Positions 1-64,000 of a stretch of 64,000 nucleotides of DNA are shown here, in pieces. Origin of the DNA: an uncultured Sphingomonadaceae bacterium (GTDB lineage Bacteria > Pseudomonadota > Alphaproteobacteria > Sphingomonadales > Sphingomonadaceae); assembly GCA_947493215.1 (NCBI GenBank), contig CANLQE010000001.1, positions 2,295,404 to 2,359,403 on the forward strand, read 5' to 3'. The notes under the pieces are model-generated. The model did no database searches, was not told where the DNA came from, and saw only the letters and a program-made list of their open reading frames with translations. Both the position numbers and the translations under genes were made by a program. Positions within the stretch are counted from its first letter, which is position 1; each line of letters begins with the position of its first letter.

Positions 1-58
1 TAGTGGCATGCCGCGCCGCTTGCAAGAGGGCAAGCACAGCTTTGTGAAACGAGCCAAA

Positions 59-595
59 CTATTGCCGTAATTCCTCGTTACGAAAATCATCCTCAATACC
101 CCACAGGGTTCCACGCCATTCGAAGTAGTTATACACCCACTCACGCATATTCTTGTCTTCTGGATAGCCTGCTTCGGTCAAATCCTTGTCCATTTTTCCC
201 GACAGGAAGACATCTTCTAAAATATGTCGCCCGGTGGCGCTGACATTGTCTATGTAATATTGATCAAGAAACGGTTTAAAATCACCCAGACCCTGGATTC
301 TCTCGATCAAGCCCTCTCCCAGCATCCAACCGTCCATCATAGAAATCCGAAAAGCACTTCGGGTTTCTATGTCCGACCATCCATGTACAGCCTGACAGGC
401 CTTTGTGAGCGCATTTGCTGATTCAAAGGCCTCTACTTCATTGCCTTTGCGCGCCATGGAAAAATAGGCCTGCGCCTGATCGGCCGAGACTTTGCTACTT
501 ATACAATCGAGATTTTCGATAGTCAGCAGTCCGTCCGTCGGCATGGCAGGTAGCGGGATTGCGGCCATCGCTAGAAGTAACAAGGTTGAAAACAT
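59..595 (-). CDS. Hypothetical secreted protein
   Basis: Unrecognised 178-residue protein with a clear signal peptide (MFSTLLLLAMAAIPLPAMP) and two cysteines in the mature part (one in LDCISS, one in KACQAVHG) that could form a disulphide in the periplasm. The rest is mostly helical and acidic, with no motif I can assign. It begins 11 bases after the fabG stop on the same strand, so it is probably the last gene of the fabD transcript, although no function in lipid synthesis follows from that. The ribosome-binding site is weak, which fits translation after fabG. Confidence 0.7.
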   Translation of the reverse strand: MFSTLLLLAMAAIPLPAMPTDGLLTIENLDCISSKVSADQAQAYFSMARKGNEVEAFESANALTKACQAVHGWSDIETRSAFRISMMDGWMLGEGLIERIQGLGDFKPFLDQYYIDNVSATGRHILEDVFLSGKMDKDLTEAGYPEDKNMREWVYNYFEWRGTLWGIEDDFRNEELRQ

Positions 596-606
596 TTTGG
601 TGGGCC

Positions 607-1350
607 TTAGCTGATCATCGCCATGCCGCCATTTACGTGCAACGTCTGGCCGGTGACATAAGAAGCTTCATTGCTGGCAAGATAGGCAACAGCAGCACCG
701 ATATCCTCGCCGGCACCCATTTTTCCGGCGGGAATTTTGCGGTTTATGTCGTCTTTCTGCGCATCGGTCAGCGCATCCGTCATCGGCGAAGCGATAAACC
801 CCGGTGATACACAGTTTACCGTGATCCCGCGAGAAGCAAGTTCTTGCGCAAGCGCCTTGGACATACCCACAAGACCGGCCTTGGAAGCGACATAATTTAC
901 CTGCCCGGGATTGCCGGTTGCACCGACAACCGAGGTGATTGAAATGATCCGGCCATGGCGTGCTTTCATCATCGGCCGTGCAGCCGCACGGGCCAGACGA
1001 AAAGCGGATTCCAGATTGACGTTCAACACATCAGACCAGTCATCATCCGACATGCGCATCACCAGCCCGTCACGGGTAATCCCAGCATTATTGACCAATA
1101 TGTCAAGCTTGCCCAGTTTCTCAATTACTTGCGGAACAAGCTCATTCACTTCTTCGGCGTCGGAAAGATTGCAAGGTACAACGATATGCCCCTCACCGTT
1201 CAGTTCCGGGATCAAATCTATCAATGTCAGCTTACGGGTGCCCGACAGCGCTATGGTCGCGCCGCGCTCTGCCAATGATTTGGCGATGGCGGAACCAATA
1301 CCGCCAGATGCGCCAGTTACCAGTGCCGTCATTCCTGTCAGATCAAACAT
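607..1350 (-). CDS. fabG: 3-oxoacyl-[acyl-carrier-protein] reductase FabG
   Basis: NADPH-dependent reduction of 3-oxoacyl-ACP in type II fatty acid synthesis, cytoplasmic. The 247-residue product is a classical short-chain dehydrogenase: Rossmann glycine motif TGASGGIGSAIA near residue 12, the NNAG strand (NNAGITRDGLVMRMSDDDW), the catalytic Ser in SITSVVGATG, and the Tyr/Lys pair in YVASK. The C-terminal TGQTLHVNGGM is typical of FabG. An upstream in-frame ATG (1407) would add 19 residues that do not belong to the fold, so MFDLTGMTALVTG is taken as the start. It follows fabD and a GNAT gene on the same strand, the usual fabD-fabG pairing with one gene inserted. Confidence 0.95.
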   Translation of the reverse strand: MFDLTGMTALVTGASGGIGSAIAKSLAERGATIALSGTRKLTLIDLIPELNGEGHIVVPCNLSDAEEVNELVPQVIEKLGKLDILVNNAGITRDGLVMRMSDDDWSDVLNVNLESAFRLARAAARPMMKARHGRIISITSVVGATGNPGQVNYVASKAGLVGMSKALAQELASRGITVNCVSPGFIASPMTDALTDAQKDDINRKIPAGKMGAGEDIGAAVAYLASNEASYVTGQTLHVNGGMAMIS

Positions 1351-1360
1351 ATTAAATTCC

Positions 1361-1792
1361 TCAATATTCCAGATAATAAAGAACGAAATCTTCGGCTTTG
1401 GCGCCATTGGATTCGTATAGTTTACGAGCCGCTATATTGTCTTGTTCAGTGCCAAGCCAGCATTCTTCACACCCGTGTTCATCGGCCAGTTCAAGTATCT
1501 TGGAGAGCATCAGCTTAGCTATTCCGTTGCGGCGCAAATTTTCGATGACGTCAATTTCGTCAATATAGAGCTCATCTTCCTTGTCGGGTCGCTTGTGGAC
1601 CATGGCGGTGCACTTGCCGATCACTTTTCCGTCCAGCACCGCGACGACCAACCAATGTGTAGGTTCTGCGAGATAGGCACGCAGGCGCATTGGACTGACC
1701 GGATTGTCAAACAGATCCTCTACGACACTATCCATCAGCTCGATATTGTCACCGGTAACCTCAAATATTTGGATGCCACCCAATTCTGCCAA
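1361..1792 (-). CDS. GNAT-family N-acetyltransferase
   Basis: Probable acetyl-CoA-dependent N-acetyltransferase of 143 residues; substrate unknown. The GNAT core is visible: strand-rich middle (WLVVAVLDGKVIGKCTAMVH), the acetyl-CoA pyrophosphate loop in NLRRNGIAKLML (R/Q-x-x-G-x-A pattern) and the C-terminal CWLGTEQDNIAARKLYESNG, where GNATs place the catalytic Tyr region. Start chosen at TTG: GGAGGG, inside the last codons of fabD, lies about 8 bases upstream, whereas the upstream ATG (1825) would overlap fabD by 32 bases. Translation is probably coupled to fabD. An acetyltransferase between fabD and fabG is unusual; whether it modifies a fatty-acid enzyme cannot be told. Confidence 0.85.
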   Translation of the reverse strand: MAELGGIQIFEVTGDNIELMDSVVEDLFDNPVSPMRLRAYLAEPTHWLVVAVLDGKVIGKCTAMVHKRPDKEDELYIDEIDVIENLRRNGIAKLMLSKILELADEHGCEECWLGTEQDNIAARKLYESNGAKAEDFVLYYLEY

Positions 1793-1793
1793 G

Positions 1794-2729
1794 CTAGATA
1801 CCCTCCAAAAAGCCTTCAATATCATCCATACCGATCAGGCTAGTCGTTTCGACTTCCTTGTTGATACGCTTGACCATGCCGCCAAGTACTTTGCCGCCCA
1901 ATTCGACAAACTGTCCCACGCCCGCCTCGGAGAGATTGAGAACCGATTCGCGCCAGCGCACGGTTCCGGTCACCTGCTCGACCAGTAGCTGGCGAATTTC
2001 GTCAGTGTCAGTCACCATATCAGCGGTAACATTGGCAAAAACCGGAACAGCGGGGGGAAGGATACTAGCTTCGGCCAGCGCCTCTTCCATGGCTTCTGCA
2101 GCCGGTTGCATAAGCGAGCAATGGAAAGGCGCGGATACGGGCAGCAATACACCGCGCTTAATCTCATGCTCTTTCACCAGCGCAATCGCGCGTTCAATCG
2201 CGCCCATGTGCCCCGAAATAACAACCTGCGTCGGATCATTATCGTTCGCAACTGTACAAACATCGCCTTGCGCCGCGGCCTTCGCCAGACCAGCAGCTTT
2301 CTTGATATCTGCGCCCAGCAAAGCGGCCATGCCGCCCTCACCCACTGGAACTGCTTTCTGCATCGATTGACCGCGCAGTTTCAGAAGCTCCGCTGTTGTT
2401 GTAAGATTCAAAGCGCCCGCCGCACAAAGCGCGGTATATTCGCCCAAGCTGTGTCCAGCGACATAAGAGCATAGATCGGCAAGCGACTTCCCGCCCTCTT
2501 TCTCCATCACCCGCAACGTTGCGATCGCATTTGCCATGATCGCGGGTTGCGCATTTTCGGTCAGGGTAAGCTCGTCTTCTGGCCCTTCGCACATCAACTT
2601 GAACAGGTTCTGCTCTAACGCATGGTCCACTTCCTGAAAGACTTCGCGGGCTGTGCTGCTGGCTTCAGCGAGAGCCTTGCCCATGCCAACAGTCTGGCTG
2701 CCCTGCCCCGGAAAAATAAATGCCCTCAT
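1794..2729 (-). CDS. fabD: Malonyl-CoA:ACP transacylase FabD
   Basis: Transfers malonyl groups from CoA to acyl carrier protein, supplying chain-extension units for fatty acid synthesis. 311 residues, normal length. Seen: N-terminal FPGQGSQTVGMG (oxyanion region), nucleophile elbow GHSLGEYTALCA with Ser near residue 92, and the catalytic His in SAPFHCSLM near residue 201. First gene of the minus-strand group fabD, GNAT, fabG. The start ATG is followed directly by the conserved RAFIFPGQGSQ, so there is no room for doubt about the N terminus. Confidence 0.97.
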   Translation of the reverse strand: MRAFIFPGQGSQTVGMGKALAEASSTAREVFQEVDHALEQNLFKLMCEGPEDELTLTENAQPAIMANAIATLRVMEKEGGKSLADLCSYVAGHSLGEYTALCAAGALNLTTTAELLKLRGQSMQKAVPVGEGGMAALLGADIKKAAGLAKAAAQGDVCTVANDNDPTQVVISGHMGAIERAIALVKEHEIKRGVLLPVSAPFHCSLMQPAAEAMEEALAEASILPPAVPVFANVTADMVTDTDEIRQLLVEQVTGTVRWRESVLNLSEAGVGQFVELGGKVLGGMVKRINKEVETTSLIGMDDIEGFLEGI

Positions 2730-2864
2730 GCTTATCCCTTATAGATTTTGCGAATTTGCTTTAGCCGCAGGTAAGAGGGATTAGCTCGCCATGCAAGGTT
2801 CGCGACGTAAATCACTAACACAATTACGATTGCCATGTTTTAACTGACCAATTAAGCTTTAGAT

Positions 2865-4265
2865 ATGGAAAATCTACTTCCTGAAGATAAATTGGCCGTT
2901 TTTTGCGGTAAGACCTTCGGCACAACTGGGGAGCTTTCAGGTCTGCGGAGGCTTTCTGGCGGCGCCAGCATGGAAAGTTGGTCCTTTGCCTACGCCAATG
3001 AAGAATTCGTCCTGCGCCGTCTGCCCGCTGGCATATCTCCTGATGACGACGGATTGCGCGGAGTACCCCTGGCGACGCAAGCGAATGTTATTGATTTGGC
3101 GGTGCAATCCGGCGTGACCGCTCCGACCGTTCGGGCGCGCCTGATGCCTGATGATGGCCTTGGTGAAGGGTTCATCATGGACAAGGCAGAAGGAGAAACA
3201 CTGCCCCATAAAATCCTCGGCAACCCGAACTTTGCCGAGGCCGAAAGCAAGCTGACCGATCAATGCGCTACCGAGTTATGGAATATCCACAATATCGATC
3301 CCAAAGCCATGCAAGATGCATTGGAATATTTCTCTCCACTGGATCTCATTGGTTTGCAGAAAGATAAATATGACGAGATCGGTAGCGCGATCCCTATCTA
3401 CGAATATGCATTCCATTGGCTGACAGAAAATGCACCAGACGGCGGAACTAAAAAACTTGTTCACGGCGACTTTCGGATGGGCAACTTGATGATCAAACCC
3501 TCCGGTCTGTCAGCAGTGCTAGACTGGGAATTGGCGCGATTGGGCGATCCGGTGCAGGATATTGCCTATCTCTGCACGCCAAGCTGGCGCTTCGGCCACT
3601 ATGAAAAGGTCGCTGGCGGCTTTGATACGGCAGAGGCTTTCCTGTCTGCTTATGCAAAACACAGCGGTGAAACCGTTGATCCTGACCGTTTCCGCTTTTG
3701 GTTGATCTACTCAACGCTTTGGTGGGGCGTGGCTTGCATGGTGATGGGCGAAATATGGCGCACAGGCGGCGATAGATCGCTGGAGCGGACGGTTATTGGT
3801 CGGCGGGTGTCCGAAGTCGAAGTTGATCTGGCTCTATTGTTCGAAGATATTTTGCCGCCTGAAATATGCCCGCCGCTTGATTGGAAGATGCCCGAGACGC
3901 AGGACGTCAAAGGCGAGACCAGTTATGATGAGCTACTGACTGCGCTTTCCGAGTGGAATAGTGAAACAGTACAACCCGATCTCAAAGGGCATGACCGTTT
4001 CCAGTCTCGCGTAGCCGGCAACGCGCTTGGCATTGCCCAGCGACAGGCGCGTCATGGACCGGGCTTTCAGGCAGCGTCGGACGCACGGCTCCAAGCTATT
4101 GGATTTGACCATGGACAGCTTTGCACGGCGCTTTCAGAAGGGCGTATTGACGCACACCATCCTGGTTTGTGGGACCACCTAAGACTCTCTGCGCTGGAAC
4201 GTCTATCCATCGATCAGCCCAAATACGCCGGCTTAAAAGTCGCGCTCAACAAATGGAGACTATGA
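2865..4265 (+). CDS. Kinase-fold phosphotransferase (APH/ACAD10-like)
   Basis: Protein-kinase-like phosphotransferase of the aminoglycoside-phosphotransferase/ACAD10 type, 466 residues. Residues ~20-330 carry the kinase fold: ATP-binding N-lobe (RRLSGGASMESW), Brenner-type catalytic loop HGDFRMGNLMI and the metal-binding LDWELARLGDP. Residues ~340-466 form an extra helical C-terminal domain found in relatives of this subgroup. In known cases such kinases are coupled to acyl-CoA dehydrogenases, phosphorylating hydroxyacyl-CoA (as in ACAD10/11-type 4-hydroxy acid catabolism); the dehydrogenase begins one base after this gene's stop, which supports that role by inference. Not an antibiotic-resistance enzyme on this evidence. 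Confidence 0.88.
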   Translation: MENLLPEDKLAVFCGKTFGTTGELSGLRRLSGGASMESWSFAYANEEFVLRRLPAGISPDDDGLRGVPLATQANVIDLAVQSGVTAPTVRARLMPDDGLGEGFIMDKAEGETLPHKILGNPNFAEAESKLTDQCATELWNIHNIDPKAMQDALEYFSPLDLIGLQKDKYDEIGSAIPIYEYAFHWLTENAPDGGTKKLVHGDFRMGNLMIKPSGLSAVLDWELARLGDPVQDIAYLCTPSWRFGHYEKVAGGFDTAEAFLSAYAKHSGETVDPDRFRFWLIYSTLWWGVACMVMGEIWRTGGDRSLERTVIGRRVSEVEVDLALLFEDILPPEICPPLDWKMPETQDVKGETSYDELLTALSEWNSETVQPDLKGHDRFQSRVAGNALGIAQRQARHGPGFQAASDARLQAIGFDHGQLCTALSEGRIDAHHPGLWDHLRLSALERLSIDQPKYAGLKVALNKWRL

Positions 4266-4266
4266 T

Positions 4267-5532
4267 ATGAGCTTTGATATTCCTCAGGAAATTGAAGATT
4301 ATCTGACCGTCCTCGATGATTTTATCGAAGCCGAAATCAAGCCGATTGAGCGGCGTGACGACAATATCCGCTTTTTCGACCACCGCCGCGAGGACAGCCG
4401 GACCGATTGGGACAATCAGGGGTTGCCGACCAAAGAATGGGAAGACCTGCTCGACGAAATGCGCCGCACGGCCGATGCTGCGGGCCATTTTCGCTATGCC
4501 CTGCCCAAGGAATTTGGCGGACAGGATGGCTCCAATCTCGGCATGGCGCGGATCCGCGAGCATCTCGCGCATAAGGGCCTTGGTCTCCATAATGACTTGC
4601 AGAATGAAAATTCGATCGTTGGCAATCTAGTCCAGCCCCTGATGGTGCGGGACTTCGGGACTGATCAACAGAAACAGGAATGCATTCCCGCCATGCTCGC
4701 GGGCGAAATGAAATGGTGCTTTGGCCTGACCGAGGAAGATCACGGCTCTGATGCGACATGGATGGACACGACCGCTGTCGCCGAACAGCGCGATGGCGTC
4801 GATGGTTGGCTGATCAACGGTAACAAAATGTGGACCACCGGCCTGCATATCGCGAGCCATGTCATGACCTTCGCGCGCCACCGCGGCAAGGACGGTGACG
4901 CCCAAGGGATTGGCTGTTTCATTGTCCCGGTAGACGCAGAAGGCTTTGAAATCGGCGAATATATGTGGACATTCAACATGCCCACCGACCACCCGAAATG
5001 CAGCTTTACCAATGTCTGGATTCCGGCAGACCAGATATTGGGCGACCTAGACATGGGCCTCGCCGCAGCCCAGCATTTCGTCCATGAAAACCGTATCCGC
5101 CAAGCCGCATCCTCTTTGGGCGCCGCGCAATATTGCATCGATGAATCGGTAAAATATGCCGGAGAACGCAAACCGTTCGGCAAACCGCTCGCGGTCAATC
5201 AGGCGATCCAATTCCCTCTCGTCGAACTTCACACCGAAGCGGCCATGCTACGCCAGCTTATCTACAAGACGGCGTCGCAAATGGACGGCATGCCCAAGGT
5301 CGACGTTGCGAAATATCTCTCGGCGCAGGTTTCCATGTGTAACTACCGCGCCAACCGCCTATGCTGCGACGCCGCCGACCGCGCGATGCAGGTCCATGGC
5401 GGCATGGGCTATTCCCGACACAAACCATTCGAACATATCTACCGCCACCACCGCCGCTACCGGATTACCGAAGGATCGGAAGAAATCCAGATGCGCAAAA
5501 TTGGCGGGCATATGTTCAAGTTTATCAAGTAA
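4267..5532 (+). CDS. Acyl-CoA dehydrogenase
   Basis: FAD-dependent alpha,beta-dehydrogenation of an acyl-CoA, 421 residues. Seen: flavin/substrate segment CFGLTEEDHGSDATW, middle beta-domain WLINGNKMWTTG, and C-terminal helical domain with ERKPFGKPL, QVHGGMGYSRHKP and the closing RITEGSEEIQMRKIGG. This subgroup (with a long N terminus rich in charged residues) is the one that pairs with kinase-like phosphotransferases. ATG lies one base after the upstream kinase gene, so the two are translationally coupled and probably work on the same hydroxy-acid or branched acyl-CoA substrate (inference). Confidence 0.93.
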   Translation: MSFDIPQEIEDYLTVLDDFIEAEIKPIERRDDNIRFFDHRREDSRTDWDNQGLPTKEWEDLLDEMRRTADAAGHFRYALPKEFGGQDGSNLGMARIREHLAHKGLGLHNDLQNENSIVGNLVQPLMVRDFGTDQQKQECIPAMLAGEMKWCFGLTEEDHGSDATWMDTTAVAEQRDGVDGWLINGNKMWTTGLHIASHVMTFARHRGKDGDAQGIGCFIVPVDAEGFEIGEYMWTFNMPTDHPKCSFTNVWIPADQILGDLDMGLAAAQHFVHENRIRQAASSLGAAQYCIDESVKYAGERKPFGKPLAVNQAIQFPLVELHTEAAMLRQLIYKTASQMDGMPKVDVAKYLSAQVSMCNYRANRLCCDAADRAMQVHGGMGYSRHKPFEHIYRHHRRYRITEGSEEIQMRKIGGHMFKFIK

Positions 5533-5536
5533 GGCG

Positions 5537-5571
5537 CTAGTGTCCGCTAAGGGCGCAAAAGCGGACGCTAG
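5537..5571. repeat. Hairpin repeat, copy A
   Basis: Inverted repeat directly after the acyl-CoA dehydrogenase stop: CTAGTGTCCGCT pairs with AGCGGACGCTAG (one G-T pair) across an 11-base loop. It is one of five related hairpins in this window with the shared core GTCCGCTTT / AAAGCGGAC. No T-run follows, so it is not a standard terminator. Confidence 0.75.
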
Positions 5572-5667
5572 GCAGACACTCATTGTTCGTCAGCTAACGT
5601 CCCATCAGGGTCAATTTGACCGTGCGCTCGACACCTGTATTTGATAGCGCATACAGAAGGAAGTTAC

Positions 5668-6786
5668 ATGCTAATACGCCAGATTATTGCCGCTATGTAT
5701 CTGATTCCAATACTGATCACGCCGTCGGCATTTGCCAAAGAGGTCGCTGCGCCAGACGCCGATAATGCCGCCGCAATAACCAGCTTTGACAAGTATCTGT
5801 CCGCTTTTCGCCGCGAAAACCAAATTCCTTCACTATCCGTTGCGATACTGCGCGATGGTAAACTGCTTTGGGAAAAGGCTTTTGGTTGGTCGGACGATGA
5901 GGGTGAGACCGCAGCAACCGTCGATACTACCTATTCGATTGCGTCGGTAACCAAACCAATCGTCGCGACCGCAATCATTTCTGAAGCAATGGCGCGCGGT
6001 ATTGATCTGGACACACCGATGCGCGTCGATCCCGGTTGGGACGAAACTTGCAAATGGTTGGCGGGTAGTCCGATATTGTTTGGAAGCGGTGGTGAGGAAA
6101 CTGACGGTACGTCGGTGCCAGCGATGGATTGTTCGCGCGACATCACGTTGCGCGATATGCTCAATATGCGCGCCAATGGTGACGGCTCAACCTTCATATA
6201 CAACCCTATTAGTTTTGCGCGGATCGACCGAGTGATTTCCGGCGCTGGCGGGCGCGACCTGCGCGACATCGTACGCGAACGAGTCATGGAAAAGGCAAGT
6301 ATCCACGATATTGCGCTCGGTTGGCGCGACCCGCAAGGAGGTTCGGCGCTACGCTTACTCGCACTGCCTTTCATGGTGAAGGATGGTAAGCGGATCAGAA
6401 CCAGCATATCGGACGACGATTTCCGCGCCTCGGCTGGGATCAAGGCCAGTGTAAAACAACTTGCGCAGTTTGATATGGCGCTTGACGAAGGGAAGTTGTT
6501 ACCAGTTGGTTGGTACGACCGTATCTTTAGCGCTCCAGTATCAGAAGGTCCGGGTAATTATCGCTGGGGCTGGTTCGTGCAGAACTGGAAAGGGCACAAG
6601 CTAGTGTGGCATTCGGGATGGGATCCAGACCGCTACTCGGCGATGTACCTCAAGCTGCCGGAGGAAGGCCTGACGCTGATATTGCTAGCTAATACCGAGG
6701 CAATATGGTGGCACAACAGCCTTGCCCGCGCCGAGATCGAGACAAGTCCAGTAGCTGCAAATTTTCTAGCGGAATTTGTGGAATAG
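5668..6786 (+). CDS. Serine hydrolase of the beta-lactamase class C family
   Basis: Exported serine hydrolase (class C beta-lactamase/esterase/DD-peptidase fold), 372 residues. Signal peptide MLIRQIIAAMYLIPILITP followed by a processing site near SAFA. Catalytic SxxK is SVTK in SIASVTKPIV; the third motif appears as HSG (LVWHSGWDPDR). The second-motif Tyr is probably in YNPISFARID, but N is followed by P, not the common YxN spacing, so function cannot be assigned beyond hydrolase. ATG at 5668 has AAGGAAG just upstream; the longer reading frame starting at 5641 lacks that. Stands alone between two hairpin repeat copies. Confidence 0.87.
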   Translation: MLIRQIIAAMYLIPILITPSAFAKEVAAPDADNAAAITSFDKYLSAFRRENQIPSLSVAILRDGKLLWEKAFGWSDDEGETAATVDTTYSIASVTKPIVATAIISEAMARGIDLDTPMRVDPGWDETCKWLAGSPILFGSGGEETDGTSVPAMDCSRDITLRDMLNMRANGDGSTFIYNPISFARIDRVISGAGGRDLRDIVRERVMEKASIHDIALGWRDPQGGSALRLLALPFMVKDGKRIRTSISDDDFRASAGIKASVKQLAQFDMALDEGKLLPVGWYDRIFSAPVSEGPGNYRWGWFVQNWKGHKLVWHSGWDPDRYSAMYLKLPEEGLTLILLANTEAIWWHNSLARAEIETSPVAANFLAEFVE

Positions 6787-7112
6787 ATTCCGTCGCTTCT
6801 GCCACTGTGTGCCTGCTTTTGTGATCTAGCCAAACTCCCGACAGACCGCGAAATACCCATTGTATCCTCCAACTTGGTCAAAGTCAGAGTCCTCTTTCGG
6901 GGTATAGCAGCCACTCTGCTAGTGTTCACTTTGGGCCCAAAAGCGTACATTGAAGAACTGCAAGTAGATCCGAACTATTATACCAGTGAAAGAACTTCGA
7001 GAATTTCAGATTTGAATATATTCCGAGCCATATAGATATCATCAGACCAAAAGATAGATTTACCCGGGGACTTGAAAGCTAAAGAAGTTTTCGGCGCTGT
7101 CAAAAAAGCTTT
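6787..7112. other. Gene-poor intergenic stretch
   Basis: No credible coding sequence on either strand. Composition is more A/T-rich than the flanking genes. It contains the degraded hairpin copy B and otherwise short frames broken by frequent stops. Together with the relic gene immediately downstream it looks like a decaying accessory segment. Confidence 0.6.
6921..6951. repeat. Hairpin repeat, copy B (degenerate)
   Basis: AGTGTTCACTTT and AAAGCGTACATT flank a 7-base GGGCCCA loop. Same architecture as the other copies but with two unpaired positions, so probably a decayed member. Confidence 0.6.
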
Positions 7113-7436
7113 GTAAACAAGGTAGTCTCATTGGTTGTGGTTGGCGTTTTGTCCAGCACAGCAGGCGCAACTCAGTTGGATATGACAAATGAAGCCGGTA
7201 GACCTGCCGCATAATCTACCGAAGAATTAGCTGAAACTAAGGAAATTACAGACAGGCGTCAATTTGTAAGATGTCGCAATGAATCCATCGTTGGTAGCCT
7301 TGCGAGGAAGCGTAAGGTTTGTATGACCAACGAGCAGTGGACCGAAGCTAGAAAAAGCGGCAATAGACTCGCAAATGATATGATCAGCTCAATTCAGGTC
7401 ATGAGTGGTGGTGGCAGTTTTACAGATGGAAAGTAG
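7113..7436 (+). pseudogene. Relic of a small secreted protein gene
   Basis: Reading in one frame gives a hydrophobic leader (VNKVVSLVVVGVLSSTAGA), then a TAA at 7212-7214, then about 73 more codons without a stop ending in SFTDGK. The second half contains CRNESIVGSLARKRKVCMT followed by NEQWTEARK. That C-x(~17)-CMTxxQW arrangement is, from memory, typical of small exported sphingomonad proteins (a Cys pair, then VCMT and a Trp). There is no ATG/GTG/TTG before the leader: the codon where ATG would be expected is GTA. Missing start plus internal stop indicate a pseudogene. Family identity is from recall and is not proven. Confidence 0.65.
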
Positions 7437-7701
7437 GATGAGCTTTTTGCTCGCGAACGCCTACCCTTAATCTCCGATCGCCATAAATGTGACCGCTATC
7501 GTCCAAACACCAGTTTCTCATCTTCGGCAACGTCACAGCAAATTGGTAGTGTTTTTTAGCCTGTAGAGACTTGAAGTTTCCTAGCGGATCGCTCTGTAGT
7601 TTTCGAATGGTTGGATCGTTGATTTTGGTTTTGCCAAACAACCTCCATTCCCATACTAACATTAATGTAAATTTTGAAATTTAATTGAACGGAACATCCC
7701 T
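7437..7701. other. Non-coding stretch before the nuclease gene
   Basis: An 80-codon minus-strand frame (7420-7662) exists but has no recognisable domain and runs into the 3' end of the relic gene, so it is not called. A/T-rich sequence immediately before the GTG start probably contains the nuclease promoter, though no convincing -35/-10 pair was found. Confidence 0.45.
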
Positions 7702-8622
7702 GTGCGTCATTTTGTTCTTTTATTTGGTCTTGTTAGTGCATTCTGTCTTCTTGAGGCATCGGCGGAAGCCTGGTCAAAGCAATCCCATATGACCACGGGT
7801 GCCATTGCCTATGACGATCTCGCGGCCACCAGTCCAGAGATGCTGAAGAAGGTAAATGGCATCATCGAGTCGCATCCCGACTATGAGCAATTTCAGGAGC
7901 ATTCGAATGGTCTAGTGGGTGCTGATAAAATGCGCGCTGTATTTGAGTGGCTTGCGCGCTGGGCTGATGATGTTCGTGGAACGCCGAAGGATAAGCCCGA
8001 TTTGCACTATGAGCTCCGCGTCGTTTATGGCTGGACTTGGCTTTGGCCTTTCCGCAATGGCAACGCCAGTATTGGCTTTGATGAAAATTTTCGAACTCTG
8101 TCTAGTTCACAGGCAACTGATCGTGACCGTGCAGTAGCGCTCGGTTGGCTGATCCACATCATCGGAGATATGCATCAGCCGCTTCATACAGGTCATCAAT
8201 TGACTGGTGAGTTTCCAACAACAGATGAGGCTGGACTTCTTTCCTTCGTCGTTCGTACACATGGTGGCACACCGATTGAACTCCATGAATATTGGGACCA
8301 AGTGCTTGATGTTACTGGGAGCGAACGTGCAACATCGAACAGATGGTCAATTTCGTTACAGCGAACATGGCCGCGCAAAAAGATTTCGGAATTGACTCTC
8401 TATTCTGGAACGCCGCAGGTCAAATTTGGAAACTGGATAGATGAAAGTATGCACTTGGCTAAAATATTCTATCGTGACATTGGGAATAAAGCGACCGCTG
8501 ACAGCGTCAATGCCCCTAGTGTTACACCTCATGAATTGAGGTTTACTGAAGAGCTGTCCAAACGCCGCATTGCAACCAGCGGTTATCGGATAGCTGATAC
8601 TATCAGATTGGCTTTAAGATAG
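7702..8622 (+). CDS. S1/P1-family zinc nuclease, secreted
   Basis: Exported single-strand nuclease/3'-nucleotidase of the S1/P1 type, 306 residues. Signal peptide is residues 1-23; cleavage after SAEA would leave Trp24 as the new N terminus, which in this family is itself a zinc ligand (WSKQSH, ligands Trp and His29). The central zinc motif WLIHIIGDMHQPLHTG and the later ELHEYWDQVL (His, Asp ligands) are present. GTG start with GGAAC upstream. Likely scavenges extracellular or periplasmic nucleic acid for phosphate and nucleosides. Isolated between relic genes, it is probably accessory. Confidence 0.9.
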   Translation: MRHFVLLFGLVSAFCLLEASAEAWSKQSHMTTGAIAYDDLAATSPEMLKKVNGIIESHPDYEQFQEHSNGLVGADKMRAVFEWLARWADDVRGTPKDKPDLHYELRVVYGWTWLWPFRNGNASIGFDENFRTLSSSQATDRDRAVALGWLIHIIGDMHQPLHTGHQLTGEFPTTDEAGLLSFVVRTHGGTPIELHEYWDQVLDVTGSERATSNRWSISLQRTWPRKKISELTLYSGTPQVKFGNWIDESMHLAKIFYRDIGNKATADSVNAPSVTPHELRFTEELSKRRIATSGYRIADTIRLALR

Positions 8623-8710
8623 AAAACGGTTGATATTTAATTCAAGATCATCGTGACGCCCTGACGCTGAACCTTATGTCTGCTTCCGGGATAAAGCGGG
8701 CCTTTCCGGC

Positions 8711-8724
8711 GAGGCAGCTGCCTC
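8711..8724. other. Perfect 14-bp palindrome
   Basis: GAGGCAGCTGCCTC in the spacer after the nuclease gene. Could be half of a small hairpin or a regulator site; no T-run follows it. Confidence 0.35.
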
Positions 8725-8791
8725 CAAATCCCTACTTTCCTGCAACTAACCGTATGGGTTATCTCAATGCATTTCTCCCTTAACAAAGACA

Positions 8792-9010
8792 ATGCATATG
8801 ACCGAGCAATCTCCCCAATCCGAATTTACTGACATTCCGTCCGCCGATGATCTGGCTCACTCGAAGGCGCGTCATGATAGCTGGTCTCCGGATAAGCAGG
8901 TGACGTTTCTGGAAACCTTAGCGCGGACCGATAACGTGCGGGCGGCTGCGACTTATGCCGGGTTGTCGTGGGAGAGCGCTTATAAGTTGCGGGGGCGTCC
9001 CGATGGGTAG
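8792..9010 (+). pseudogene. Truncated small helix-turn-helix protein gene
   Basis: 72 codons giving HDSWSPDKQVTFLETLARTD, then NVRAAATYAGLSWESAYKLRG and RPDG. This resembles a helix-turn-helix family common in sphingomonads (FLExLAxTGxVxxAxxxVGLSxxSAYxLRRR), whose members normally continue with an AFARAW segment and are at least twice as long. Here TAG (9008-9010) falls right after RPDG and the next codons in frame read AFARARASG, so the stop looks like a point mutation in a once longer gene. Residual expression of the short form cannot be excluded. Family recognition is from memory. Confidence 0.6.
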
Positions 9011-9232
9011 GCGTTTGCCCGAGCCCGCGCTTCAGGTAAAACAAAACTCCTTCCGGCCCTTGAGGTCCAAAAAAAACCAATACCACAACACTTGCATTCA
9101 TCCCGCAAATCCGCCATGAGCGCCGCTTCTGCGTCATTCGACTGTTCGAATCACCTGGAAAAACAAAGAAGGCCGGAGGGGCGTGTCTGCATGGTGCGGC
9201 GTCAGCGATCGGTAATATGAAGGAAATACTGC

Positions 9233-9616
9233 ATGCCAATGTATGAGCATGTCTTCCTCGCGCGTCAGGATTTGAGCCAATCTCAAGTCGATAGTCTCGC
9301 TCAGGAAGCTACAAAAATTGTTGAAGCCAATGAAGGCAAAGTCGTTTTGACCGAAACCTGGGGCTTGCGTACGCTGGCCTACAAGGTTCAGAAAAACCGC
9401 AAAGCGCATTACGTTATGCTGCGTCTCGACGCGCCAACCAACGTGATTGCTGAATTGGAGCGTCAGACCCGCATCAACGAAGACGTTATCCGTTTTCTGA
9501 CCATCCGCGTGGACGAGCATGAAGAAGGCCCATCAGTAATGATGCGCAAGCCGGAACGTGACACCCGCCGTGGTGGTGGTGATCGCCCCCCTCGCCGCGA
9601 CCGCGACGATAGTTAA
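9233..9616 (+). CDS. rpsF: 30S ribosomal protein S6
   Basis: bS6, 127 residues, binds 16S rRNA with S18 in the small-subunit platform. N terminus [18 protein letters not shown] and the [18 protein letters not shown] segment are diagnostic. The C-terminal tail is arginine/glycine/aspartate-rich ([16 protein letters not shown]), longer than in enterobacteria and typical of this group. AAGGAA lies 8 bases before ATG. First gene of rpsF-rpsR-rplI; the ~220-base leader could hold an S6:S18 autoregulatory RNA but I could not identify its conserved loop. Confidence 0.97.
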
Positions 9617-9637
9617 GCTAGATAAGGAGTAATAAAC

Positions 9638-9862
9638 ATGGGACGTCCATTTTTTCGTCGCCGCAAAAGCTGCCCCTTTTCCGGCAAAAACGCACAACCA
9701 ATCGATTATAAAGATGTGAAAATGCTGCAGGGATATATTTCCGAGCGTGGCAAGATCGTACCTAGTCGTATCACCGCAGTTTCCGCCAAGAAGCAGCGCG
9801 AATTGTCCAAAGCAATTAAACGCGCTCGCCATCTCGGCCTGCTGCCTTATCTCGTTAAGTAG
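9638..9862 (+). CDS. rpsR: 30S ribosomal protein S18
   Basis: bS18, 74 residues, partner of S6 on the 30S platform. Recognised by [20 protein letters not shown] and the C-terminal [20 protein letters not shown]. Full length with AAGGAG 9 bases before ATG. Lies 21 bases after rpsF and 11 bases before rplI in the same transcript. Confidence 0.98.
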
Positions 9863-9873
9863 GAGCAAGAGAC

Positions 9874-10524
9874 ATGGATATTATTTTGCTCGAACGAGTC
9901 GAAAAACTAGGCGGCATCGGTGATGTTGTAACTGTGAAGAACGGCTATGCCCGTAACTTCCTGTTGCCGAACAAAAAAGCCTTGCGCGCTAATGCAGCCA
10001 ATAAGAAGGTTTTCGAAGCCAATCGCGCACAGATTGAATCCGAGAATGAAGCGAAACGCTCAGAAGCTGAAAAAGCTTCTGGCGGTATTGGTGGCAAACA
10101 GATTATTTTGATCCGTGCGTCTTCTGCCAGCGGCCAGCTTTATGGTTCGGTTTCGGTTCGCGATATTGTCGAAGCCTTGGCTGCCGATGGCGCCACTGTT
10201 GAGAAAAGCATGGTTATCCTCGAGAAACCAATCAAAACGCTTGGTGTTTTCGACGTTCGCGTCCGTTTGCACCCTGAAGTTTCTGTCAACGTACAGGTCA
10301 ATGTGGCTCGTTCCGATGACGAAGCGGAACTGCAGAAAGACGGAATCGACGTCATCGCGCAGATGTTTGAAGACGAGCAGGCTGAACTGGCTGCAGCGGC
10401 TTTGGCACCTGAAAGCGAAGATGACGGCGAAGGCGAAACCGCTGACGCCGAGGAAGCTTCTGATGAAGCGGCTTCCGAGGAAGCTGCTGAAGAAACAGCA
10501 GAAAGCGCCGAAGACAAAGAGTAG
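9874..10524 (+). CDS. rplI: 50S ribosomal protein L9
   Basis: bL9, 216 residues, L1-stalk-base protein of the large subunit. N domain: MDIILLERVEKLGGIGDVV and VKNGYARNFLLPNKKA; the long connecting helix and the C domain up to about residue 160 follow. The last ~50 residues are an added, low-complexity acidic tail of Glu, Ala, Asp repeats (EEASDEAASEEAAEETAESA), longer than the ~150-residue family norm. Last gene of the operon, followed by a hairpin terminator. Confidence 0.97.
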   Translation: MDIILLERVEKLGGIGDVVTVKNGYARNFLLPNKKALRANAANKKVFEANRAQIESENEAKRSEAEKASGGIGGKQIILIRASSASGQLYGSVSVRDIVEALAADGATVEKSMVILEKPIKTLGVFDVRVRLHPEVSVNVQVNVARSDDEAELQKDGIDVIAQMFEDEQAELAAAALAPESEDDGEGETADAEEASDEAASEEAAEETAESAEDKE

Positions 10525-10543
10525 CTTTTGTCAGCACGTGATT

Positions 10544-10597
10544 GAAAAGCCCGGAGCTGGTGCGTTACATGGTAACAATCCGCCTTCGGGCTTTTTC
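10544..10597 (+). terminator. Rho-independent terminator of rpsF-rpsR-rplI
   Basis: GAAAAGCCCG pairs with CGGGCTTTTTC; the loop is long (33 bases) but the T-run is good and the site lies 20 bases after the rplI stop. Confidence 0.7.
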
Positions 10598-10614
10598 TTG
10601 GATATGAGGGTATA

Positions 10615-11664
10615 TTGACCAACAACTGGCAAAACCAATTTACTCAAGGTGCAGGGCTCCTGCCCCATCTGGTCGATTTGCCTAATGATCAAGTGCTGCT
10701 GTCGCATTTAACCCAAGAAGACTATCGTAAAGCGAGCTTTCTCGACCAACGGATTATAACGCCGCAACTTAGACGACAGCTTGTACCTTGGTCAGAATTA
10801 TCGCGCATTGCGTTACCCACGACTGCAACTCCTCAATATATATTCCACATCGGTCATGTCGGATCGACATTGCTGTCCCGCCTCCTAGGCGAGATTGACA
10901 CCGTGCTGGCGCTCCGCGAACCGCAACTGCTAAGAAACTTGTGCGAAATATCGCAGATCCGCGATGAACCTGAGAGCCCATGGTCGCCTGATCTCTATAA
11001 ACAACGCTTTTCCGAAGCGATCCGCTGGTTATCACGATCATTCCATGCCGATCAACGGGTGATAATCAAAGCAAGCAGCTTCGTCAGCGAGATAGCCCCA
11101 CAACTGATGACAGAACCAAGTGATGCGTTAATCCTATATGCCCCGCTCGATCGTTACATTCCCACCATTTTAGCCGGCGAGGCTTCGGTACAAGAAACCC
11201 ACATGATGGCTGGTGCAAGATTGAAAAGGCTGGCCCGCCATTTGGGCAAGGCCCCTGCCCAGCTATGGGAATTGTCATTGGCCCAACGCGTTGCGATGAG
11301 CTGGATGTGCGAGCTTGTTTCTCTTTTTATCGCCCAAAAGACAAGCAGCTCTGCCAACCTGCTATGGATGGATTTTGAATCATTTCTCCGCAATCCTGGA
11401 GAGCGATTAACAACGGCTGCAACGCATTTCAGCCATGACCTAACGGTCGAAAAAGCAAATGAGCTTGTCACCGGCCCGATCATGTCTTCTTATTCCAAAG
11501 CACCAGAACATGACTATAGTCCAGACTTACGACAGGAGTTGCTGGACGAAGCGAACCAAAGCCACGCTTCTGACATTCACGCGGCGATGATATGGGCCGA
11601 CAAAATAGCTGCAGAATTTCCTCTGGTAGCCGAAGCGATGCAATGGATTGAAACGGGAAAATAA
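10615..11664 (+). CDS. P-loop sulfotransferase-like protein
   Basis: 349-residue cytoplasmic protein resembling PAPS-dependent sulfotransferases. The nucleotide-binding loop is HIGHVGSTLLSRLLGE (residues ~80-95), the position and pattern of the 5'-PSB loop; ALREPQLLRN and a downstream IKASSF strand fit the following core, and LLWMDFESFLRNPGE fits the late acceptor-side segment. No substrate can be predicted. The TTG start has GAGGG 4 bases upstream. Its stop overlaps the next ATG (TAATG), so it is coupled to a PKHD-type hydroxylase; the pairing suggests that the two act on the same peptide or metabolite (inference). Confidence 0.75.
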   Translation: MTNNWQNQFTQGAGLLPHLVDLPNDQVLLSHLTQEDYRKASFLDQRIITPQLRRQLVPWSELSRIALPTTATPQYIFHIGHVGSTLLSRLLGEIDTVLALREPQLLRNLCEISQIRDEPESPWSPDLYKQRFSEAIRWLSRSFHADQRVIIKASSFVSEIAPQLMTEPSDALILYAPLDRYIPTILAGEASVQETHMMAGARLKRLARHLGKAPAQLWELSLAQRVAMSWMCELVSLFIAQKTSSSANLLWMDFESFLRNPGERLTTAATHFSHDLTVEKANELVTGPIMSSYSKAPEHDYSPDLRQELLDEANQSHASDIHAAMIWADKIAAEFPLVAEAMQWIETGK

Positions 11665-12320
11665 TGTTCAAACAACTAAAATTACTGGACCAAAGTCAGG
11701 TCAATGAGATCAAGAAAATTGCCAATAGCGGCCAATTTGTTGACGGAAAAATCAGTAACCCGCATTCAAAAGTGAAAAACAACCTTCAGCTGCATGACCT
11801 CGATGCCTATAACAAGACATCCAAAATTCTCCATGATGCGCTGATGTCCAACCCTGAATTTACAGACTTTGCCTTTCCAGAGAAAGTCGCACCGCCGCTG
11901 ATTACCCGCTATCAACCCGGCATGCACTATGGCCTGCATGCGGACAGTGCCATTATTCCTTTGCCTGACGGGCCTATCCGATCAGACATCAGTTGCACGA
12001 TTTTTTTGAACGGTCCAGATGACTATAAGGGTGGCGCATTGCGCGTGACTCACGGCGAAGCCGGAATGCGTTTCAAGGGGTTGCCGGGTACCGCAATAGC
12101 CTATCCTTCGCATACACTTCATGAAGTCGAAGCTATTTCTGAAGGCGAGCGAATGGTTGCTATTACTTTTATTCAAAGCAAGGTACGTGACGTTATGAAA
12201 CGCAATTTGCTGTATGAACTCAATGAAGTCGCGGCTCTAGAAGGCCTGAATATGAAGCATGAAAACTATACTCGTATGCAGGCATTGCAATATAATCTCA
12301 TGCGTATGTGGATGGAATAA
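11664..12320 (+). CDS. Fe(II)/2-oxoglutarate-dependent PKHD-type hydroxylase
   Basis: YbiX/PiuC-type dioxygenase, 218 residues. The double-stranded beta-helix shows the iron triad: HADSAII (His and Asp), and the distal His in SHTLHEVEAISEGERMV, followed by the 2-oxoglutarate-binding Arg. The N terminus (MFKQLKLLDQSQVNEIKKI) and the C-terminal NLLYELNEV are typical. Family members are often next to TonB-dependent receptors; none is present here. Start ATG overlaps the previous stop by one base. Confidence 0.92.
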   Translation: MFKQLKLLDQSQVNEIKKIANSGQFVDGKISNPHSKVKNNLQLHDLDAYNKTSKILHDALMSNPEFTDFAFPEKVAPPLITRYQPGMHYGLHADSAIIPLPDGPIRSDISCTIFLNGPDDYKGGALRVTHGEAGMRFKGLPGTAIAYPSHTLHEVEAISEGERMVAITFIQSKVRDVMKRNLLYELNEVAALEGLNMKHENYTRMQALQYNLMRMWME

Positions 12321-12325
12321 GCTGA

Positions 12326-12946
12326 TCAGTAGCCCATAAGGCTCATCACTTCCTTACGGCTGCGCGCGTCATCCAAGAAACAACCCAGTAATCTGCTGGT
12401 CGTCATGCCAACGCCTGGCGTACGAACACCGCGAGCGGTCATACAGCTGTGGCTGGCCTCTATCACAACCGCCACGCCGTGTGGCTTTAGATTGTCCCAA
12501 ATGCATTCGGCTACCTCAGCCGTCAAACGCTCTTGGACTTGCAGGCGTCGAGCGAAGCCATGAAGCACCCGTGCCAACTTTGAAATACCAACCACCCGGT
12601 CGGTGGGCATATAAGCAATACTCGCCTTACCAATAATCGGTGCCATATGGTGCTCACAATGCGAATGGAACGGGATGTCTTTGAGCAGCACCAGTTCGTC
12701 ATAGCCGCCAACTTCTTCAAACGTCCGCGCCAAGTGGATTGCAGGATTTTCCTGATAACCTTCGCAATATTCTTTCCAAGCCCGGGCAACTCGCTTGGGT
12801 GTGTCGAGCAAGCCTTCGCGATCCGGATCTTCACCGGACCAGCGCAGCAATGTCTTTACCGCCTCTTGCACTTCGCTCGGTACAGGGATTTTTGCCGCTT
12901 CACGAGCAGCAAGGGCGTCTTCGAAACTGTCAGAATAGTCGGCCAA
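12326..12946 (-). CDS. folE: GTP cyclohydrolase I
   Basis: Converts GTP to 7,8-dihydroneopterin triphosphate, the first step of folate (and queuosine) synthesis. 206 residues. Zinc ligands: Cys in HSHCEHHMAPI and His/Cys in SHSCMTARGVR; GISKLARVLHGFARRLQVQE is the GTP-binding core. Starts with TTG preceded by AAAGGA; no better ATG is available before the conserved WSGEDPDREGL. Convergent with the PKHD gene, which ends 6 bases away, and upstream of tRNA-Arg on the same strand. Confidence 0.96.
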   Translation of the reverse strand: MADYSDSFEDALAAREAAKIPVPSEVQEAVKTLLRWSGEDPDREGLLDTPKRVARAWKEYCEGYQENPAIHLARTFEEVGGYDELVLLKDIPFHSHCEHHMAPIIGKASIAYMPTDRVVGISKLARVLHGFARRLQVQERLTAEVAECIWDNLKPHGVAVVIEASHSCMTARGVRTPGVGMTTSRLLGCFLDDARSRKEVMSLMGY

Positions 12947-13054
12947 AAGGCAATCCTTTACGCGTGAAATAGAAACATAATGCAGATAAGTTACGCTCCG
13001 CCGTCCTGCAGCGCAAGTGCACCTAAGACCGTATCATCAATAATGTGGGGAGAG

Positions 13055-13131
13055 TGGCGCGCCCAGGAAGATTCGAACTCCCGACCCCTTGATTCGTAGT
13101 CAAGTACTCTATCCAGCTGAGCTATGGGCGC
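13055..13131 (-). tRNA. tRNA-Arg (anticodon ACG)
   Basis: 77-base cloverleaf: acceptor GCGCCCA/TGGGCGC, discriminator G and encoded CCA; D-arm GCTCAGCTGGATAGAGT, anticodon stem CTTGA/TCAAG with loop CTACGAA, T-loop GTTCGAATC. ACG would be modified to ICG and read the CGU/CGC/CGA codons. Confidence 0.96.
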
Positions 13132-13184
13132 GCATTGAAGGCTGTCAGATAGGGGGAGATTCCCCCTCTGGCAAGCCGTTTTTA

Positions 13185-14555
13185 TCATTTTTCTGATGGT
13201 AGCAAAGTCAGCTCATCCCTCATCGCTTCAGAGCTGTCTAATGTTTCTCTAATAAGAGTATATTTAACCGGTATCGGAAAGATGTTATTCCTAACCTTTA
13301 TATTTCCATCGGCCTGCAGCGTCATTTTTGCTTTGGCACCAAGAGGTAAATCATCGGCTTCATATTTTCCGGGGGCTATGCGTTTGATATCCCGTAAAAC
13401 TACCATTTCCGGCAATATTTTCAATATCAAAGCATGTGTCCAACCGTCGAGCGCAAAGGCCCGTCCTTTTTCAATCCGCATTCGTTTTTTGATCGATGAG
13501 ATTTTCCAGATGCCATCGATCGGCAAGGCTTCTGTTTCCACGATTTCATAACGATCGGGCAACATTGCATCGATCAATCCCGCTGGTTCTTTCGCATTTC
13601 CATCCGCATCCGCCGGATTTGAATGGCTGGCGATATTTTCGCTAGCCAGATTAGCAAATTTCCCGCCCGGAAATCCGTCCAGATAGGCGCGATACGATGC
13701 TGTTGTATTGGCTTTCATTGCCCCCTGCCAAGCCAAGGCGTCCAAGGCCGCCTCGTCGAGCTTGGCAAGAGCTGGGGTTTGCAATGGTGCCGACCCATTG
13801 TCGCCGCTAACGGCATCTACGAGATAAACCGGCGTTCCAGTGATACTGGCACTAACAAAAGGGCGCTGCGCTCCTCCAGTAGCCGTTAGAACATCGTCTC
13901 TTACCATACCACCCAGCAGCTGCACCGGCAGACCTGCCTGCGGCAATCGATTGGCAAAAGAGCTGGCAAAAGGAGAATTGTCCCCATCACCATCCATAGC
14001 CGTCTGACCCGGCGCAGCGGCATAGATTATCAAAACATCGTCGGCCTCAACACCAGCCAAGCCGCGGCTCACCGCGCGCGTTCCCGACTTCCAAGACCTT
14101 GCGAAAGGGTTATTGCGACACGCATCCAGAACAACCATCCGCATCTGAGCGCCGGAAAGCGATTCCATCACCCTATCGAGATTGAGCGCTTCATAAGGCA
14201 AATCCAGACTGGAGTTAAGTTCAGCGTTAACCGGTATCAGCCAATTCTTGCCCTGTCCCTCAATGCCATGCCCCGCATAATAGACCATCGCAACATCCGC
14301 CCCGTTGGCTTTCGCGCGAAAATCACGAAGCGTGAGTTGAAAATCACTGGTCGATAAATCAATTGCGACTGTCACATCATCAAAACCTGCCAGTTTGGCC
14401 GATTCAGCGACTAGTTTTACGTCATTAATTGGGTTGGCTAGCGCGCTTGTATTAGCATAGTTTGAATTGCCGACGATAAGCGCAACTTTTTTGGCGTCCG
14501 CCGCTCCCGAAACGGTGAGAAGCAGGATTGTGCAAAATGCCAGCCAGTACCGGAT
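13185..14555 (-). CDS. Caspase-like (metacaspase/C14) exported protein, non-canonical start
   Basis: Exported caspase-fold protein, 456 residues if translated from ATC at 14555. Leader RYWLAFCTILLLTVSGAADA, then the first caspase strand KKVALIVGNSNYAN, catalytic His in VYYAGHGIEGQG and catalytic Cys in VVLDACRNNPF. The C-terminal ~250 residues carry an unrecognised domain (SYRAYLDGFPGGKFANLA). The open frame from the upstream TGA to 14376 has no ATG, GTG or TTG; the first canonical start (GTG 14375) lies inside the caspase domain and would delete its first strand and the leader. So either ATC (or CTG 14543) is used, or the gene lost its start. Lies 14 bases after the ppdK stop. Confidence 0.75.
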   Translation of the reverse strand: MRYWLAFCTILLLTVSGAADAKKVALIVGNSNYANTSALANPINDVKLVAESAKLAGFDDVTVAIDLSTSDFQLTLRDFRAKANGADVAMVYYAGHGIEGQGKNWLIPVNAELNSSLDLPYEALNLDRVMESLSGAQMRMVVLDACRNNPFARSWKSGTRAVSRGLAGVEADDVLIIYAAAPGQTAMDGDGDNSPFASSFANRLPQAGLPVQLLGGMVRDDVLTATGGAQRPFVSASITGTPVYLVDAVSGDNGSAPLQTPALAKLDEAALDALAWQGAMKANTTASYRAYLDGFPGGKFANLASENIASHSNPADADGNAKEPAGLIDAMLPDRYEIVETEALPIDGIWKISSIKKRMRIEKGRAFALDGWTHALILKILPEMVVLRDIKRIAPGKYEADDLPLGAKAKMTLQADGNIKVRNNIFPIPVKYTLIRETLDSSEAMRDELTLLPSEK

Positions 14556-14569
14556 CGCCGCTCTACCCC

Positions 14570-17254
14570 CTAGTCTTTCCGCTCGGCTAACGCAGCTTGA
14601 GCTGCTGCTAGTCGGGCAATGGGAACACGATAAGGCGACGCGCTGACATAATCCAGGCCGGTTTTCTCACAGAAGGCGATGGATGCCGGATCGCCGCCAT
14701 GTTCCCCGCAAATACCGAGCTTAATGTCAGGCCGCGTTGCCCTGCCCCGTTCTGCTGCTAATTCGATCAATTGTCCGACGCCTTCGATGTCGAGGCTGAC
14801 AAACGGATCGCGCGGAAAAATGCCTTTGTCGACATATTGCGTCAGGAAACGGCCCGCGTCATCGCGGGAGACGCCCAAAGTCGTCTGGGTCAAATCATTG
14901 GTACCGAAGCTGAAAAATTCACCGTGTTCGGCGATTTTTCCGGCCATCAGGGCGGCGCGCGGCAGCTCGATCATCGTGCCGACCAAATATTCGATGCGGC
15001 GGCCTTTCTCGACGAAAACCTCTTCCGCCATCCGGTCGACGGCATCTTTCATCAGTTCCAGTTCCCGGGCTGTGGCCACCAGTGGTATCATGACCTCGGG
15101 AATGGGCGCTTCTCCGCTGGCTTCCGCTATTTCACAGGCGGCTTCAAAGATCGCACGTGCCTGCATTTCGTAGATTTCCGGATAGGTGACGCCAAGCCGG
15201 CAACCGCGATGGCCCAGCATCGGGTTAAACTCGTGCAGTTCATTGGCGCGCTGTTTCAGCGTTTCGACGCCTACATCCGCCGCGGCAGCGACTTCTTCAA
15301 ATTCCGACTGATGATGCGGCAAAAATTCGTGCAAGGGCGGATCGAGCAATCGGATTGTCACCGGCAAGCCGACCATGACTTCGAAAATCTGGCGGAAATC
15401 CTCGCGTTGCTCGGGGAGCAGCTTGGCCAAAGCCTCCCGCCTGCCCGCTTCATTGGCGGCCAGAATCATCTGGCGAACCGCTGTAATCCGGGAGGTTTCA
15501 AAGAACATATGCTCGGTCCGGCACAGGCCAATGCCCTCGGCGCCAAAATCTCGGGCAACCCGGCAATCCTGCGGTGTTTCGGCATTGGTGCGCACGCCGA
15601 GACGGCGGACTTTATCAGCCCATTCCATCAGGACGCCAAAATCGCCGACCAGTTCGGGCTGGATCGTCTTCACGCGTCCGGCCATCACCTGACCATTGCT
15701 GCCGTCGATCGTCAATATGTCGCCTTCTTTCAGCTCACGATCCCCGATTTTCAGCAGTTTTGTTTCGTTATTGATACTCAGGCTACCAGCGCCAGAAACA
15801 CAGGGGCGACCCATGCCGCGCGCCACCACGGCAGCATGTGACGTCATGCCACCGCGCGCCGTCAAAATGCCTTTGGCCGCGTGCATGCCGTGAATATCTT
15901 CCGGCGAGGTTTCGACCCGCACCAATATTACGTCATCGCCCATTTCCGTACGGCGTTCAGCGGTATCGGAATCAAATACGATAATCCCGCAAGCAGCACC
16001 CGGAGAGGCCGGCAATCCGGTGGTCAGGACATCGCGCTTGGCGTCGGGATCAAGCGTCGGATGGAGCAATTGGTCCAAAGCCATGGGATCGACCCGGGCA
16101 ACGGCTTCTTCCTCGGTAATCAGGCCATCATTCGCCATATCGACGGCTATTTTCAGCGCCGCCTTGGCAGTCCGCTTGCCCGCACGGGTTTGCAGCATCC
16201 ACAATTTGCCGCGTTCGACGGTAAATTCGATATCCTGCATATCGCGATAATGGCGTTCGAGCAGATCGAACACATTCGTCAGCTCACCATAGGTTTCCGA
16301 CATCGCCTCTTCCATCGACAGCGGCTTGGCATTGGCCTCCTCACGCGCGGCTTTGGAGAGATATTGCGGCGTGCGGATACCCGCAACGACGTCCTCGCCC
16401 TGCGCGTTGATCAGCCATTCGCCATAATAGGCGCTGTCGCCGGTGGATGGATTGCGGGTAAAGGCCACACCGGTTGCCGATGTCTCGCCCATATTGCCGA
16501 ATACCATCGCCTGCACGTTGACAGCGGTGCCCCATTCAGCAGGAATGTTGTTTAGTCGGCGATAGACTTTGGCCCGCTCTGCTTGCCAGCTACCGAAAAC
16601 AGCGCTGACTGCGCCCCATAGCTGGTCATTCACATCCTGTGGGAAAGGCTTGCCCCATTGTTCTTCGACAAGGCTTTTATATTCGGCCACCAGCGCCTTC
16701 CAATGCTGAGACTCCATCTCAGTATCCGTGAAGAAACCATTATCTTCCTTAGCTATTTCTAGTGCTTCTTCAAAACTGTCATGATCCAACTGCAGCACCA
16801 CATCGCTATACATCTGGATGAACCGGCGATAACTGTCCCAGGCGAAACGCTCGTCACCAGAGGTTTTGGCGAGCCCTTCCACCGTTTCGTCATTCAGACC
16901 GAGATTGAGAACCGTGTCCATCATGCCGGGCATCGACGCGCGCGCACCAGAGCGAACGGAGACCAGCAGCGGATCAGCGGCATCGCCAAATGTCTTGCCA
17001 GTAACTTTTTCAATATGCGCGACGCCTTGTACCACTTCGCCGGTCAAGCTGTCGGGATAGACACCGCCTTCGTTCATGAAGCGCGTACACATCTCGGTCG
17101 AAATGGTGAAACCCGGAGGAACCGGCAGGCCGATATTGGCCATTTCCGCCAGATTGGCGCCTTTGCCGCCCAATAGATTACGTGCTGCGGTAGCATCTGT
17201 TGGCGCGCCATCTGCGTCCATGCCACCACCGAAACGATATACATATTGAGTCAT
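14570..17254 (-). CDS. ppdK: Pyruvate, phosphate dikinase
   Basis: Interconverts pyruvate + ATP + Pi and PEP + AMP + PPi; with pckA (also in this window) it controls the PEP pool. 894 residues, full length. Nucleotide-binding N domain begins with GGKGANLAEMANIGLPVPPG; the swivelling phosphohistidine domain carries GGMTSHAAVVARGMGRPCVSG (His near residue 460), and the C-terminal PEP/pyruvate barrel has GEFFSFGTNDLTQTTLG and the CGEHGGDP loop with the catalytic Cys. Lies between glyS upstream and the caspase-like gene downstream; the ~230-base gap to glyS is filled with repeats. Confidence 0.98.
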   Translation of the reverse strand: MTQYVYRFGGGMDADGAPTDATAARNLLGGKGANLAEMANIGLPVPPGFTISTEMCTRFMNEGGVYPDSLTGEVVQGVAHIEKVTGKTFGDAADPLLVSVRSGARASMPGMMDTVLNLGLNDETVEGLAKTSGDERFAWDSYRRFIQMYSDVVLQLDHDSFEEALEIAKEDNGFFTDTEMESQHWKALVAEYKSLVEEQWGKPFPQDVNDQLWGAVSAVFGSWQAERAKVYRRLNNIPAEWGTAVNVQAMVFGNMGETSATGVAFTRNPSTGDSAYYGEWLINAQGEDVVAGIRTPQYLSKAAREEANAKPLSMEEAMSETYGELTNVFDLLERHYRDMQDIEFTVERGKLWMLQTRAGKRTAKAALKIAVDMANDGLITEEEAVARVDPMALDQLLHPTLDPDAKRDVLTTGLPASPGAACGIIVFDSDTAERRTEMGDDVILVRVETSPEDIHGMHAAKGILTARGGMTSHAAVVARGMGRPCVSGAGSLSINNETKLLKIGDRELKEGDILTIDGSNGQVMAGRVKTIQPELVGDFGVLMEWADKVRRLGVRTNAETPQDCRVARDFGAEGIGLCRTEHMFFETSRITAVRQMILAANEAGRREALAKLLPEQREDFRQIFEVMVGLPVTIRLLDPPLHEFLPHHQSEFEEVAAAADVGVETLKQRANELHEFNPMLGHRGCRLGVTYPEIYEMQARAIFEAACEIAEASGEAPIPEVMIPLVATARELELMKDAVDRMAEEVFVEKGRRIEYLVGTMIELPRAALMAGKIAEHGEFFSFGTNDLTQTTLGVSRDDAGRFLTQYVDKGIFPRDPFVSLDIEGVGQLIELAAERGRATRPDIKLGICGEHGGDPASIAFCEKTGLDYVSASPYRVPIARLAAAQAALAERKD

Positions 17255-17283
17255 ATTATGTTCTATCTCCGAAATTTATCGGC

Positions 17284-17308
17284 CCAAAGTTCACACACAT
17301 CACAGGGT
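17284..17308 (+). repeat. Direct repeat flanking palindromic element, left copy
   Basis: 25-base sequence beginning CCAAAGTTCACACACATCAC and ending AGGGT, 23 of 25 bases identical to the copy at 17444. The two copies bracket the inverted repeat at 17336-17413. Confidence 0.75.
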
Positions 17309-17335
17309 ATTTCCCGCTTAAATCTGCCAGAACCT

Positions 17336-17413
17336 GTGCTCCGCACTTGATGCGGAGCCTAGGATGGCTGTCACGCTCGTCTACCCTGGGTTCCGCATCA
17401 AGTGCGGAGCACG
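17336..17413. repeat. Large inverted repeat (arms 24/25 bases)
   Basis: Left arm 17336-17359 and right arm 17390-17413 pair at 23 of 24 positions. Each arm itself contains the smaller palindrome CTCCGCACTTGATGCGGAG (or a one-base variant), so the element can fold either as one long hairpin or as two small ones. It fills the ppdK-glyS spacer. Similar dispersed palindromes occur in sphingomonad genomes (from memory). Confidence 0.8.
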
Positions 17414-17443
17414 GATATCCTGATATATGTGCGTTCTCTGCTC

Positions 17444-17468
17444 CAAAGTTCACACAATTCACAGGGTG
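17444..17468 (+). repeat. Direct repeat flanking palindromic element, right copy
   Basis: Second copy of the 25-base direct repeat, starting CCAAAGTTCACACAATTCAC, 16 bases before the glyS stop codon region. Too long and too diverged for a normal target-site duplication. Confidence 0.75.
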
Positions 17469-17484
17469 TCGATCAGCAATCACA

Positions 17485-19878
17485 TCATCCCTCAATCTTG
17501 GAAAAATCAGCAACTTGATGCACCGCCGCGCGAAAGCGGGCCAGCAGAGCAAGCCGTGCCTCTCGTTTCTCTGCGTCGCTGTCATTCACCGTCACATCCT
17601 CGAAAAACTGGTCAATCGGCGCGCGCAAATTGGCTAGTGCGGTCATGGCTTTTTCAAATTCTTCCGCTTCAATGGCAGCGGTCACATCAGGCTGCGCTGC
17701 ATCGAGCGCGTCGATAAGCGCCTTTTCGGCTTTTTCGGGCGTGTAGGAAAGGCCTTTGTTCCCCTGCGTAGGCAGGGGGCCATCTCCAGAGGGCGCGTCT
17801 GAAGTGTCATGCGGGAGATGGGCACCTGCCTGCGCAGGTGCACTGCTGTCCTTCATCTCTTTCTTCAGGATGTTCGATGCGCGCTTGTAACCGGCGAGCA
17901 GGTTTTCACCGTCCGGTGTCTCGACAAATGCCTGCAAGGCCTTCACCCGGGCGAGCACACGAACCAGATCATCTTCTCCGCCGAGGGCGAATACAGCATC
18001 GATCAGGTCGTGACGGACGCCCGCTTCGCGTTGCTGGACTTTGAGACGGTCGGCGAAGAAACCTAGTATCTGATCTGCAAGTTTGAGTGGGTCAGCGGCC
18101 ATTCCGACGGCCAATTCAATAATCTCATGGCCCTTTGGGGGCAATTTGAGCCTGGTTGTTAGTGAACTCAAAGCTTCTGTTCCGGTATTTTTGCCCTTCG
18201 GGGCTACAAGATCAACAATAATCCTAAAAGATACCGGATCTTCAAACGATTTACTTTCTGTGAAAGCCTTGAATTCGGGGCTAATGTCACTGACACGTTG
18301 AACAAAAACATCCATATATATGTTAAACGCTTGCTCAATTGCGGCCGTGATACTGACCCTTAGATTCAGTTCCTCAATCAATCTGATGACTGCAATTGCA
18401 GCTCTTCTAAGAGCGTAAGGATCTTTTGATCCAGTTGGCATTTGCTCGATAGCAAAGAAACCGACCAACGTATCCAGCTTATCCGCCAAACTCACCGCCA
18501 CCGTCACCGGATCGGTCGGCACTTGATCGCCCTGCCCTACTGGCTTGTAATGGTCGCGGATCGCGTTCGCGACGGCCTCTGACTTGCCTTGTTTCTCTGC
18601 ATAATAGCCGCCCATCAGACCTTGCAGGTCGGGGAACTCGCCGACCATTTCGGTGACGAGATCGGCTTTGCAGAGACGTGCGGCCTCAGACACTTCACCA
18701 TGAAGTGTATCGCCGGGGCTGGACTGGTAAAAACCATTCCCTTCTAAAGAAACCAACCACTCGGCCAACTTGGCCACACGCTCTACCTTGTCGGCAACCG
18801 TGCCCAGTTTTTCATGGAACACAATGTTGCTCAATTTCTTGGCATGATCTTCCAACGGTGTCTTCTGGTCCAATTCCCAGAAGAATTTGGCGTCGGACAG
18901 CCTTGCCGCCAATACTTTTTCATTGCCCGCGACAATTGCCTTGCCGCCATCGCTGGCGTCAATATTGGCGGTGCAGATGAAATTTGGGGCCAGTTTACCG
19001 GATTTATCGCGGCAAATGAAGTATTTTTGGTTCACCCGGGCGGTGAGCTGAATCACCTCTTCCGGTACATCCAGAAAGGCCGGATCAAATTCGCCGAGCA
19101 AGGGCACAGGCCATTCGGTCAGGCCGGCATTTTCGATCACCAGACCTTCATCTGCCACCAGTTCCAGCCCGCCGCCTGATGCCGCCTTGGCTGCGCCATC
19201 GCGCACAATTGCTTCGCGTTCGGCCTGATCGACCAGAACATGGCAAGCGCGCAGTTTTTCCGCATAATCACCGGCATTGCCGATCGTTACCACTCCGTCA
19301 TGGTGGAAGCGATGGCCGACGGTTTCATAACCTGACGCCACGCCGTCAATTTCGCAGGCAACCAGATTATCGCCCAATATCGCCACAATCCCCGACAACG
19401 GCCGCACCCAGCGCAGGCTTTCGGTCGAGAGGCTCGCATCGCCCCAACGCATGGATTTCGGCCATGGGAAGGCTTTGATGATCGCCGGGATCGCTTCGGA
19501 CAGCACATCGCTCGTTGCGCGGCCCGGCTTGTTGATAACGGCGAATAGGGTTGGACGCCCTTTTACATCGCGCACTTCCAGCTGATCGCGGGTTACGCCA
19601 TTTTTGCGGCAGAAACCGTCAACCGCCTGATCAGGCGCGCCTTCCGGTGGCCCCTTGGCTTCTTCGCTCACCGCTTCGGTCTGATCCGGCAGATCCTTTG
19701 CAATCAGCGCAAGCCGCCTTGGCGTCGAGAAAACGATAATATCCGCAGCTTTCAGGCCAGCGTCGCTCAATTGCGCGACGAACAAGCGTTCGAGATCCGC
19801 ACGCGCCTTTGCCTGCATGCGGGCAGGAATTTCTTCGGAGAGCAGTTCGAGCAGGAAATTAGCCATTATGCCGCCCAC
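17485..19878 (-). CDS. glyS: Glycyl-tRNA synthetase beta subunit
   Basis: Beta subunit of the alpha2beta2 glycyl-tRNA synthetase; binds the tRNA and supports charging. 797 residues, above the ~690-700 usual length. Recognised by [40 protein letters not shown]-like [19 protein letters not shown] and the C-terminal anticodon-binding [19 protein letters not shown]. About residues 675-710 are an extra segment ([20 protein letters not shown] and following) encoded by a palindromic element (17761-17840) inserted in frame, between two helices before the C-terminal domain. The first residues MGGI come from an upstream ATG at 19878; MANFLLELL (19866) may be the real start, which overlaps the glyQ stop. 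Confidence 0.96.
17761..17840. repeat. Palindromic element inside glyS (translated)
   Basis: 27-base arms (17761-17787 and 17814-17840) pair at 23 of 27 positions around a 26-base loop. The outer part is itself palindromic: CCTGCGTAGGCAGG in one arm and CCTGCCTGCGCAGG in the other. It lies wholly inside the glyS frame and adds roughly 27-34 residues without a stop or frameshift, like Rickettsia palindromic elements. Confidence 0.85.
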
Positions 19879-20807
19879 CCGTTCTTCGCCATATAGGCTT
19901 CACAGCTGCCTTTCGCGAGATCGCGGACGCGGCCCATATAGCTGGCGCGTTCCTGCACGGAGATCACGCCGCGTGCCTGCAAAAGGTTGAACACATGGCT
20001 CGCCTTGATCGCTTGTTCATAGGCCGGAATAGGCAGTTTCGCCTCGAGACAGTTTTCGCACTCGCCCACCGCTTTATTGAACAGGTCAAACAGGGTTTCG
20101 GTATTGGCGACCTCGAAATTCCACTCCGACATCTGCTTCTCATTATCTAGGAAGATATCGCCGTAACTGACTCCATTGCCGTTATAATCCAGATCATAAA
20201 TGCTATCGACACCCTGGATATACATGGCGAGCCGTTCGAGCCCGTAAGTCAGCTCACCAGCTACCGGCTTGCAGTCAAATCCGCCCATTTGCTGGAAATA
20301 GGTGAACTGCGTTACCTCCATGCCGTCGCACCAGACTTCCCAGCCCAGACCCCAGGCGCCCAATGTCGGGCTTTCCCAGTCATCCTCGACAAAACGAATG
20401 TCGTGAAGCATCGGATCAATGCCGATCGCGGTCAGGCTGTCGAGATAGAGCTGCTGGATATCCGGCGGCGAAGGTTTCAGGATCACCTGATATTGGTAAT
20501 AATGCTGCAGCCGGTTGGGATTTTCGCCATAGCGGCCATCTGTGGGCCGGCGGCAAGGCTGCACAAAAGCGGCATTCCAAGGGTCCGGACCAAGCGCGCG
20601 CAAGGTGGTCGCCGTGTGGAACGTACCCGCGCCCATTTCCATGTCATAAGGCTGCAGGATTGAACAGCCCTGATCACTCCAATAATCGTGGAGTTTCAGG
20701 ATGATCTGCTGGAAGCTGAGCGGCTTCTGGTCGGTCAATTTGATAGCTTTCTTCGCGAGTGCAACAAGTTTCGCGCTTGCTTTGGCGAAAGCGCCCGAAC
20801 GGGTCAA
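19866..20807 (-). CDS. glyQ: Glycyl-tRNA synthetase alpha subunit
   Basis: Catalytic alpha subunit that activates glycine. 313 residues from a TTG; the conserved core starts at [19 protein letters not shown]. Class II motifs visible: [39 protein letters not shown] (motif 2) and [16 protein letters not shown] (motif 3). The N-terminal 25 residues ([19 protein letters not shown]) are not part of the family, so an internal TTG (20738) directly before [10 protein letters not shown] may be the true start. Overlaps glyS by 13 bases (or touches it if glyS starts at 19866). Confidence 0.95.
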
Positions 20808-20828
20808 GCCGTGATTGGCGTTTTTGCG

Positions 20829-22928
20829 CTACTCCGCCGCTTCCAATTCTTGGATGGCCGCAACCGTGACAGGCGTCGCGTTGAGCACCGCGTTGCCCGA
20901 CAACGGATCGAAACTGGTCGGATCGGTGAGATCATTGATCGAGACGCCCGGTTTTGAGGCGGCAACAGACAGCCCCACCCCATCGCGGCCATGACCGAAG
21001 CCATGCGGTATCGACACCACGCTGGGCATGACGTCATCCGTGACCTCGACTACTATCTCGACGCTATTCACGCGGCTTTCGACCGCCGCCATGTCACCGT
21101 CAGAGATACCGCGGTCCGCCGCATCGTCCGGGTGGACCATCAAAGTGCAGCGATCCGGGCCCTTCAGCAGCCGTTTGCTGTTATGTAGCCAGCTATTATT
21201 GCTCCGCACATGGCGGCGTCCGATCAGGCGCAGCATATCTGATCGCTCATCACCCAGCGAACCAGCAAAGCGCTGCAACTCGGCGAGAAAATCAGGGTGG
21301 GCGCACTGGATCAGCTTGTCTTCCGTCATCAAACGATCCGCCATGCAAGAGCGCAATGGCCCCAGATCAATCCCGTTCGGTGCGGCTTCGACCTCGGCCA
21401 AGGTCAGGCCAGCAGGCGAGCTTTGCAACATATTGTTCAGCACATCCCGCGGTTCGCGAATATTGGGAACGTCCTGCCCGTCGGTCGCCAATATTTCCCG
21501 CGCAAGTTCGGCAATAATTTCCCAGTCGGCTTTCTCGCCATCCTGAATGTCGAATATCGCAGGCGAATAGCTAGCATAGTTGCGGATCGCGAGCGGCCCG
21601 AAAAAGAACGGATAATGGTCTTTTTCCAGTGGCCCACAAGGCGGCAATATATAATCTGCGTGGCGACTGGTTTCGGTGACATACATGTCAAACGACACCA
21701 TCAGATCAAGCTTCTCAAGGGCCCGATCCAATCTAGCGCCATCCGGCGAGGAAAGCACAGGATTACCGGTAATCACGAACAATGTCCTGATCCGCTCTTC
21801 ATCATCGCGCAGCATTTCGTCGGCCAAAGTAATTGTTGGCAACTCGCCCATAACTACTGGCATTTCGCCACGTATGGTGTCGATCTTGCGCACAGAACCC
21901 CTGCCCACCAGATTTATCGTATCCAGCGCAGGCTCGGGAACCATCGTTCCTCCTTCGCGGTCCAAATTACCTGTCGCGATGTTGATTATCTGTATCAGCC
22001 ACTGGTTGAGCGTACCAAATTCACAGACAGACACACCCATTCGGCCATAAATCGCCGCTGGTTGGTCCGCGCCCAATTGTGCGGCCATGGACTCCATATC
22101 TTCGACCGATATACCGCAATGGGCGGATAGTTCGGCCATATCAAAGCCGGCAATGGCGGGTTCGATATTGCTCCAGCTATCATCCATGATATTCTCAAGA
22201 CGAGAAATATCAGCATGGCCGCCGTCGAAGACCGCTTTCAAAATACCAATAAACAATGCCGTGTCTGTTCCCGGCTTTACGAAATGATGGGCATCGGCGA
22301 GTTTCGCCGTCTCGGTCCGGCGGGGATCGATGACGACCAACTGGCCATCGCGCGCCTGCATTTCTTTCACGCGTTTCTTGAAGTCGGGCACGGTCCAAAT
22401 ACTACCATTGGAAGCCGCTGGATTTCCGCCAACAATCAGCAAATATTGACAGCGGTCAATATCCGGCACCGCGGCAAGGCTGACATGCCCATACATATGA
22501 TATTGCACGACATGATGCGGGATTTGATCCAGCGTGGAAGCGGAATAGATATTTTTCAGCCCCATGGCGCGGCGCAACGTGCTCACTTGAGTCGAAATAC
22601 CATAATCATGCGCGCTGGGATTACCCATATACATGGCGGGCTTTGCGGCAGCTTGTTTCAAGTCTTTCAGCTTAACCGCTATTTCCTGGAATGCGGTTTC
22701 CCAACCTATTTCCTTCCATTCACCATCCACTTTTTTCAGCGGCTTGTGCAACCGATCCGGATCGTCCTGCAAATCCGCAATAGCCGTCGCCTTTGGGCAA
22801 ATATGTCCGCGGCTCAGGACATGATCGGGATTGCCTTTGATTGAGAGAATTTCACGGCCTTCAACCTCCACCAAAACGCCGCAATTGGCTTCGCAAATAT
22901 GGCAGGTGCGGGCATGAACTTGGCTCAT
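20829..22928 (-). CDS. Molybdopterin-dependent oxidoreductase (formate dehydrogenase/DMSO reductase superfamily)
   Basis: 699-residue cytoplasmic oxidoreductase with bis-MGD and one [4Fe-4S] cluster. Cluster ligands at the N terminus are Cys9, 12, 16 and 44 (CHICEANCG ... GHICPK). LIVGGNPAASNGS and VFVITGNPVLSSPDG-like RTLFVITGNPVLSSPDG fit the cofactor-binding domains, and the C-terminal ~120 residues form the MGD-binding beta-barrel (LMVHPDDAADRGISDGDMA). No twin-arginine leader, electron-transfer subunit, chaperone or moe/mob genes are nearby, so its redox partner and substrate are unknown. AGGAGA precedes the ATG at 22928; the preceding TTG gives no better start. Confidence 0.9.
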   Translation of the reverse strand: MSQVHARTCHICEANCGVLVEVEGREILSIKGNPDHVLSRGHICPKATAIADLQDDPDRLHKPLKKVDGEWKEIGWETAFQEIAVKLKDLKQAAAKPAMYMGNPSAHDYGISTQVSTLRRAMGLKNIYSASTLDQIPHHVVQYHMYGHVSLAAVPDIDRCQYLLIVGGNPAASNGSIWTVPDFKKRVKEMQARDGQLVVIDPRRTETAKLADAHHFVKPGTDTALFIGILKAVFDGGHADISRLENIMDDSWSNIEPAIAGFDMAELSAHCGISVEDMESMAAQLGADQPAAIYGRMGVSVCEFGTLNQWLIQIINIATGNLDREGGTMVPEPALDTINLVGRGSVRKIDTIRGEMPVVMGELPTITLADEMLRDDEERIRTLFVITGNPVLSSPDGARLDRALEKLDLMVSFDMYVTETSRHADYILPPCGPLEKDHYPFFFGPLAIRNYASYSPAIFDIQDGEKADWEIIAELAREILATDGQDVPNIREPRDVLNNMLQSSPAGLTLAEVEAAPNGIDLGPLRSCMADRLMTEDKLIQCAHPDFLAELQRFAGSLGDERSDMLRLIGRRHVRSNNSWLHNSKRLLKGPDRCTLMVHPDDAADRGISDGDMAAVESRVNSVEIVVEVTDDVMPSVVSIPHGFGHGRDGVGLSVAASKPGVSINDLTDPTSFDPLSGNAVLNATPVTVAAIQELEAAE

Positions 22929-23102
22929 CAAATATCTCCTAATTTAACTGACCGATTAGCAGAACAAGAAAGGACTTGCCACCGCAAGCACCCTTTTTTG
23001 TTTCCATGCAGAAAAAATACTAGGATTTCACGGATAAATGTCCGATTGACTGGGATTCAATATCAGATCCTACTCAGACTAATGAAATTGGAATAATTGC
23101 CC

Positions 23103-24038
23103 ATGATGCGTCGCTGGTTTTCTCCGCTGTTTTCTGCGCCACTCCTTCTCGGACTGGCAGCTTGCCAGGCTGAGCCGCCGCAGTCGGCTGGAGAGACAGC
23201 TGCTGCGGAAGTTGAGATTGCGACAATACCCGATGATCCCGATCCGGCGCTCTGGCTGCTGCAGGATGATGACACCAACATTTATCTCTTTGGAACCGTC
23301 CATATCTTGAAACCTGGACTCAGCTGGTTCGACGAGGCGGTTAAAGATGCTTTTGACGATTCCGAAGAACTGGTCATCGAAATGATCGAACCAGACGCCG
23401 CCGCGATGATGAAAATTGTCAGTGATCTGGCAATAGACAAAACCGGAGTTTCTTTGCGCGACAAACTGAACGCAGAAGACCGAGTCAAATATGAAGCAGC
23501 GATGACATCGCTGGAACTTCCTTTAAATGCCTTTGATCCGCTCGAACCGTGGTTTGCCAGTGTCAGCATGTCGCTCGTGCCCTTGATGAAGGGCGGCTAT
23601 GATACCAATAGCGGCGTCGAGGATTCGCTAACGTCATATGCAAAAGCCAAGAACATGAAGATTGTCGGGCTGGAGACGGCAGAGCAGCAATTGGGCTTTT
23701 TCGACAATCTTCCCGAAGACGTCCAGATCCGTTTTTTGAATTTCAATGTCGATTCTATTGATGATATGGCCGACGGAATGGAAAATATGGTCGCGCATTG
23801 GGCCAATGCCAATATCGGCGCGCTTGCAGAATTAATGAACGCCGGTCTGGAGGAAAAGATTTTGTACGACACGTTGCTCTCCAACCGCAACGCCAAATGG
23901 GCGGAATGGGTAGATAAGCGAATGGATCAACCGGGCACCGTTTTTATGGCCGTGGGCGCGGGTCACCTGGCCGGAGATGCTAGCTTGCAAGCCCAGTTGG
24001 CAAAGCGTGGTTTCAAAGTCAAACGCGTGAAATATTAG
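23103..24038 (+). CDS. TraB/GumN-family lipoprotein, first copy
   Basis: 311-residue TraB/GumN (erythromycin-esterase/ChaN-related) protein, likely a periplasmic metalloprotease-like enzyme; substrate unknown. Lipobox LGLAAC at residues ~16-21 marks it as a lipoprotein. The family's conserved motifs are present: YLFGTVHILKPG, EELVIEMIEP and the C-terminal GAGHLAGD. Starts at ATG (MMRRW); a TTG two codons upstream is unlikely. It is followed by a diverged paralogue 54 bases later, indicating an old tandem duplication. Confidence 0.88.
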   Translation: MMRRWFSPLFSAPLLLGLAACQAEPPQSAGETAAAEVEIATIPDDPDPALWLLQDDDTNIYLFGTVHILKPGLSWFDEAVKDAFDDSEELVIEMIEPDAAAMMKIVSDLAIDKTGVSLRDKLNAEDRVKYEAAMTSLELPLNAFDPLEPWFASVSMSLVPLMKGGYDTNSGVEDSLTSYAKAKNMKIVGLETAEQQLGFFDNLPEDVQIRFLNFNVDSIDDMADGMENMVAHWANANIGALAELMNAGLEEKILYDTLLSNRNAKWAEWVDKRMDQPGTVFMAVGAGHLAGDASLQAQLAKRGFKVKRVKY

Positions 24039-24092
24039 ACTTTCCGTTAGTCCGACCTTTCTTTTCTGCACTGTCATGCCCAAATAGCATTT

Positions 24093-25007
24093 ATGACATA
24101 TATCCGAGCCTTATTGGCCCTTATCGCTACGGCCTGTCTTGCGGCCTGTTCCAACACACCAGAACCAGTGCAACTGGAAACCGTGAAAGAAGGCCAACCA
24201 GCTCTCTGGAAACTGACTGGTACCAAACCAGAGCAAAAAGGCTCGGGCTATTTATTTGGAACCATTCATATTTTGCCAAAAGACGTGAACTGGCGGACGC
24301 CTCTCCTGGAAACGGCGCTGAAAGAGTCCGACCGGCTTATAATAGAGGTACTCGGGCTTGAAGACACTCAAAATGCCGCCAAGATATTTACCAAATTGGC
24401 CATCTCTCCTAATCAGCCGAAGATTGAGACGCGCGTAAAGCCATCGCTGCGCGATGATCTCGACGCGGTTATCGACAAAAGCAATATCCCCGAATTTGCT
24501 TTGAACCGCATGGAAAGCTGGGCTGCAGCCTTATCCTTGGCGTCAGCGCAAACCAACAATTTGGGTCTAGATTCAAGCGAAGGCGTTGAGAAAAAACTGG
24601 TTGCCCAATTTGGTGAGTTTAAAAAGCCTGTCGAAGGCCTAGAAACCATCGAACAGCAGTTGGGTTATTTTGACACTTTACCAGAGGCACAACAACGGGA
24701 CATGTTGGTGAGTGTCGTTGAGGACGCTAGAGACACCAAAAACTCTTTTGAAAAGCTCTTTAATGCCTGGATTTCAGGAGATACAGACACAATTGCAGAG
24801 CTTTCCAACGGCGGGATATTGGAAGATCCAAAAACGCGTGAAAAACTACTAATTGCCCGCAATCAGGATTGGGCGGAGCAATTGGATAGAAAACTACAAA
24901 ACCCTGGTACGTCTTTCGTTGCTGTCGGCGCTGCACATTTGGTAGGTTCGGATGCTGTTCAAGCGATGCTAGAGCAGCGCGGGTATAAGATCGAGAAAAT
25001 TCAATAA
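24093..25007 (+). CDS. TraB/GumN-family lipoprotein, second copy
   Basis: 304-residue paralogue of the preceding gene: lipobox CLAAC, YLFGTIHILPKDV, RLIIEVLGLED and GAAHLVGSDAV in the same order, plus the shared ETIEQQLGYFDTLPE (ETAEQQLGFFDNLPE in copy one). The strong conservation of this central block suggests a functional site. Both are expected in the periplasm facing the outer or inner membrane depending on sorting (residue after Cys is Ser here and Gln in copy one). Confidence 0.88.
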   Translation: MTYIRALLALIATACLAACSNTPEPVQLETVKEGQPALWKLTGTKPEQKGSGYLFGTIHILPKDVNWRTPLLETALKESDRLIIEVLGLEDTQNAAKIFTKLAISPNQPKIETRVKPSLRDDLDAVIDKSNIPEFALNRMESWAAALSLASAQTNNLGLDSSEGVEKKLVAQFGEFKKPVEGLETIEQQLGYFDTLPEAQQRDMLVSVVEDARDTKNSFEKLFNAWISGDTDTIAELSNGGILEDPKTREKLLIARNQDWAEQLDRKLQNPGTSFVAVGAAHLVGSDAVQAMLEQRGYKIEKIQ

Positions 25008-25028
25008 TCTAGATTTCAGGGCACCTTC

Positions 25029-25826
25029 ATGACATTTCTGTTTGATCGCGAGACCGCGCTTATCCCGTGCGGCGACGGGCAATATACTATCGAGGCCAGC
25101 GACGTGTATCGCAATCCGACCGGTGCGGCCTTTGGCGGCTGGGTCGCCGCGATCATGGCGAGAGCCGTCGAAAACCATCCCGATCGCACCAGTCCCATTG
25201 TTTCCCTGCAAGCCACCTATATCGCAGGCGTCGGGCCGGGCGAGGTCAGCGTGGAATCAAAGCTGCTCAAATCGGGTGCTTCTACACAGTTTTGGAGAGT
25301 CGAACTCTCTCAAGCGGGAAATCTCGCCATAGTTGGGGATATTGTCACCAGCAACAGACGGCCTGTTGAGCTAAACTATCAGATAGCAATGCCTGAAATC
25401 TCTCCGCCTGAAGACAATCCCAGGTTGGAACCGGTGCCAGGCCAGGCGCCGGAATGGATCAGAACCTATGACCAACATATCGCGAAAGGCGTTCCCTTTC
25501 AGGTTAACGACACGCCGGAAACGATCGTCTGGATCAAAGAAGAAGATGGCAGGCCGCTAGACCGGATCAGCATTATCTCCATTTGCGACGTACCCATGCC
25601 ACGGACGTTTTTTCTGAGTGACGAATTTCATCCGGGATCAACCGTGGCGATGTCCACATATATATATGCCAGCGAAGAAGATATTGCGGCGGCAGGATCC
25701 GACTATATGATCATGCGTGTCACAGGCGCCGTCGTCAGAAACAGCAAGAGTGATTCCCGCGTGGAACTTTGGTCAGGCAATGGAACCCTACTCGCAACCA
25801 GCAACCAGATCGGTTTTTTCCGCTAA
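25029..25826 (+). CDS. Acyl-CoA thioesterase family protein
   Basis: 265-residue double-hotdog thioesterase of the TesB-like/acyl-CoA thioesterase-like family; probably hydrolyses acyl-CoA esters. N-terminal hotdog: NPTGAAFGGWVAAIMARAVE with the helix-capping Gly-Gly-Trp typical of this group, followed by IVSLQATYIAGVGPGEVSVE. The second hotdog carries RPLDRISIISICDVPMPRTF, where Asp at the head of the helix is the usual catalytic residue. Preceded by two TraB-family genes on the same strand; no functional link evident. Confidence 0.82.
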   Translation: MTFLFDRETALIPCGDGQYTIEASDVYRNPTGAAFGGWVAAIMARAVENHPDRTSPIVSLQATYIAGVGPGEVSVESKLLKSGASTQFWRVELSQAGNLAIVGDIVTSNRRPVELNYQIAMPEISPPEDNPRLEPVPGQAPEWIRTYDQHIAKGVPFQVNDTPETIVWIKEEDGRPLDRISIISICDVPMPRTFFLSDEFHPGSTVAMSTYIYASEEDIAAAGSDYMIMRVTGAVVRNSKSDSRVELWSGNGTLLATSNQIGFFR

Positions 25827-25859
25827 CGGAAACCGTCCTGCGTCAACCCGCAATTTGCC

Positions 25860-25888
25860 TTGCTTTTCCACGGCTCCCTGATTATAGC
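25860..25888 (+). promoter_or_regulatory. Probable sigma-70 promoter of rplY
   Basis: TTGCTT and TATAGC separated by 17 bases, about 75 bases before the rplY start, close to the alphaproteobacterial consensus CTTGAC-17-CTATAT. Assigned from spacing and similarity only. Confidence 0.4.
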
Positions 25889-25962
25889 GCCCTCTTTCCG
25901 ACCATGAGCACCCTGGAGGCGTGGCGGAAATATCGTAAAAACTATATTTTTGGAGCAACATT

Positions 25963-26649
25963 ATGAGTGATCAGCTGACACTATCAGCCGAGCCTCGCGA
26001 ACGGGCTGGCAAGGGAGTCTCCCGTGCACTACGTCGCGAAGGCCGCATCCCCGCCGTTATTTATGGCGATAAAAAAGAACCTGTGACGATTCACCTGGAC
26101 GAACGTGCGCTGAACAAGCTGCTCGGTACCGGTGTATTCATGAACTCACTGGTCATGGTAGATGTGAACGGTGAAATAACCCGTACCCTGCCAAAAGATG
26201 TTGCTTTTGATCCCGTTTCTGACCGCGCTCTGCATGTTGACTTTTTCCGCCTTGCCAAAGGCGCGAAGGTACAGGTCAACATTCCTGTTGTATTCGTGAA
26301 CGAAGAAGGGTCACCTGGTCTAAAACGTGGCGGGGTATTGAACGTTGTTCGCTTTGAACTGGATCTGATGTGTGACGCCGACAAAATTCCTGATCAAATT
26401 GAAGTCGATGTGACTGGCTTGGAAATTGGTGACTCCGTTCATATTTCCGATATTACGCTGCCTGATGGTTCTGAAAGCTCGATCACCGATCGTGACTTTA
26501 CCATCGCTGGTGTGACCGCTCCATCCGCACTCAAATCTTCCGACGATGAAGCAGAAGATGCTGAAGGCGAAGAGGGTGAAGAAGGCGCAGAAGGCGAAGC
26601 AGCTGAAGGCGAAGGCGGCGACGCTGAAGGTGACAAGTCAGACGACTAG
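25963..26649 (+). CDS. rplY: 50S ribosomal protein L25/general stress protein Ctc
   Basis: bL25 of the long CTC type, 228 residues, binds 5S rRNA. N-terminal L25 domain: [22 protein letters not shown]-terminal TL5-like beta domain from ~residue 95 ([20 protein letters not shown]). The last 35 residues are a low-complexity acidic tail ([20 protein letters not shown]). GGAG is 6 bases before ATG. Followed by a strong terminator, then pth, the common rplY-pth-ychF order. Confidence 0.96.
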
Positions 26650-26675
26650 ACCTTACCGCATAAAAAGATGTAACG

Positions 26676-26719
26676 AAAAACCGTTCATACTGCGCTTGCC
26701 GATGTATGAGCGGTTTTTT
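26676..26719 (+). terminator. Rho-independent terminator after rplY
   Basis: AAAAACCGTTCATAC pairs with GTATGAGCGGTTTTTT (one mismatch) with a 13-base loop and T-run. The A-rich 5' arm makes it potentially bidirectional. Confidence 0.85.
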
Positions 26720-26746
26720 GTATCTGGACTTTAAGGAAAACGAGAA

Positions 26747-27319
26747 ATGCAACTATGGGTCGGCCTTGGCAATCCGGGCGCGCAATATGCGCTCCACCGC
26801 CATAATGTCGGATTCATGGTGCTTGATGCATTGGAAGAAGTGCATGGCTTTCCTGAACCGAAGAAGAAATTTCAAGGCTGGGCCGTTGAAGGGCGATTGG
26901 GTTCTGAGAAATTACTATTGCTGAAGCCCGCTACCTTTATGAACGAAAGCGGGCGTGCCGTGCGGGCCGCGATGGATTTTTATAAATTAGAGCCATCGGA
27001 CGTGACCGTATTTCATGATGAACTGGATCTGGAACCGTTTAAGGTGAAGGTGAAAGTGGGCGGCGGACATGCAGGACATAACGGTTTGCGGTCGGTAGAC
27101 GCGCATATCGGGCCCGATTTTCGCCGGGTACGTATCGGCATTGGTCATCCCGGCCACAAATCACGTGTCCACGGGCATGTGTTAGGCAATTATGCCAAAG
27201 CAGAAATTGATGATCTGGCAGAAATGCTGGGCGGTATTGCAGCAGAAGCAGATTGGTTAGCCAAAGGCGACAATCCAAGATTTATGAGCGAATTGGCTCT
27301 TAGGATGCAAAAGGACTGA
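26747..27319 (+). CDS. pth: Peptidyl-tRNA hydrolase
   Basis: Recycles tRNA from prematurely released peptidyl-tRNA. 190 residues. Active-site region GLGNPGAQYALHRHNVGF with the catalytic His19 and substrate Asn9; FMNESGRAVRAA and the GGGHAGHNGLRS loop are invariant features. Between the rplY terminator and ychF; only 3 bases before the ychF ATG. Confidence 0.97.
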   Translation: MQLWVGLGNPGAQYALHRHNVGFMVLDALEEVHGFPEPKKKFQGWAVEGRLGSEKLLLLKPATFMNESGRAVRAAMDFYKLEPSDVTVFHDELDLEPFKVKVKVGGGHAGHNGLRSVDAHIGPDFRRVRIGIGHPGHKSRVHGHVLGNYAKAEIDDLAEMLGGIAAEADWLAKGDNPRFMSELALRMQKD

Positions 27320-27322
27320 ATA

Positions 27323-28423
27323 ATGGGTTTTAAATGCGGTATCGTTGGCCTGCCCAACGTCGGAAAATCAACGCTGTTTAACGCGCTCACCGAGACGCAG
27401 GCAGCGCAGGCGGCCAATTATCCGTTTTGCACGATTGAACCCAATGTTGGTCAGGTCGCTGTTCCTGACCCGCGGCTCAACCGGATTGCCGAAATTGCTG
27501 GCAGCGCGAAGATTATTGAAACGCAACTGGCCTTTGTTGACATTGCTGGCCTAGTCAAAGGCGCATCTCAGGGCGAAGGTCTGGGGAATCAATTCCTCGG
27601 GAACATTCGCGAGGTTGATGCGATTGTGCATGTTCTGCGCTGCTTTGAAGATGACGATATCCAGCATGTCTCAAATAAAATCGATCCACTTTCTGACGCT
27701 GAAGTGGTCGAAACCGAATTGCTGTTGTCCGATCTGGAAAGCCTGGAAAAACGCGTCCCCGCTTTCGAGAAAAAGGCCACCAGTGGCGATAAGGAAGCCA
27801 AGATCGCTGCTAGCGTGCTCGGTCAGACGTTGGAATTGCTCCGCGAGGGTAAGCCAGCGCGTCTGACCGAACCCAAAGATGATGAAGAACAGCGCATTTT
27901 TGATCAGTCACAGCTAATTACAGCCAAGCCTGTACTATATGTATGCAATGTCGATGAAGGGGATGCCGCAAACGGCAATGCGATGAGCGCCACTGTTTTT
28001 GAAAAAGCAAAGGCCGAAGGCGCCGAAGCCGTGATTGTTTCCGCAGCCATCGAATCCGAACTGGTTGGCATGGAAGCCGACGAGCGCACCGAATATCTGG
28101 CAGAACTAGGTTTGGAAGAATCCGGCCTCGCCCGCGTTATCCGTGCCGGCTACCAATTACTCGACCTGCAAACTTTCTTTACCGCCGGCCCCAAAGAAGC
28201 CCGTGCGTGGACTGTGCATAAAGGGGCCAAAGCTCCGCAAGCCGCCGGCGAAATCCACACCGACTTCGAACGCGGCTTCATTCGCGCAGAAACCATCGCT
28301 TTTGATGATTTTGTCTCGTTGGGTGGTGAGAGCGCAGCACGGGATGCCGGCAAGCTCCGCCAGGAAGGCAAAGACTATGTCGCGCAGGACGGCGATATCA
28401 TGAATTTCAAATTCAATGTCTGA
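27323..28423 (+). CDS. ychF: Ribosome-associated ATPase YchF
   Basis: Obg-family NTPase that prefers ATP, binds ribosomes and participates in the oxidative stress response. 366 residues. P-loop GLPNVGKSTLFNAL, switch region NYPFCTIEPNVG, DIAGLVKGASQGEGLGNQFL, and the C-terminal TGS domain (FFTAGPKEARAWTVHKG). Immediately follows pth, a widespread pairing. Confidence 0.97.
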   Translation: MGFKCGIVGLPNVGKSTLFNALTETQAAQAANYPFCTIEPNVGQVAVPDPRLNRIAEIAGSAKIIETQLAFVDIAGLVKGASQGEGLGNQFLGNIREVDAIVHVLRCFEDDDIQHVSNKIDPLSDAEVVETELLLSDLESLEKRVPAFEKKATSGDKEAKIAASVLGQTLELLREGKPARLTEPKDDEEQRIFDQSQLITAKPVLYVCNVDEGDAANGNAMSATVFEKAKAEGAEAVIVSAAIESELVGMEADERTEYLAELGLEESGLARVIRAGYQLLDLQTFFTAGPKEARAWTVHKGAKAPQAAGEIHTDFERGFIRAETIAFDDFVSLGGESAARDAGKLRQEGKDYVAQDGDIMNFKFNV

Positions 28424-28469
28424 CTTGTCATAAAAGCCCGGTAGACAGATGCCAGTCTAGGGGAAAGTG

Positions 28470-29708
28470 ATGATTCGGAATATATTAAAGGCTGTTATTG
28501 CGTGTGCCTTGCTTGCGGGATGCGCCGCTTCGCAGGCGACATTAGCGCCCGCTACTGCCGAAACGGCGCGCGAAACCCGTGAGCCCGTTACGATATTGAT
28601 ATCCATCGACGGATTCAGCCCTGACTATCTGGAGCGAGGGATTACACCTAATTTGAGCGCGCTAGCTGCATCTGGCATACTTGCCGATATGCGGCCGAGC
28701 TTTCCGACCAAGACTTTTCCCAACCACTGGACGTTAGTCACGGGAAAAACACCCGATAATCATGGTATCGTGGGCAACAGCATGGAAGACATCGCCCGGC
28801 CCGGCGAAAAATTCTCCATGGCAAACAAGGACCCGTTCTGGTGGAATACAGCTGAGCCGATTTGGACAACCGCAGAAAAACAAGGAATTCGCTCCGCGAC
28901 CATGTTCTGGCCGGGATCGGAAGTCGAGTTAGATGGAACACGCCCAAGCGACTGGTGGCCTTTCTCACAAGCCCTGTCCAACGACCGTCGCGTCAATGCG
29001 GTGATCGACTGGATGCGGCGACCTGCGGCTATGAGGCCCAAGCTGGTCACCTTATATTTCGACACGGTGGATACCGCTGGTCATTTTTACGGCCCGGCAC
29101 CGAGTGAAAAGCTCCACGCCGCGATCCGTGCGATCGATCAGAATATCGGTAGCCTGACAGACCAGCTCAACACGCTCGGCCAACCTGTAAACTTGGTTAT
29201 CACCTCCGATCACGGAATGGCAGAAACCTCGCCGGAGCGGGTTATCTATCTCGATAAAATCCTGCCGCGCGATCAATATCGTCTGGTGGTTGATGGTAAT
29301 TATGCAGGCATAGAACCGCTTGCAGATGATATGAGCGCCATCAAGGCCGCCTTCCTCAGGCCGCATGACAATATGGAATGCTGGGATCGGGCAAATATTC
29401 CCGCCCGCCTAAAATATGGCAAAAACTCACGTGTGCCATCCATCATCTGTCTACCGACAACCGGCTGGGTGGTCTATCAGGACAAACCCGAATGGATGAC
29501 CGGGATTGGCGGCGGCCATGGTTATGATCATCTACATCCGGACATGGTCGCGGTTTTTCTGGCTAGCGGTCCTGATATTACAGGCAGCGGCAAGATTGCG
29601 ACGTTCGATAATGTCGATATTTATTCGCTTGTTGCTCATCTGACTGGCGTCAAACCCAATGACAGCGATGGCGATCTTTCACCATTTAAACAGGCGCTGA
29701 AACCTTAA
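28470..29708 (+). CDS. Ectonucleotide pyrophosphatase/phosphodiesterase-family lipoprotein
   Basis: 412-residue exported member of the alkaline phosphatase superfamily, NPP type: two-zinc hydrolysis of nucleotide or phospholipid diesters in the periplasm. Lipobox ALLAGC. Metal ligands and nucleophile: SIDGFSPDYL (Asp), FPTKTFPNHWTLVTG (nucleophilic Thr), DTVDTAGHFYGP, TSDHGMAE and GGGHGYDHLHP. Starts at ATG (28470) after GGGGAAA; the GTG one codon upstream is less likely. No operon partner. Confidence 0.92.
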   Translation: MIRNILKAVIACALLAGCAASQATLAPATAETARETREPVTILISIDGFSPDYLERGITPNLSALAASGILADMRPSFPTKTFPNHWTLVTGKTPDNHGIVGNSMEDIARPGEKFSMANKDPFWWNTAEPIWTTAEKQGIRSATMFWPGSEVELDGTRPSDWWPFSQALSNDRRVNAVIDWMRRPAAMRPKLVTLYFDTVDTAGHFYGPAPSEKLHAAIRAIDQNIGSLTDQLNTLGQPVNLVITSDHGMAETSPERVIYLDKILPRDQYRLVVDGNYAGIEPLADDMSAIKAAFLRPHDNMECWDRANIPARLKYGKNSRVPSIICLPTTGWVVYQDKPEWMTGIGGGHGYDHLHPDMVAVFLASGPDITGSGKIATFDNVDIYSLVAHLTGVKPNDSDGDLSPFKQALKP

Positions 29709-29749
29709 TACCTTGCCATAGAACTATGGTTTCATCTGAAAGACCATCC

Positions 29750-30196
29750 ATGCTCTATTATGAAGATATCCAAATCAATGTGGTCCAAAAATACGGATCC
29801 TATGAAGTTACCCGAGAAGAGGTGATCGACTTCGCGTCCAAATATGATCCGCAAGCTTTTCATCTCGATGAAGAGGCAGCAGCAAAAACCCATTTCGGCC
29901 GCTTGTCTGCCAGTGGTTGGCACAGCGCGGCGATGATGATGCGGATGATGGTGGACCATATGAACGCGAATAAGCAAGCCGGATTGGGCTCACCGGGTGT
30001 TGAAAACCTCCGCTGGATAAAACCCGTCTATCCCGGCGACACGTTGCACTGTGAGCACGTTACGGTCGAAAAGCGCCGATCCGAAAGCCGTCCGGAAATG
30101 GGTATCATGAAAGGCGTAGTGACGGTGTTTAACCAACATGACGAGAAAGTCATGACCATGGAAAGCACGGGGCTCATCCAGGTCCGCGGCGATTAA
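29750..30196 (+). CDS. MaoC-like (R)-hydratase
   Basis: Single-hotdog MaoC-type enoyl hydratase, 148 residues. The hydratase motif is present: Asp in DPQAFHLDEEAA and HFGRLSASGWHSAAM (Asp/His pair with the Gly-x-x-Ser loop), followed by NLRWIKPVYPGDTL. Probably hydrates a trans-2-enoyl-CoA; substrate unknown. ATG at 29750 (MLYYEDIQ) is preferred to the ATG at 29726, which adds eight unrelated residues and has no ribosome-binding site. Confidence 0.88.
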   Translation: MLYYEDIQINVVQKYGSYEVTREEVIDFASKYDPQAFHLDEEAAAKTHFGRLSASGWHSAAMMMRMMVDHMNANKQAGLGSPGVENLRWIKPVYPGDTLHCEHVTVEKRRSESRPEMGIMKGVVTVFNQHDEKVMTMESTGLIQVRGD

Positions 30197-30204
30197 TCAA
30201 ACGG

Positions 30205-30723
30205 CTACGCACCGCATTCATAGGTTCCTTCATACATATTGGAACCGGCTTCATCCTGACCAATTTTGAGCACTGCAGGCCAGGAATACGTGCCTTCCTT
30301 TTCGCTGCTCGGTTCGCCGCCGGGATGCTCAATTGTTACTTCAATCGCTTCACTAGAAAATACACCACCAGCCTCTACCTGCGCCAAACCAACACCATTA
30401 TGGGTTAGCACAACGACCGTATTATTGATCTTGATAGCTCCTTTGCCTGCAATTTTATCGCTATCCGGTGCGGAAGCAGCAAATAGAGGGTCCGTGTTTC
30501 CTTGAGCCACAAAAGCGCATCCCGCGCCCGATTCTATGGCTTTGCTAAACTCGTCATAGGTCATGGGGCTTAACATCGGGCGACTGATACCATCGCCAAT
30601 GCTGCCATCAGGTTCGACAGGCATGGCTTGACTGTCAACGGGAACAACGGGATCATTACTCTCAACCGGAGAACAGCCGACAGCCATTACAATCGCGATC
30701 GTCAGAGCAAAAAACCGCATCAT
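30205..30723 (-). CDS. Hypothetical lipoprotein downstream of mutL
   Basis: 172-residue lipoprotein of unknown function: lipobox VMAVGC then SPVESNDPVV. The mature part contains YDEFSKAIESGAGCAF, which looks like a small secreted-domain motif seen in sphingomonad proteins of unknown function, and a C-terminal YEGTYECGA with a paired Cys. Start codon overlaps the mutL stop (ATGA), so translation is coupled. A role with mutL is not implied. Confidence 0.78.
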   Translation of the reverse strand: MMRFFALTIAIVMAVGCSPVESNDPVVPVDSQAMPVEPDGSIGDGISRPMLSPMTYDEFSKAIESGAGCAFVAQGNTDPLFAASAPDSDKIAGKGAIKINNTVVVLTHNGVGLAQVEAGGVFSSEAIEVTIEHPGGEPSSEKEGTYSWPAVLKIGQDEAGSNMYEGTYECGA

Positions 30724-32531
30724 TTCCTCCCAAAGAGTTTTTCAATATCGCCATGGGCTAATTTCACCCAGGTAGGCCGGCCATGATTGCATTGTCCTGA
30801 ATGCGGGGTCACTTCCATCTCGCGAAGCAAAGCATTCATTTCAGCGACGTTCAGCACGCGCCCTGCCCTGACCGATCCATGGCAGGCCATAGTCGAGGCG
30901 ACATGGTCAATGCGTTCTTTCAAAGACAAGGCCTCGTCATAAGCGCCCAATTCATCAGCCAAATCGGTGATCAGCCCTTTGACGTCACCGGACCCAAGCA
31001 TCGCGGGAGTCGCTCTCACCAGCATCGCCGACGCACCAAAACGCTCAAGCTCCAAACCAAATTCGGACAGTTCAGCAACCCGCGCTTCTAATCGGTCGCA
31101 GGCATTTTCATCCAGTTCGACAACTTCGGCCATGAGCAAGGCTTGCGAAGCGACTGTGCCACCCTCAACGGCTTTGCGCATCCGTTCGAGTACTAAACGT
31201 TCATGGGCTGCGTGTTGGTCAACAATAACCAATCCGTCTTCTGCTTCGGCAACGATATAGGTTTTTGCCACTTGCCCGCGCGCAACGCCCAGTGGATGAA
31301 TCACGGCTTCAGGGACAGGCTGCGCTGCTTCTTCGGCGCGACCCATGAGAGGAGCCAGTTCGTCAACGTCCAGTGCGTTAAAAGCGCCAGCATTATCTTG
31401 CACCGAAGATGGATAGGGTTGGGATTGAAATGTTGCCCTGCCCCCAATTGGACCTTGAGCGGTAAAAATATTCGTTTGCGGATCTGGTGCCTGCGGTTCT
31501 GTCTGCCAATTTGCCAGTGCCGATTCAGCAGGACGCTGCACCGCTCGAAAACCGCCTTCGTCCAAAGCACGCCGTAAACCGCTGACAATCATCCCACGGA
31601 TCATCGCAGGTTCGCGGAAACGAACCTCGGTTTTGGCCGGATGCACGTTCACGTCCACAAGCTCGGGCGGCATGTCAATAAACAGGGCCACAATAGGATG
31701 ACGATCACGAGCCAGCATTTCCGCATAGGCCCCGCGAACGGCTCCAACTAACAGGCGGTCTTTGACAGGCCGTCCGTTGACGAACAGAAATTGATGATCG
31801 GCCACACCGCGGTTATAAGTGGGCAGACCAGCGACGCCAGAAAGCCGAACATCTTCGCGCACCAAATCCACAGCAACACTATTGACGCGCAATTCCTTGT
31901 TGGTCAGAGCCGCCACCCGGTCAGGACCGCTTTCCCCGCCCTGCACGGCAATCGCCTTGCGATTTTCATGCGTGAGCGTGAAGCCAATATCAGGTCGCGC
32001 CATGGCAAGCCGGCGGACGATATCGACACAAGCCGCATATTCGCTGCGCGGTGTGCGCAGAAATTTGCGCCTTGCCGGGACTTTGGCGAACAGTTGCTCA
32101 ACCCGAACTTTGGTGCCGGGCGGAATCGCAGCGGGACCATCGTTTTCCACTTCGCCATGATTAACGATTCGCGTCCAGCCATCTTCGCCCGCGACGCGGC
32201 TTTCAATGGATAGCCGGGCCACGCTCGCAATCGACGGCAGTGCTTCACCTCGAAAGCCCAGAGTCGAGACCATTTCAATTGCTTCATTCGGCAGCTTCGA
32301 CGTGGCATGCCTCTCCAGAGCCAAAGCGATGTCATCGCGGATCATGCCGCAACCATTATCAGCCACTTCAATCAGATCGAGGCCGCCTTGTTCCAAACGG
32401 ATATTAATCTGGCTCGATCCAGCATCAATCGCATTTTCGACTAGCTCTTTTAGCGCACTGGCCGGACGCTCGACCACTTCACCGGCGGCGATCCGATTGA
32501 TCAGGCTATTTGGGAGTCTTCTTATTGACAT
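30720..32531 (-). CDS. mutL: DNA mismatch repair protein MutL
   Basis: Matchmaker ATPase linking MutS to downstream repair enzymes. 603 residues. GHKL ATPase motifs at the N terminus: ELVENAIDAGSS, DNGCGM and STLGFRGEALPSIASV; the linker is proline-rich around residues 320-400; the dimerisation domain contains VIVDQHAAHERLV and CHGSVRAGR. The endonuclease DQHAxxER-E and late zinc motifs look intact, as expected for a MutH-less bacterium (CNHGRPTW is the terminal one). ATG 32531 has AGGAA upstream; an upstream start adds nine residues of no known value. Confidence 0.96.
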   Translation of the reverse strand: MSIRRLPNSLINRIAAGEVVERPASALKELVENAIDAGSSQINIRLEQGGLDLIEVADNGCGMIRDDIALALERHATSKLPNEAIEMVSTLGFRGEALPSIASVARLSIESRVAGEDGWTRIVNHGEVENDGPAAIPPGTKVRVEQLFAKVPARRKFLRTPRSEYAACVDIVRRLAMARPDIGFTLTHENRKAIAVQGGESGPDRVAALTNKELRVNSVAVDLVREDVRLSGVAGLPTYNRGVADHQFLFVNGRPVKDRLLVGAVRGAYAEMLARDRHPIVALFIDMPPELVDVNVHPAKTEVRFREPAMIRGMIVSGLRRALDEGGFRAVQRPAESALANWQTEPQAPDPQTNIFTAQGPIGGRATFQSQPYPSSVQDNAGAFNALDVDELAPLMGRAEEAAQPVPEAVIHPLGVARGQVAKTYIVAEAEDGLVIVDQHAAHERLVLERMRKAVEGGTVASQALLMAEVVELDENACDRLEARVAELSEFGLELERFGASAMLVRATPAMLGSGDVKGLITDLADELGAYDEALSLKERIDHVASTMACHGSVRAGRVLNVAEMNALLREMEVTPHSGQCNHGRPTWVKLAHGDIEKLFGRK

Positions 32532-32688
32532 ATCAGCATTCCTAGCCCAAGCGATCATGCCAAGCGACCCCTGATTGTGACTTAGTTTTTCGGGGTGTTT
32601 TGCTGGACGATCCGAATGGTTAACTTCATCCCCCGTTCAGCGAAACTGTCGCTATAGTTTTAGGGATCGGCTTGCGCCGTAAATATAA

Positions 32689-33747
<1,059 letters not shown>

Positions 33748-33791
33748 TGGAACATAAAACTGGAATGAAAAAAGCGGAAGGATAAGCAGGA

Positions 33792-34700
33792 ATGGCGCCG
33801 CCAAAGAACCGGCGCCCAGGATTTTCCAAGCGGGCGCAATATAGCATATTCGCCAGCTATTTACTGGGCATATTGGGAGCAGTCGTCGGGCTCCTCCTGC
33901 TGCTTATTTCAATTTTTGATCCCCACGGATTTTCCGTTCTGCGCACCATCGGCGCCGAGGCAACTGCTCCAGTCAGCAAAACACTTTCCGAGGTAAGCGG
34001 TGCAACCGGCAATGCCGGACAAAATATCTCTGCCTATTTTAACGCGGCATCCAAAAATGCGGAAATGAAACGCGAACTTGAGAAAAGTCGCATCGAAATA
34101 TTGGAAGCCCGCGCACTTAAACAGGAGAACGAGCGGCTAAAGCGGTTGCTCGACCTCGATAAGGAAGTGCCAGATGCCATAGGCATGGCGCGGTTAATTA
34201 GCTCCACGTCCTCTAGCTCCCGGCGCATGGCGACCTTGGGATTAGGAACGACGGACGGCATCTTGATCGGTCAACCGGTTCGGGCACCAGAAGGCCTGGT
34301 CGGTCGCGTTTTGGAAGCTGGCCCGACAACCGCTCGAATATTACTGGTTTCCGATGGTCAGAATGTGACGCCCGTCAAGCGCGCCAGTGATGAACTGCCC
34401 GCATTTGCGACGGGGCGCGGTGATGGCACTGTGGAGATCCGCCCCATCAATCTGGGTACGAACCCCTTCAAGGGTGGTGATTTGCTAATCACATCGGGCA
34501 GCGGCGGGCTTTACGGCCCGGGTATTCCGGTGGCCGTTGTCATCCGCAAAACCGAAACCGGCGCAATCGCCCGGATTTTAGCCAATTCGGCAAGAGTCAG
34601 CCATGTCATCGTCCAACCAATGTTTCAGGCCGAGACCGTGGCCGCTATCAAACAAGAAAAAATTGATGAAGCGGAAACCGAAACGCAAGGCGGCGAATAA
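33792..34700 (+). CDS. mreC: Rod-shape-determining protein MreC
   Basis: Periplasmic scaffold of the elongasome, 302 residues. One N-terminal membrane segment (~residues 20-42, LLGILGAVVGLLLLLISIF), a coiled coil (~90-120, EMKRELEKSRIEILEARALK), then two beta-barrel domains (GLVGRVLEAGPTTARILLV; DLLITSGSGGLYGPGIPVAV). Overlaps mreD by one base, so the two are coupled. Confidence 0.96.
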   Translation: MAPPKNRRPGFSKRAQYSIFASYLLGILGAVVGLLLLLISIFDPHGFSVLRTIGAEATAPVSKTLSEVSGATGNAGQNISAYFNAASKNAEMKRELEKSRIEILEARALKQENERLKRLLDLDKEVPDAIGMARLISSTSSSSRRMATLGLGTTDGILIGQPVRAPEGLVGRVLEAGPTTARILLVSDGQNVTPVKRASDELPAFATGRGDGTVEIRPINLGTNPFKGGDLLITSGSGGLYGPGIPVAVVIRKTETGAIARILANSARVSHVIVQPMFQAETVAAIKQEKIDEAETETQGGE

Positions 34701-35215
34701 TGGCGAAACCTTATCGTTCCCGTATCAACCGGCAACCTTCCCAATTTCGTATCAAGTTTATTCCCTCCATCACCGTCATATTGGGCTCCATGATCACGGC
34801 GTTGCCGTTGATAACAGATTATCCCATCCTACCGCCAATGGGCCTTTTGGTATTATTGTCATGGAGGCTCATCCGTCCCGGCTACTGGCCTGTGTGGGCA
34901 GGCTTTCCTTTGGGTATGGTAGATGACATGTTCAGCGGACAACCTTTTGGTAGCGCTGCATTTTTATGGTCGCTCATATTCATTGCGCTAGAAACCCTCG
35001 ACCGCCGCGGCGTCGGCCGGGATTATTGGCAAGACTGGCTTATAGCCTCCCTTTCCATCATTTTTGTGCTAATATGCGGTATGCTGATCATCGACTTTCA
35101 AAGCAATTTGCTCCGGCTCGAAATATTAGTGCCGCAAATCTTGCTCTCTATCTTGTTATATCCCTTCGTCACCCGCTTCGTCGGCGCGATTGATAATTGG
35201 CGGGTCGCGGTATGA
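34700..35215 (+). CDS. mreD: Rod-shape-determining protein MreD
   Basis: Integral inner-membrane component of the elongasome, 171 residues with about five hydrophobic segments (ITVILGSMITALPLITDY, LLVLLSWRLIRPGYWPV, AAFLWSLIFIALETLD, LIASLSIIFVLICGMLII, ILLSILLYPFVTRFVG). MreD-type signature GFPLGMVDDMFSGQPFGS. Stop overlaps the next gene start (ATGA). Confidence 0.94.
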   Translation: MAKPYRSRINRQPSQFRIKFIPSITVILGSMITALPLITDYPILPPMGLLVLLSWRLIRPGYWPVWAGFPLGMVDDMFSGQPFGSAAFLWSLIFIALETLDRRGVGRDYWQDWLIASLSIIFVLICGMLIIDFQSNLLRLEILVPQILLSILLYPFVTRFVGAIDNWRVAV

Positions 35216-37188
35216 GCATCACCGGCGGTAAAACGATCAGCGGTGCCGTTCAGGCCCTGACCTTTTCCCGGCGTGCAACAATCATTGGCGGGCTGCAGGC
35301 CAGCATTGGCGTGCTGCTGGCCGGACGCATGGCCTATATTTCGGTAGCGGAAAACGAACGCTATCAGCTTTTGTCCGAAAGCAATCGGGTCAACCTAACA
35401 CTCGTCCCCCCAAGGCGCGGATGGCTCATTGACCGCAATGGCAAACCGATTGCCAACAACAAGACCGATTTCCGGGTCGATTTGATACCAGACCGGATCC
35501 GCGACAAGGGAAAAACCGTCGCGACATTGGCTCAGCTGTTATCGCTGGAGCCGGAAGAAATTGAGCGGATAAACAAAGAACTGCAACAAGCGAGCAGCTT
35601 TCAACCCGTGCAAGTCGCCACCGGGCTGGATTGGGAGAGTTTTGCCGCGGTTAGCGTGCGTTTGCCCGATTTGCCGGGCGTGTCGCCGCGCCAAGGCTTT
35701 TCCCGCTTCTATCCGACCGGCGCAGCTGTTGGCCATCTGGTGGGCTATGTCGGCATCGCCTCTGCTGAGGACTTTAAGGCAAACCCCGACCCGATATTGG
35801 TCACACCGGGATATAAAATCGGTAAAGATGGTCTTGAAAAGACGTTTGAGGACCGCCTGCAAGGGAAACCCGGTGCCAAGCGAGTAGAAGTGACCGCACG
35901 CGGTAAAATTGTGCGAGAACTTGATAGTCGGCCTGACATTCCCGGTAAGGCGCTGCAATTGACGCTCGATATCGACCTGCAGGAATATGCGGCGCGCCGT
36001 CTCGGGCCGGAATCCGGCTCGGTAGTGGTGATGGACTGCAAAACCGGCGATATATTGGCGATGACGTCCATGCCATCCTTTGATCCAAACAGCTTCTCGG
36101 ACGGTATCGGACAGACCGAATACGGGATGTTGCGGGATGATGATCATGTGCCCTTGCGCGACAAATCCCTAAAAGGTCTGTTCCCACCAGGCTCAACTAT
36201 CAAACCCATGGTGGGGCTGGCTTTTCTGGAGGCGGGCCTCAGCCCAGACGACTCCGTCAACTGCAATGGCGGCCTTCGCGTCGGTAATCGCCGCTTCCGT
36301 TGTTGGAACCGGCGCGGTCATGGCCGGGTCGATATGGCCAAAGGCATCTACCAAAGCTGTGATGTCTATTTTTATCATTTCGCGCAGAAAATCGGGATGA
36401 ACCCTATCGCTCTCATGGCCAATCGATTGGGCTTGGGGCAGGAATTCCCGCTACCGGTCACCAATCAATTTTATGGTACGGTTCCAGACCCGCAATGGAA
36501 AATGAAGAAATTCGACCGCGCGTGGCAGGCTTTTGATACGGTCAATGCCACCATCGGCCAAGGATATATGCTTACCAACCCCCTACAATTGGCGGTGATG
36601 TCGGCACGCATTGCGACTGGCAAAAAACTGATGCCAAATCTGTTGCTAAACGAAAAGCGCAAGCCAGCAGAGACGCTTAACATCGACCCGGAACATATGG
36701 CCTACATTCATGAGGCCATGAGTCAGGTCGTCAATGGCGCAGGAACCGCCAGACGGGCGCGACTGCCACTAGATGACGTTAAACTGGCTGGTAAAACCGG
36801 CACCGCGCAAGTCGTCAATCTCGACTTTGGCCGCGGCGGCAAGGACGTTGCGTGGAAATTTCGGGACCATGGTTTGTTTGTTAGCTTCGCGCCAGTGGAC
36901 AATCCGCGCTATGCTGCGGCCGTGGTGATTGAACATGGCGGCGGATCAGGCGCCGCTTATCCAGTGGCTCGAGATGTTATGACTTTTCTTTATGACAAAG
37001 AAAAAGCAATGAACATCCTGAGCGATCTCGAAAAAAGCTGGGGCGGCACCATTGCCGAACGGATGGACAAACAGATGACCGCCTATCGCGCCAAGGTCGC
37101 CATTGAGAAAGCCATTGCCGAAGGGCGGATCACGCCAGAAGGAGCAGTCGCCACCGGCGAGGCACCGAATGCTGAAATGGGCCAGTAG
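35212..37188 (+). CDS. mrdA: Penicillin-binding protein 2 (elongation transpeptidase)
   Basis: Class B PBP that crosslinks peptidoglycan during cell elongation. 658 residues. N-terminal membrane anchor (residues ~20-40), pedestal dimerisation domain with PRRGWLIDRNGKPIANN, and transpeptidase motifs: SxxK at Ser328 (PGSTIKPM), SCD (QSCDVYFYH) and KTGTAQ. Family-typical YGTVPD and GYVGIASAED are present. ATG at 35212 overlaps the mreD stop; an upstream TTG is not needed. Confidence 0.97.
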   Translation: MSITGGKTISGAVQALTFSRRATIIGGLQASIGVLLAGRMAYISVAENERYQLLSESNRVNLTLVPPRRGWLIDRNGKPIANNKTDFRVDLIPDRIRDKGKTVATLAQLLSLEPEEIERINKELQQASSFQPVQVATGLDWESFAAVSVRLPDLPGVSPRQGFSRFYPTGAAVGHLVGYVGIASAEDFKANPDPILVTPGYKIGKDGLEKTFEDRLQGKPGAKRVEVTARGKIVRELDSRPDIPGKALQLTLDIDLQEYAARRLGPESGSVVVMDCKTGDILAMTSMPSFDPNSFSDGIGQTEYGMLRDDDHVPLRDKSLKGLFPPGSTIKPMVGLAFLEAGLSPDDSVNCNGGLRVGNRRFRCWNRRGHGRVDMAKGIYQSCDVYFYHFAQKIGMNPIALMANRLGLGQEFPLPVTNQFYGTVPDPQWKMKKFDRAWQAFDTVNATIGQGYMLTNPLQLAVMSARIATGKKLMPNLLLNEKRKPAETLNIDPEHMAYIHEAMSQVVNGAGTARRARLPLDDVKLAGKTGTAQVVNLDFGRGGKDVAWKFRDHGLFVSFAPVDNPRYAAAVVIEHGGGSGAAYPVARDVMTFLYDKEKAMNILSDLEKSWGGTIAERMDKQMTAYRAKVAIEKAIAEGRITPEGAVATGEAPNAEMGQ

Positions 37189-37207
37189 GAAAATGGGGCA
37201 TTAAGCG

Positions 37208-38320
37208 TTGAACGATTTCATTCCCGCACCCATTGCACAGCTGCCGTGGAAAACGATCCTGCTGCTGCTGGTTATGGCGAGTTTTGGATTTGTCGTCCTC
37301 TATTCCGCTGCCGGCGGAAGCCTGACGCCTTGGGCTGGCCTGCATATGATCCGCTTTCTTGTCTTTTTGAGTATGGCCATCGTCTTTTCCCGACTGAAAG
37401 AGAATTTCTGGAAAGCGATTGCCTTTCCTGTCTACATCGTCGTGGTCATCATGTTGCTCGGCGTTGAGCTTATCGGTGCAGTGGGCGGTGGCAGTCAGCG
37501 ATGGCTCAATCTCGGATTCATCCGGATTCAGCCATCGGAACTTATGAAACCGGCCATCATCCTTGCGGTGGCGCGTTTCTATGACCTTTTGCCCGCAGGC
37601 CAGATCAGAACATGGGGCGCGATTTGGCCGTTGTTGATGCTGATCGCATTTCCCTGTGCACTCATTTTGCTGCAACCCGATCTCGGTACAACTATCACAG
37701 TGGTCGCTGGCGCGATGACCGTAGCATTTCTAGCCGGCCTTCCCATGCGCCTATTTATTGGAGGAGCGGCAGCCGTGGCGGTGATCGCACCTATCGCCTT
37801 TTTCTTTGGACTCGAAGAATATCAGCAACGCCGCGTCACCACTTTCCTCAATCCGGAAAATGATCCACTTGGCGCAGGCTATCATATCAGCCAATCCAAA
37901 ATCGCCATTGGCTCTGGCGGAATATTTGGCAAGGGCTTCTTGAACGGAACACAAAGCCATCTCGACTATCTACCCGAAGGCCATACCGATTTTGTGTTCG
38001 CCACCATGGCCGAGGAATGGGGCCTGATGGGCGGCGTTGCGGTTTTGGCCGGTTTCTTCCTGCTGTTCCGTTGGGGCCTAGGCGTCTCAATGAGAGCCAA
38101 GACCCGCTTTTCGCAACTCGCCGCCGCTGGCCTGTCCACGACGATATTCTTCTATGTCGCGATCAATTTAATGATGGTCATGGGTCTGGCGCCGGTGGTC
38201 GGCATTCCGCTTCCCTTTTTGAGCCACGGTGGATCATCCATGATGACCATCATGATCTGTATAGGCATTTTAATGGCGATAGATCGACATCCGGGCCGCC
38301 GCTCCGGAACTTTCGGCTAA
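37208..38320 (+). CDS. rodA: Peptidoglycan glycosyltransferase RodA
   Basis: SEDS-family lipid II polymerase partner of PBP2, inner membrane, 370 residues with about ten membrane segments. Conserved: GGGSQRWLNLGFIRIQPSE (catalytic Asp region of SEDS is in the loop near GFLNGTQSHLDYLPEGHTD), and the terminal GIPLPFLSHGGSSMM. TTG start with GGGGCA upstream. Last gene of the mre operon; tRNA-Lys follows 68 bases later. Confidence 0.96.
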   Translation: MNDFIPAPIAQLPWKTILLLLVMASFGFVVLYSAAGGSLTPWAGLHMIRFLVFLSMAIVFSRLKENFWKAIAFPVYIVVVIMLLGVELIGAVGGGSQRWLNLGFIRIQPSELMKPAIILAVARFYDLLPAGQIRTWGAIWPLLMLIAFPCALILLQPDLGTTITVVAGAMTVAFLAGLPMRLFIGGAAAVAVIAPIAFFFGLEEYQQRRVTTFLNPENDPLGAGYHISQSKIAIGSGGIFGKGFLNGTQSHLDYLPEGHTDFVFATMAEEWGLMGGVAVLAGFFLLFRWGLGVSMRAKTRFSQLAAAGLSTTIFFYVAINLMMVMGLAPVVGIPLPFLSHGGSSMMTIMICIGILMAIDRHPGRRSGTFG

Positions 38321-38388
38321 AGTTAAGATAGCCCATCAGACGGTTGCCGATCGAACGGATCGACCTATATGTATGAAGTAGAAAATAC

Positions 38389-38464
<76 letters not shown>

Positions 38465-38718
38465 TTTTTGCGGATATAAAAATAATCTCGTAGATTGATT
38501 TCCCCTAAAACCCCGAACGCAATCGAAGGGCAACTGGATGCAAGCGTAACAGGCATCAAATCCTAAATAGTTCAAATTGCGGCCATCCTAAATGATGCTA
38601 ACATGCAGTCCGATCTCTGCCCGCTCTGGAGTGTCGCCGCTTTATCCCGAAAGCGGACACTGGCATCTCCGGTGGTCACAGGAATATTGGATAAAAAGGT
38701 TGATCCTAAAGAACGTTT
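38465..38718. other. Non-coding spacer after tRNA-Lys
   Basis: No gene seen. It holds hairpin copy C. A 68-codon plus-strand frame covering the repeat (38603-38809) has no domain and is probably spurious. Confidence 0.5.
38630..38661. repeat. Hairpin repeat, copy C
   Basis: AGTGTCGCCGCTTT pairs with AAAGCGGACACT across ATCCCG; one unpaired G. Same core as the other copies. Confidence 0.72.
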
Positions 38719-38802
38719 ATGCCCCAAAATAAACAATCGATATTATCTAAGTTTAACCATGAATGGGCAAAGCTTCATTCGACGAGACAGCCAATGGGCT
38801 GA
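38719..38802 (+). pseudogene. 5' part of DUF3885-like gene, ended by in-frame TGA
   Basis: ATG followed by 27 codons (MPQNKQSILSKFNHEWAKLH, then STRQPMG) and then TGA at 38800-38802, immediately followed in the same frame by ATGCTAAGAACC. The N-terminal residues contain the kind of Trp/Leu-rich lead-in expected before the DUF3885 signature, so a single stop appears to cut an originally continuous gene. Re-initiation at the adjacent ATG is possible. Confidence 0.55.
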
Positions 38803-39273
38803 ATGCTAAGAACCGATAAGACCCTCCCATGGCTTCGTCTTCATTCATTATCGGACTCCAAACGATACGCTGAAAATGACGCCGATCTTGATGTCATCCT
38901 CTCGCGCGCGAATGAAATTGGTGACAAGCTCCTTGGCCCAGGAGCGCCATGCTGGATGATTGAGGCGCGTGCAGACGACATCACTGGCACTGGTGAATAT
39001 GTTGGTCAGTTCCCTGAGGAAGATGATCCTCACGGAATGGTTTGGCGATATTTCGTCAAATCTGTTGATTGGAAAGCAGGATTGTTCAACAAAGTGTTGG
39101 CAGATATTGCTGGTGATGGAGCTTACTATATTGTGTGGATGGCTAGAAATGGGAGCGCTTTATTTGCGCCGTACGATGGCGGTTTTGACCTGTTCCCTTT
39201 TAGTTTTGAACAAGTGGAAACTCTTAAAGCGGATTGGTCCGATTGGCTTTCTTCACATCCTGAAGGACTTTAG
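38803..39273 (+). CDS. DUF3885-like protein
   Basis: 156-residue protein of unknown function resembling DUF3885 family members by LPWLRLHSLSDSKRYAENDAD and CWMIEARADDITGTG, with MVWRYFVKSVDWKAGLFN and YIVWMARNGSALFAPYDGGF in the later half (the family pattern of Trp/Tyr-rich strands). The starting ATG lies directly after an in-frame TGA, so the protein may lack about 28 N-terminal residues compared with relatives. Next to hairpin copy C in an accessory stretch; possibly an immunity or regulator-type protein but nothing here shows that. Confidence 0.65.
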   Translation: MLRTDKTLPWLRLHSLSDSKRYAENDADLDVILSRANEIGDKLLGPGAPCWMIEARADDITGTGEYVGQFPEEDDPHGMVWRYFVKSVDWKAGLFNKVLADIAGDGAYYIVWMARNGSALFAPYDGGFDLFPFSFEQVETLKADWSDWLSSHPEGL

Positions 39274-39375
39274 TAACATCCGTTACATCCGAACACCAAA
39301 TCAAAATTGTAAGTAGAAACACGGGCACCGAGTCTCAGGTTGATCACGCAATCACAATTGCTTGAAGTTCGGCCG

Positions 39376-39801
39376 TCAATCAGAATCGTTAATGATAAGC
39401 TCCATAGCAGCAACAACCGTTGAAATTGTTTTTTCGCCAAGTAGCTCGTCAACTTTTGCGCTGGTTTGATCCGTTATCGAGGTGGCTTTTTTTACCGTTT
39501 CAGAGCCGAATGTGGTTAGCTTCAACAACCACGCACGACCATCGCTATCATCGCGCAGCCTTGCGACCATTTTGAGATCAATGAATCTGCGCACCATGGC
39601 GGTGATTGCGGAATCATTGAGACCAAGTTCTGTCGCCAATCTGGTTTGGGTAGTGGTTTCTTCGGATGCTATAATCGCAAGAGCAGACATTTGGGCTGTT
39701 GTGACGCCGGCAACTTCGAGCAACCGTCGATCCGACCGTTTCTTCAGAATATGAGCAGCAATCTGCAATCGCGAATAGAATCTAAGGTTTTTTGCCGGCA
39801 T
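39376..39801 (-). CDS. MarR-family transcriptional regulator
   Basis: 141-residue winged-helix repressor. Core: VAGVTTAQMSALAIIASEET, recognition helix region LATELGLNDSAITAMVRRFI and wing GLKMVARLRDDSDGRAW-like KMVARLRDDSDGRAWLLKLT. Divergent from an acyl-CoA dehydrogenase gene; palindromic TGAACT sites in the shared 240-base promoter region are probable operators, so it likely represses that enzyme and itself in response to an acyl-CoA or aromatic acid-CoA ligand (inference). Confidence 0.9.
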   Translation of the reverse strand: MPAKNLRFYSRLQIAAHILKKRSDRRLLEVAGVTTAQMSALAIIASEETTTQTRLATELGLNDSAITAMVRRFIDLKMVARLRDDSDGRAWLLKLTTFGSETVKKATSITDQTSAKVDELLGEKTISTVVAAMELIINDSD

Positions 39802-39832
39802 GTCGCAATGCTAGCGCGTTCCTGGTCATTTG

Positions 39833-39851
39833 TGAACTATTTATAGGTTCA
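39833..39851. promoter_or_regulatory. Probable MarR operator near its own promoter
   Basis: TGAACTAT and ATAGGTTCA arranged as an imperfect inverted repeat. Shares the TGAACT half-site with the stronger palindrome at 39953 and lies about 30 bases upstream of the MarR start, suiting autorepression. Confidence 0.5.
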
Positions 39852-39952
39852 TATGTGAATTATAAATTTTCATAACTAACGAGCTTCTAGAACGTGTTCC
39901 TGCTATTTTTTGTGTTATACCATCGATATTGCCATCTATGTTGATTATGATA

Positions 39953-39970
39953 TAGTTCAATATTGAACTA
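39953..39970. promoter_or_regulatory. Probable MarR operator (perfect 18-bp palindrome)
   Basis: TAGTTCAATATTGAACTA, perfectly symmetric, 72 bases upstream of the acyl-CoA dehydrogenase ATG. Length and half-site spacing match typical MarR sites. Confidence 0.65.
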
Positions 39971-40041
39971 ATTAACGACTCGTGCTTTCTTCAATCCCTT
40001 ATCGGACATCACTGTCCAAACAGCCCAGAAAAGGAACAATA

Positions 40042-41304
40042 ATGACCCAAGATTCAAATGATTCTGAAATGAATGATCTGCGAATGTCTGATAGCGGACG
40101 GGTTCTCTATGACCGAGTGAAGCGCTTTGTTGCCGAAGAAGTAGATCCGATCACAGAGCAATATTTTGCTATGGGTGAAGGTCGTGAAGATCGGTGGAGC
40201 TATGTCCCCGGGCAATTGGAACTGCTGGAAGGCGTGAAAGACAAGGCACGGGAGCAAGGGCTTTGGAATTTCTTTCTGCCGGATGCGGAATCAGGGGAAG
40301 GGCTGAAGAATCTGGACTATGCGTTCATCGCTGGCGTGTTGGGCCAAAACCCTTTGGCCTCTGAGTGTATGAATTGCAGCGCGCCCGATACCGGTAATAT
40401 GGAAGTGCTTGAGCGTGTTGGCACGCCTGCACAGAAGCAAGAGTGGCTTGTTCCCTTGCTTGAAGGAAAAATCCGTTCCGCTTTTGCAATGACGGAGCCA
40501 GGCCATCCATCATCAGATGCGCGGAACATTCGGACAGAGGCCGTTCTCGAAAAAGGCGAATGGGTGATCAACGGAGAAAAATTCTACATTTCCGGCGCCG
40601 GCGACCCGCGTTGCAAAGTCATGATCACCATGGTTCGAACCAATCCAGATGGTCCAAGGCACTCGCAGCAATCTCAAATTCTAGTGCCTATTGATACGCC
40701 TGGTGTTGAGATCGTCGGGCCGATGCATGTCTTTGGTGACGATGACGCGCCGCATGGTCATATGCACATTAAGTTCAACAATGTTCGGGTACCCGAAGAA
40801 AACATCTTACTGGGTGAAGGGCGTGGTTTCGAAATATCTCAGCTCCGCCTTGGACCGGGACGTATTCACCACTGCATGCGTTCCGTTGGTGTAGCGGAAA
40901 GAGCCCTGGATCTGATGATCCATCGCGGCGGCAGCCGGGAAGCCTTTGGTCAGCCTTTGGCCCTACTTGGCAAGAACCTGGAGGTCATTTCACGGGCTCG
41001 TATCGATATTGAGGCCATGCGTCTCATGGTCCTCAAAGCGGCCAAGGCGATGGACGTGATGGGCAATAAACAAGCCCGCGTCTGGGTTTCCATGGTCAAG
41101 GCTTATGTACCTGAGATAACATGCCGCATCATCGATGAAGCCATCCAAATTCATGGCGCAGCTGGTGTATCGCAATGGACACCGCTTTCCCGCATGTATG
41201 CCAATCAAAGAACGTTGCGCCTCGCCGACGGTCCGGATGAGGTCCATCATATGGTGGTTGGCCGGAATGAGATGGGCAATGCAGGTTACAAACCACAGCG
41301 ATAA
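40042..41304 (+). CDS. Acyl-CoA dehydrogenase, MarR-linked
   Basis: 420-residue FAD-dependent acyl-CoA dehydrogenase of the same broad group as the enzyme at 4267 but clearly diverged. Seen: SAFAMTEPGHPSSDARN (flavin loop), WVINGEKFYISGAGDP, LGPGRIHHCMRSVGVAERAL, EAFGQPLALLGKN and QIHGAAGVSQWTPLSRMYANQRTLRLADGP near the C terminus. ATG has AGGAACA upstream; the longer frame adds 20 unrelated residues. Probably regulated by the adjacent MarR protein. Followed by a strong terminator. Confidence 0.93.
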   Translation: MTQDSNDSEMNDLRMSDSGRVLYDRVKRFVAEEVDPITEQYFAMGEGREDRWSYVPGQLELLEGVKDKAREQGLWNFFLPDAESGEGLKNLDYAFIAGVLGQNPLASECMNCSAPDTGNMEVLERVGTPAQKQEWLVPLLEGKIRSAFAMTEPGHPSSDARNIRTEAVLEKGEWVINGEKFYISGAGDPRCKVMITMVRTNPDGPRHSQQSQILVPIDTPGVEIVGPMHVFGDDDAPHGHMHIKFNNVRVPEENILLGEGRGFEISQLRLGPGRIHHCMRSVGVAERALDLMIHRGGSREAFGQPLALLGKNLEVISRARIDIEAMRLMVLKAAKAMDVMGNKQARVWVSMVKAYVPEITCRIIDEAIQIHGAAGVSQWTPLSRMYANQRTLRLADGPDEVHHMVVGRNEMGNAGYKPQR

Positions 41305-41325
41305 GCTTGTGCCTTATTAAATCAA

Positions 41326-41356
41326 GAAAGGCCGGATGTAGTGTCCGGCCTTTTTT
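41326..41356 (+). terminator. Rho-independent terminator after acyl-CoA dehydrogenase
   Basis: AAGGCCGGA pairs with TCCGGCCTT with a 7-base loop, then TTTT. Confidence 0.88.
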
Positions 41357-41357
41357 A

Positions 41358-41701
41358 TGCGTGAAGTATGAATCAATTAGTTTCAAAAACAAATGTAAAT
41401 CGCGGCATCATCGAGGAATTCAAAATATGCCGACAGTGCCGCCCTCAGTTCAGTATCTTCCATGTTAGATGCAATCCCCGTACAATTGATATGCAATCAC
41501 CGGGACGAAATCAAACCTGGCCGCGATACTAGCGCTGGCGAACCGGCCATCTTCGTGCAATTGTAAAGAATGATGATCCGCAGCGAAGAGTCGATCAAGA
41601 AATGTGAGAAGCAGGAGAAGCTCAAGGTTGCGAAGAAGTGCTAGCACGATGAGGCAGATATTTTTTGTTTCCCGGCAACATCGCTGGATTGGCGTCGACC
41701 T
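41358..41701. other. Non-coding or decayed stretch
   Basis: Only short frames: a plus-strand tail reading RSEESIKKCEKQEKLKVAKK and ending Cys-stop (41571-41645) and a minus-strand 60-codon frame with a Leu-rich start. Neither has a recognisable domain. Could be the remains of a gene, or promoter region for the downstream transporter. Confidence 0.4.
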
Positions 41702-43141
41702 TTGAGCTTGCGTGCCGTCGATAGAATTACTTTTGGTATGGGCGGCGCCGTCTATGCTGTAAAAGAAGCGGCATATATCATGTTTGTGCTGCTTTTTTAT
41801 ACCCAGGTCCTGGGCTTGAGTGGCGCAGCGACCGGTGTTGCACTATTTCTGAGCATGGTCTGGGACGGAATCTCCGATCCGATAATGGGGACATGGTCTG
41901 ACCGTTTTCGTAGCCGATGGGGACGCCGCCATCCGTTCATGATCATCAGTGTCATTCCCCTGGGGTTGGGATTTATCACGCTGTTTAATCCACCGCAATT
42001 TATCGCGGCCGAGACCAGCTATCTTGCCGGCTGGCTGCTCGGCTGTTCGATCTGGATCCGCACGGCGCTAACCGTTTTCTCGATCCCGCATCTGGCACTG
42101 GTCGCCGAAATTACACAAAATTATCATGAACGCAGCCGATTGCTGGGCATGCGAACCGGGTCCATGTTTTTACTGACGCTGCTGTTGCCAGCATTCAGCA
42201 TGTATTTTCTTTTTTCGGAAACAGGTGGTCAGGATGGTCGGTTTGTTACCCAAAACTACGTGACCTATGGTTGGATATCGGCTGGTCTTGTTTGGTCTGC
42301 GTCTTTCATCACGATCTGGGGAACCTGGAAATATATCGGCAACACCAAAGTAGCGACGGAAAAAATGCCCTCCAGCAAGGGGTTGGGCGGAATGTGGCGA
42401 GATTTTCTGGCGACCTTTGCCAGCGTCAATTTCCGCAATTTACTCTACTATGATCTCGCCGCATCCTCCTCCTATGGCATTACCGTGGCGCTCAACATCA
42501 TCATCTGGACCTATTATTGGGAACTGGATTCCAGCGACACGGGTTTGGTCCTGGGATTGTCAGTAGTACTGGCTGTACCTTTGGCTCTTTTGACCCTCGG
42601 CCCTTTGGGCAGGCGCTGGCCAAAGCATAAAATCATAACTTTCGCCCTCATATGCATGCTGATCGACATAATGTGGCTGTTTCCGCTGCGCTTGTTTGAC
42701 CTTATCCCGGCCAACGGACATCCCTTCATTTTCTTCGCTCTCACCCTGCAAAACATGCTGTTCATGTATTTCTTCATCATGCGCATCGTTTCTGCCTATT
42801 CGATCACCGCGGACTTGACAGACGAGCATGAAGTGCGGTCGGGCAAAAGGCAGGAAGGCAGTTTTTATTCGGTTTTCGCGTTTACGTCCAAGCTGGGTAC
42901 GGCGGTCGGTCCCTTATTTGGTGGTGTTGCGCTTGACCTTATCGGGCTTAATGAAGGGATGTTGCCGGGTCAGATTGATCAACCTGTTCTTGACGGTTTG
43001 CTTTGGGCCATTTCAATTGGCGTCGTTCCGCTGATGTTGATCGCATTGTATTTCACAACCCGCTTTTCGATGACCGAGCAGCAATTGCTGAACATCCAGA
43101 AGAAAATCGCTGTGCGGATTAGGAAGGGCGAAACGGGTTAA
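41702..43141 (+). CDS. GPH-family (glycoside/pentoside/hexuronide) MFS transporter
   Basis: 479-residue, 12-segment secondary transporter of the GPH:cation symporter type. Recognised by the N-terminal GMGGAVYAVKEAAYIMFVLL, the loop VWDGISDPIMGTWSDRFRSR and WGRRHPFMI (GPH signature D-P-x-x-G-x-x-x-D-R) and internal repeat features. Probably sodium- or proton-coupled sugar or sulfonate uptake; substrate unknown. TTG start is the only candidate in the open frame after the stop at 41642 and has no clear ribosome-binding site, so the exact N terminus is uncertain. No catabolic genes adjoin it. Confidence 0.85.
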   Translation: MSLRAVDRITFGMGGAVYAVKEAAYIMFVLLFYTQVLGLSGAATGVALFLSMVWDGISDPIMGTWSDRFRSRWGRRHPFMIISVIPLGLGFITLFNPPQFIAAETSYLAGWLLGCSIWIRTALTVFSIPHLALVAEITQNYHERSRLLGMRTGSMFLLTLLLPAFSMYFLFSETGGQDGRFVTQNYVTYGWISAGLVWSASFITIWGTWKYIGNTKVATEKMPSSKGLGGMWRDFLATFASVNFRNLLYYDLAASSSYGITVALNIIIWTYYWELDSSDTGLVLGLSVVLAVPLALLTLGPLGRRWPKHKIITFALICMLIDIMWLFPLRLFDLIPANGHPFIFFALTLQNMLFMYFFIMRIVSAYSITADLTDEHEVRSGKRQEGSFYSVFAFTSKLGTAVGPLFGGVALDLIGLNEGMLPGQIDQPVLDGLLWAISIGVVPLMLIALYFTTRFSMTEQQLLNIQKKIAVRIRKGETG

Positions 43142-43361
43142 TTTCCGAGTATTGCGAAGTTGCCCTGAAGAAATACATACGGCAGTGACAATCCGAGCGG
43201 GCAATCGCAGGTATTAGTTTCCACATTATCGCTGATAGGATATCCAATAGATACCAAATATTTCTAGCTTGGCACTGTTAATTGAAACTGAGGCCGACGT
43301 GACGAGCCCTGTAGATCAGCAACCGGGGTTTCTTCAAATTAGTGAATTTATTGCTAGTCAC

Positions 43362-43394
43362 TAATGACTGCTTTTGCGCCCAAAGCGGACATTA
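43362..43394. repeat. Hairpin repeat, copy D
   Basis: TAATGACTGCTTT pairs with AAAGCGGACATTA around TGCGCCC; two mismatched positions in the stem. Lies in the spacer between the transporter and the MBL-fold gene. Confidence 0.72.
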
Positions 43395-43417
43395 AAAGCT
43401 GCGGCAGATTCACCGAC

Positions 43418-44530
43418 TTACTCAAAGTCGTCCCACCAAAGTTCGTTTACGAAAGGCTGGTCCCCTGTCACGATCTCGCCAATCTTTGGAGTCACTATGT
43501 CAACTTCTTTACTTGTTGCGGCAGTTAGAGCACGTTTTATCGGCTCGTCCCAATCATGAAGGGCCAGGTTAAACGTCATCCAGTGCACAGGGAGCATTCG
43601 TTTACCGCCAATATCCAAATGAACCTGAATCGCTTCTTCCGGCGTCATATGAACATCAGTCCAAGCTTGGCCGGGACCGTAGGCTCCAACCTTAACTATA
43701 TTCAGGTCAAACGGTCCTAACCGCTCTCCTATCTCGCTGAACAGCTTCGAATAACCAGAATCGCCGCTGTAAAAAACCTTGTGAGTGGTTCCCGATATGG
43801 ACCAGGAACTCCAGTGCGTGGCTTTGTAGTCTAGTAACCCCCGACTTGAATAATGTCTGTTGGGTGTGGAAACAATCGTCAATCCACCAATTTTTTCGCT
43901 TTGCCACCAATCCATTTCAATTACTTGGGAAGCAGGAATATCCCAGTCTTCAAAATATTGACCTACCCCTAGTGGAACAAAAAATTCTGTTCCTTGAGCC
44001 GCTAAATGGCGAACTGTTGCCTCGTCTAAATGATCGTAATGATTATGGGAAATAACAACAGCATCTATACCCGCCAATTGTTCTAACTCAAGCGGGGCCT
44101 TGTGAGTTCGCTTGGGACCAATGAATTGAAACGGCGATACTCTTTGGGAGAGCACCGGGTCAGTCAAAATACGGTAACCATCAATTTCTACCAATACGCT
44201 GGCATGCCCCAGCCAAATCGTTCGAAGGCCCAGCCTAGGTTTATTTTGCAAATCAGCCGCATCTACTGAAACTACAGGAACAAGACCCTCAGGCTCTCTT
44301 TGTTGCTCTCCAAAAAACTGCTCTCGCATATATTCCATGCCAAGGTCGTTTTCAGCCTGGCGTTCTTCATTCACAAATGCTCCATCAACATAATGTTCAG
44401 AATTTTGCATCCGGCTTTCGCGTTCTTTGGAAATATCGGTGTGAAGATACCAGACCAGCAATCCAGCCATGATGGCGATTCCGAGAAACAAGACTAGAAT
44501 CCGTATCAAAATTTTTAGCAACTTTTTCAT
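43418..44530 (-). CDS. MBL-fold metal-dependent hydrolase (NAPE-PLD-like)
   Basis: 370-residue membrane-anchored metallo-beta-lactamase-fold hydrolase of the UPF0173/NAPE-phospholipase D-like group. N-terminal membrane segment (residues ~8-30), then ERESRMQNSEHYVDGAFVNE, and active-site motif HNHYDHLD with further metal ligands in YSGDSGYSKLF and the late MLPVHWMTFNLALHDW. LGHASVLVEIDGYRILTDPV is the family's opening beta strand. Relatives hydrolyse phospholipid amides or similar. Flanked by hairpin repeats on both sides. Confidence 0.9.
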   Translation of the reverse strand: MKKLLKILIRILVLFLGIAIMAGLLVWYLHTDISKERESRMQNSEHYVDGAFVNEERQAENDLGMEYMREQFFGEQQREPEGLVPVVSVDAADLQNKPRLGLRTIWLGHASVLVEIDGYRILTDPVLSQRVSPFQFIGPKRTHKAPLELEQLAGIDAVVISHNHYDHLDEATVRHLAAQGTEFFVPLGVGQYFEDWDIPASQVIEMDWWQSEKIGGLTIVSTPNRHYSSRGLLDYKATHWSSWSISGTTHKVFYSGDSGYSKLFSEIGERLGPFDLNIVKVGAYGPGQAWTDVHMTPEEAIQVHLDIGGKRMLPVHWMTFNLALHDWDEPIKRALTAATSKEVDIVTPKIGEIVTGDQPFVNELWWDDFE

Positions 44531-44610
44531 GTTCAGATTCTCGTTTCCACTTCAACTGTCCTCGGGACAAGTCTTAGCATTTCTAGCATGGCGGCCACCA
44601 TCTTCAAATC

Positions 44611-44645
44611 TTAACGCCCGCTTTCACGCCCAAAGCGGGCGTTAA
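44611..44645. repeat. Hairpin repeat, copy E (perfect)
   Basis: TTAACGCCCGCTTT and AAAGCGGGCGTTAA pair perfectly over 14 positions around the loop CACGCCC. Compared with copy D both stem sides differ in the same pairs (T-A to C-G), so pairing is maintained. Confidence 0.85.
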
Positions 44646-44737
44646 AGAACCTCAAAAAAACGTATCATAGCGTTGGAGAAGAGGCAGCGCCCTTGGCTCC
44701 ACCTAATCGCTATGCCCGGAAACCCATATCTCGCATG

Positions 44738-44772
44738 AAAAAAGGCGGGCCCCTAAGGAACCCGCCTGAATT
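44738..44772 (-). terminator. Second terminator after hup (minus strand)
   Basis: On the minus strand AGGCGGG...CCCGCCT with a T-run (CCTTTTTT). Sits ~20 bases beyond the first terminator. Confidence 0.75.
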
Positions 44773-44788
44773 TTTCAGAACAAAGTGC

Positions 44789-44821
44789 GAAAAAAAAGGG
44801 AGAGCGCCCAGGCACTCTCCC
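44789..44821 (-). terminator. Rho-independent terminator of hup (minus strand)
   Basis: Read on the minus strand: GGGAGAG, 10-base loop, CTCTCCC then a run of T residues, 8 bases after the hup stop. Confidence 0.88.
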
Positions 44822-44828
44822 GATTTAC

Positions 44829-45104
44829 TTATTTGTTAACGGCGTCTTTCAAGCCCTTGCCGGCTTTGAATTTCGCTTGTGTAGATGCAGGAATCTGCAT
44901 TGGCTCACCCGTGCGTGGGTTACGGCCTGTAGAAGCTTTACGCTTCGATGTAGAAAATGTTCCAAAACCAACGAGACGGACTTCATTGCCGCTCTTCAGT
45001 GAACCTGTAATAGAGTCGAAAACTGCGTCAACGGCTTTGCCCGCATCGCTTTTGCTGAGACCACTGTGATCTGCTACGCTACTGATAAGATCCTGTTTAT
45101 TCAT
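44829..45104 (-). CDS. hup: DNA-binding protein HU
   Basis: Nucleoid protein that bends DNA as a dimer. 91 residues; MNKQDLISSVADHSGLSKSD, GFGTFSTSKRKASTGRNP and RTGEPMQIPASTQAKFKAGK are diagnostic, including the DNA-intercalating arm. Monocistronic with two strong terminators; a possible promoter lies 65-90 bases upstream (AGTCAA/TAACTA on the plus strand, 15-base spacing, not convincing enough to call). GGGGGG just before ATG is a strong ribosome-binding site. Confidence 0.98.
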   Translation of the reverse strand: MNKQDLISSVADHSGLSKSDAGKAVDAVFDSITGSLKSGNEVRLVGFGTFSTSKRKASTGRNPRTGEPMQIPASTQAKFKAGKGLKDAVNK

Positions 45105-45334
45105 AATGGGTATCCCCCCTTCTCTAAAAGCAATTCTTGATTGAATCGCAACTTTGTCTGGCGTCAGTAACTACAAGAACACCCCTTGAGTCAAAGGAAA
45201 ACCGCGGATTTCTGGGTCAAAGTTGTAATATTTATGTCAAATCGTTTAAAAATGCACCATTTCGGACATTTTTAGCCAATTTTACCGTCCAACCATCACT
45301 TATCTCAGGCTCTGCGACTCGCGGTGATCGGCGG

Positions 45335-47770
45335 TTAATGCCGTGATGCGGTCCCTGCATCGTCGGGAATAGGCGCCGTTGCATGGCTCGCCAATTCGTC
45401 CGCATCGCTCCATTCTATCGGCTCCACCTTTTCCGCCAAAGCCTCAGCCAGGACTTCATCAACATGTTTGACCGGAATGATTTTCAACGATGATGTAATG
45501 TTATCGGGAATTTCGACCAAATCCTTCTCATTCTCCGCTGGGATTAGCACAGTTGTGATGCCTCCGCGTAACGCAGCGAGCAATTTCTCTTTCAAACCGC
45601 CAATCGGCAAAACACGGCCGCGCAATGTCACCTCACCCGTCATCGCAACATCGCGGCGCACCTGGATGCCTGTCAATGTTGAAACGATTGCCGTCACAAT
45701 GCCAACACCAGCAGACGGACCATCTTTTGGTACAGCGCCTTCTGGCAAGTGGATATGGATATCTTTGCGGCCAAAAATGCTCGGTTTTATACCATAAGAT
45801 GGGGCCCGGGCCTTTACGAACGACAAAGCGGCCTGAACCGACTCGGTCATCACCTCGCCAAGCTTACCAGTCGTCTTAATCTGTCCCTTACCCGAGACGG
45901 TCACAGATTCGATGGTCAGCAGTTCACCGCCCACCTCGGTCCAGGCAAGGCCGGTAACAGCGCCAACCTGATTTTCTTCTTCACCAACGCCGTGACGAAA
46001 TTTGCGGACTCCGGCATATTCGGAGAGGGTATCCGGCGTGATTTCAACGCTCTTATACTCGCCTTCCAAAATCCGGCGCAGCGCTTTACGGGCAAGCTTG
46101 GCAATTTCGCGTTCCAAGGTTCGCACTCCGGCTTCCCGAGTATAATAGCGAATAAGATCACGCAGGGCATCGTCATGCAGTGCAAATTCGCCCTTTTTCA
46201 AACCGTGTGCATCCACTTGTTTCTCAACCAGATGTCGCTTAGCGATCTCGACCTTCTCGTCTTCCGTATAGCCTTCAAGCCTGATGATCTCCATCCGGTC
46301 GAGCAGGGGCTGTGGCAAGTTAAGCGAGTTGGCAGTGGTAACAAACATGATATCAGACAAATCGATGTCAATTTCCAGATAATGATCCTGAAATTTGTCA
46401 TTCTGTTCCGGATCGAGCACTTCTAGCAAGGCCGAAGCGGGATCGCCCCGGAAATCCTGACCAAGTTTATCAATTTCATCGAGCAGGAACAACGGATTGG
46501 ATGTTCCAGCTTTTTTCAAATTCGATACGATTTTACCGGGTAGCGAACCAATGTAGGTGCGGCGATGCCCGCGAATTTCTGCTTCGTCCCGAACCCCGCC
46601 TAGTGATTGACGGACGAATTCACGACCTGTTGCTCGCGCAATCGAGCGGCCAAGCGATGTTTTACCAACACCAGGAGGACCAACAAGGCACAAAATTGGA
46701 CCTTTCAGTTTGTTGGTTCGAGCTTGTACCGCCAGATATTCGACAATCCGCTCTTTCACTTTTTCTAGAGCAAAATGGTCATCATCCAGCGTTTTTTCAG
46801 CCTGTTTGATATCTTTCTTCAGCCGTGATTTCTTGCCCCATGGCAATCCCAACAACACGTCCAGATAGTTGCGCACAACGGTCGCTTCTGCAGACATTGG
46901 CTGCATGCCTTTAAGCTTTTTATATTCAGCAGTAGCCTTAGCTTTGGCTTCTTTGGAGAGCTTTATCTCTTCGATTTTCTTGCCTAGCGCCGACATTTCG
47001 TCGCCTTCGCCGTCTTCACCATCTCCCAATTCGCGCTGGATCGCCTTCATCTGCTCGTTGAGATAATATTCGCGCTGGGTTTTCTCCATCTGACGTTTTA
47101 CGCGGCCGCGAATTTTCTTTTCAACCTGCAGAACACCGAGTTCGCCTTCCATGAAGGCAAAGGCCATTTCAAGGCGCTTAATCGGGTCGCTCTCGATCAA
47201 CAGGCTCTGTTTATCCGCGACTTTGACATTGATGTTGGCTGCTACCGCGTCGGCCAAGCGCGATGCCTCTTCAATCTCGCCCAATTGCACGACAGTTTCT
47301 GCCGGCATTTTCTTATTGAGCTTAGAATAATTCTCAAATTGCTCAACCACAGAGCGCATCAATGCGGTTGCCTCTGGTCCATCCACAGCTTCTTCCGCGA
47401 TGAGATCAACATTAGCCAACACAAAGCCTTCGCTTTGCTCCGCTAGGGACGTGTGTTTGGCGCGTTGCTTCCCTTCCACCAGAACCCGGACAGTTCCGTC
47501 GGGCAATTTCAAGAGCTGCAATACCGACGCGACGACACCCAGATCATAGAGCTGGTCTTGTCCCGGATCATCTTCAGCCGGATCTAATTGCGCCACCAGG
47601 AAAATTTCCTTGTCGCTGTCCATTGCTTTTTCCAAAGCCACAACCGACTTATCGCGCCCCACAAAGAGCGGCACGATCATATTCGGGAACACCACAATAT
47701 CGCGTAGCGGCAATAATGGTAGCTTTTTAGCTGCAGGGTTAGCAGAAGGTGCGGACTCGGACTGGGACAT
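45335..47770 (-). CDS. lon: ATP-dependent protease Lon
   Basis: Cytoplasmic AAA+ serine protease that degrades misfolded and regulatory proteins. 811 residues. LPLLPLRDIVVFPNMIVPLF (N-domain), Walker A GPPGVGKTSLGR, Walker B LFLLDEIDKLG, and the catalytic Ser/Lys in PKDGPSAGVGIV with the Lys in GGLKEKLLAALRGG. Gap of about 230 bases to hup on the same strand, the common lon-hup order. Confidence 0.98.
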   Translation of the reverse strand: MSQSESAPSANPAAKKLPLLPLRDIVVFPNMIVPLFVGRDKSVVALEKAMDSDKEIFLVAQLDPAEDDPGQDQLYDLGVVASVLQLLKLPDGTVRVLVEGKQRAKHTSLAEQSEGFVLANVDLIAEEAVDGPEATALMRSVVEQFENYSKLNKKMPAETVVQLGEIEEASRLADAVAANINVKVADKQSLLIESDPIKRLEMAFAFMEGELGVLQVEKKIRGRVKRQMEKTQREYYLNEQMKAIQRELGDGEDGEGDEMSALGKKIEEIKLSKEAKAKATAEYKKLKGMQPMSAEATVVRNYLDVLLGLPWGKKSRLKKDIKQAEKTLDDDHFALEKVKERIVEYLAVQARTNKLKGPILCLVGPPGVGKTSLGRSIARATGREFVRQSLGGVRDEAEIRGHRRTYIGSLPGKIVSNLKKAGTSNPLFLLDEIDKLGQDFRGDPASALLEVLDPEQNDKFQDHYLEIDIDLSDIMFVTTANSLNLPQPLLDRMEIIRLEGYTEDEKVEIAKRHLVEKQVDAHGLKKGEFALHDDALRDLIRYYTREAGVRTLEREIAKLARKALRRILEGEYKSVEITPDTLSEYAGVRKFRHGVGEEENQVGAVTGLAWTEVGGELLTIESVTVSGKGQIKTTGKLGEVMTESVQAALSFVKARAPSYGIKPSIFGRKDIHIHLPEGAVPKDGPSAGVGIVTAIVSTLTGIQVRRDVAMTGEVTLRGRVLPIGGLKEKLLAALRGGITTVLIPAENEKDLVEIPDNITSSLKIIPVKHVDEVLAEALAEKVEPIEWSDADELASHATAPIPDDAGTASRH

Positions 47771-47877
47771 TAATACTCCAAACTATCGCGCTAAATTCAG
47801 CGCCTATTAGCTTATATGGGGCGCTCTAGGATGACTTCAACCACTATAAACCGCGACGTGTAAAATGGACAATGCGG

Positions 47878-48213
47878 CTAAAAGGGCAGCTTAAAGCCCG
47901 CAGGCAAACCCATGCCGCCGGTCATCTTGCCCATTTCTTCGTTGCTCACTGCATCCGCCTTGTCGCGAGCATCGTTAAAAGCAGCAGCGACCAAGTCTTC
48001 CAAAATGCCTTTTTCTTCTGTTTTCATCAGGCTGTCATCAATGCTGACACCCAAGATCCGGCCCTTTGCAGTCGCCTTAACTGCCACTAATCCACCACCG
48101 GATTTGCCTTCTACCTCGATGGTGTCCAGCTTTGCCTGGGCTTCTTCCATCTGGGTTTGCACCGTTTGGGCCGCTTCCTGTGCCGCTTGGATCATCTCTT
48201 CCATAGATTTCAT
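47878..48213 (-). CDS. ybaB: YbaB/EbfC nucleoid-associated protein
   Basis: 111-residue DNA-binding protein; MQTQMEEAQAKLDTIEVEG-type central helix (VQTQMEEAQAKLDTIEVEGK), GRILGVSIDDSLMKTEEKG and LPAGFKLPF at the end are family features. Start overlaps the dnaX stop by 4 bases, the common dnaX-ybaB pairing. Confidence 0.94.
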   Translation of the reverse strand: MKSMEEMIQAAQEAAQTVQTQMEEAQAKLDTIEVEGKSGGGLVAVKATAKGRILGVSIDDSLMKTEEKGILEDLVAAAFNDARDKADAVSNEEMGKMTGGMGLPAGFKLPF

Positions 48214-49985
48214 GCTTGTGAACTCCTTGATTCAGGCCCTGAATCAGCTTGCGCCTGATTTTTATCATTTTCCAGTAATTCCGCATCAGGAAAAGCCTCA
48301 AAAGCCGCTTTCACCAATGGTGTGTCCAATATCGCTTGCGTCGCAGCATCCTGATCCAGCTGGGCTTGTTCCGATATACTCGGCTTAGCTTCGCCCTGCC
48401 CCTCCTGAATTGTCCAAATGGTGCCTGTTGCATCTTTCAAGGCATCGGTGATTTTCCTGAGGTCCGACGCGGCAATTTGTCGCGCCGATTGATATTCGAT
48501 GACCGGCGCAGCAAAGCTTATGATACGCATATCAGCTATTAATATGCTTTCCAATACCGGGGAAACACTGCCAATAACATCGATAACGCCCTGAAAATCC
48601 TGCGGTAGGCGGCTGGTCGACACCTCTTGCTCGGGTTCGATCTGCTCCAGCTCGGCAGTTTGAGAGGAAATATCAGCCACGGGCGCAGGCTGCGCTTCGT
48701 GAACTGGCGCAGCTATAGGCGTTGAAATGGTTTCAACCGGAGCTGGCGCGGCGGGGTTAGCGCCTTGTTGCAATATTTTTGCCAGCTCACCGGGATCGGG
48801 CATATCGGCGGCACACAGCACCCGCAAAAGCGCCATATCACACGCTTCTCGCGGCATATGGGCTTGCTGCACTTCCTCAAAACCTTTCAGAAGAAGCTGC
48901 CATAACCGATGGAGAACAGGGTAAGATATTTTCTCTGACCATGCACCAAGCTGTGCCCTTGCCTCGTCCGAAAGGGTCGGGTCATTGGCGCGGCCCACTT
49001 TGTACAAAGTCACCTGATGGGACAGTGATAAGAGACCGTTCATCAGCGACAAAGGCTCAACACCGACGCGGTATTGCTCGTCAATCGCGTCCAAAAGCGC
49101 CTGAGAATTGGCATCCAACAACAATCCAAACAGCCGCCGAACCGCGCTGCGATCCGACAATCCCAGCATTTCGCGTATCTGTGACGCTTTGACGTCTCCG
49201 CCGCCTTCCATATCCGCATGCGCTATCGCCTGATCGAGAATAGACAGGCCATCGCGAACCGACCCTTCAGCCGCTTGCGCAATCAGGTCAAGCGCTTCTT
49301 GCTCAGCCTGAACGCCCTCTTTCTCAACAATATGGGCAAAATGGTTGGACAATTGCTCGGCTTTGATCCGTTTCAGATCAAAACGCTGACAGCGGGACAG
49401 TACCGTAATTGGCACCTTGTTCACTTCAGTTGTCGCAAAGATGAATTTCACATGGGCCGGTGGCTCTTCCAGCGTTTTCAACAGCGCATTAAAGGCGTTT
49501 TTCGACAACATGTGGACTTCGTCGATAATATAAATTTTGTAGCGTGCAGAAACAGAGGAATAGCGCACGGCCTCAATAATCTCGCGAACATCATCGACAC
49601 CGGTATGACTCGCCGCATCCATCTCAATAACGTCGATGAAGCTGCCCTCAGCAATAGAGCGACATGGTTCACATTTTCCGCAAGGGTCAATGGTCGGACC
49701 GCCCTGCCCGTCTTTACCAATGCAATTGAGCGCTTTGGCAATCAACCGTGCGGTCGATGTTTTACCGACGCCGCGCACACCCGTCATCAGGAAGGCATGG
49801 GCCAAACGATCGCGCTTGATCGCGTTGCCCAGTGTCTGAACCATCGCATCCTGACCGATCAACTCGGCAAAGCTGGACGGTCGATATTTGCGCGCTAGCA
49901 CGCGATAAGGCTGCGCGGCAGCAGGCGCCGGATCAACGGGCGCTTCAACGCCGCCAGCGGCAAATATGTCGGGTGAATCGGACAT
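48210..49985 (-). CDS. dnaX: DNA polymerase III subunit gamma/tau
   Basis: Clamp-loader ATPase of the replisome. 591 residues. P-loop GVRGVGKTSTARLIAKAL, zinc cysteines in CGKCEPC, HMLSKNAFNALLKTLEEPP (Walker B/sensor region) and ATTEVNKVPITVLSRCQRF. Domain III and the tau extension follow. No poly-A slippery heptamer was seen, so a frameshifted gamma form is unlikely here. First gene of dnaX-ybaB; SRP RNA lies upstream. Confidence 0.97.
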   Translation of the reverse strand: MSDSPDIFAAGGVEAPVDPAPAAAQPYRVLARKYRPSSFAELIGQDAMVQTLGNAIKRDRLAHAFLMTGVRGVGKTSTARLIAKALNCIGKDGQGGPTIDPCGKCEPCRSIAEGSFIDVIEMDAASHTGVDDVREIIEAVRYSSVSARYKIYIIDEVHMLSKNAFNALLKTLEEPPAHVKFIFATTEVNKVPITVLSRCQRFDLKRIKAEQLSNHFAHIVEKEGVQAEQEALDLIAQAAEGSVRDGLSILDQAIAHADMEGGGDVKASQIREMLGLSDRSAVRRLFGLLLDANSQALLDAIDEQYRVGVEPLSLMNGLLSLSHQVTLYKVGRANDPTLSDEARAQLGAWSEKISYPVLHRLWQLLLKGFEEVQQAHMPREACDMALLRVLCAADMPDPGELAKILQQGANPAAPAPVETISTPIAAPVHEAQPAPVADISSQTAELEQIEPEQEVSTSRLPQDFQGVIDVIGSVSPVLESILIADMRIISFAAPVIEYQSARQIAASDLRKITDALKDATGTIWTIQEGQGEAKPSISEQAQLDQDAATQAILDTPLVKAAFEAFPDAELLENDKNQAQADSGPESRSSQA

Positions 49986-50068
49986 GGGTCGAGTTTAGGC
50001 GCTCGCCGTCAGCTTGTCGAAGGCTAAACCATGATCAAGCATAAAAGATTGTGTAAATTTTGTGAGTA

Positions 50069-50160
50069 GGAGCCGGGCGACCCGTAGAAAAATCGTTACG
50101 GCTGCTTCCTTCCGGATCTGACCGGGTTGGCGAACACTACGTCCACCCGACTCCCGCTGC
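50069..50160 (-). ncRNA. ffs: Signal recognition particle 4.5S RNA
   Basis: Minus-strand hairpin RNA. The apical signature is present: AACCCGGTCAGATCCGGAAG followed by GAAGCAGCCGTAACG, which is the conserved symmetric/asymmetric loop pattern of bacterial SRP RNA. The ends (GGAGTCGGGTG and CGCCCGGCTCC) pair. Exact termini are estimated from pairing only. Confidence 0.9.
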
Positions 50161-50211
50161 GCATATGGCGGGGAGTCGCGCACATTTCAAGTGGCCTTTT
50201 CTGCCGCGTGC

Positions 50212-51132
50212 CTAATCAGGGAGACCAATTAACTTTATACCGAGTCGCGCGACATCCGCCATCGCCGCATCAACTTCTTTGGCCGGAGCAGTCGGACGAT
50301 CAACATAGACCGTAAGAAATACTGGCCCAGCAGCAAATTTTGCGGTCGAAGGCCAGATAATTGCCATATCATTGCGGGCAATACCGCACATTGCCGTGCC
50401 TGTTTTATTGCCAACCGGCCATCCTTTGGGCAGCCCCGCTCTTATACGCGATGCGCCGGTCTTGCTCTCCTTCATCCACTTTTGCAGAGTCAGCTTGTCA
50501 ATATTCAGCGAGGCATCCTCTATGGCAAGCTTGTGCATCAACTTAGCCATAGCTTCAGGACTGGTAGTGTCGCGTGGATCGCCAGGTACATTTTCGTTTA
50601 GTTCAGGCTCCATGCGATCAAGGCGGGTGACGTCATCACCTTGCGCCCGAGTAAATGCTGTGAAAGCCTGTGGGCCGCCAACAGCATTGAGGATCAGGTT
50701 TGCCGCCGCGTTATCGCTTGTCATCACTGCCGCACCGGCCAATTCATGGAGCGATACCAATTCTTTGGTTTTGAGTTTTTCCTCCACGAACGGCATGTAA
50801 GGCACGCTGTCTTCCGATTTTAGTGCAAATTTGGCAAACATATCGACCGTACCCGCTTCATGAGCCGCGAAGAGCACAGATGCTAAAGGTGCCTTGAAAG
50901 TCGAGCACATTGCAAAACGCTCGCTGCCCCTATGGGAGAGGATCAGACTCCCGTCATTGTCGACAAGCGCAACACCCAGTCGTCCGCCGATCCGTTGTTC
51001 AATGGCCGCGATTGCCGGGCTATTCAAAATTGACGACTTTGAGCCGCTTTCGCCGCTAACAGTAGGTTGAGCCATACAACCGCTAATCAACAGAAAACTA
51101 GATGACAACACGAACGTTCGACGATCAAGCAT
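50212..51132 (-). CDS. Class A beta-lactamase, Tat-type lipoprotein
   Basis: 306-residue serine beta-lactamase. Motifs: Ser70-x-x-Lys in MCSTFK, SDN in TSDNAAANL, Glu166 in RMEPELN with Arg164 and Asn170, and Lys234-Thr-Gly in GNKTGTAMCG. The leader is MLDRRTFVLSSSFLLISGC: twin arginine followed by a lipobox, so export through Tat and a lipid anchor. Cys69 precedes the nucleophile, and a second Cys lies four residues after KTG, two later than the Cys238 of disulphide-bridged carbapenemases, so a 69-238 type bridge is only a possibility. Hydrolysis spectrum cannot be told from sequence alone. Start ATG 51132; a TTG two codons upstream is less likely. Confidence 0.93.
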   Translation of the reverse strand: MLDRRTFVLSSSFLLISGCMAQPTVSGESGSKSSILNSPAIAAIEQRIGGRLGVALVDNDGSLILSHRGSERFAMCSTFKAPLASVLFAAHEAGTVDMFAKFALKSEDSVPYMPFVEEKLKTKELVSLHELAGAAVMTSDNAAANLILNAVGGPQAFTAFTRAQGDDVTRLDRMEPELNENVPGDPRDTTSPEAMAKLMHKLAIEDASLNIDKLTLQKWMKESKTGASRIRAGLPKGWPVGNKTGTAMCGIARNDMAIIWPSTAKFAAGPVFLTVYVDRPTAPAKEVDAAMADVARLGIKLIGLPD

Positions 51133-51134
51133 CG

Positions 51135-51476
51135 TCAAACGCCCTGCATGTTGCGGCTTTCGGAAGGGATATGCACAGTCAACCCATCCAATTCCGGCGT
51201 CAGTGTAATCTGACAGGCCAACCGACTGGTCCGCCGTGCACCTGCGGCAAGATCAAGCATATCCTCTTCCATCTCTGTCGCTTCGGGCAATTTTTCGAAA
51301 TCTTCAGCGGCAACGACGACATGGCAGGTGGAACAAGCCATCTGCCCTTCGCATGTGCCTTCCAGCGGCTGATCGTTAACCTGTGCGATGGTCAGAAGGT
51401 CATCTCCATCAGCCGCTGTTGCCGTTACTTTCTGTTCGCCATCGGCACTGATAAAATTCACACTAATGTCACTCAT
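51135..51476 (-). CDS. [2Fe-2S] ferredoxin, adrenodoxin type
   Basis: 113-residue electron carrier. Cluster ligands CEGQMACSTCHV and RLACQ match the adrenodoxin/ISC ferredoxin spacing (C-x5-C-x2-C-x~36-C). Start overlaps the stop of the preceding cysteine desulfurase by 4 bases, so it is probably co-translated and supplies electrons for cluster assembly. The beta-lactamase begins 3 bases after its stop on the same strand. Confidence 0.95.
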   Translation of the reverse strand: MSDISVNFISADGEQKVTATAADGDDLLTIAQVNDQPLEGTCEGQMACSTCHVVVAAEDFEKLPEATEMEEDMLDLAAGARRTSRLACQITLTPELDGLTVHIPSESRNMQGV

Positions 51477-52588
51477 GTAAGCTGTACCTCGACCGCTTCG
51501 TTGATAAATTTCGATGCCATTTCAATATCTTCAAGGCTATTGTAGCGACCAAATCCTAAACGAATCGAGGATTTAATTTGCGCTGGCTCCAACCCCAGAG
51601 CTCCCAGTACATGGCTCGGGCGGCCCGAACCGCTAGCACAGGCTGATCCGGCTGAAAAAGCAACCCCGCGAACATCGGACATCAGACGCCCCACATCGAC
51701 GCCTTGGCGGCGTATATTAAGATTGCCCAAATAACGTAGATTGCAGGAGCCATTGACCGTCCAGTCCGTAAAACTGCTGCGCGCTTTATCGGACAAAGTC
51801 TGAATATGGGCTGCATCGCTGTCATTGCGCTCGATACACAGCGCTGCGGCTTGCCCAAACCCTACGCACAAGGCGGGCGACAGAGTACCTGATCGGATAC
51901 CTTGCTCTTGTCCGCCTCCATAGATCAACGGCGGCAGGTTGATGCCATCCCGCACCCACAATGCGCCGACACCCTTGGGGCCATATATTTTGTGGGCTGA
52001 TATCGCGGCCATATCGATATTACTTGGTATCAGCACCCGACCATAACCTTGCACAACATCGCAGAGCATCAATGCGCCCTTTTCATGGGCCAGGTCCGCA
52101 ATCGCCTCGACAGGCTGGATAACACCAATTTCATTATTGACCAGCATTGCGGCGACCAGCGCCGTGCTATTATCAATTGCCGCGCGCAATTGTTCCAGTG
52201 ACGCAATGCCATCAGGGCCAACCGCATGCCTCTCGACCATGAAGCCATGTTTTTTATAAGATATAGCGGTATCACGAACGGCGGCATGTTCGCTGTCCAA
52301 AACGATAATCTTGTTGCGCCCTGCAGCTTGCAGGGCATGCACAGCCCCAAAACCCAAGTTAATGGCTTCCGTGGCGCTGCCCATGAACAGTGTCTTTCCG
52401 CCTTTTGGTAGCAACCCAGCAACTTGCTCGCGAGCAACCTCAACGGCAGCAGCCGCTTTGCGCCCCAATATATGGGCGCTATGCGGATTGCCAAAATTGT
52501 CGCGCAGCCAGGGAACCATGACGTCAAAAACTTCAGGCGCAAGCGGCGTCGTCGCCTGATTATCGAGATAGATCGGGTCTTTGGCCAT
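51473..52588 (-). CDS. Cysteine desulfurase, second copy (IscS/NifS type)
   Basis: PLP enzyme that removes sulfur from cysteine for cluster and thio-cofactor synthesis. 371 residues from MAKDPIYLDNQATTPLAPEV. PLP lysine in AHKIYGPKGVGALWVRDG; persulfide-forming Cys in SAGSACASGSGRPSHV. Starts 4 bases after the first desulfurase stop; the longer frame with an ATG at 52675 is not part of the fold. Catalytic Cys and Lys are both intact. Followed by a ferredoxin. Confidence 0.93.
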   Translation of the reverse strand: MAKDPIYLDNQATTPLAPEVFDVMVPWLRDNFGNPHSAHILGRKAAAAVEVAREQVAGLLPKGGKTLFMGSATEAINLGFGAVHALQAAGRNKIIVLDSEHAAVRDTAISYKKHGFMVERHAVGPDGIASLEQLRAAIDNSTALVAAMLVNNEIGVIQPVEAIADLAHEKGALMLCDVVQGYGRVLIPSNIDMAAISAHKIYGPKGVGALWVRDGINLPPLIYGGGQEQGIRSGTLSPALCVGFGQAAALCIERNDSDAAHIQTLSDKARSSFTDWTVNGSCNLRYLGNLNIRRQGVDVGRLMSDVRGVAFSAGSACASGSGRPSHVLGALGLEPAQIKSSIRLGFGRYNSLEDIEMASKFINEAVEVQLT

Positions 52589-52592
52589 CACA

Positions 52593-53666
52593 TTACGCCG
52601 GACGCGCTGCGCCGAAAATTGATTTCCACTGCTCGATAAAATCATAGATATCCGCGCGGGTGGTGTCGCGGCCAATACTGACCCGAATCACCTCACGCGC
52701 AAGCCCCTCATCAAGACCCATGGCTTCCAGAACGTGACTCGGTTTTAAGGTACCAGACGAACAGGCACTCCCCGCCGACACCGAAAATCCGGCCATATCA
52801 AATTTGATCAGTTGCGTGTTCGCCGCGACACCGGGCATATGATAACTGCCAATAGTTGCGATACGTGGTGCGTTTTCGGCAATAACAGCCCCGCCTTCGG
52901 TTTTTATCGCGTTGTCGAGATGCGCACGCAGCTCAGTTGCCCGCCCTGCCCAGTTTGCCGGTGCCTCGAGCGCGGCGACCATCGCCATGATATAGGGCAG
53001 GTTCTGCGTGCCAGAGCGGTAGCCCTGTTCTTGTCCACCATGAGCGTGCAATAGGTTCAAGTCCTTGATCAACAGCGCTCCGACACCAGGAGGACCACCG
53101 AATTTATGCCCAGCAATGATAATCATGTCCGCATCAGGCAGCGGCATTTTTCCAGCAGATTGTGAACAATCCGCCAACAATATCGCGCCTCTGTCGCGTA
53201 TTACCTTGGATAGCGCATCCATGTCCTGCATCACGCCAGTTTCGTTGTTCACGGACTGGACAACAACTAAGGCCTGCTCTTTTTCGCCTTTCAGCATATG
53301 ATTAAGCCGCATCGGCACGACCAGACCGTTCAGATCGACCGGAAGGGCAGTCGCGCCTTCCGAGAAACGGAGGACCACATCATGCTCAATCGGAGAAACC
53401 AGTTGGCGCGTCGGTTTGGTTTGTTTGAGCGCCATCGCAATGGCTTCACTGGCCCCACTGGTAAAAATAACCTCACCGTCCCAATCCAGGGCCGCTTTCA
53501 ATCGCTTCCGTGCATTTTCAAGCATAGAGCCAGCTGCGCGCCCATCCGCATGGGGTGAAGACGGGTTTGCCCAATGCGCAAACCCCTCCAGACAGGCCCG
53601 CCGAGCGACGTCGAGCATCGGGGTAGTCGCCGCATAGTCGAGATAGATGCGTTTCTGTTCAGACAT
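52593..53666 (-). CDS. Cysteine desulfurase, first copy (NifS type)
   Basis: 357-residue paralogue starting MSEQKRIYLDYAATTPMLDV. PLP lysine AGHKFGGPPGVGALLIKD and catalytic loop SAGSACSSGTLKPSHV are intact. The 53741 start would add 25 unrelated residues. No IscU/SufE/IscA/IscR gene adjoins the pair; a Suf system elsewhere in the genome would be the acceptor (inference). A divergent alpha/beta hydrolase lies upstream. Confidence 0.92.
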   Translation of the reverse strand: MSEQKRIYLDYAATTPMLDVARRACLEGFAHWANPSSPHADGRAAGSMLENARKRLKAALDWDGEVIFTSGASEAIAMALKQTKPTRQLVSPIEHDVVLRFSEGATALPVDLNGLVVPMRLNHMLKGEKEQALVVVQSVNNETGVMQDMDALSKVIRDRGAILLADCSQSAGKMPLPDADMIIIAGHKFGGPPGVGALLIKDLNLLHAHGGQEQGYRSGTQNLPYIMAMVAALEAPANWAGRATELRAHLDNAIKTEGGAVIAENAPRIATIGSYHMPGVAANTQLIKFDMAGFSVSAGSACSSGTLKPSHVLEAMGLDEGLAREVIRVSIGRDTTRADIYDFIEQWKSIFGAARPA

Positions 53667-53811
53667 AATATGGGCAAGACCATTTGACAGTTGCGGGATA
53701 GAGTTGCGGATTATTAGACTCTCTCTATATAGACGCTTCATTTAGCGCAAAAGCTAATCTGCCTTTTGCCGCCATAGAAATCGTAATCTTGATCATAGAA
53801 TCGAAAAAGCC

Positions 53812-54468
53812 ATGCCTGACGTAATTTTTACCGGACCCGAAGGCCGCCTCGAAGGCCGTTTTAGCCCAGGACCGCGCGACCGTGCGCCGGTTGCAATGAT
53901 CCTCCATCCCCACCCACAAGCGGGCGGCACGATGAATGATCGCATTACACAGGCCATGTATAAGACCTTCGTGAAACGTGGCTTTGCTACTCTGCGGTTT
54001 AATTTTCGCGGTGTTGGCCGATCTCAAGGTGTTTTTGACAATGGCATTGGCGAGCTTTCTGATGCCGCTTCTGCGCTGGATTGGGTACAGAGCATTCATC
54101 CTGAAGCACAGACCACATGGATTGCCGGCTATAGCTTTGGCGCTTGGATCGGCATGCAGCTACTAATGCGCCGCCCGGAAGTGCGAGGTTTTATATCGGT
54201 ATCGCCGCCAGCAAACATGTATGATTTCAACTTCCTCGCGCCCTGCCCATCATCTGGAATTATCATTCAGGGTGTGAATGACGAAGTCGTGACGCCGAGC
54301 GCCGTTCAGAAGCTTGTCGACAAGCTGCGCACGCAGAAACATATCACCATCCATCATGACGAGATTCCTCGCGCCAACCATTTTTATGAAAATGAGATGG
54401 AATTGCTGATGGGCTCAGTCGATAATTACCTCGACATGCGTCTGGCACCGGATTCGCCGATTAAATAG
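53812..54468 (+). CDS. Alpha/beta hydrolase (dienelactone-hydrolase-like)
   Basis: 218-residue cytoplasmic hydrolase; nucleophile elbow GYSFGAW (Ser near 107), oxyanion strand LHPHPQAGGTMND, late Asp in GVNDEVVTPSAVQKL and His in ANHFYENEMEL. COG2945-type. Often located next to cysteine desulfurase genes in sphingomonads (from memory). ATG preceded by a weak ribosome-binding site. Confidence 0.9.
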   Translation: MPDVIFTGPEGRLEGRFSPGPRDRAPVAMILHPHPQAGGTMNDRITQAMYKTFVKRGFATLRFNFRGVGRSQGVFDNGIGELSDAASALDWVQSIHPEAQTTWIAGYSFGAWIGMQLLMRRPEVRGFISVSPPANMYDFNFLAPCPSSGIIIQGVNDEVVTPSAVQKLVDKLRTQKHITIHHDEIPRANHFYENEMELLMGSVDNYLDMRLAPDSPIK

Positions 54469-54472
54469 GTTC

Positions 54473-54688
54473 TTAGTTCTGTTTATCCTGAATTTGACCG
54501 CCTACTCGTGCTTCAGAATCAGGAGTCGGCACGGTCCAAATGGCGACGTTGGCAAACATAACCACAGAGGCGACCAACATCAGCGCGCCCTGCTTCTTGT
54601 TTTTGCCCGTACGGATTAAATAAACACCGCCGGCGAGTAGTCCTGCGCCTGCCAGCATCAAAACAGACAGTATCCAATCAGCCAACAT
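54473..54688 (-). CDS. Small two-segment membrane protein
   Basis: 71-residue protein of unknown function with two membrane segments (ILSVLMLAGAGLLAGGVYLI and GALMLVASVVMFANVAIW) and a short polar tail. AAGGAG lies 4 bases before the ATG at 54688, better than the ATG at 54718. Convergent with the alpha/beta hydrolase gene, 4 bases away. Confidence 0.75.
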   Translation of the reverse strand: MLADWILSVLMLAGAGLLAGGVYLIRTGKNKKQGALMLVASVVMFANVAIWTVPTPDSEARVGGQIQDKQN

Positions 54689-54856
54689 CCCGCTCCTTCT
54701 TAGAAACAATGCAGTCATAATAGAGCGATATCAAGCCATGATCGATGTTCGTCTGCCATGGTTGAATATCGACAAGCGGCATGATTGTGCTATGGACAAT
54801 GGCGAGGCAGAACATAGAAAGAACATAACCTCGATCGAAAGAGATAAGGACTCAGA

Positions 54857-55603
54857 GTGCAAACCGATCTACCATTGTTGATCATGGCGGACATTCCGCA
54901 GTCATTCTGCCTGACCGATCTCATTTTGTCGGAACAGGCGATGGAGATTATCGGTCTCAACCCGTCACAATATCATAATCAGATGGAAGCCGTGATCAGC
55001 GGCATGACCTTTTCCTTGATCCATTATAGCACAGAGGAAATCGATCAGAGTCTCCCGACTACAGATTTAGAGCATATTTTTTGCGAACCGACCGAACTAA
55101 AACTATCCGGCATTGGCATAGCGCTTGGCGAAAATATAAAATCCGCAAAACATAGTGAGACGATTAATCGGGCTCTTTTGCAATTGACTAGCTATGTCGG
55201 ACAATCGATCAAAGCCACTGCTATCATTTGGCGGCCTGCGCAGCTTCAGATCGGATTTGATTATTTTGCCGGGGCAACCGACCATTATCTCAAAGGCGGC
55301 CCGTTTCCAGTGCTAGCGCAAATCGCCGTATCTAAAACTACCGAAGGCAGTTTCCTTACATCAGGTCTGTCCTACTTCTCCGGACAGGAAGCAACGATAA
55401 ACACGCCCACGGGCTATGCGCCGAATCAGGTCATAAAACGGCTGGTGCGCATTGCGCATGACATAGCCACAAACGGGAAAGTTGAGAAATCGATCGAAAC
55501 AGACGGCTTTATTCCAGGCGAGATCCTGTCCCTCATCCCCCGCGAAGACGGTCAGGTCGTTGAGATTGTAATTGTCCCGAATCAGGCGCGACAGTTACAC
55601 TAG
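54857..55603 (+). CDS. Hypothetical protein, DUF4261-like
   Basis: 248-residue cytoplasmic protein of unknown function. GTG start with AAGGA 10 bases upstream. The C-terminal half (FLTSGLSYFSGQEATINTP, ending LSLIPREDGQVVEIVIVP) resembles DUF4261, a domain found in small stand-alone regulatory or sensor-like proteins; resemblance is weak. Alone between the hydrolase region and pckA. Confidence 0.7.
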   Translation: MQTDLPLLIMADIPQSFCLTDLILSEQAMEIIGLNPSQYHNQMEAVISGMTFSLIHYSTEEIDQSLPTTDLEHIFCEPTELKLSGIGIALGENIKSAKHSETINRALLQLTSYVGQSIKATAIIWRPAQLQIGFDYFAGATDHYLKGGPFPVLAQIAVSKTTEGSFLTSGLSYFSGQEATINTPTGYAPNQVIKRLVRIAHDIATNGKVEKSIETDGFIPGEILSLIPREDGQVVEIVIVPNQARQLH

Positions 55604-55617
55604 ATCGATCGCATTAC

Positions 55618-57213
55618 CTAGGCTGCCGTTGGCGCCGCTTCCCGAACATTCTGATCAACATGTTCAGCAAATTGTTCAAAGTTATCGATGAATAATTTGA
55701 CCAGCTTCTGGGCTGTTTCATCATAAGCCGCCGCATCTGACCAAGTAGAGCGCGGATCAAGAATGCCGCTATCCACGCCCGGTACCGATACCGGCACTTC
55801 AAAGCCGAAGTTATCGTCCAAACGGAATTCGCCGTCGTTCAAGCTGCCGTCCAGCGCCGCATTCAACAATGCACGTGTTGCTTTGATCGGCATCCGATTG
55901 CCTTCACCATATTTGCCGCCGGTCCAACCGGTATTGACCAGCCAGCACCGTACGCCGCCTTTGGCGATACGCTCTTTCAAAAGATTACCGTACACCGAGG
56001 GGTGACGCGGCATGAAAGGCGCACCAAAACAGGTGGAGAATGTCGCTTCTGGTTCCGTCACACCAATTTCCGTTCCCGCCACTTTCGCCGTATAGCCCGA
56101 CAGGAAGTGATACATGGCTTGTTCTGGTGTCAGGCGAGAAATTGGAGGCAACACGCCAAAAGCATCTGCCGTCAACATGATGATGTTCTTTGGAACCGGC
56201 CCCATGTTCTTTTCAGAGGTATTGGGAATATAATCGATCGGATAAGCCCCGCGGGTATTTTCCGCTTTGGTACCGTCGTCGAGATCAAGTTCCCGGGTTT
56301 CCGGGTCCATCACAACATTTTCCAACACCGTTCCAAAACGGCGCGTAGTTGCGTAAATCTCAGGTTCTGCCTCTTCTGACAGACGGATCATTTTAGCGTA
56401 ACAACCGCCCTCAAAATTAAACACAGCGGTATCGGACCAACCATGCTCATCATCTCCGATCAGTGTCCGACTGGCATCAGCGGACAAGGTTGTCTTGCCG
56501 GTACCCGAGAGACCAAAGAAAATCGCCGTATCGCCTTCTGGCCCCATGTTCGACGAACAATGCATCGGCATAACGGAATCGAGCGGCAGCAGATAGTTGA
56601 GCAAGCCAAAGACCGATTTTTTCATCTCGCCCGCATAAGCCGTTCCACCGATCAGAATCAGTTTTTCGGTCAGGTTCACAGCAATAACCGTTTCGCTGCG
56701 CGTACCATGGCGTTCTGGATCAGCCTTGAAGCTTGGCAAATCGATAATTGTATATTCGGGCTCAAATCCGGGCAGTTCCTCTGCGGTCGGACGAACCAAC
56801 ATCGTGCGGATAAACAAATTATGCCACGCCAATTCGTTGATCACACGAACATTGACCCGATGTTCCGGTTGAGAACCGCCGAACAGGTCTTGCACAAACA
56901 GTGTTTCTTTATCGGCAACAGCTTTCAGGAAGTCTTCCTTCAGAGCCGCAAAATGGTCTGGTGTCATAGACACGTTGGTCTTGCCCCACCAAACGCTGTC
57001 TTCGGTCTCACCATCACGGACAATGAACTTGTCATTGGCAGAACGACCGGTGTGTTTTCCGGTTTCGACGACCAATGGTCCGTCCTTCGCTAAATGCCCT
57101 TCGCCGCGAGATACAGCTGCTTCAACCAACGCGGGAGCGCCAAGATTCCAGTGTTGCTCTGCCGAAGTGGCAAAGCCCTGATCATTTAATGTTACAGACG
57201 AAACTTTTGGCAC
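55618..57213 (-). CDS. pckA: Phosphoenolpyruvate carboxykinase (ATP)
   Basis: Gluconeogenic conversion of oxaloacetate and ATP to PEP, CO2 and ADP. 531 residues. [20 protein letters not shown] (ATP P-loop) and the Mn/oxaloacetate site in [18 protein letters not shown]; the substrate Arg region [16 protein letters not shown] and [18 protein letters not shown] are present. Divergent from chvI, a widespread alphaproteobacterial arrangement. Confidence 0.98.
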
Positions 57214-57344
57214 GATTATTCCCCTAAGGCTTGAACTAGGAATGGGCGATCGCCGGATTCGGCATCTTTGATGAGGCGCTTATCTTACCATCACGAGTCG
57301 GTCAAATTGGCAGATTGACTAACCCGGTGCTGTGATTGGGTATC

Positions 57345-57370
57345 GCGACAATAGGAGCAGCCGTTGTCGC
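57345..57370. promoter_or_regulatory. Inverted repeat between pckA and chvI
   Basis: GCGACAA...TTGTCGC, 7 bp perfect with 12-base spacer, in the divergent promoter region. Could be a regulator binding site for either gene; no regulator is identified. Confidence 0.35.
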
Positions 57371-57474
57371 TACGGATTGCTCGGGCGATACATGCGTCCT
57401 TGTGCCAGCGCAGCGCTTCAATTAGGTCATATTAAAGTTGAACTTTGGCAGTGATGACAGGATAGACGCATTTA

Positions 57475-58179
57475 ATGACCGCAAATATTGCTTTAGTGGA
57501 TGATGACCGGAACATACTGACGTCTGTATCAATTGCGATGCAGGCAGAAGGGTTCGTCACACGCGTCTATTCGGACAGCGAAGCGGCGCTGCAAGCAATT
57601 ATCGATCATCCCCCTGATCTTGGTATTTTTGACATTAAAATGCCAAAAATGGACGGGCTTGAACTACTCCGCCGGGTCAGAGAGAAAAGCAATCTACCGG
57701 TTATATTCCTGACGTCGAAGGACGAGGAGCTCGACGAAGCGCTTGGACTTGCCATGGGCGCGGATGATTATATCAAAAAACCTTTCTCGCAACGGTTGTT
57801 AATTGCCAGGGTCAAATCGATTCTACGGCGCGCCGAGCTCGTCAAATTGACAGATGACGAGGCTGATACCGAGGGTTTGGAGCCATTGGTGCGAGGTGCT
57901 CTTGAAATGGATCCGGCCCGACATCTGGTCAAATGGAACGGTGACAATGTGACCCTGACCGTCACCGAATTCATGATATTGGAAACGCTGGCCAACCGCC
58001 CAGGCGTAGTCAAAAGCCGCAATCAGTTAATGGACGCAGCTTATCAAGATGACGTTTATGTTGATGACCGAACGATCGACAGCCATATAAAACGCCTGCG
58101 CCGAAAATTTCGTGAAATCGATCCCGAATTTGACGCCATTGATACGCTCTATGGAGCCGGTTATCGCTACAACGAGTAG
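57475..58179 (+). CDS. chvI: Response regulator ChvI
   Basis: Two-component response regulator controlling envelope and host-interaction genes in relatives. 234 residues. Receiver: acidic pair DD at the N terminus, phosphoacceptor Asp in [12 protein letters not shown], Lys in DYIKKPFSQ; OmpR-type winged helix from ~residue 140 ([39 protein letters not shown]). ChvI identity is supported by coupling to ChvG and the pckA/hprK neighbourhood. Confidence 0.95.
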
Positions 58180-59740
58180 ATCAGCGGCTGGTATCGACGA
58201 TCCCGAGCTTTCGTTGCGCTGGTCCGCGCGACTGTCGCTAACCACACGTATATTGGCAGTGAATATTCTGGCAATTGCACTGCTTGCTGGCAGTTTATTC
58301 TATCTCGATAACTACCGGGATGAGTTGACCGACGAACGGCTTAATCAAGCCCAACTACAAACCCAGATCATCAGTGCCGCCCTAGACCTGCAGACGCCGG
58401 AAAACCGCAAAGACTTAATCGTCGACTTTGCACAACATCTCGAGAGCCGATTGCGACTCTATAATAAAAATGGCAGAAAAATAGTCGACAGCTTTGAACT
58501 GACTGAACCCACCTATCGGTTCAGGGATCCAAAAACCCAAAGCTGGCAGAAAGACGTTGCTCGAACGCTGGATCGCTCGATTGAATTTATAGTCCTTAGC
58601 AAACCCGTCACGGCATTTGCAGAACCGGACAATGATATAGCCTCTTCGTGGCCAGAAATTAAGTTACTATCGACCGATCAAGCGCCTAATGGCGCCGTGC
58701 GCTACGCTCCCGACCGCACACCGGTAATCATCGCTGCGTCTCATGTACCCAGCAGCAATCATGCCTTGCTACTCACCAGCAACGCTCGTGACATTACCCG
58801 GATCGTGCGCGCAGAGCGATCCAATGTTGTCCTGGTGATCTTTCTCACCGCGATTGTTTCGGTTTTATTGTCACTGTTTTTGGCCCGTACCATTGTACGG
58901 CCGATTAGAAAACTCGCCCGTGCCGCCATTCGTGTCCGTCTTGGACGGGCACCGGAAATCACCGTTCCTCGGATGCCGGGTCGGCGTGATGAAATCGGCC
59001 AACTCGCCCGCGCACTGGCTGACATGAGCGGGGCACTACGCTATCGGATAGATGCGACCGAGGCCTTTGCCGCCGATGTCAGCCATGAAATTAAAAACCC
59101 TCTGGCGTCGCTGCGTTCCGCATTGGAAGGCTTGGATCGCGTCGACGATCCGGACCTCCGCAGACAGCTGCTGGACGTTGCCAATGACGATGTCCGCCGG
59201 ATCGACCGATTGATCAACGATATTTCTGAGGCCTCTCGCGTCGATGCAGAACTCGCGCGCACTAAATTCGAAAAAGTCGATATCGGTAAGATGCTGGACC
59301 AATTGCTCTCTGCCCGCGAACAACGCGATACCAATGAAAGCGTGAGAATCGCTTTTGCGCGTCCGGGGCGCGGCGTCGCCACGGTGATGGGCGATGACGA
59401 CCGTCTCGAAAGGGTTTTCAGCAATATCCTCGATAATGCGGTGTCCTTCTCTCCAACCGACGGATTGATCGAAATTCTAGCGACACCAGATGCAGATGAA
59501 GTTGTCATTCAGGTTTCTGACCAAGGGCCAGGCGTCGCAGAGGAACAAAGGAAGAATATCTTCAACCGCTTTCATTCCGATCGCCCTGAGGGGGAAGCGT
59601 TCGGCAGGCACAGCGGACTTGGCCTTGCGATCGCAAAAACAATAATCGAAGGCCACGAAGGCACGATACAAGCTATTGATAGACCAGATCACGAGCAAGG
59701 CGCTTGCTTTGAAATTCGGTTACCCAAGGCCCCAGTATGA
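58151..59740 (+). CDS. chvG: Sensor histidine kinase ChvG
   Basis: Membrane sensor kinase partner of ChvI, 529 residues. Membrane segments ~residues 35-52 and ~225-245 enclose a periplasmic domain; HAMP region ([16 protein letters not shown]), dimerisation domain [20 protein letters not shown] with the phospho-His, and ATPase GHL boxes [15 protein letters not shown] and [17 protein letters not shown] 58151 overlaps chvI by 29 bases; a GTG at 58112 would extend it further and is not needed. Exact N terminus uncertain. Confidence 0.93.
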
Positions 59741-60171
59741 ATACAGAAACTCGCCATGCCAGCTGTGTCTCCATAAACGGTGCCGGTGTCATGATTGCAG
59801 GACCTTCTGGGTCGGGAAAGTCCGATCTCGCTTTGCGGCTTATCGACCGAGGTGCCCTATTGGTCAGTGATGATTATGTTGATCTTTCGCGCGGTGATAG
59901 CGAGATATTATTGGCCGCGCCTGGAAAAATATCGGGAAAGATCGAAATCCGATCACTGGGTATTTTTGACTGTGACTATGTTTCGAATATTCCGCTACAG
60001 CTGCAAGTGATATTGAAACCAAAACCCGAACGCTTTCCACTAGACAGCCAAACAGAAACGATCATGAGCGTGCCCATTGCGACCATCACCTTGAACCCAG
60101 CGGAAGCCAGTGCCCCTATTAAAGTAGAGATGGCGCTAAACCGACTGTTACAACAATCGGAGCAGATATGA
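59737..60171 (+). CDS. hprK: HPr kinase/phosphorylase (truncated alphaproteobacterial form)
   Basis: 144-residue short HprK, missing the N-terminal domain as usual in alphaproteobacteria. ATP P-loop IAGPSGSGKSDLALRLID, DRGALLVSDDYVDLS and the C-terminal strand region PERFPLDSQTETIMS. Phosphorylates HPr; in relatives it feeds the PTS signalling branch rather than sugar uptake. Overlaps chvG and rapZ ends by 4 bases each. Confidence 0.93.
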   Translation: MNTETRHASCVSINGAGVMIAGPSGSGKSDLALRLIDRGALLVSDDYVDLSRGDSEILLAAPGKISGKIEIRSLGIFDCDYVSNIPLQLQVILKPKPERFPLDSQTETIMSVPIATITLNPAEASAPIKVEMALNRLLQQSEQI

Positions 60172-61103
60172 CTGCGGTTAGCATCAAACATGTCTTATTG
60201 ATCACTGGCCTTTCAGGTGCCGGAAAAACCACCGCGCTGAAGACTTTAGAGGATATTGGCTGGGAAACCGTCGATAATTTCCCTATCCGGCTTGTAGAGG
60301 GTTTACTCAAAACCCCGCCGTCAAGCTCGCGCGGGGACGCAGACCCGCCACTGGCGCTCGGTTTTGATAGCCGAACGCGCGGTTTCGATCCAGAAAGCCT
60401 AATAAAGAGCATCAAAAAACTGCAAGAGAATGAAAACTATCATATCTCTACGCTTTATCTTGATTGTGCCGGCGGCGAACTCGAACGTCGCTATGGAGAG
60501 ACGCGGCGGCGGCATCCATTGGCGCTAGATCGCCCGGCAAAAGAAGGAATTGCGCTAGAACGCAATCAATTTGAATCGATCCGCCGCTGGGCAGACCACG
60601 TCATCGATACCAGCGACCTTTCCGCTAACGATCTGCAAGGACGGATTCGCGACGAATTCAGCCTGCAGGATACGGATATCACCACAGTGACCATTACCAG
60701 CTTTGGTTTTTCACGAGGGCTTCCCAATAATATTGACCTGCTTTTCGATGTACGTTTTCTATCCAATCCCTTTTGGGATCCAGATTTAAAACTGATGACA
60801 GGGCTGGACGAGCCCGTAGCCAACTATATTTCACAAGACCCAGCTTATGCTGAGGCCTTAGAAAAATTCTCAGAAATGCTCGAATTTCTGCTTCCCAAAT
60901 ATGTCAAAGCGGGCAAGGCTTATGTCAATATCGGGATAGGTTGCACCGGAGGTCGTCACAGATCGGTACATGTTGCAGAGATGCTGAGCAAAAACTTGCA
61001 TGCCGCTGGTTTTTCGCCCAATGTCCTGCATCGCAATTTGGCATCAAGGCCAATGGACGCGCTGGAAGCCATGCAAGATCTGAACAAGAATAAGGGTAAT
61101 TAG
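60168..61103 (+). CDS. rapZ: RNase adapter protein RapZ
   Basis: P-loop nucleotide-binding protein controlling amino-sugar metabolism in enterobacteria; role in alphaproteobacteria less clear. 311 residues. Walker A ITGLSGAGKTTALKTLEDIG and C-terminal GIGCTGGRHRSVHVAEML characteristic of RapZ (domain with the conserved cysteine-glycine-arginine motif). Start overlaps hprK stop (ATGA). Confidence 0.95.
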   Translation: MTAVSIKHVLLITGLSGAGKTTALKTLEDIGWETVDNFPIRLVEGLLKTPPSSSRGDADPPLALGFDSRTRGFDPESLIKSIKKLQENENYHISTLYLDCAGGELERRYGETRRRHPLALDRPAKEGIALERNQFESIRRWADHVIDTSDLSANDLQGRIRDEFSLQDTDITTVTITSFGFSRGLPNNIDLLFDVRFLSNPFWDPDLKLMTGLDEPVANYISQDPAYAEALEKFSEMLEFLLPKYVKAGKAYVNIGIGCTGGRHRSVHVAEMLSKNLHAAGFSPNVLHRNLASRPMDALEAMQDLNKNKGN

Positions 61104-61108
61104 TCGCA

Positions 61109-61513
61109 ATGATCGGTTTGGTTCTTGTTACCCACGGCCGTTTGGCTGTCGAATTTGTAACCGCCATGGAACATGTCGTTGGCCCGCAAAAAGCAATTTT
61201 ATCGGTTTGCATCGGCCCGCATGACGACATGGAACAGCGACGTGAAGAAATCGCTGACTCCATCCAAAAAGTTCAGGCAGGAAAAGGCGTTATCGTACTG
61301 ACCGATTTATTCGGTGGGACGCCCTCTAATCTGGCGATTTCTCTTATGGACAAAGGCAATATCGAGGTTATCGCTGGCGTTAACTTGCCCATGCTTATCC
61401 GCCTCGACGGCGCACGCAAATGCATGGATGTGGCTGACGCTGTCGCGGCAGCCAAAGAGGCTGGTAAAAAATACATCAGTGTGGCCTCTGAAATATTGGG
61501 AAGCGATGCGTGA
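61109..61513 (+). CDS. PTS EIIA-mannose/fructose-type component
   Basis: 134-residue EIIA of the Man family (PTS signalling variety). Active-site His in LVLVTHGRLAVEFVTAM; TDLFGGTPSNLAISLMDKG is the conserved loop. No EIIB/EIIC in the window, so it serves as a phosphorelay regulator by inference. Ends overlapping the ptsH start (GTGA). Confidence 0.92.
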   Translation: MIGLVLVTHGRLAVEFVTAMEHVVGPQKAILSVCIGPHDDMEQRREEIADSIQKVQAGKGVIVLTDLFGGTPSNLAISLMDKGNIEVIAGVNLPMLIRLDGARKCMDVADAVAAAKEAGKKYISVASEILGSDA

Positions 61514-61788
61514 GCGAGTTTCGCAAAACCGTCGCCATCACCAACAATCGCGGACTCCATGCCAGAGCCAGCGCAAAATTTGTTACTTATGTAAGCAAGT
61601 TACCGGAAGGCCTATCGGTCAAGGTAAGCAAGGACGGTACGGAAGTGACCGGTACGTCCATCATGGGCCTGATGATGCTAGGCGCGGCCAAGGGTGATAG
61701 CGTTGAGATTATCGTCATGGGCGAGCAGGCCGAAAGTGCACTAGAGAAGCTTACCGGACTGGTGGTTGACGGCTTTGGTGAGGATTAA
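61510..61788 (+). CDS. ptsH: Phosphocarrier protein HPr
   Basis: 92-residue HPr. Phosphohistidine in NNRGLHARASAKFV and the regulatory loop with Ser in GTSIMGLMMLGAAKGD. GTG start overlapping the EIIA stop. The general EI (ptsP) lies outside the window. Confidence 0.96.
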   Translation: MSEFRKTVAITNNRGLHARASAKFVTYVSKLPEGLSVKVSKDGTEVTGTSIMGLMMLGAAKGDSVEIIVMGEQAESALEKLTGLVVDGFGED

Positions 61789-61793
61789 CATCT

Positions 61794-62606
61794 GTGTCCT
61801 CCTTTGAACGGCGACAAATTACCGGATTTTCCAATCCGACAATTAAGCGGCTAAAAAGTCTGCGTGAAAAAAAGCATCGCAAGCGCGAGGGGCATTTTCT
61901 CGCCGAAGGTTTACGTATTCTTGCGGAGGCATTTGACTCTGGAAAAACACCAAAGCTGCTGGTCGTGGTCGAGGACACCGAGCTCCATCCGCTAGCTCAA
62001 AAGATCGAACAGGCAACCTTCGATGCCGGCGGCGAAGTGATTGAAACGAGCGAAGCAATCATCGCCAAGCTATCCGGAAAATCCAATCCGCAATCGATTA
62101 TCGGTATTTATGAAGACCACCCCACCCCACTGGCTGATCTCGACCGCAGCGAGGCCGACATCTGGCTGGTCGCGCAGGCGCTGCGCGATCCCGGCAATCT
62201 GGGCACGATATTGCGCACCGGCGATGCAATTGGCGCCGGCGGATTGATCTTGATTGACGACTGCGTTGATCCTTTTTCGGTAGAAGCTGTCCGCGCCAGC
62301 ATGGGGGCCATATTCACTCAGAAAATCGCGCAGGCACCCTGGGACGATTTTGTCGGATGGTTGCGTCACGGCGACGGCCAGTTGGTCGGAACCAGTCTCA
62401 ACACGGACAAGGATTATCAGTCCATCCAATATGCGTCCCCAACTTTTCTGCTGGTCGGTAACGAAGCGCGAGGCCTGCCAGAAGAGTATGAAAGTGCTTG
62501 CGACATATTGGTAAAAATGCCGATGATGGGCAAAGCGGACAGCCTGAACGCAGCCGTTGCAACTGCTGTTATGGGATATGAAGTGCTGAACCAACGCCGA
62601 AATTAA
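61794..62606 (+). CDS. SpoU/TrmH-family RNA 2'-O-methyltransferase
   Basis: 270-residue SPOUT methyltransferase with an N-terminal RNA-binding segment and the C-terminal knot: motif 1 NLGTILRTGDAIGAGGLILI, motif 2 LLVGNEARGLPEE, motif 3 VKMPMMGKADSLNAAVA. GTG start preceded by GAGGAT. Substrate rRNA or tRNA position unknown. Last gene of the PTS-related run, 5 bases after ptsH. Confidence 0.92.
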   Translation: MSSFERRQITGFSNPTIKRLKSLREKKHRKREGHFLAEGLRILAEAFDSGKTPKLLVVVEDTELHPLAQKIEQATFDAGGEVIETSEAIIAKLSGKSNPQSIIGIYEDHPTPLADLDRSEADIWLVAQALRDPGNLGTILRTGDAIGAGGLILIDDCVDPFSVEAVRASMGAIFTQKIAQAPWDDFVGWLRHGDGQLVGTSLNTDKDYQSIQYASPTFLLVGNEARGLPEEYESACDILVKMPMMGKADSLNAAVATAVMGYEVLNQRRN

Positions 62607-62660
62607 CTAATGTTAGGTAATATTTCGTAATATGCTATCCTGTTTTCGGGAGAGAGAAAT

Positions 62661-63071
62661 ATGAAGAAAACAATATATATTTTACCAATATTGCCGCTGT
62701 TATTTATGGCTTGTGGCGAAGCGCCTGAAAAAACGGCCGCAGAAGAAGAACAACTCACTGAATATAAGGCTTATGGCACAGAGCCGGGTTGGTCCGTGGA
62801 GATCAAAGACGACATCATCGCCTATAGCTCGATGGAAGCCACAAATGATTTCAGCCTTCCGGTGCAGCGCTCAAAGAAAACGGCAACGGGTTGGGAAATT
62901 AAGGGCTTTAGCGATCAACATAATATTACCGTCACCATCACGTCTGGCGAAAAATGCGATGATGGCATGAGCGATCGTGAATATGCCGACACTGTCAAAA
63001 TTTCTGTCAGTGAGGCCGGTCATAGAGAAGGTTGTGGTGGCGACATACTGTCTGGTCCGGAACCGACCTAG
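62661..63071 (+). CDS. Hypothetical lipoprotein of the COG3650 type
   Basis: 136-residue lipoprotein: lipobox LLFMAC. The mature part has AYGTEPGWSVEIK and CDDGMSDREYADTVKIS, with a second Cys in GHREGCGGD, the pattern I recall for COG3650-type proteins (GTEPxW, CxDGMSDxxY). Function unknown; possibly a periplasmic folding or binding module. Convergent with rmuC. Confidence 0.75.
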   Translation: MKKTIYILPILPLLFMACGEAPEKTAAEEEQLTEYKAYGTEPGWSVEIKDDIIAYSSMEATNDFSLPVQRSKKTATGWEIKGFSDQHNITVTITSGEKCDDGMSDREYADTVKISVSEAGHREGCGGDILSGPEPT

Positions 63072-63081
63072 ATAGAAACGG

Positions 63082-64000
63082 CTATTCGGCCGCCTCATTC
63101 TTAACGTCCCGATCATCTTCGATCAGTGCGGCTTCGACTTCATTGGAATAGCGCGGCAGAGCTTCAATCTCTGCAACGGGCTCCAGATCTTTCTTGCCCG
63201 TCTCCACGTTAAGTTCCGCAAATTTTCGCCCTGTAGCCATGACATTCCGCTCGAAACTGCCAACAAATTTGTTGTAATTGCCGACCGCGCTACCGAGACC
63301 TGAACCCATGCGCTTGAGATGCTCTCCAGCTACCGCGAGGCGGTCATACATTTCCTTGCCCAGCTGCCCAATCTGCTTCGCTTCCGCTGCCATTTTCTCT
63401 TGCCGCCAGACACCTGCCACCGTGCGCGCAATCGCGACCAGATTAGTCGGGGTGGCAAGCAATACCTTTTTCTCAAAGGCATGATCCCACAGTGTAGGCT
63501 CATGCTCCAACGCGGCGGAGAGAAAATGCTCTCCGGGCACAAACATGATCACATAATCGGGCGCGTCTTCAAATTGATCCCAATAAGCCTTTTTCGACAA
63601 GCCATCGATATGCGCTTTCATCGAGTTACAATGGCGCGCCATTGCAAAGCTGCGCGCATCATCATCCTCGGCTTCAAAAGCATCCTGATAGTCATTGAGC
63701 GAGACTTTGGCATCGATGACCAGCTTGCGCCCGCCCGGTACACTGATCACAGCATCGGGGCGCAGGCGCCCTTCATCGGTGTCGATGCTCTGTTCCGTCA
63801 CGAAATCCGTATGTTCCGACAGGCCGCAGGTTTCGAGGACATTTTTAAGCTGTTGCTCACCCCAGCGGCCGCGTGATTTTGGCGCATTCCGCAAGCTGTT
63901 AACGAGCCGGGCGGCTTCCTGCTGTACCCTGTCCTGCCCCTGACGCACCTGTTCAATGGTAGCGGTAATCCCGGCATAGGATTCGGTTCGCTCCTTTTCG
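63082..64000 (-). CDS. rmuC: DNA recombination protein RmuC (3' part, runs off the right edge)
   Basis: C-terminal 306 codons of RmuC: GRWGEQQLKNVLETCGLSEH, DAKVSLNDYQDAF (nuclease-like core), YVIMFVPGEHFLSAALEHEP, ATPTNLVAIARTVAGVW. The frame is open to the window edge (reading EKERTESYAGITATIEQ before the GTG at 63948), so the gene starts outside. Membrane and coiled-coil N-terminal parts are not visible. Confidence 0.93.
   Translation of the reverse strand, partial: EKERTESYAGITATIEQVRQGQDRVQQEAARLVNSLRNAPKSRGRWGEQQLKNVLETCGLSEHTDFVTEQSIDTDEGRLRPDAVISVPGGRKLVIDAKVSLNDYQDAFEAEDDDARSFAMARHCNSMKAHIDGLSKKAYWDQFEDAPDYVIMFVPGEHFLSAALEHEPTLWDHAFEKKVLLATPTNLVAIARTVAGVWRQEKMAAEAKQIGQLGKEMYDRLAVAGEHLKRMGSGLGSAVGNYNKFVGSFERNVMATGRKFAELNVETGKKDLEPVAEIEALPRYSNEVEAALIEDDRDVKNEAAE

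Follow-up and report, generated by a model that had tools for sequence, protein, structure and literature searches.

A palindromic repeat read in frame in glyS of a Sphingomonadaceae bacterium, and repeat-derived inserts at the same GlyS loops in its relatives

Results

A palindrome lies in frame within glyS

The stretch of DNA analysed here (the window) comprises 64,000 nucleotides of the genome of an uncultured member of the Sphingomonadaceae. Its glyS region contains the following features.

17485–19878, minus strand: glyS, glycine–tRNA ligase beta subunit, 797 aa, uninterrupted (ORF list, TIGR00211, Pfam PF02092 and PF05746)
17758–17843, minus strand: palindromic element, family A, in frame, filling linker S4 (inverted repeat, dispersed copies in relatives, linker comparison)
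17758–17787: left arm of the element, holding CCTGCGTAGGCAGG at 17763–17776 (inverted-repeat scan)
17814–17843: right arm of the element, holding CCTGCCTGCGCAGG at 17825–17838 (inverted-repeat scan)
17336–17412: second palindromic element, family E, intergenic between glyS and ppdK (28-nt arms, 93% complementary)
18709–18747, minus strand: loop S3, without a palindrome in the window, the site of most inserts across the family (coordinates by hand from the structural model; relatives' inserts)
18982–19011, minus strand: loop S2, empty in the window and invaded in some relatives (relatives' inserts)

The glyS product scored 732 bits against the TIGR00211 glyS profile, for which the cut-off is 300. 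The two 30-nt arms of the family A palindrome are 83% complementary. A preliminary description of this DNA had reported an 80-base palindrome at 17761–17840 with 23 of 27 positions paired; this is the same object as the repeat listed here, and both of the sub-palindromes that it named are present, one in each arm. Read-through of the palindrome in the glyS frame was likewise borne out, the 797-residue ORF having no internal stop. The 85 bases from 17761 to 17845 can be read without a stop in three frames out of six, including the one that is used, and each of the other three contains a stop codon. Folding of the 91 bases from 17755 to 17845 as RNA gave −45.6 kcal/mol for the coding strand and −56.2 kcal/mol for the other strand.

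Three inverted repeats in the window scored at least 13: the family A element (16), the element at 17336–17412 (22) and a repeat at 44611–44645 (14). The family A inverted repeat goes beyond chance: no repeat scoring 16 or more occurred in 24 first-order resampled windows (best 15), and repeats scoring at least 13 averaged 0.42 per resampled window. The short, strong repeat at 44611–44645 has the look of a terminator. The family E element starts 72 bases past the glyS stop codon. This family had matches in 28 of the 32 genus genomes, and the own genome had nine when both strands were counted; it is intergenic in the window and lies inside glyS in several relatives. Neither element ends in the CGTC tag as defined in the available text of PMC3733652. 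A search of the window against Rfam returned two tRNAs and the small SRP RNA and nothing else, so that the element is covered by no known RNA family.

The insert lies within the anticodon-binding domain of GlyS

Linker S4 comprises 43 residues in the window GlyS compared with mostly 17 (14–22) in near relatives in which it is empty, indicating a net gain of about 26 residues. The preliminary description had estimated that the palindrome added 27–34 residues to a GlyS about 100 residues longer than typical. A stretch separate from the palindrome, residues ~521–594, explains a large part of the length left over; here about 74 mostly helical residues align with about five of the E. coli chain.

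The predicted GlyS structure had a mean pLDDT of 89.3 and a pTM of 0.82 (45 sequences), and its nearest solved structures were bacterial and plastid glycyl-tRNA synthetases. The sole stretch with pLDDT below 50 was residues 674–696, which fall within the element peptide (674–702, numbered from MANF), and this peptide is modelled between helices 650–670 and 711–732. On the basis of this model we propose that the insertion site is a tolerant, disordered loop of GlyS. Pfam DALR_1 spans residues 657–783 and encloses the loop, which places it inside the anticodon-binding domain and not, as had been suggested, between domains.

Family A is dispersed in related genomes

The own genome comprises 3.69 Mb in 11 contigs, and similarity searches and searches with the exact core found no second family A copy in it. 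The core with up to two mismatches matched 86 places there (52 forward, 34 reverse) and a reversed control matched 52 (27 forward, 25 reverse). Seven own-genome loci that were inspected (L002, L004, L006, L007, L010, L041 and L042) contained no element, and plasmid records gave no element match.

The family A search covered 60 genomes including the own one. At E ≤0.01, matches were found in at least 30 of the 60: besides the own genome, they came from 27 of the 31 genus relatives and from two other genomes, with seven of the 27 relatives having a single weak match each (E 1e-4 to 5e-3), all among the matches listed. At E <1e-5, again among the matches listed, at least 20 of the 31 relatives were represented and one genome had as many as 23 matches, a number in which a palindrome may be counted on both strands. 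A few of these relatives had their best copy in glyS itself; the glyS copy was among the matches in G015, G017, G027, G028 and G031. A dispersed genomic repeat had been suggested, with the lack of a second copy anywhere in the genome named beforehand as the result that would refute it. That lack is literally what we observed in the own genome, whereas dispersal was evident in the relatives, and the comparison with these relatives explains the lone copy.

A 110-base stretch containing the element is 95% identical to G027 and 90% identical to G031, compared with 86% for conserved glyS codons. Together with the absence of any other detected copy in the own genome, this would fit arrival of the glyS copy by recombination with an element-rich relative instead of insertion in the window's lineage. 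However, the window GlyS groups with the same relatives on a codon tree (weak resolution), and loss of other copies accounts for the same facts. We regard recombination or gene conversion of glyS segments between species as a genuine possibility, if an unlikely one; the lone copy would reflect either loss of the family elsewhere in this genome or gain of the glyS segment by recombination.

Linker S4 is filled by dissimilar repeats within the genus

GlyS was matched in 30 of the 32 genus genomes. Four of the 32 fell outside the S4 count (two with no match, one with a partial match and one with an unreadable linker). In the other 28, with linkers read by eye, S4 was filled in 19 and empty in nine, so that GlyS proteins without the segment do occur in relatives, as the preliminary description had anticipated for a mobile element. 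About six dissimilar repeat families were represented: fillings of the A, D, E, F and CGTC types fell into five separate clusters, and a CCCCTCCCC-type filling in G022 was recognized as a sixth by reading. Several linkers were composite, consisting of E and A in G027 and G031, of E, A and F in G025, and of D and E in G010 and G007, which indicates repeated insertion into the same loop. Families A, E, D and F all occur within a single clade of nine genomes that has full support on the GlyS codon tree, and in another supported grouping, a pair, the linker is CGTC-filled in G021 and empty in G009; many other forks were weak. A GlyS protein tree calculated with a mixture model was badly resolved with odd long branches, and the codon tree was used in its place.

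Inserts of different families begin at different points of the short, non-conserved linker, and inspection by eye revealed neither a common target sequence at S4 nor a peptide conserved across the insert families. No target-site duplication or excision footprint was identified in linkers read in this way.

Two further observations concern this linker. In G022 (L174, a single contig), the CCCCTCCCC-type insert adds a stop codon, and a different frame encodes the anticodon-binding end, as either a natural split or a sequencing error would produce. In a sub-group of GlyS proteins (e.g. L246, L254 and L310) the linker is a conserved, non-palindromic segment of about 49 residues (..TGEEDPLALVDDPDMKAVI..), possibly an old insert turned functional.

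Four GlyS loops carry repeats across the family

In a first set of 80 GlyS loci from named or binned organisms, a biased sample picked by peptide pattern and score, many different repeat-derived peptides were found at the same linker. Fixed anchors were then used to cut out S4 from 300 loci; six loci lacked the first anchor and 12 the second, those dropped including the insert-bearing L094 and L174, and the remainder gave 275 distinct GlyS sequences. On the corresponding ORFs, repeats scoring at least 14 numbered 37 in the linker, eight upstream of the recognized start and 53 elsewhere, with a further 30 on ORFs whose start fell outside the locus. Most of the latter two groups sit at three more loops.

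Loop S1: anchors GHRF..ITIGNA
Loop S2: anchors QKYFVC..FVCTAN
Loop S3: anchors LARWLVEEGIV..LADLAEQAARL

S2 and S3 are loops 286–290 and 373–385, respectively, of the predicted model. Of the 275 sequences, automatic detection located S3 in 178, S2 in 222 and S1 in 55. Repeats scoring 12 or more were present in at least 67 of these at S3, at least eight at S2 and at least three at S1, as well as in 37 of 275 at S4; per-loop counts are lower bounds because loops were missed by detection. At least one loop repeat was present in at least 92 of the 275 proteins, and two or more in at least 23. At least four strong glyS repeats lie off the four loops (L226, L098, L178 and L317), and several counted glyS repeats may be upstream of the start.

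The order was sampled by drawing 197 genomes evenly, with GlyS found in 195 and 188 counted. Repeats scoring at least 14 in the last ~500 GlyS residues were present in 48 of 134 members of the window's family compared with 0 of 54 from other families; for the genus the figure was 17 of 28. None of the 76 repeats so counted had its midpoint in the ~200 residues that precede S4. After removal of six composites, a tightened rule grouped 109 inserts into 19 clusters; 10 are represented at S4 and 13 at S3. A looser linkage of 115 inserts with composites included gave eight clusters (four at S4, six at S3) and was set aside, as the composites had fused families. Sequence resembling the insert was found outside glyS for 103 of 114 GlyS-loop inserts scoring at least 12 (E 1e-4, among the loci examined, some genomes being represented twice). 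What the preliminary description presented as a single case is thus a pattern, in which dissimilar repeats occur again and again at the linker and at three more loops throughout the family.

Strong repeats are not general to genes, the neighbours ppdK and glyQ being almost free of them. All three genes were located by homology within one set of loci. There were 118 repeats scoring at least 14 in 274 glyS genes (576 kb), affecting 92 genes, whereas ppdK had three in 236 genes (370 kb) and glyQ one in 155 (125 kb). The four control-gene repeats span about 140–240 bases and appear by eye to be ordinary conserved sequence. An earlier count over flanking ORFs (29 in glyS, 15 in other ORFs and 52 outside) was discarded, as genes had been picked by length and glyS was partly lost to antisense ORFs.

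In-frame inserts in other genes

The 76 family A and E copies examined in genus genomes include doubled places and were reduced by hand to about 67 distinct copies outside glyS; these are best matches and a non-random sample. Two of the ~67 were confirmed as in-frame palindromic inserts inside a recognized gene, the gene in each case confirmed by family search: the NAD-dependent DNA ligase LigA (L021, 967–3087) and the error-prone DNA polymerase DnaE2 (L383, 2–3076). ORFs crossing A or E copies numbered 28, of which six were glyS; ten non-glyS ORFs were read, and the 20 that remained after glyS, LigA and DnaE2 were rejected as short, antisense or upstream by their look. By eye, the L021 ligase and the L383 polymerase also contain further repeat-like segments.

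A survey of G031 covered 800 kb in blocks picked without glyS, with 717 gene calls. It contained 34 repeats scoring at least 14, comprising 27 outside genes, four at gene edges and three inside genes. The three lie in two genes and in no other of the 717.

IleS of G031 (L445, 4694–7762): two in-frame palindromic inserts
PheT of G031 (L461, 2159–4630): one in-frame palindromic insert

Three more class-I synthetase-like genes in these blocks, recognized by motif, had no repeat. If the blocks hold about 5–10 synthetase genes, a hand estimate puts the chance that both hit genes are synthetases at the order of 1e-4, and tolerance alone does not obviously account for synthetases being the only genes hit among 717. 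A second survey, of a 400-kb block of G187 picked to include glyS (305 gene calls, from a home-made codon model), contained seven in-gene repeats, of which the one in glyS alone was judged by eye to be an insertion; three of the other six were set aside as upstream sequence misread as a start and three as native coding sequence.

In IleS, six of 29 genomes of the family had a score of at least 14; the loop following CTPQWF.PMD was affected in five and that following HPMAD in one, and these two loops are the ones hit in G031. No PheT repeat reached 14 in the 28 of 29 genomes that were matched. The window's own IleS (L484) and PheT (L514) had no repeat at these loops. By eye, several more IleS proteins have repeat-like peptides, and in the PheT of G242 (L515) the loop that is hit in G031 holds a repeat-like segment of a different kind.

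The use of few loops by many families, and the prominence of synthetase genes in the survey, could reflect a DNA target preference, i.e. an enzyme that recognizes glyS sites and mobilizes the repeats, instead of a selection filter. However, insert starts vary by family, dissimilar families would need to share the preference, and the sites fall in loops of the predicted model, as selection alone would predict. We therefore consider target preference improbable.

Discussion

The best-known palindromes in protein-coding sequence are those of Rickettsia, and in-frame palindromic elements also occur in Wolbachia. The Rickettsia palindromic elements (RPE) were reportedly described by Ogata et al. 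in 2000. The preliminary description had drawn a parallel with RPE, reading the glyS palindrome as an insertion in frame within an essential gene, and this reading is supported by the copies and the empty alleles in relatives. In common with RPE, which measure about 70–190 bp in the table of PMC3767692, these repeats are palindromic and occur in frame at solvent-exposed positions of housekeeping genes. According to the available part of the same paper, PheT and IleS, the two genes hit in G031, are among 18 Rickettsia genes with RPE-4, RPE-6 or RPE-7, and in R. japonica both carry RPE-7. There are also differences from RPE: intragenic copies appear to be a small minority here (two of ~67 sampled, as above), several dissimilar families alternate at one site, and the window element ends in GTGCACC.. 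and not in the ATGAC/CGTC type. By analogy, the window element can be regarded as Rickettsia-like in behaviour.

The recurrence of synthetase genes in two distant orders (here and in the Rickettsia table of PMC3767692) raises the question of domestication, whereby an mRNA hairpin or the extra peptide would regulate GlyRS and be maintained by selection; the conserved 49-residue sub-group linker may be a functional descendant of such an insert. Against this, the inserted sequences are dissimilar and turn over, one genus alone has nine empty alleles among 28, and no peptide visible by eye is conserved across families, which makes domestication quite improbable. The available text of PMC3767692 left undecided whether different elements at one site reflect a hotspot or one old, diverged insertion, and preferred the latter for RPE-4, RPE-6 and RPE-7. 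For GlyS, a single ancient insertion inherited by all and diverged into seemingly different repeats would explain the sharing of sites by all species, and perhaps the sub-group linker as an old insert, but it is very improbable indeed given that S4 inserts fall in separate clusters even within one genus, that most inserts resemble sequence outside glyS, that short empty and filled linkers alternate among near relatives and that the composites represent successive insertions. Sphingomonad GlyS strongly supports repeated insertion in this group, as the same loops hold dissimilar repeats with empty and filled alleles among near relatives.

The inserts also resemble elements known from other bacteria. 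The CGTC-tagged REPs of Alphaproteobacteria form head-to-head palindrome dimers in sphingomonads, according to the available text of Di Nocera et al. (2013; PMC3733652). Among the genes in which that text records REP units are ‘tRNA synthetases’ of E. lithoralis and S. alaskensis (as abbreviated there) and, in various bacteria, those for DnaE2, DNA ligase and TruB. It describes one same-site case, in recB of two Xanthomonas, other genes of the same category being hit at different sites. In-frame palindromic elements and intragenic REPs are thus already known, with unnamed tRNA synthetases among the genes affected; the word ‘glycyl’ is absent from the main text of that paper. Several GlyS-loop inserts end in CGTC..GACG in the manner of these REPs, whereas the window element and family E have no CGTC end. 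MITEs such as ERIC/RU and Correia are likewise small, non-autonomous repeats with open frames that sometimes lie inside genes, but the available text of PMC2229807 describes no recurrent single-gene magnet, and the target-site duplications that it lists for several families have no counterpart identified here. In the open-licence PMC literature we found no report of palindromic repeats in sphingomonad glyS, and no precedent in the open-licence literature for one essential gene in which four loops are refilled repeatedly and independently by many families across a bacterial family.

Very probably, the segment in the window glyS is a dispersed, non-autonomous palindromic repeat that was inserted in frame into a tolerant GlyS loop. 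Its structure would be REP/MITE-like, with two inward-facing palindromes in about 80–90 bp. According to this explanation, many palindrome families insert all over sphingomonad genomes, and selection would purge nearly every copy that lands in a gene. The survivors would be copies between genes and, at a small number of exposed loops in large enzymes, copies that keep the frame and bring no stop; the latter would be retained above all in the four GlyS loops and also in IleS and PheT. Transposition as the route of insertion is suggested by the presence/absence patterns, and selective filtering would be the cause of the site restriction. The insert peptide is probably translated, and its effect would be nearly neutral. 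A loop, once enlarged, might accept further inserts and so give rise to composites. Within an essential gene a copy could be removed by in-frame deletion only and thus could outlive its family; the glyS copy, the sole one found in its genome, may be such a relic.

No transposase of the element was identified. The Y1-type transposase PF01797 was present in 13 of the 32 genus genomes, with one match in the own genome (contig C6), and was not detected in the element-rich G031, G027, G015 and G003. With PF01797 not detected in several element-rich genomes, a resident RAYT, the tyrosine transposase associated with GTAG REPs, is unlikely to explain family A.

A broader suggestion, which is tentative and which we are inclined to doubt, is that, in Alphaproteobacteria as distant as the Sphingomonadales and Rickettsiales, fixed loops of glyS, ileS and pheT are where palindromic selfish DNA preferentially finds long-term refuge. 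Something more than passive tolerance would then be at work, for example target choice or a selective effect on translation, and these loops would keep relics of repeat families otherwise extinct.

For the biology of the sphingomonads, glyS is a record of passing selfish DNA, and it offers a natural replicated experiment in the formation of new protein segments from such DNA. The GlyS system is informative about the loops that can accommodate tens of additional residues and about the time for which a repeat outlives its family, and the window's family includes many sequenced and cultured species. It also carries a warning for annotation: many of the length differences in GlyS, and some of those in IleS and PheT, are repeats in these bacteria.
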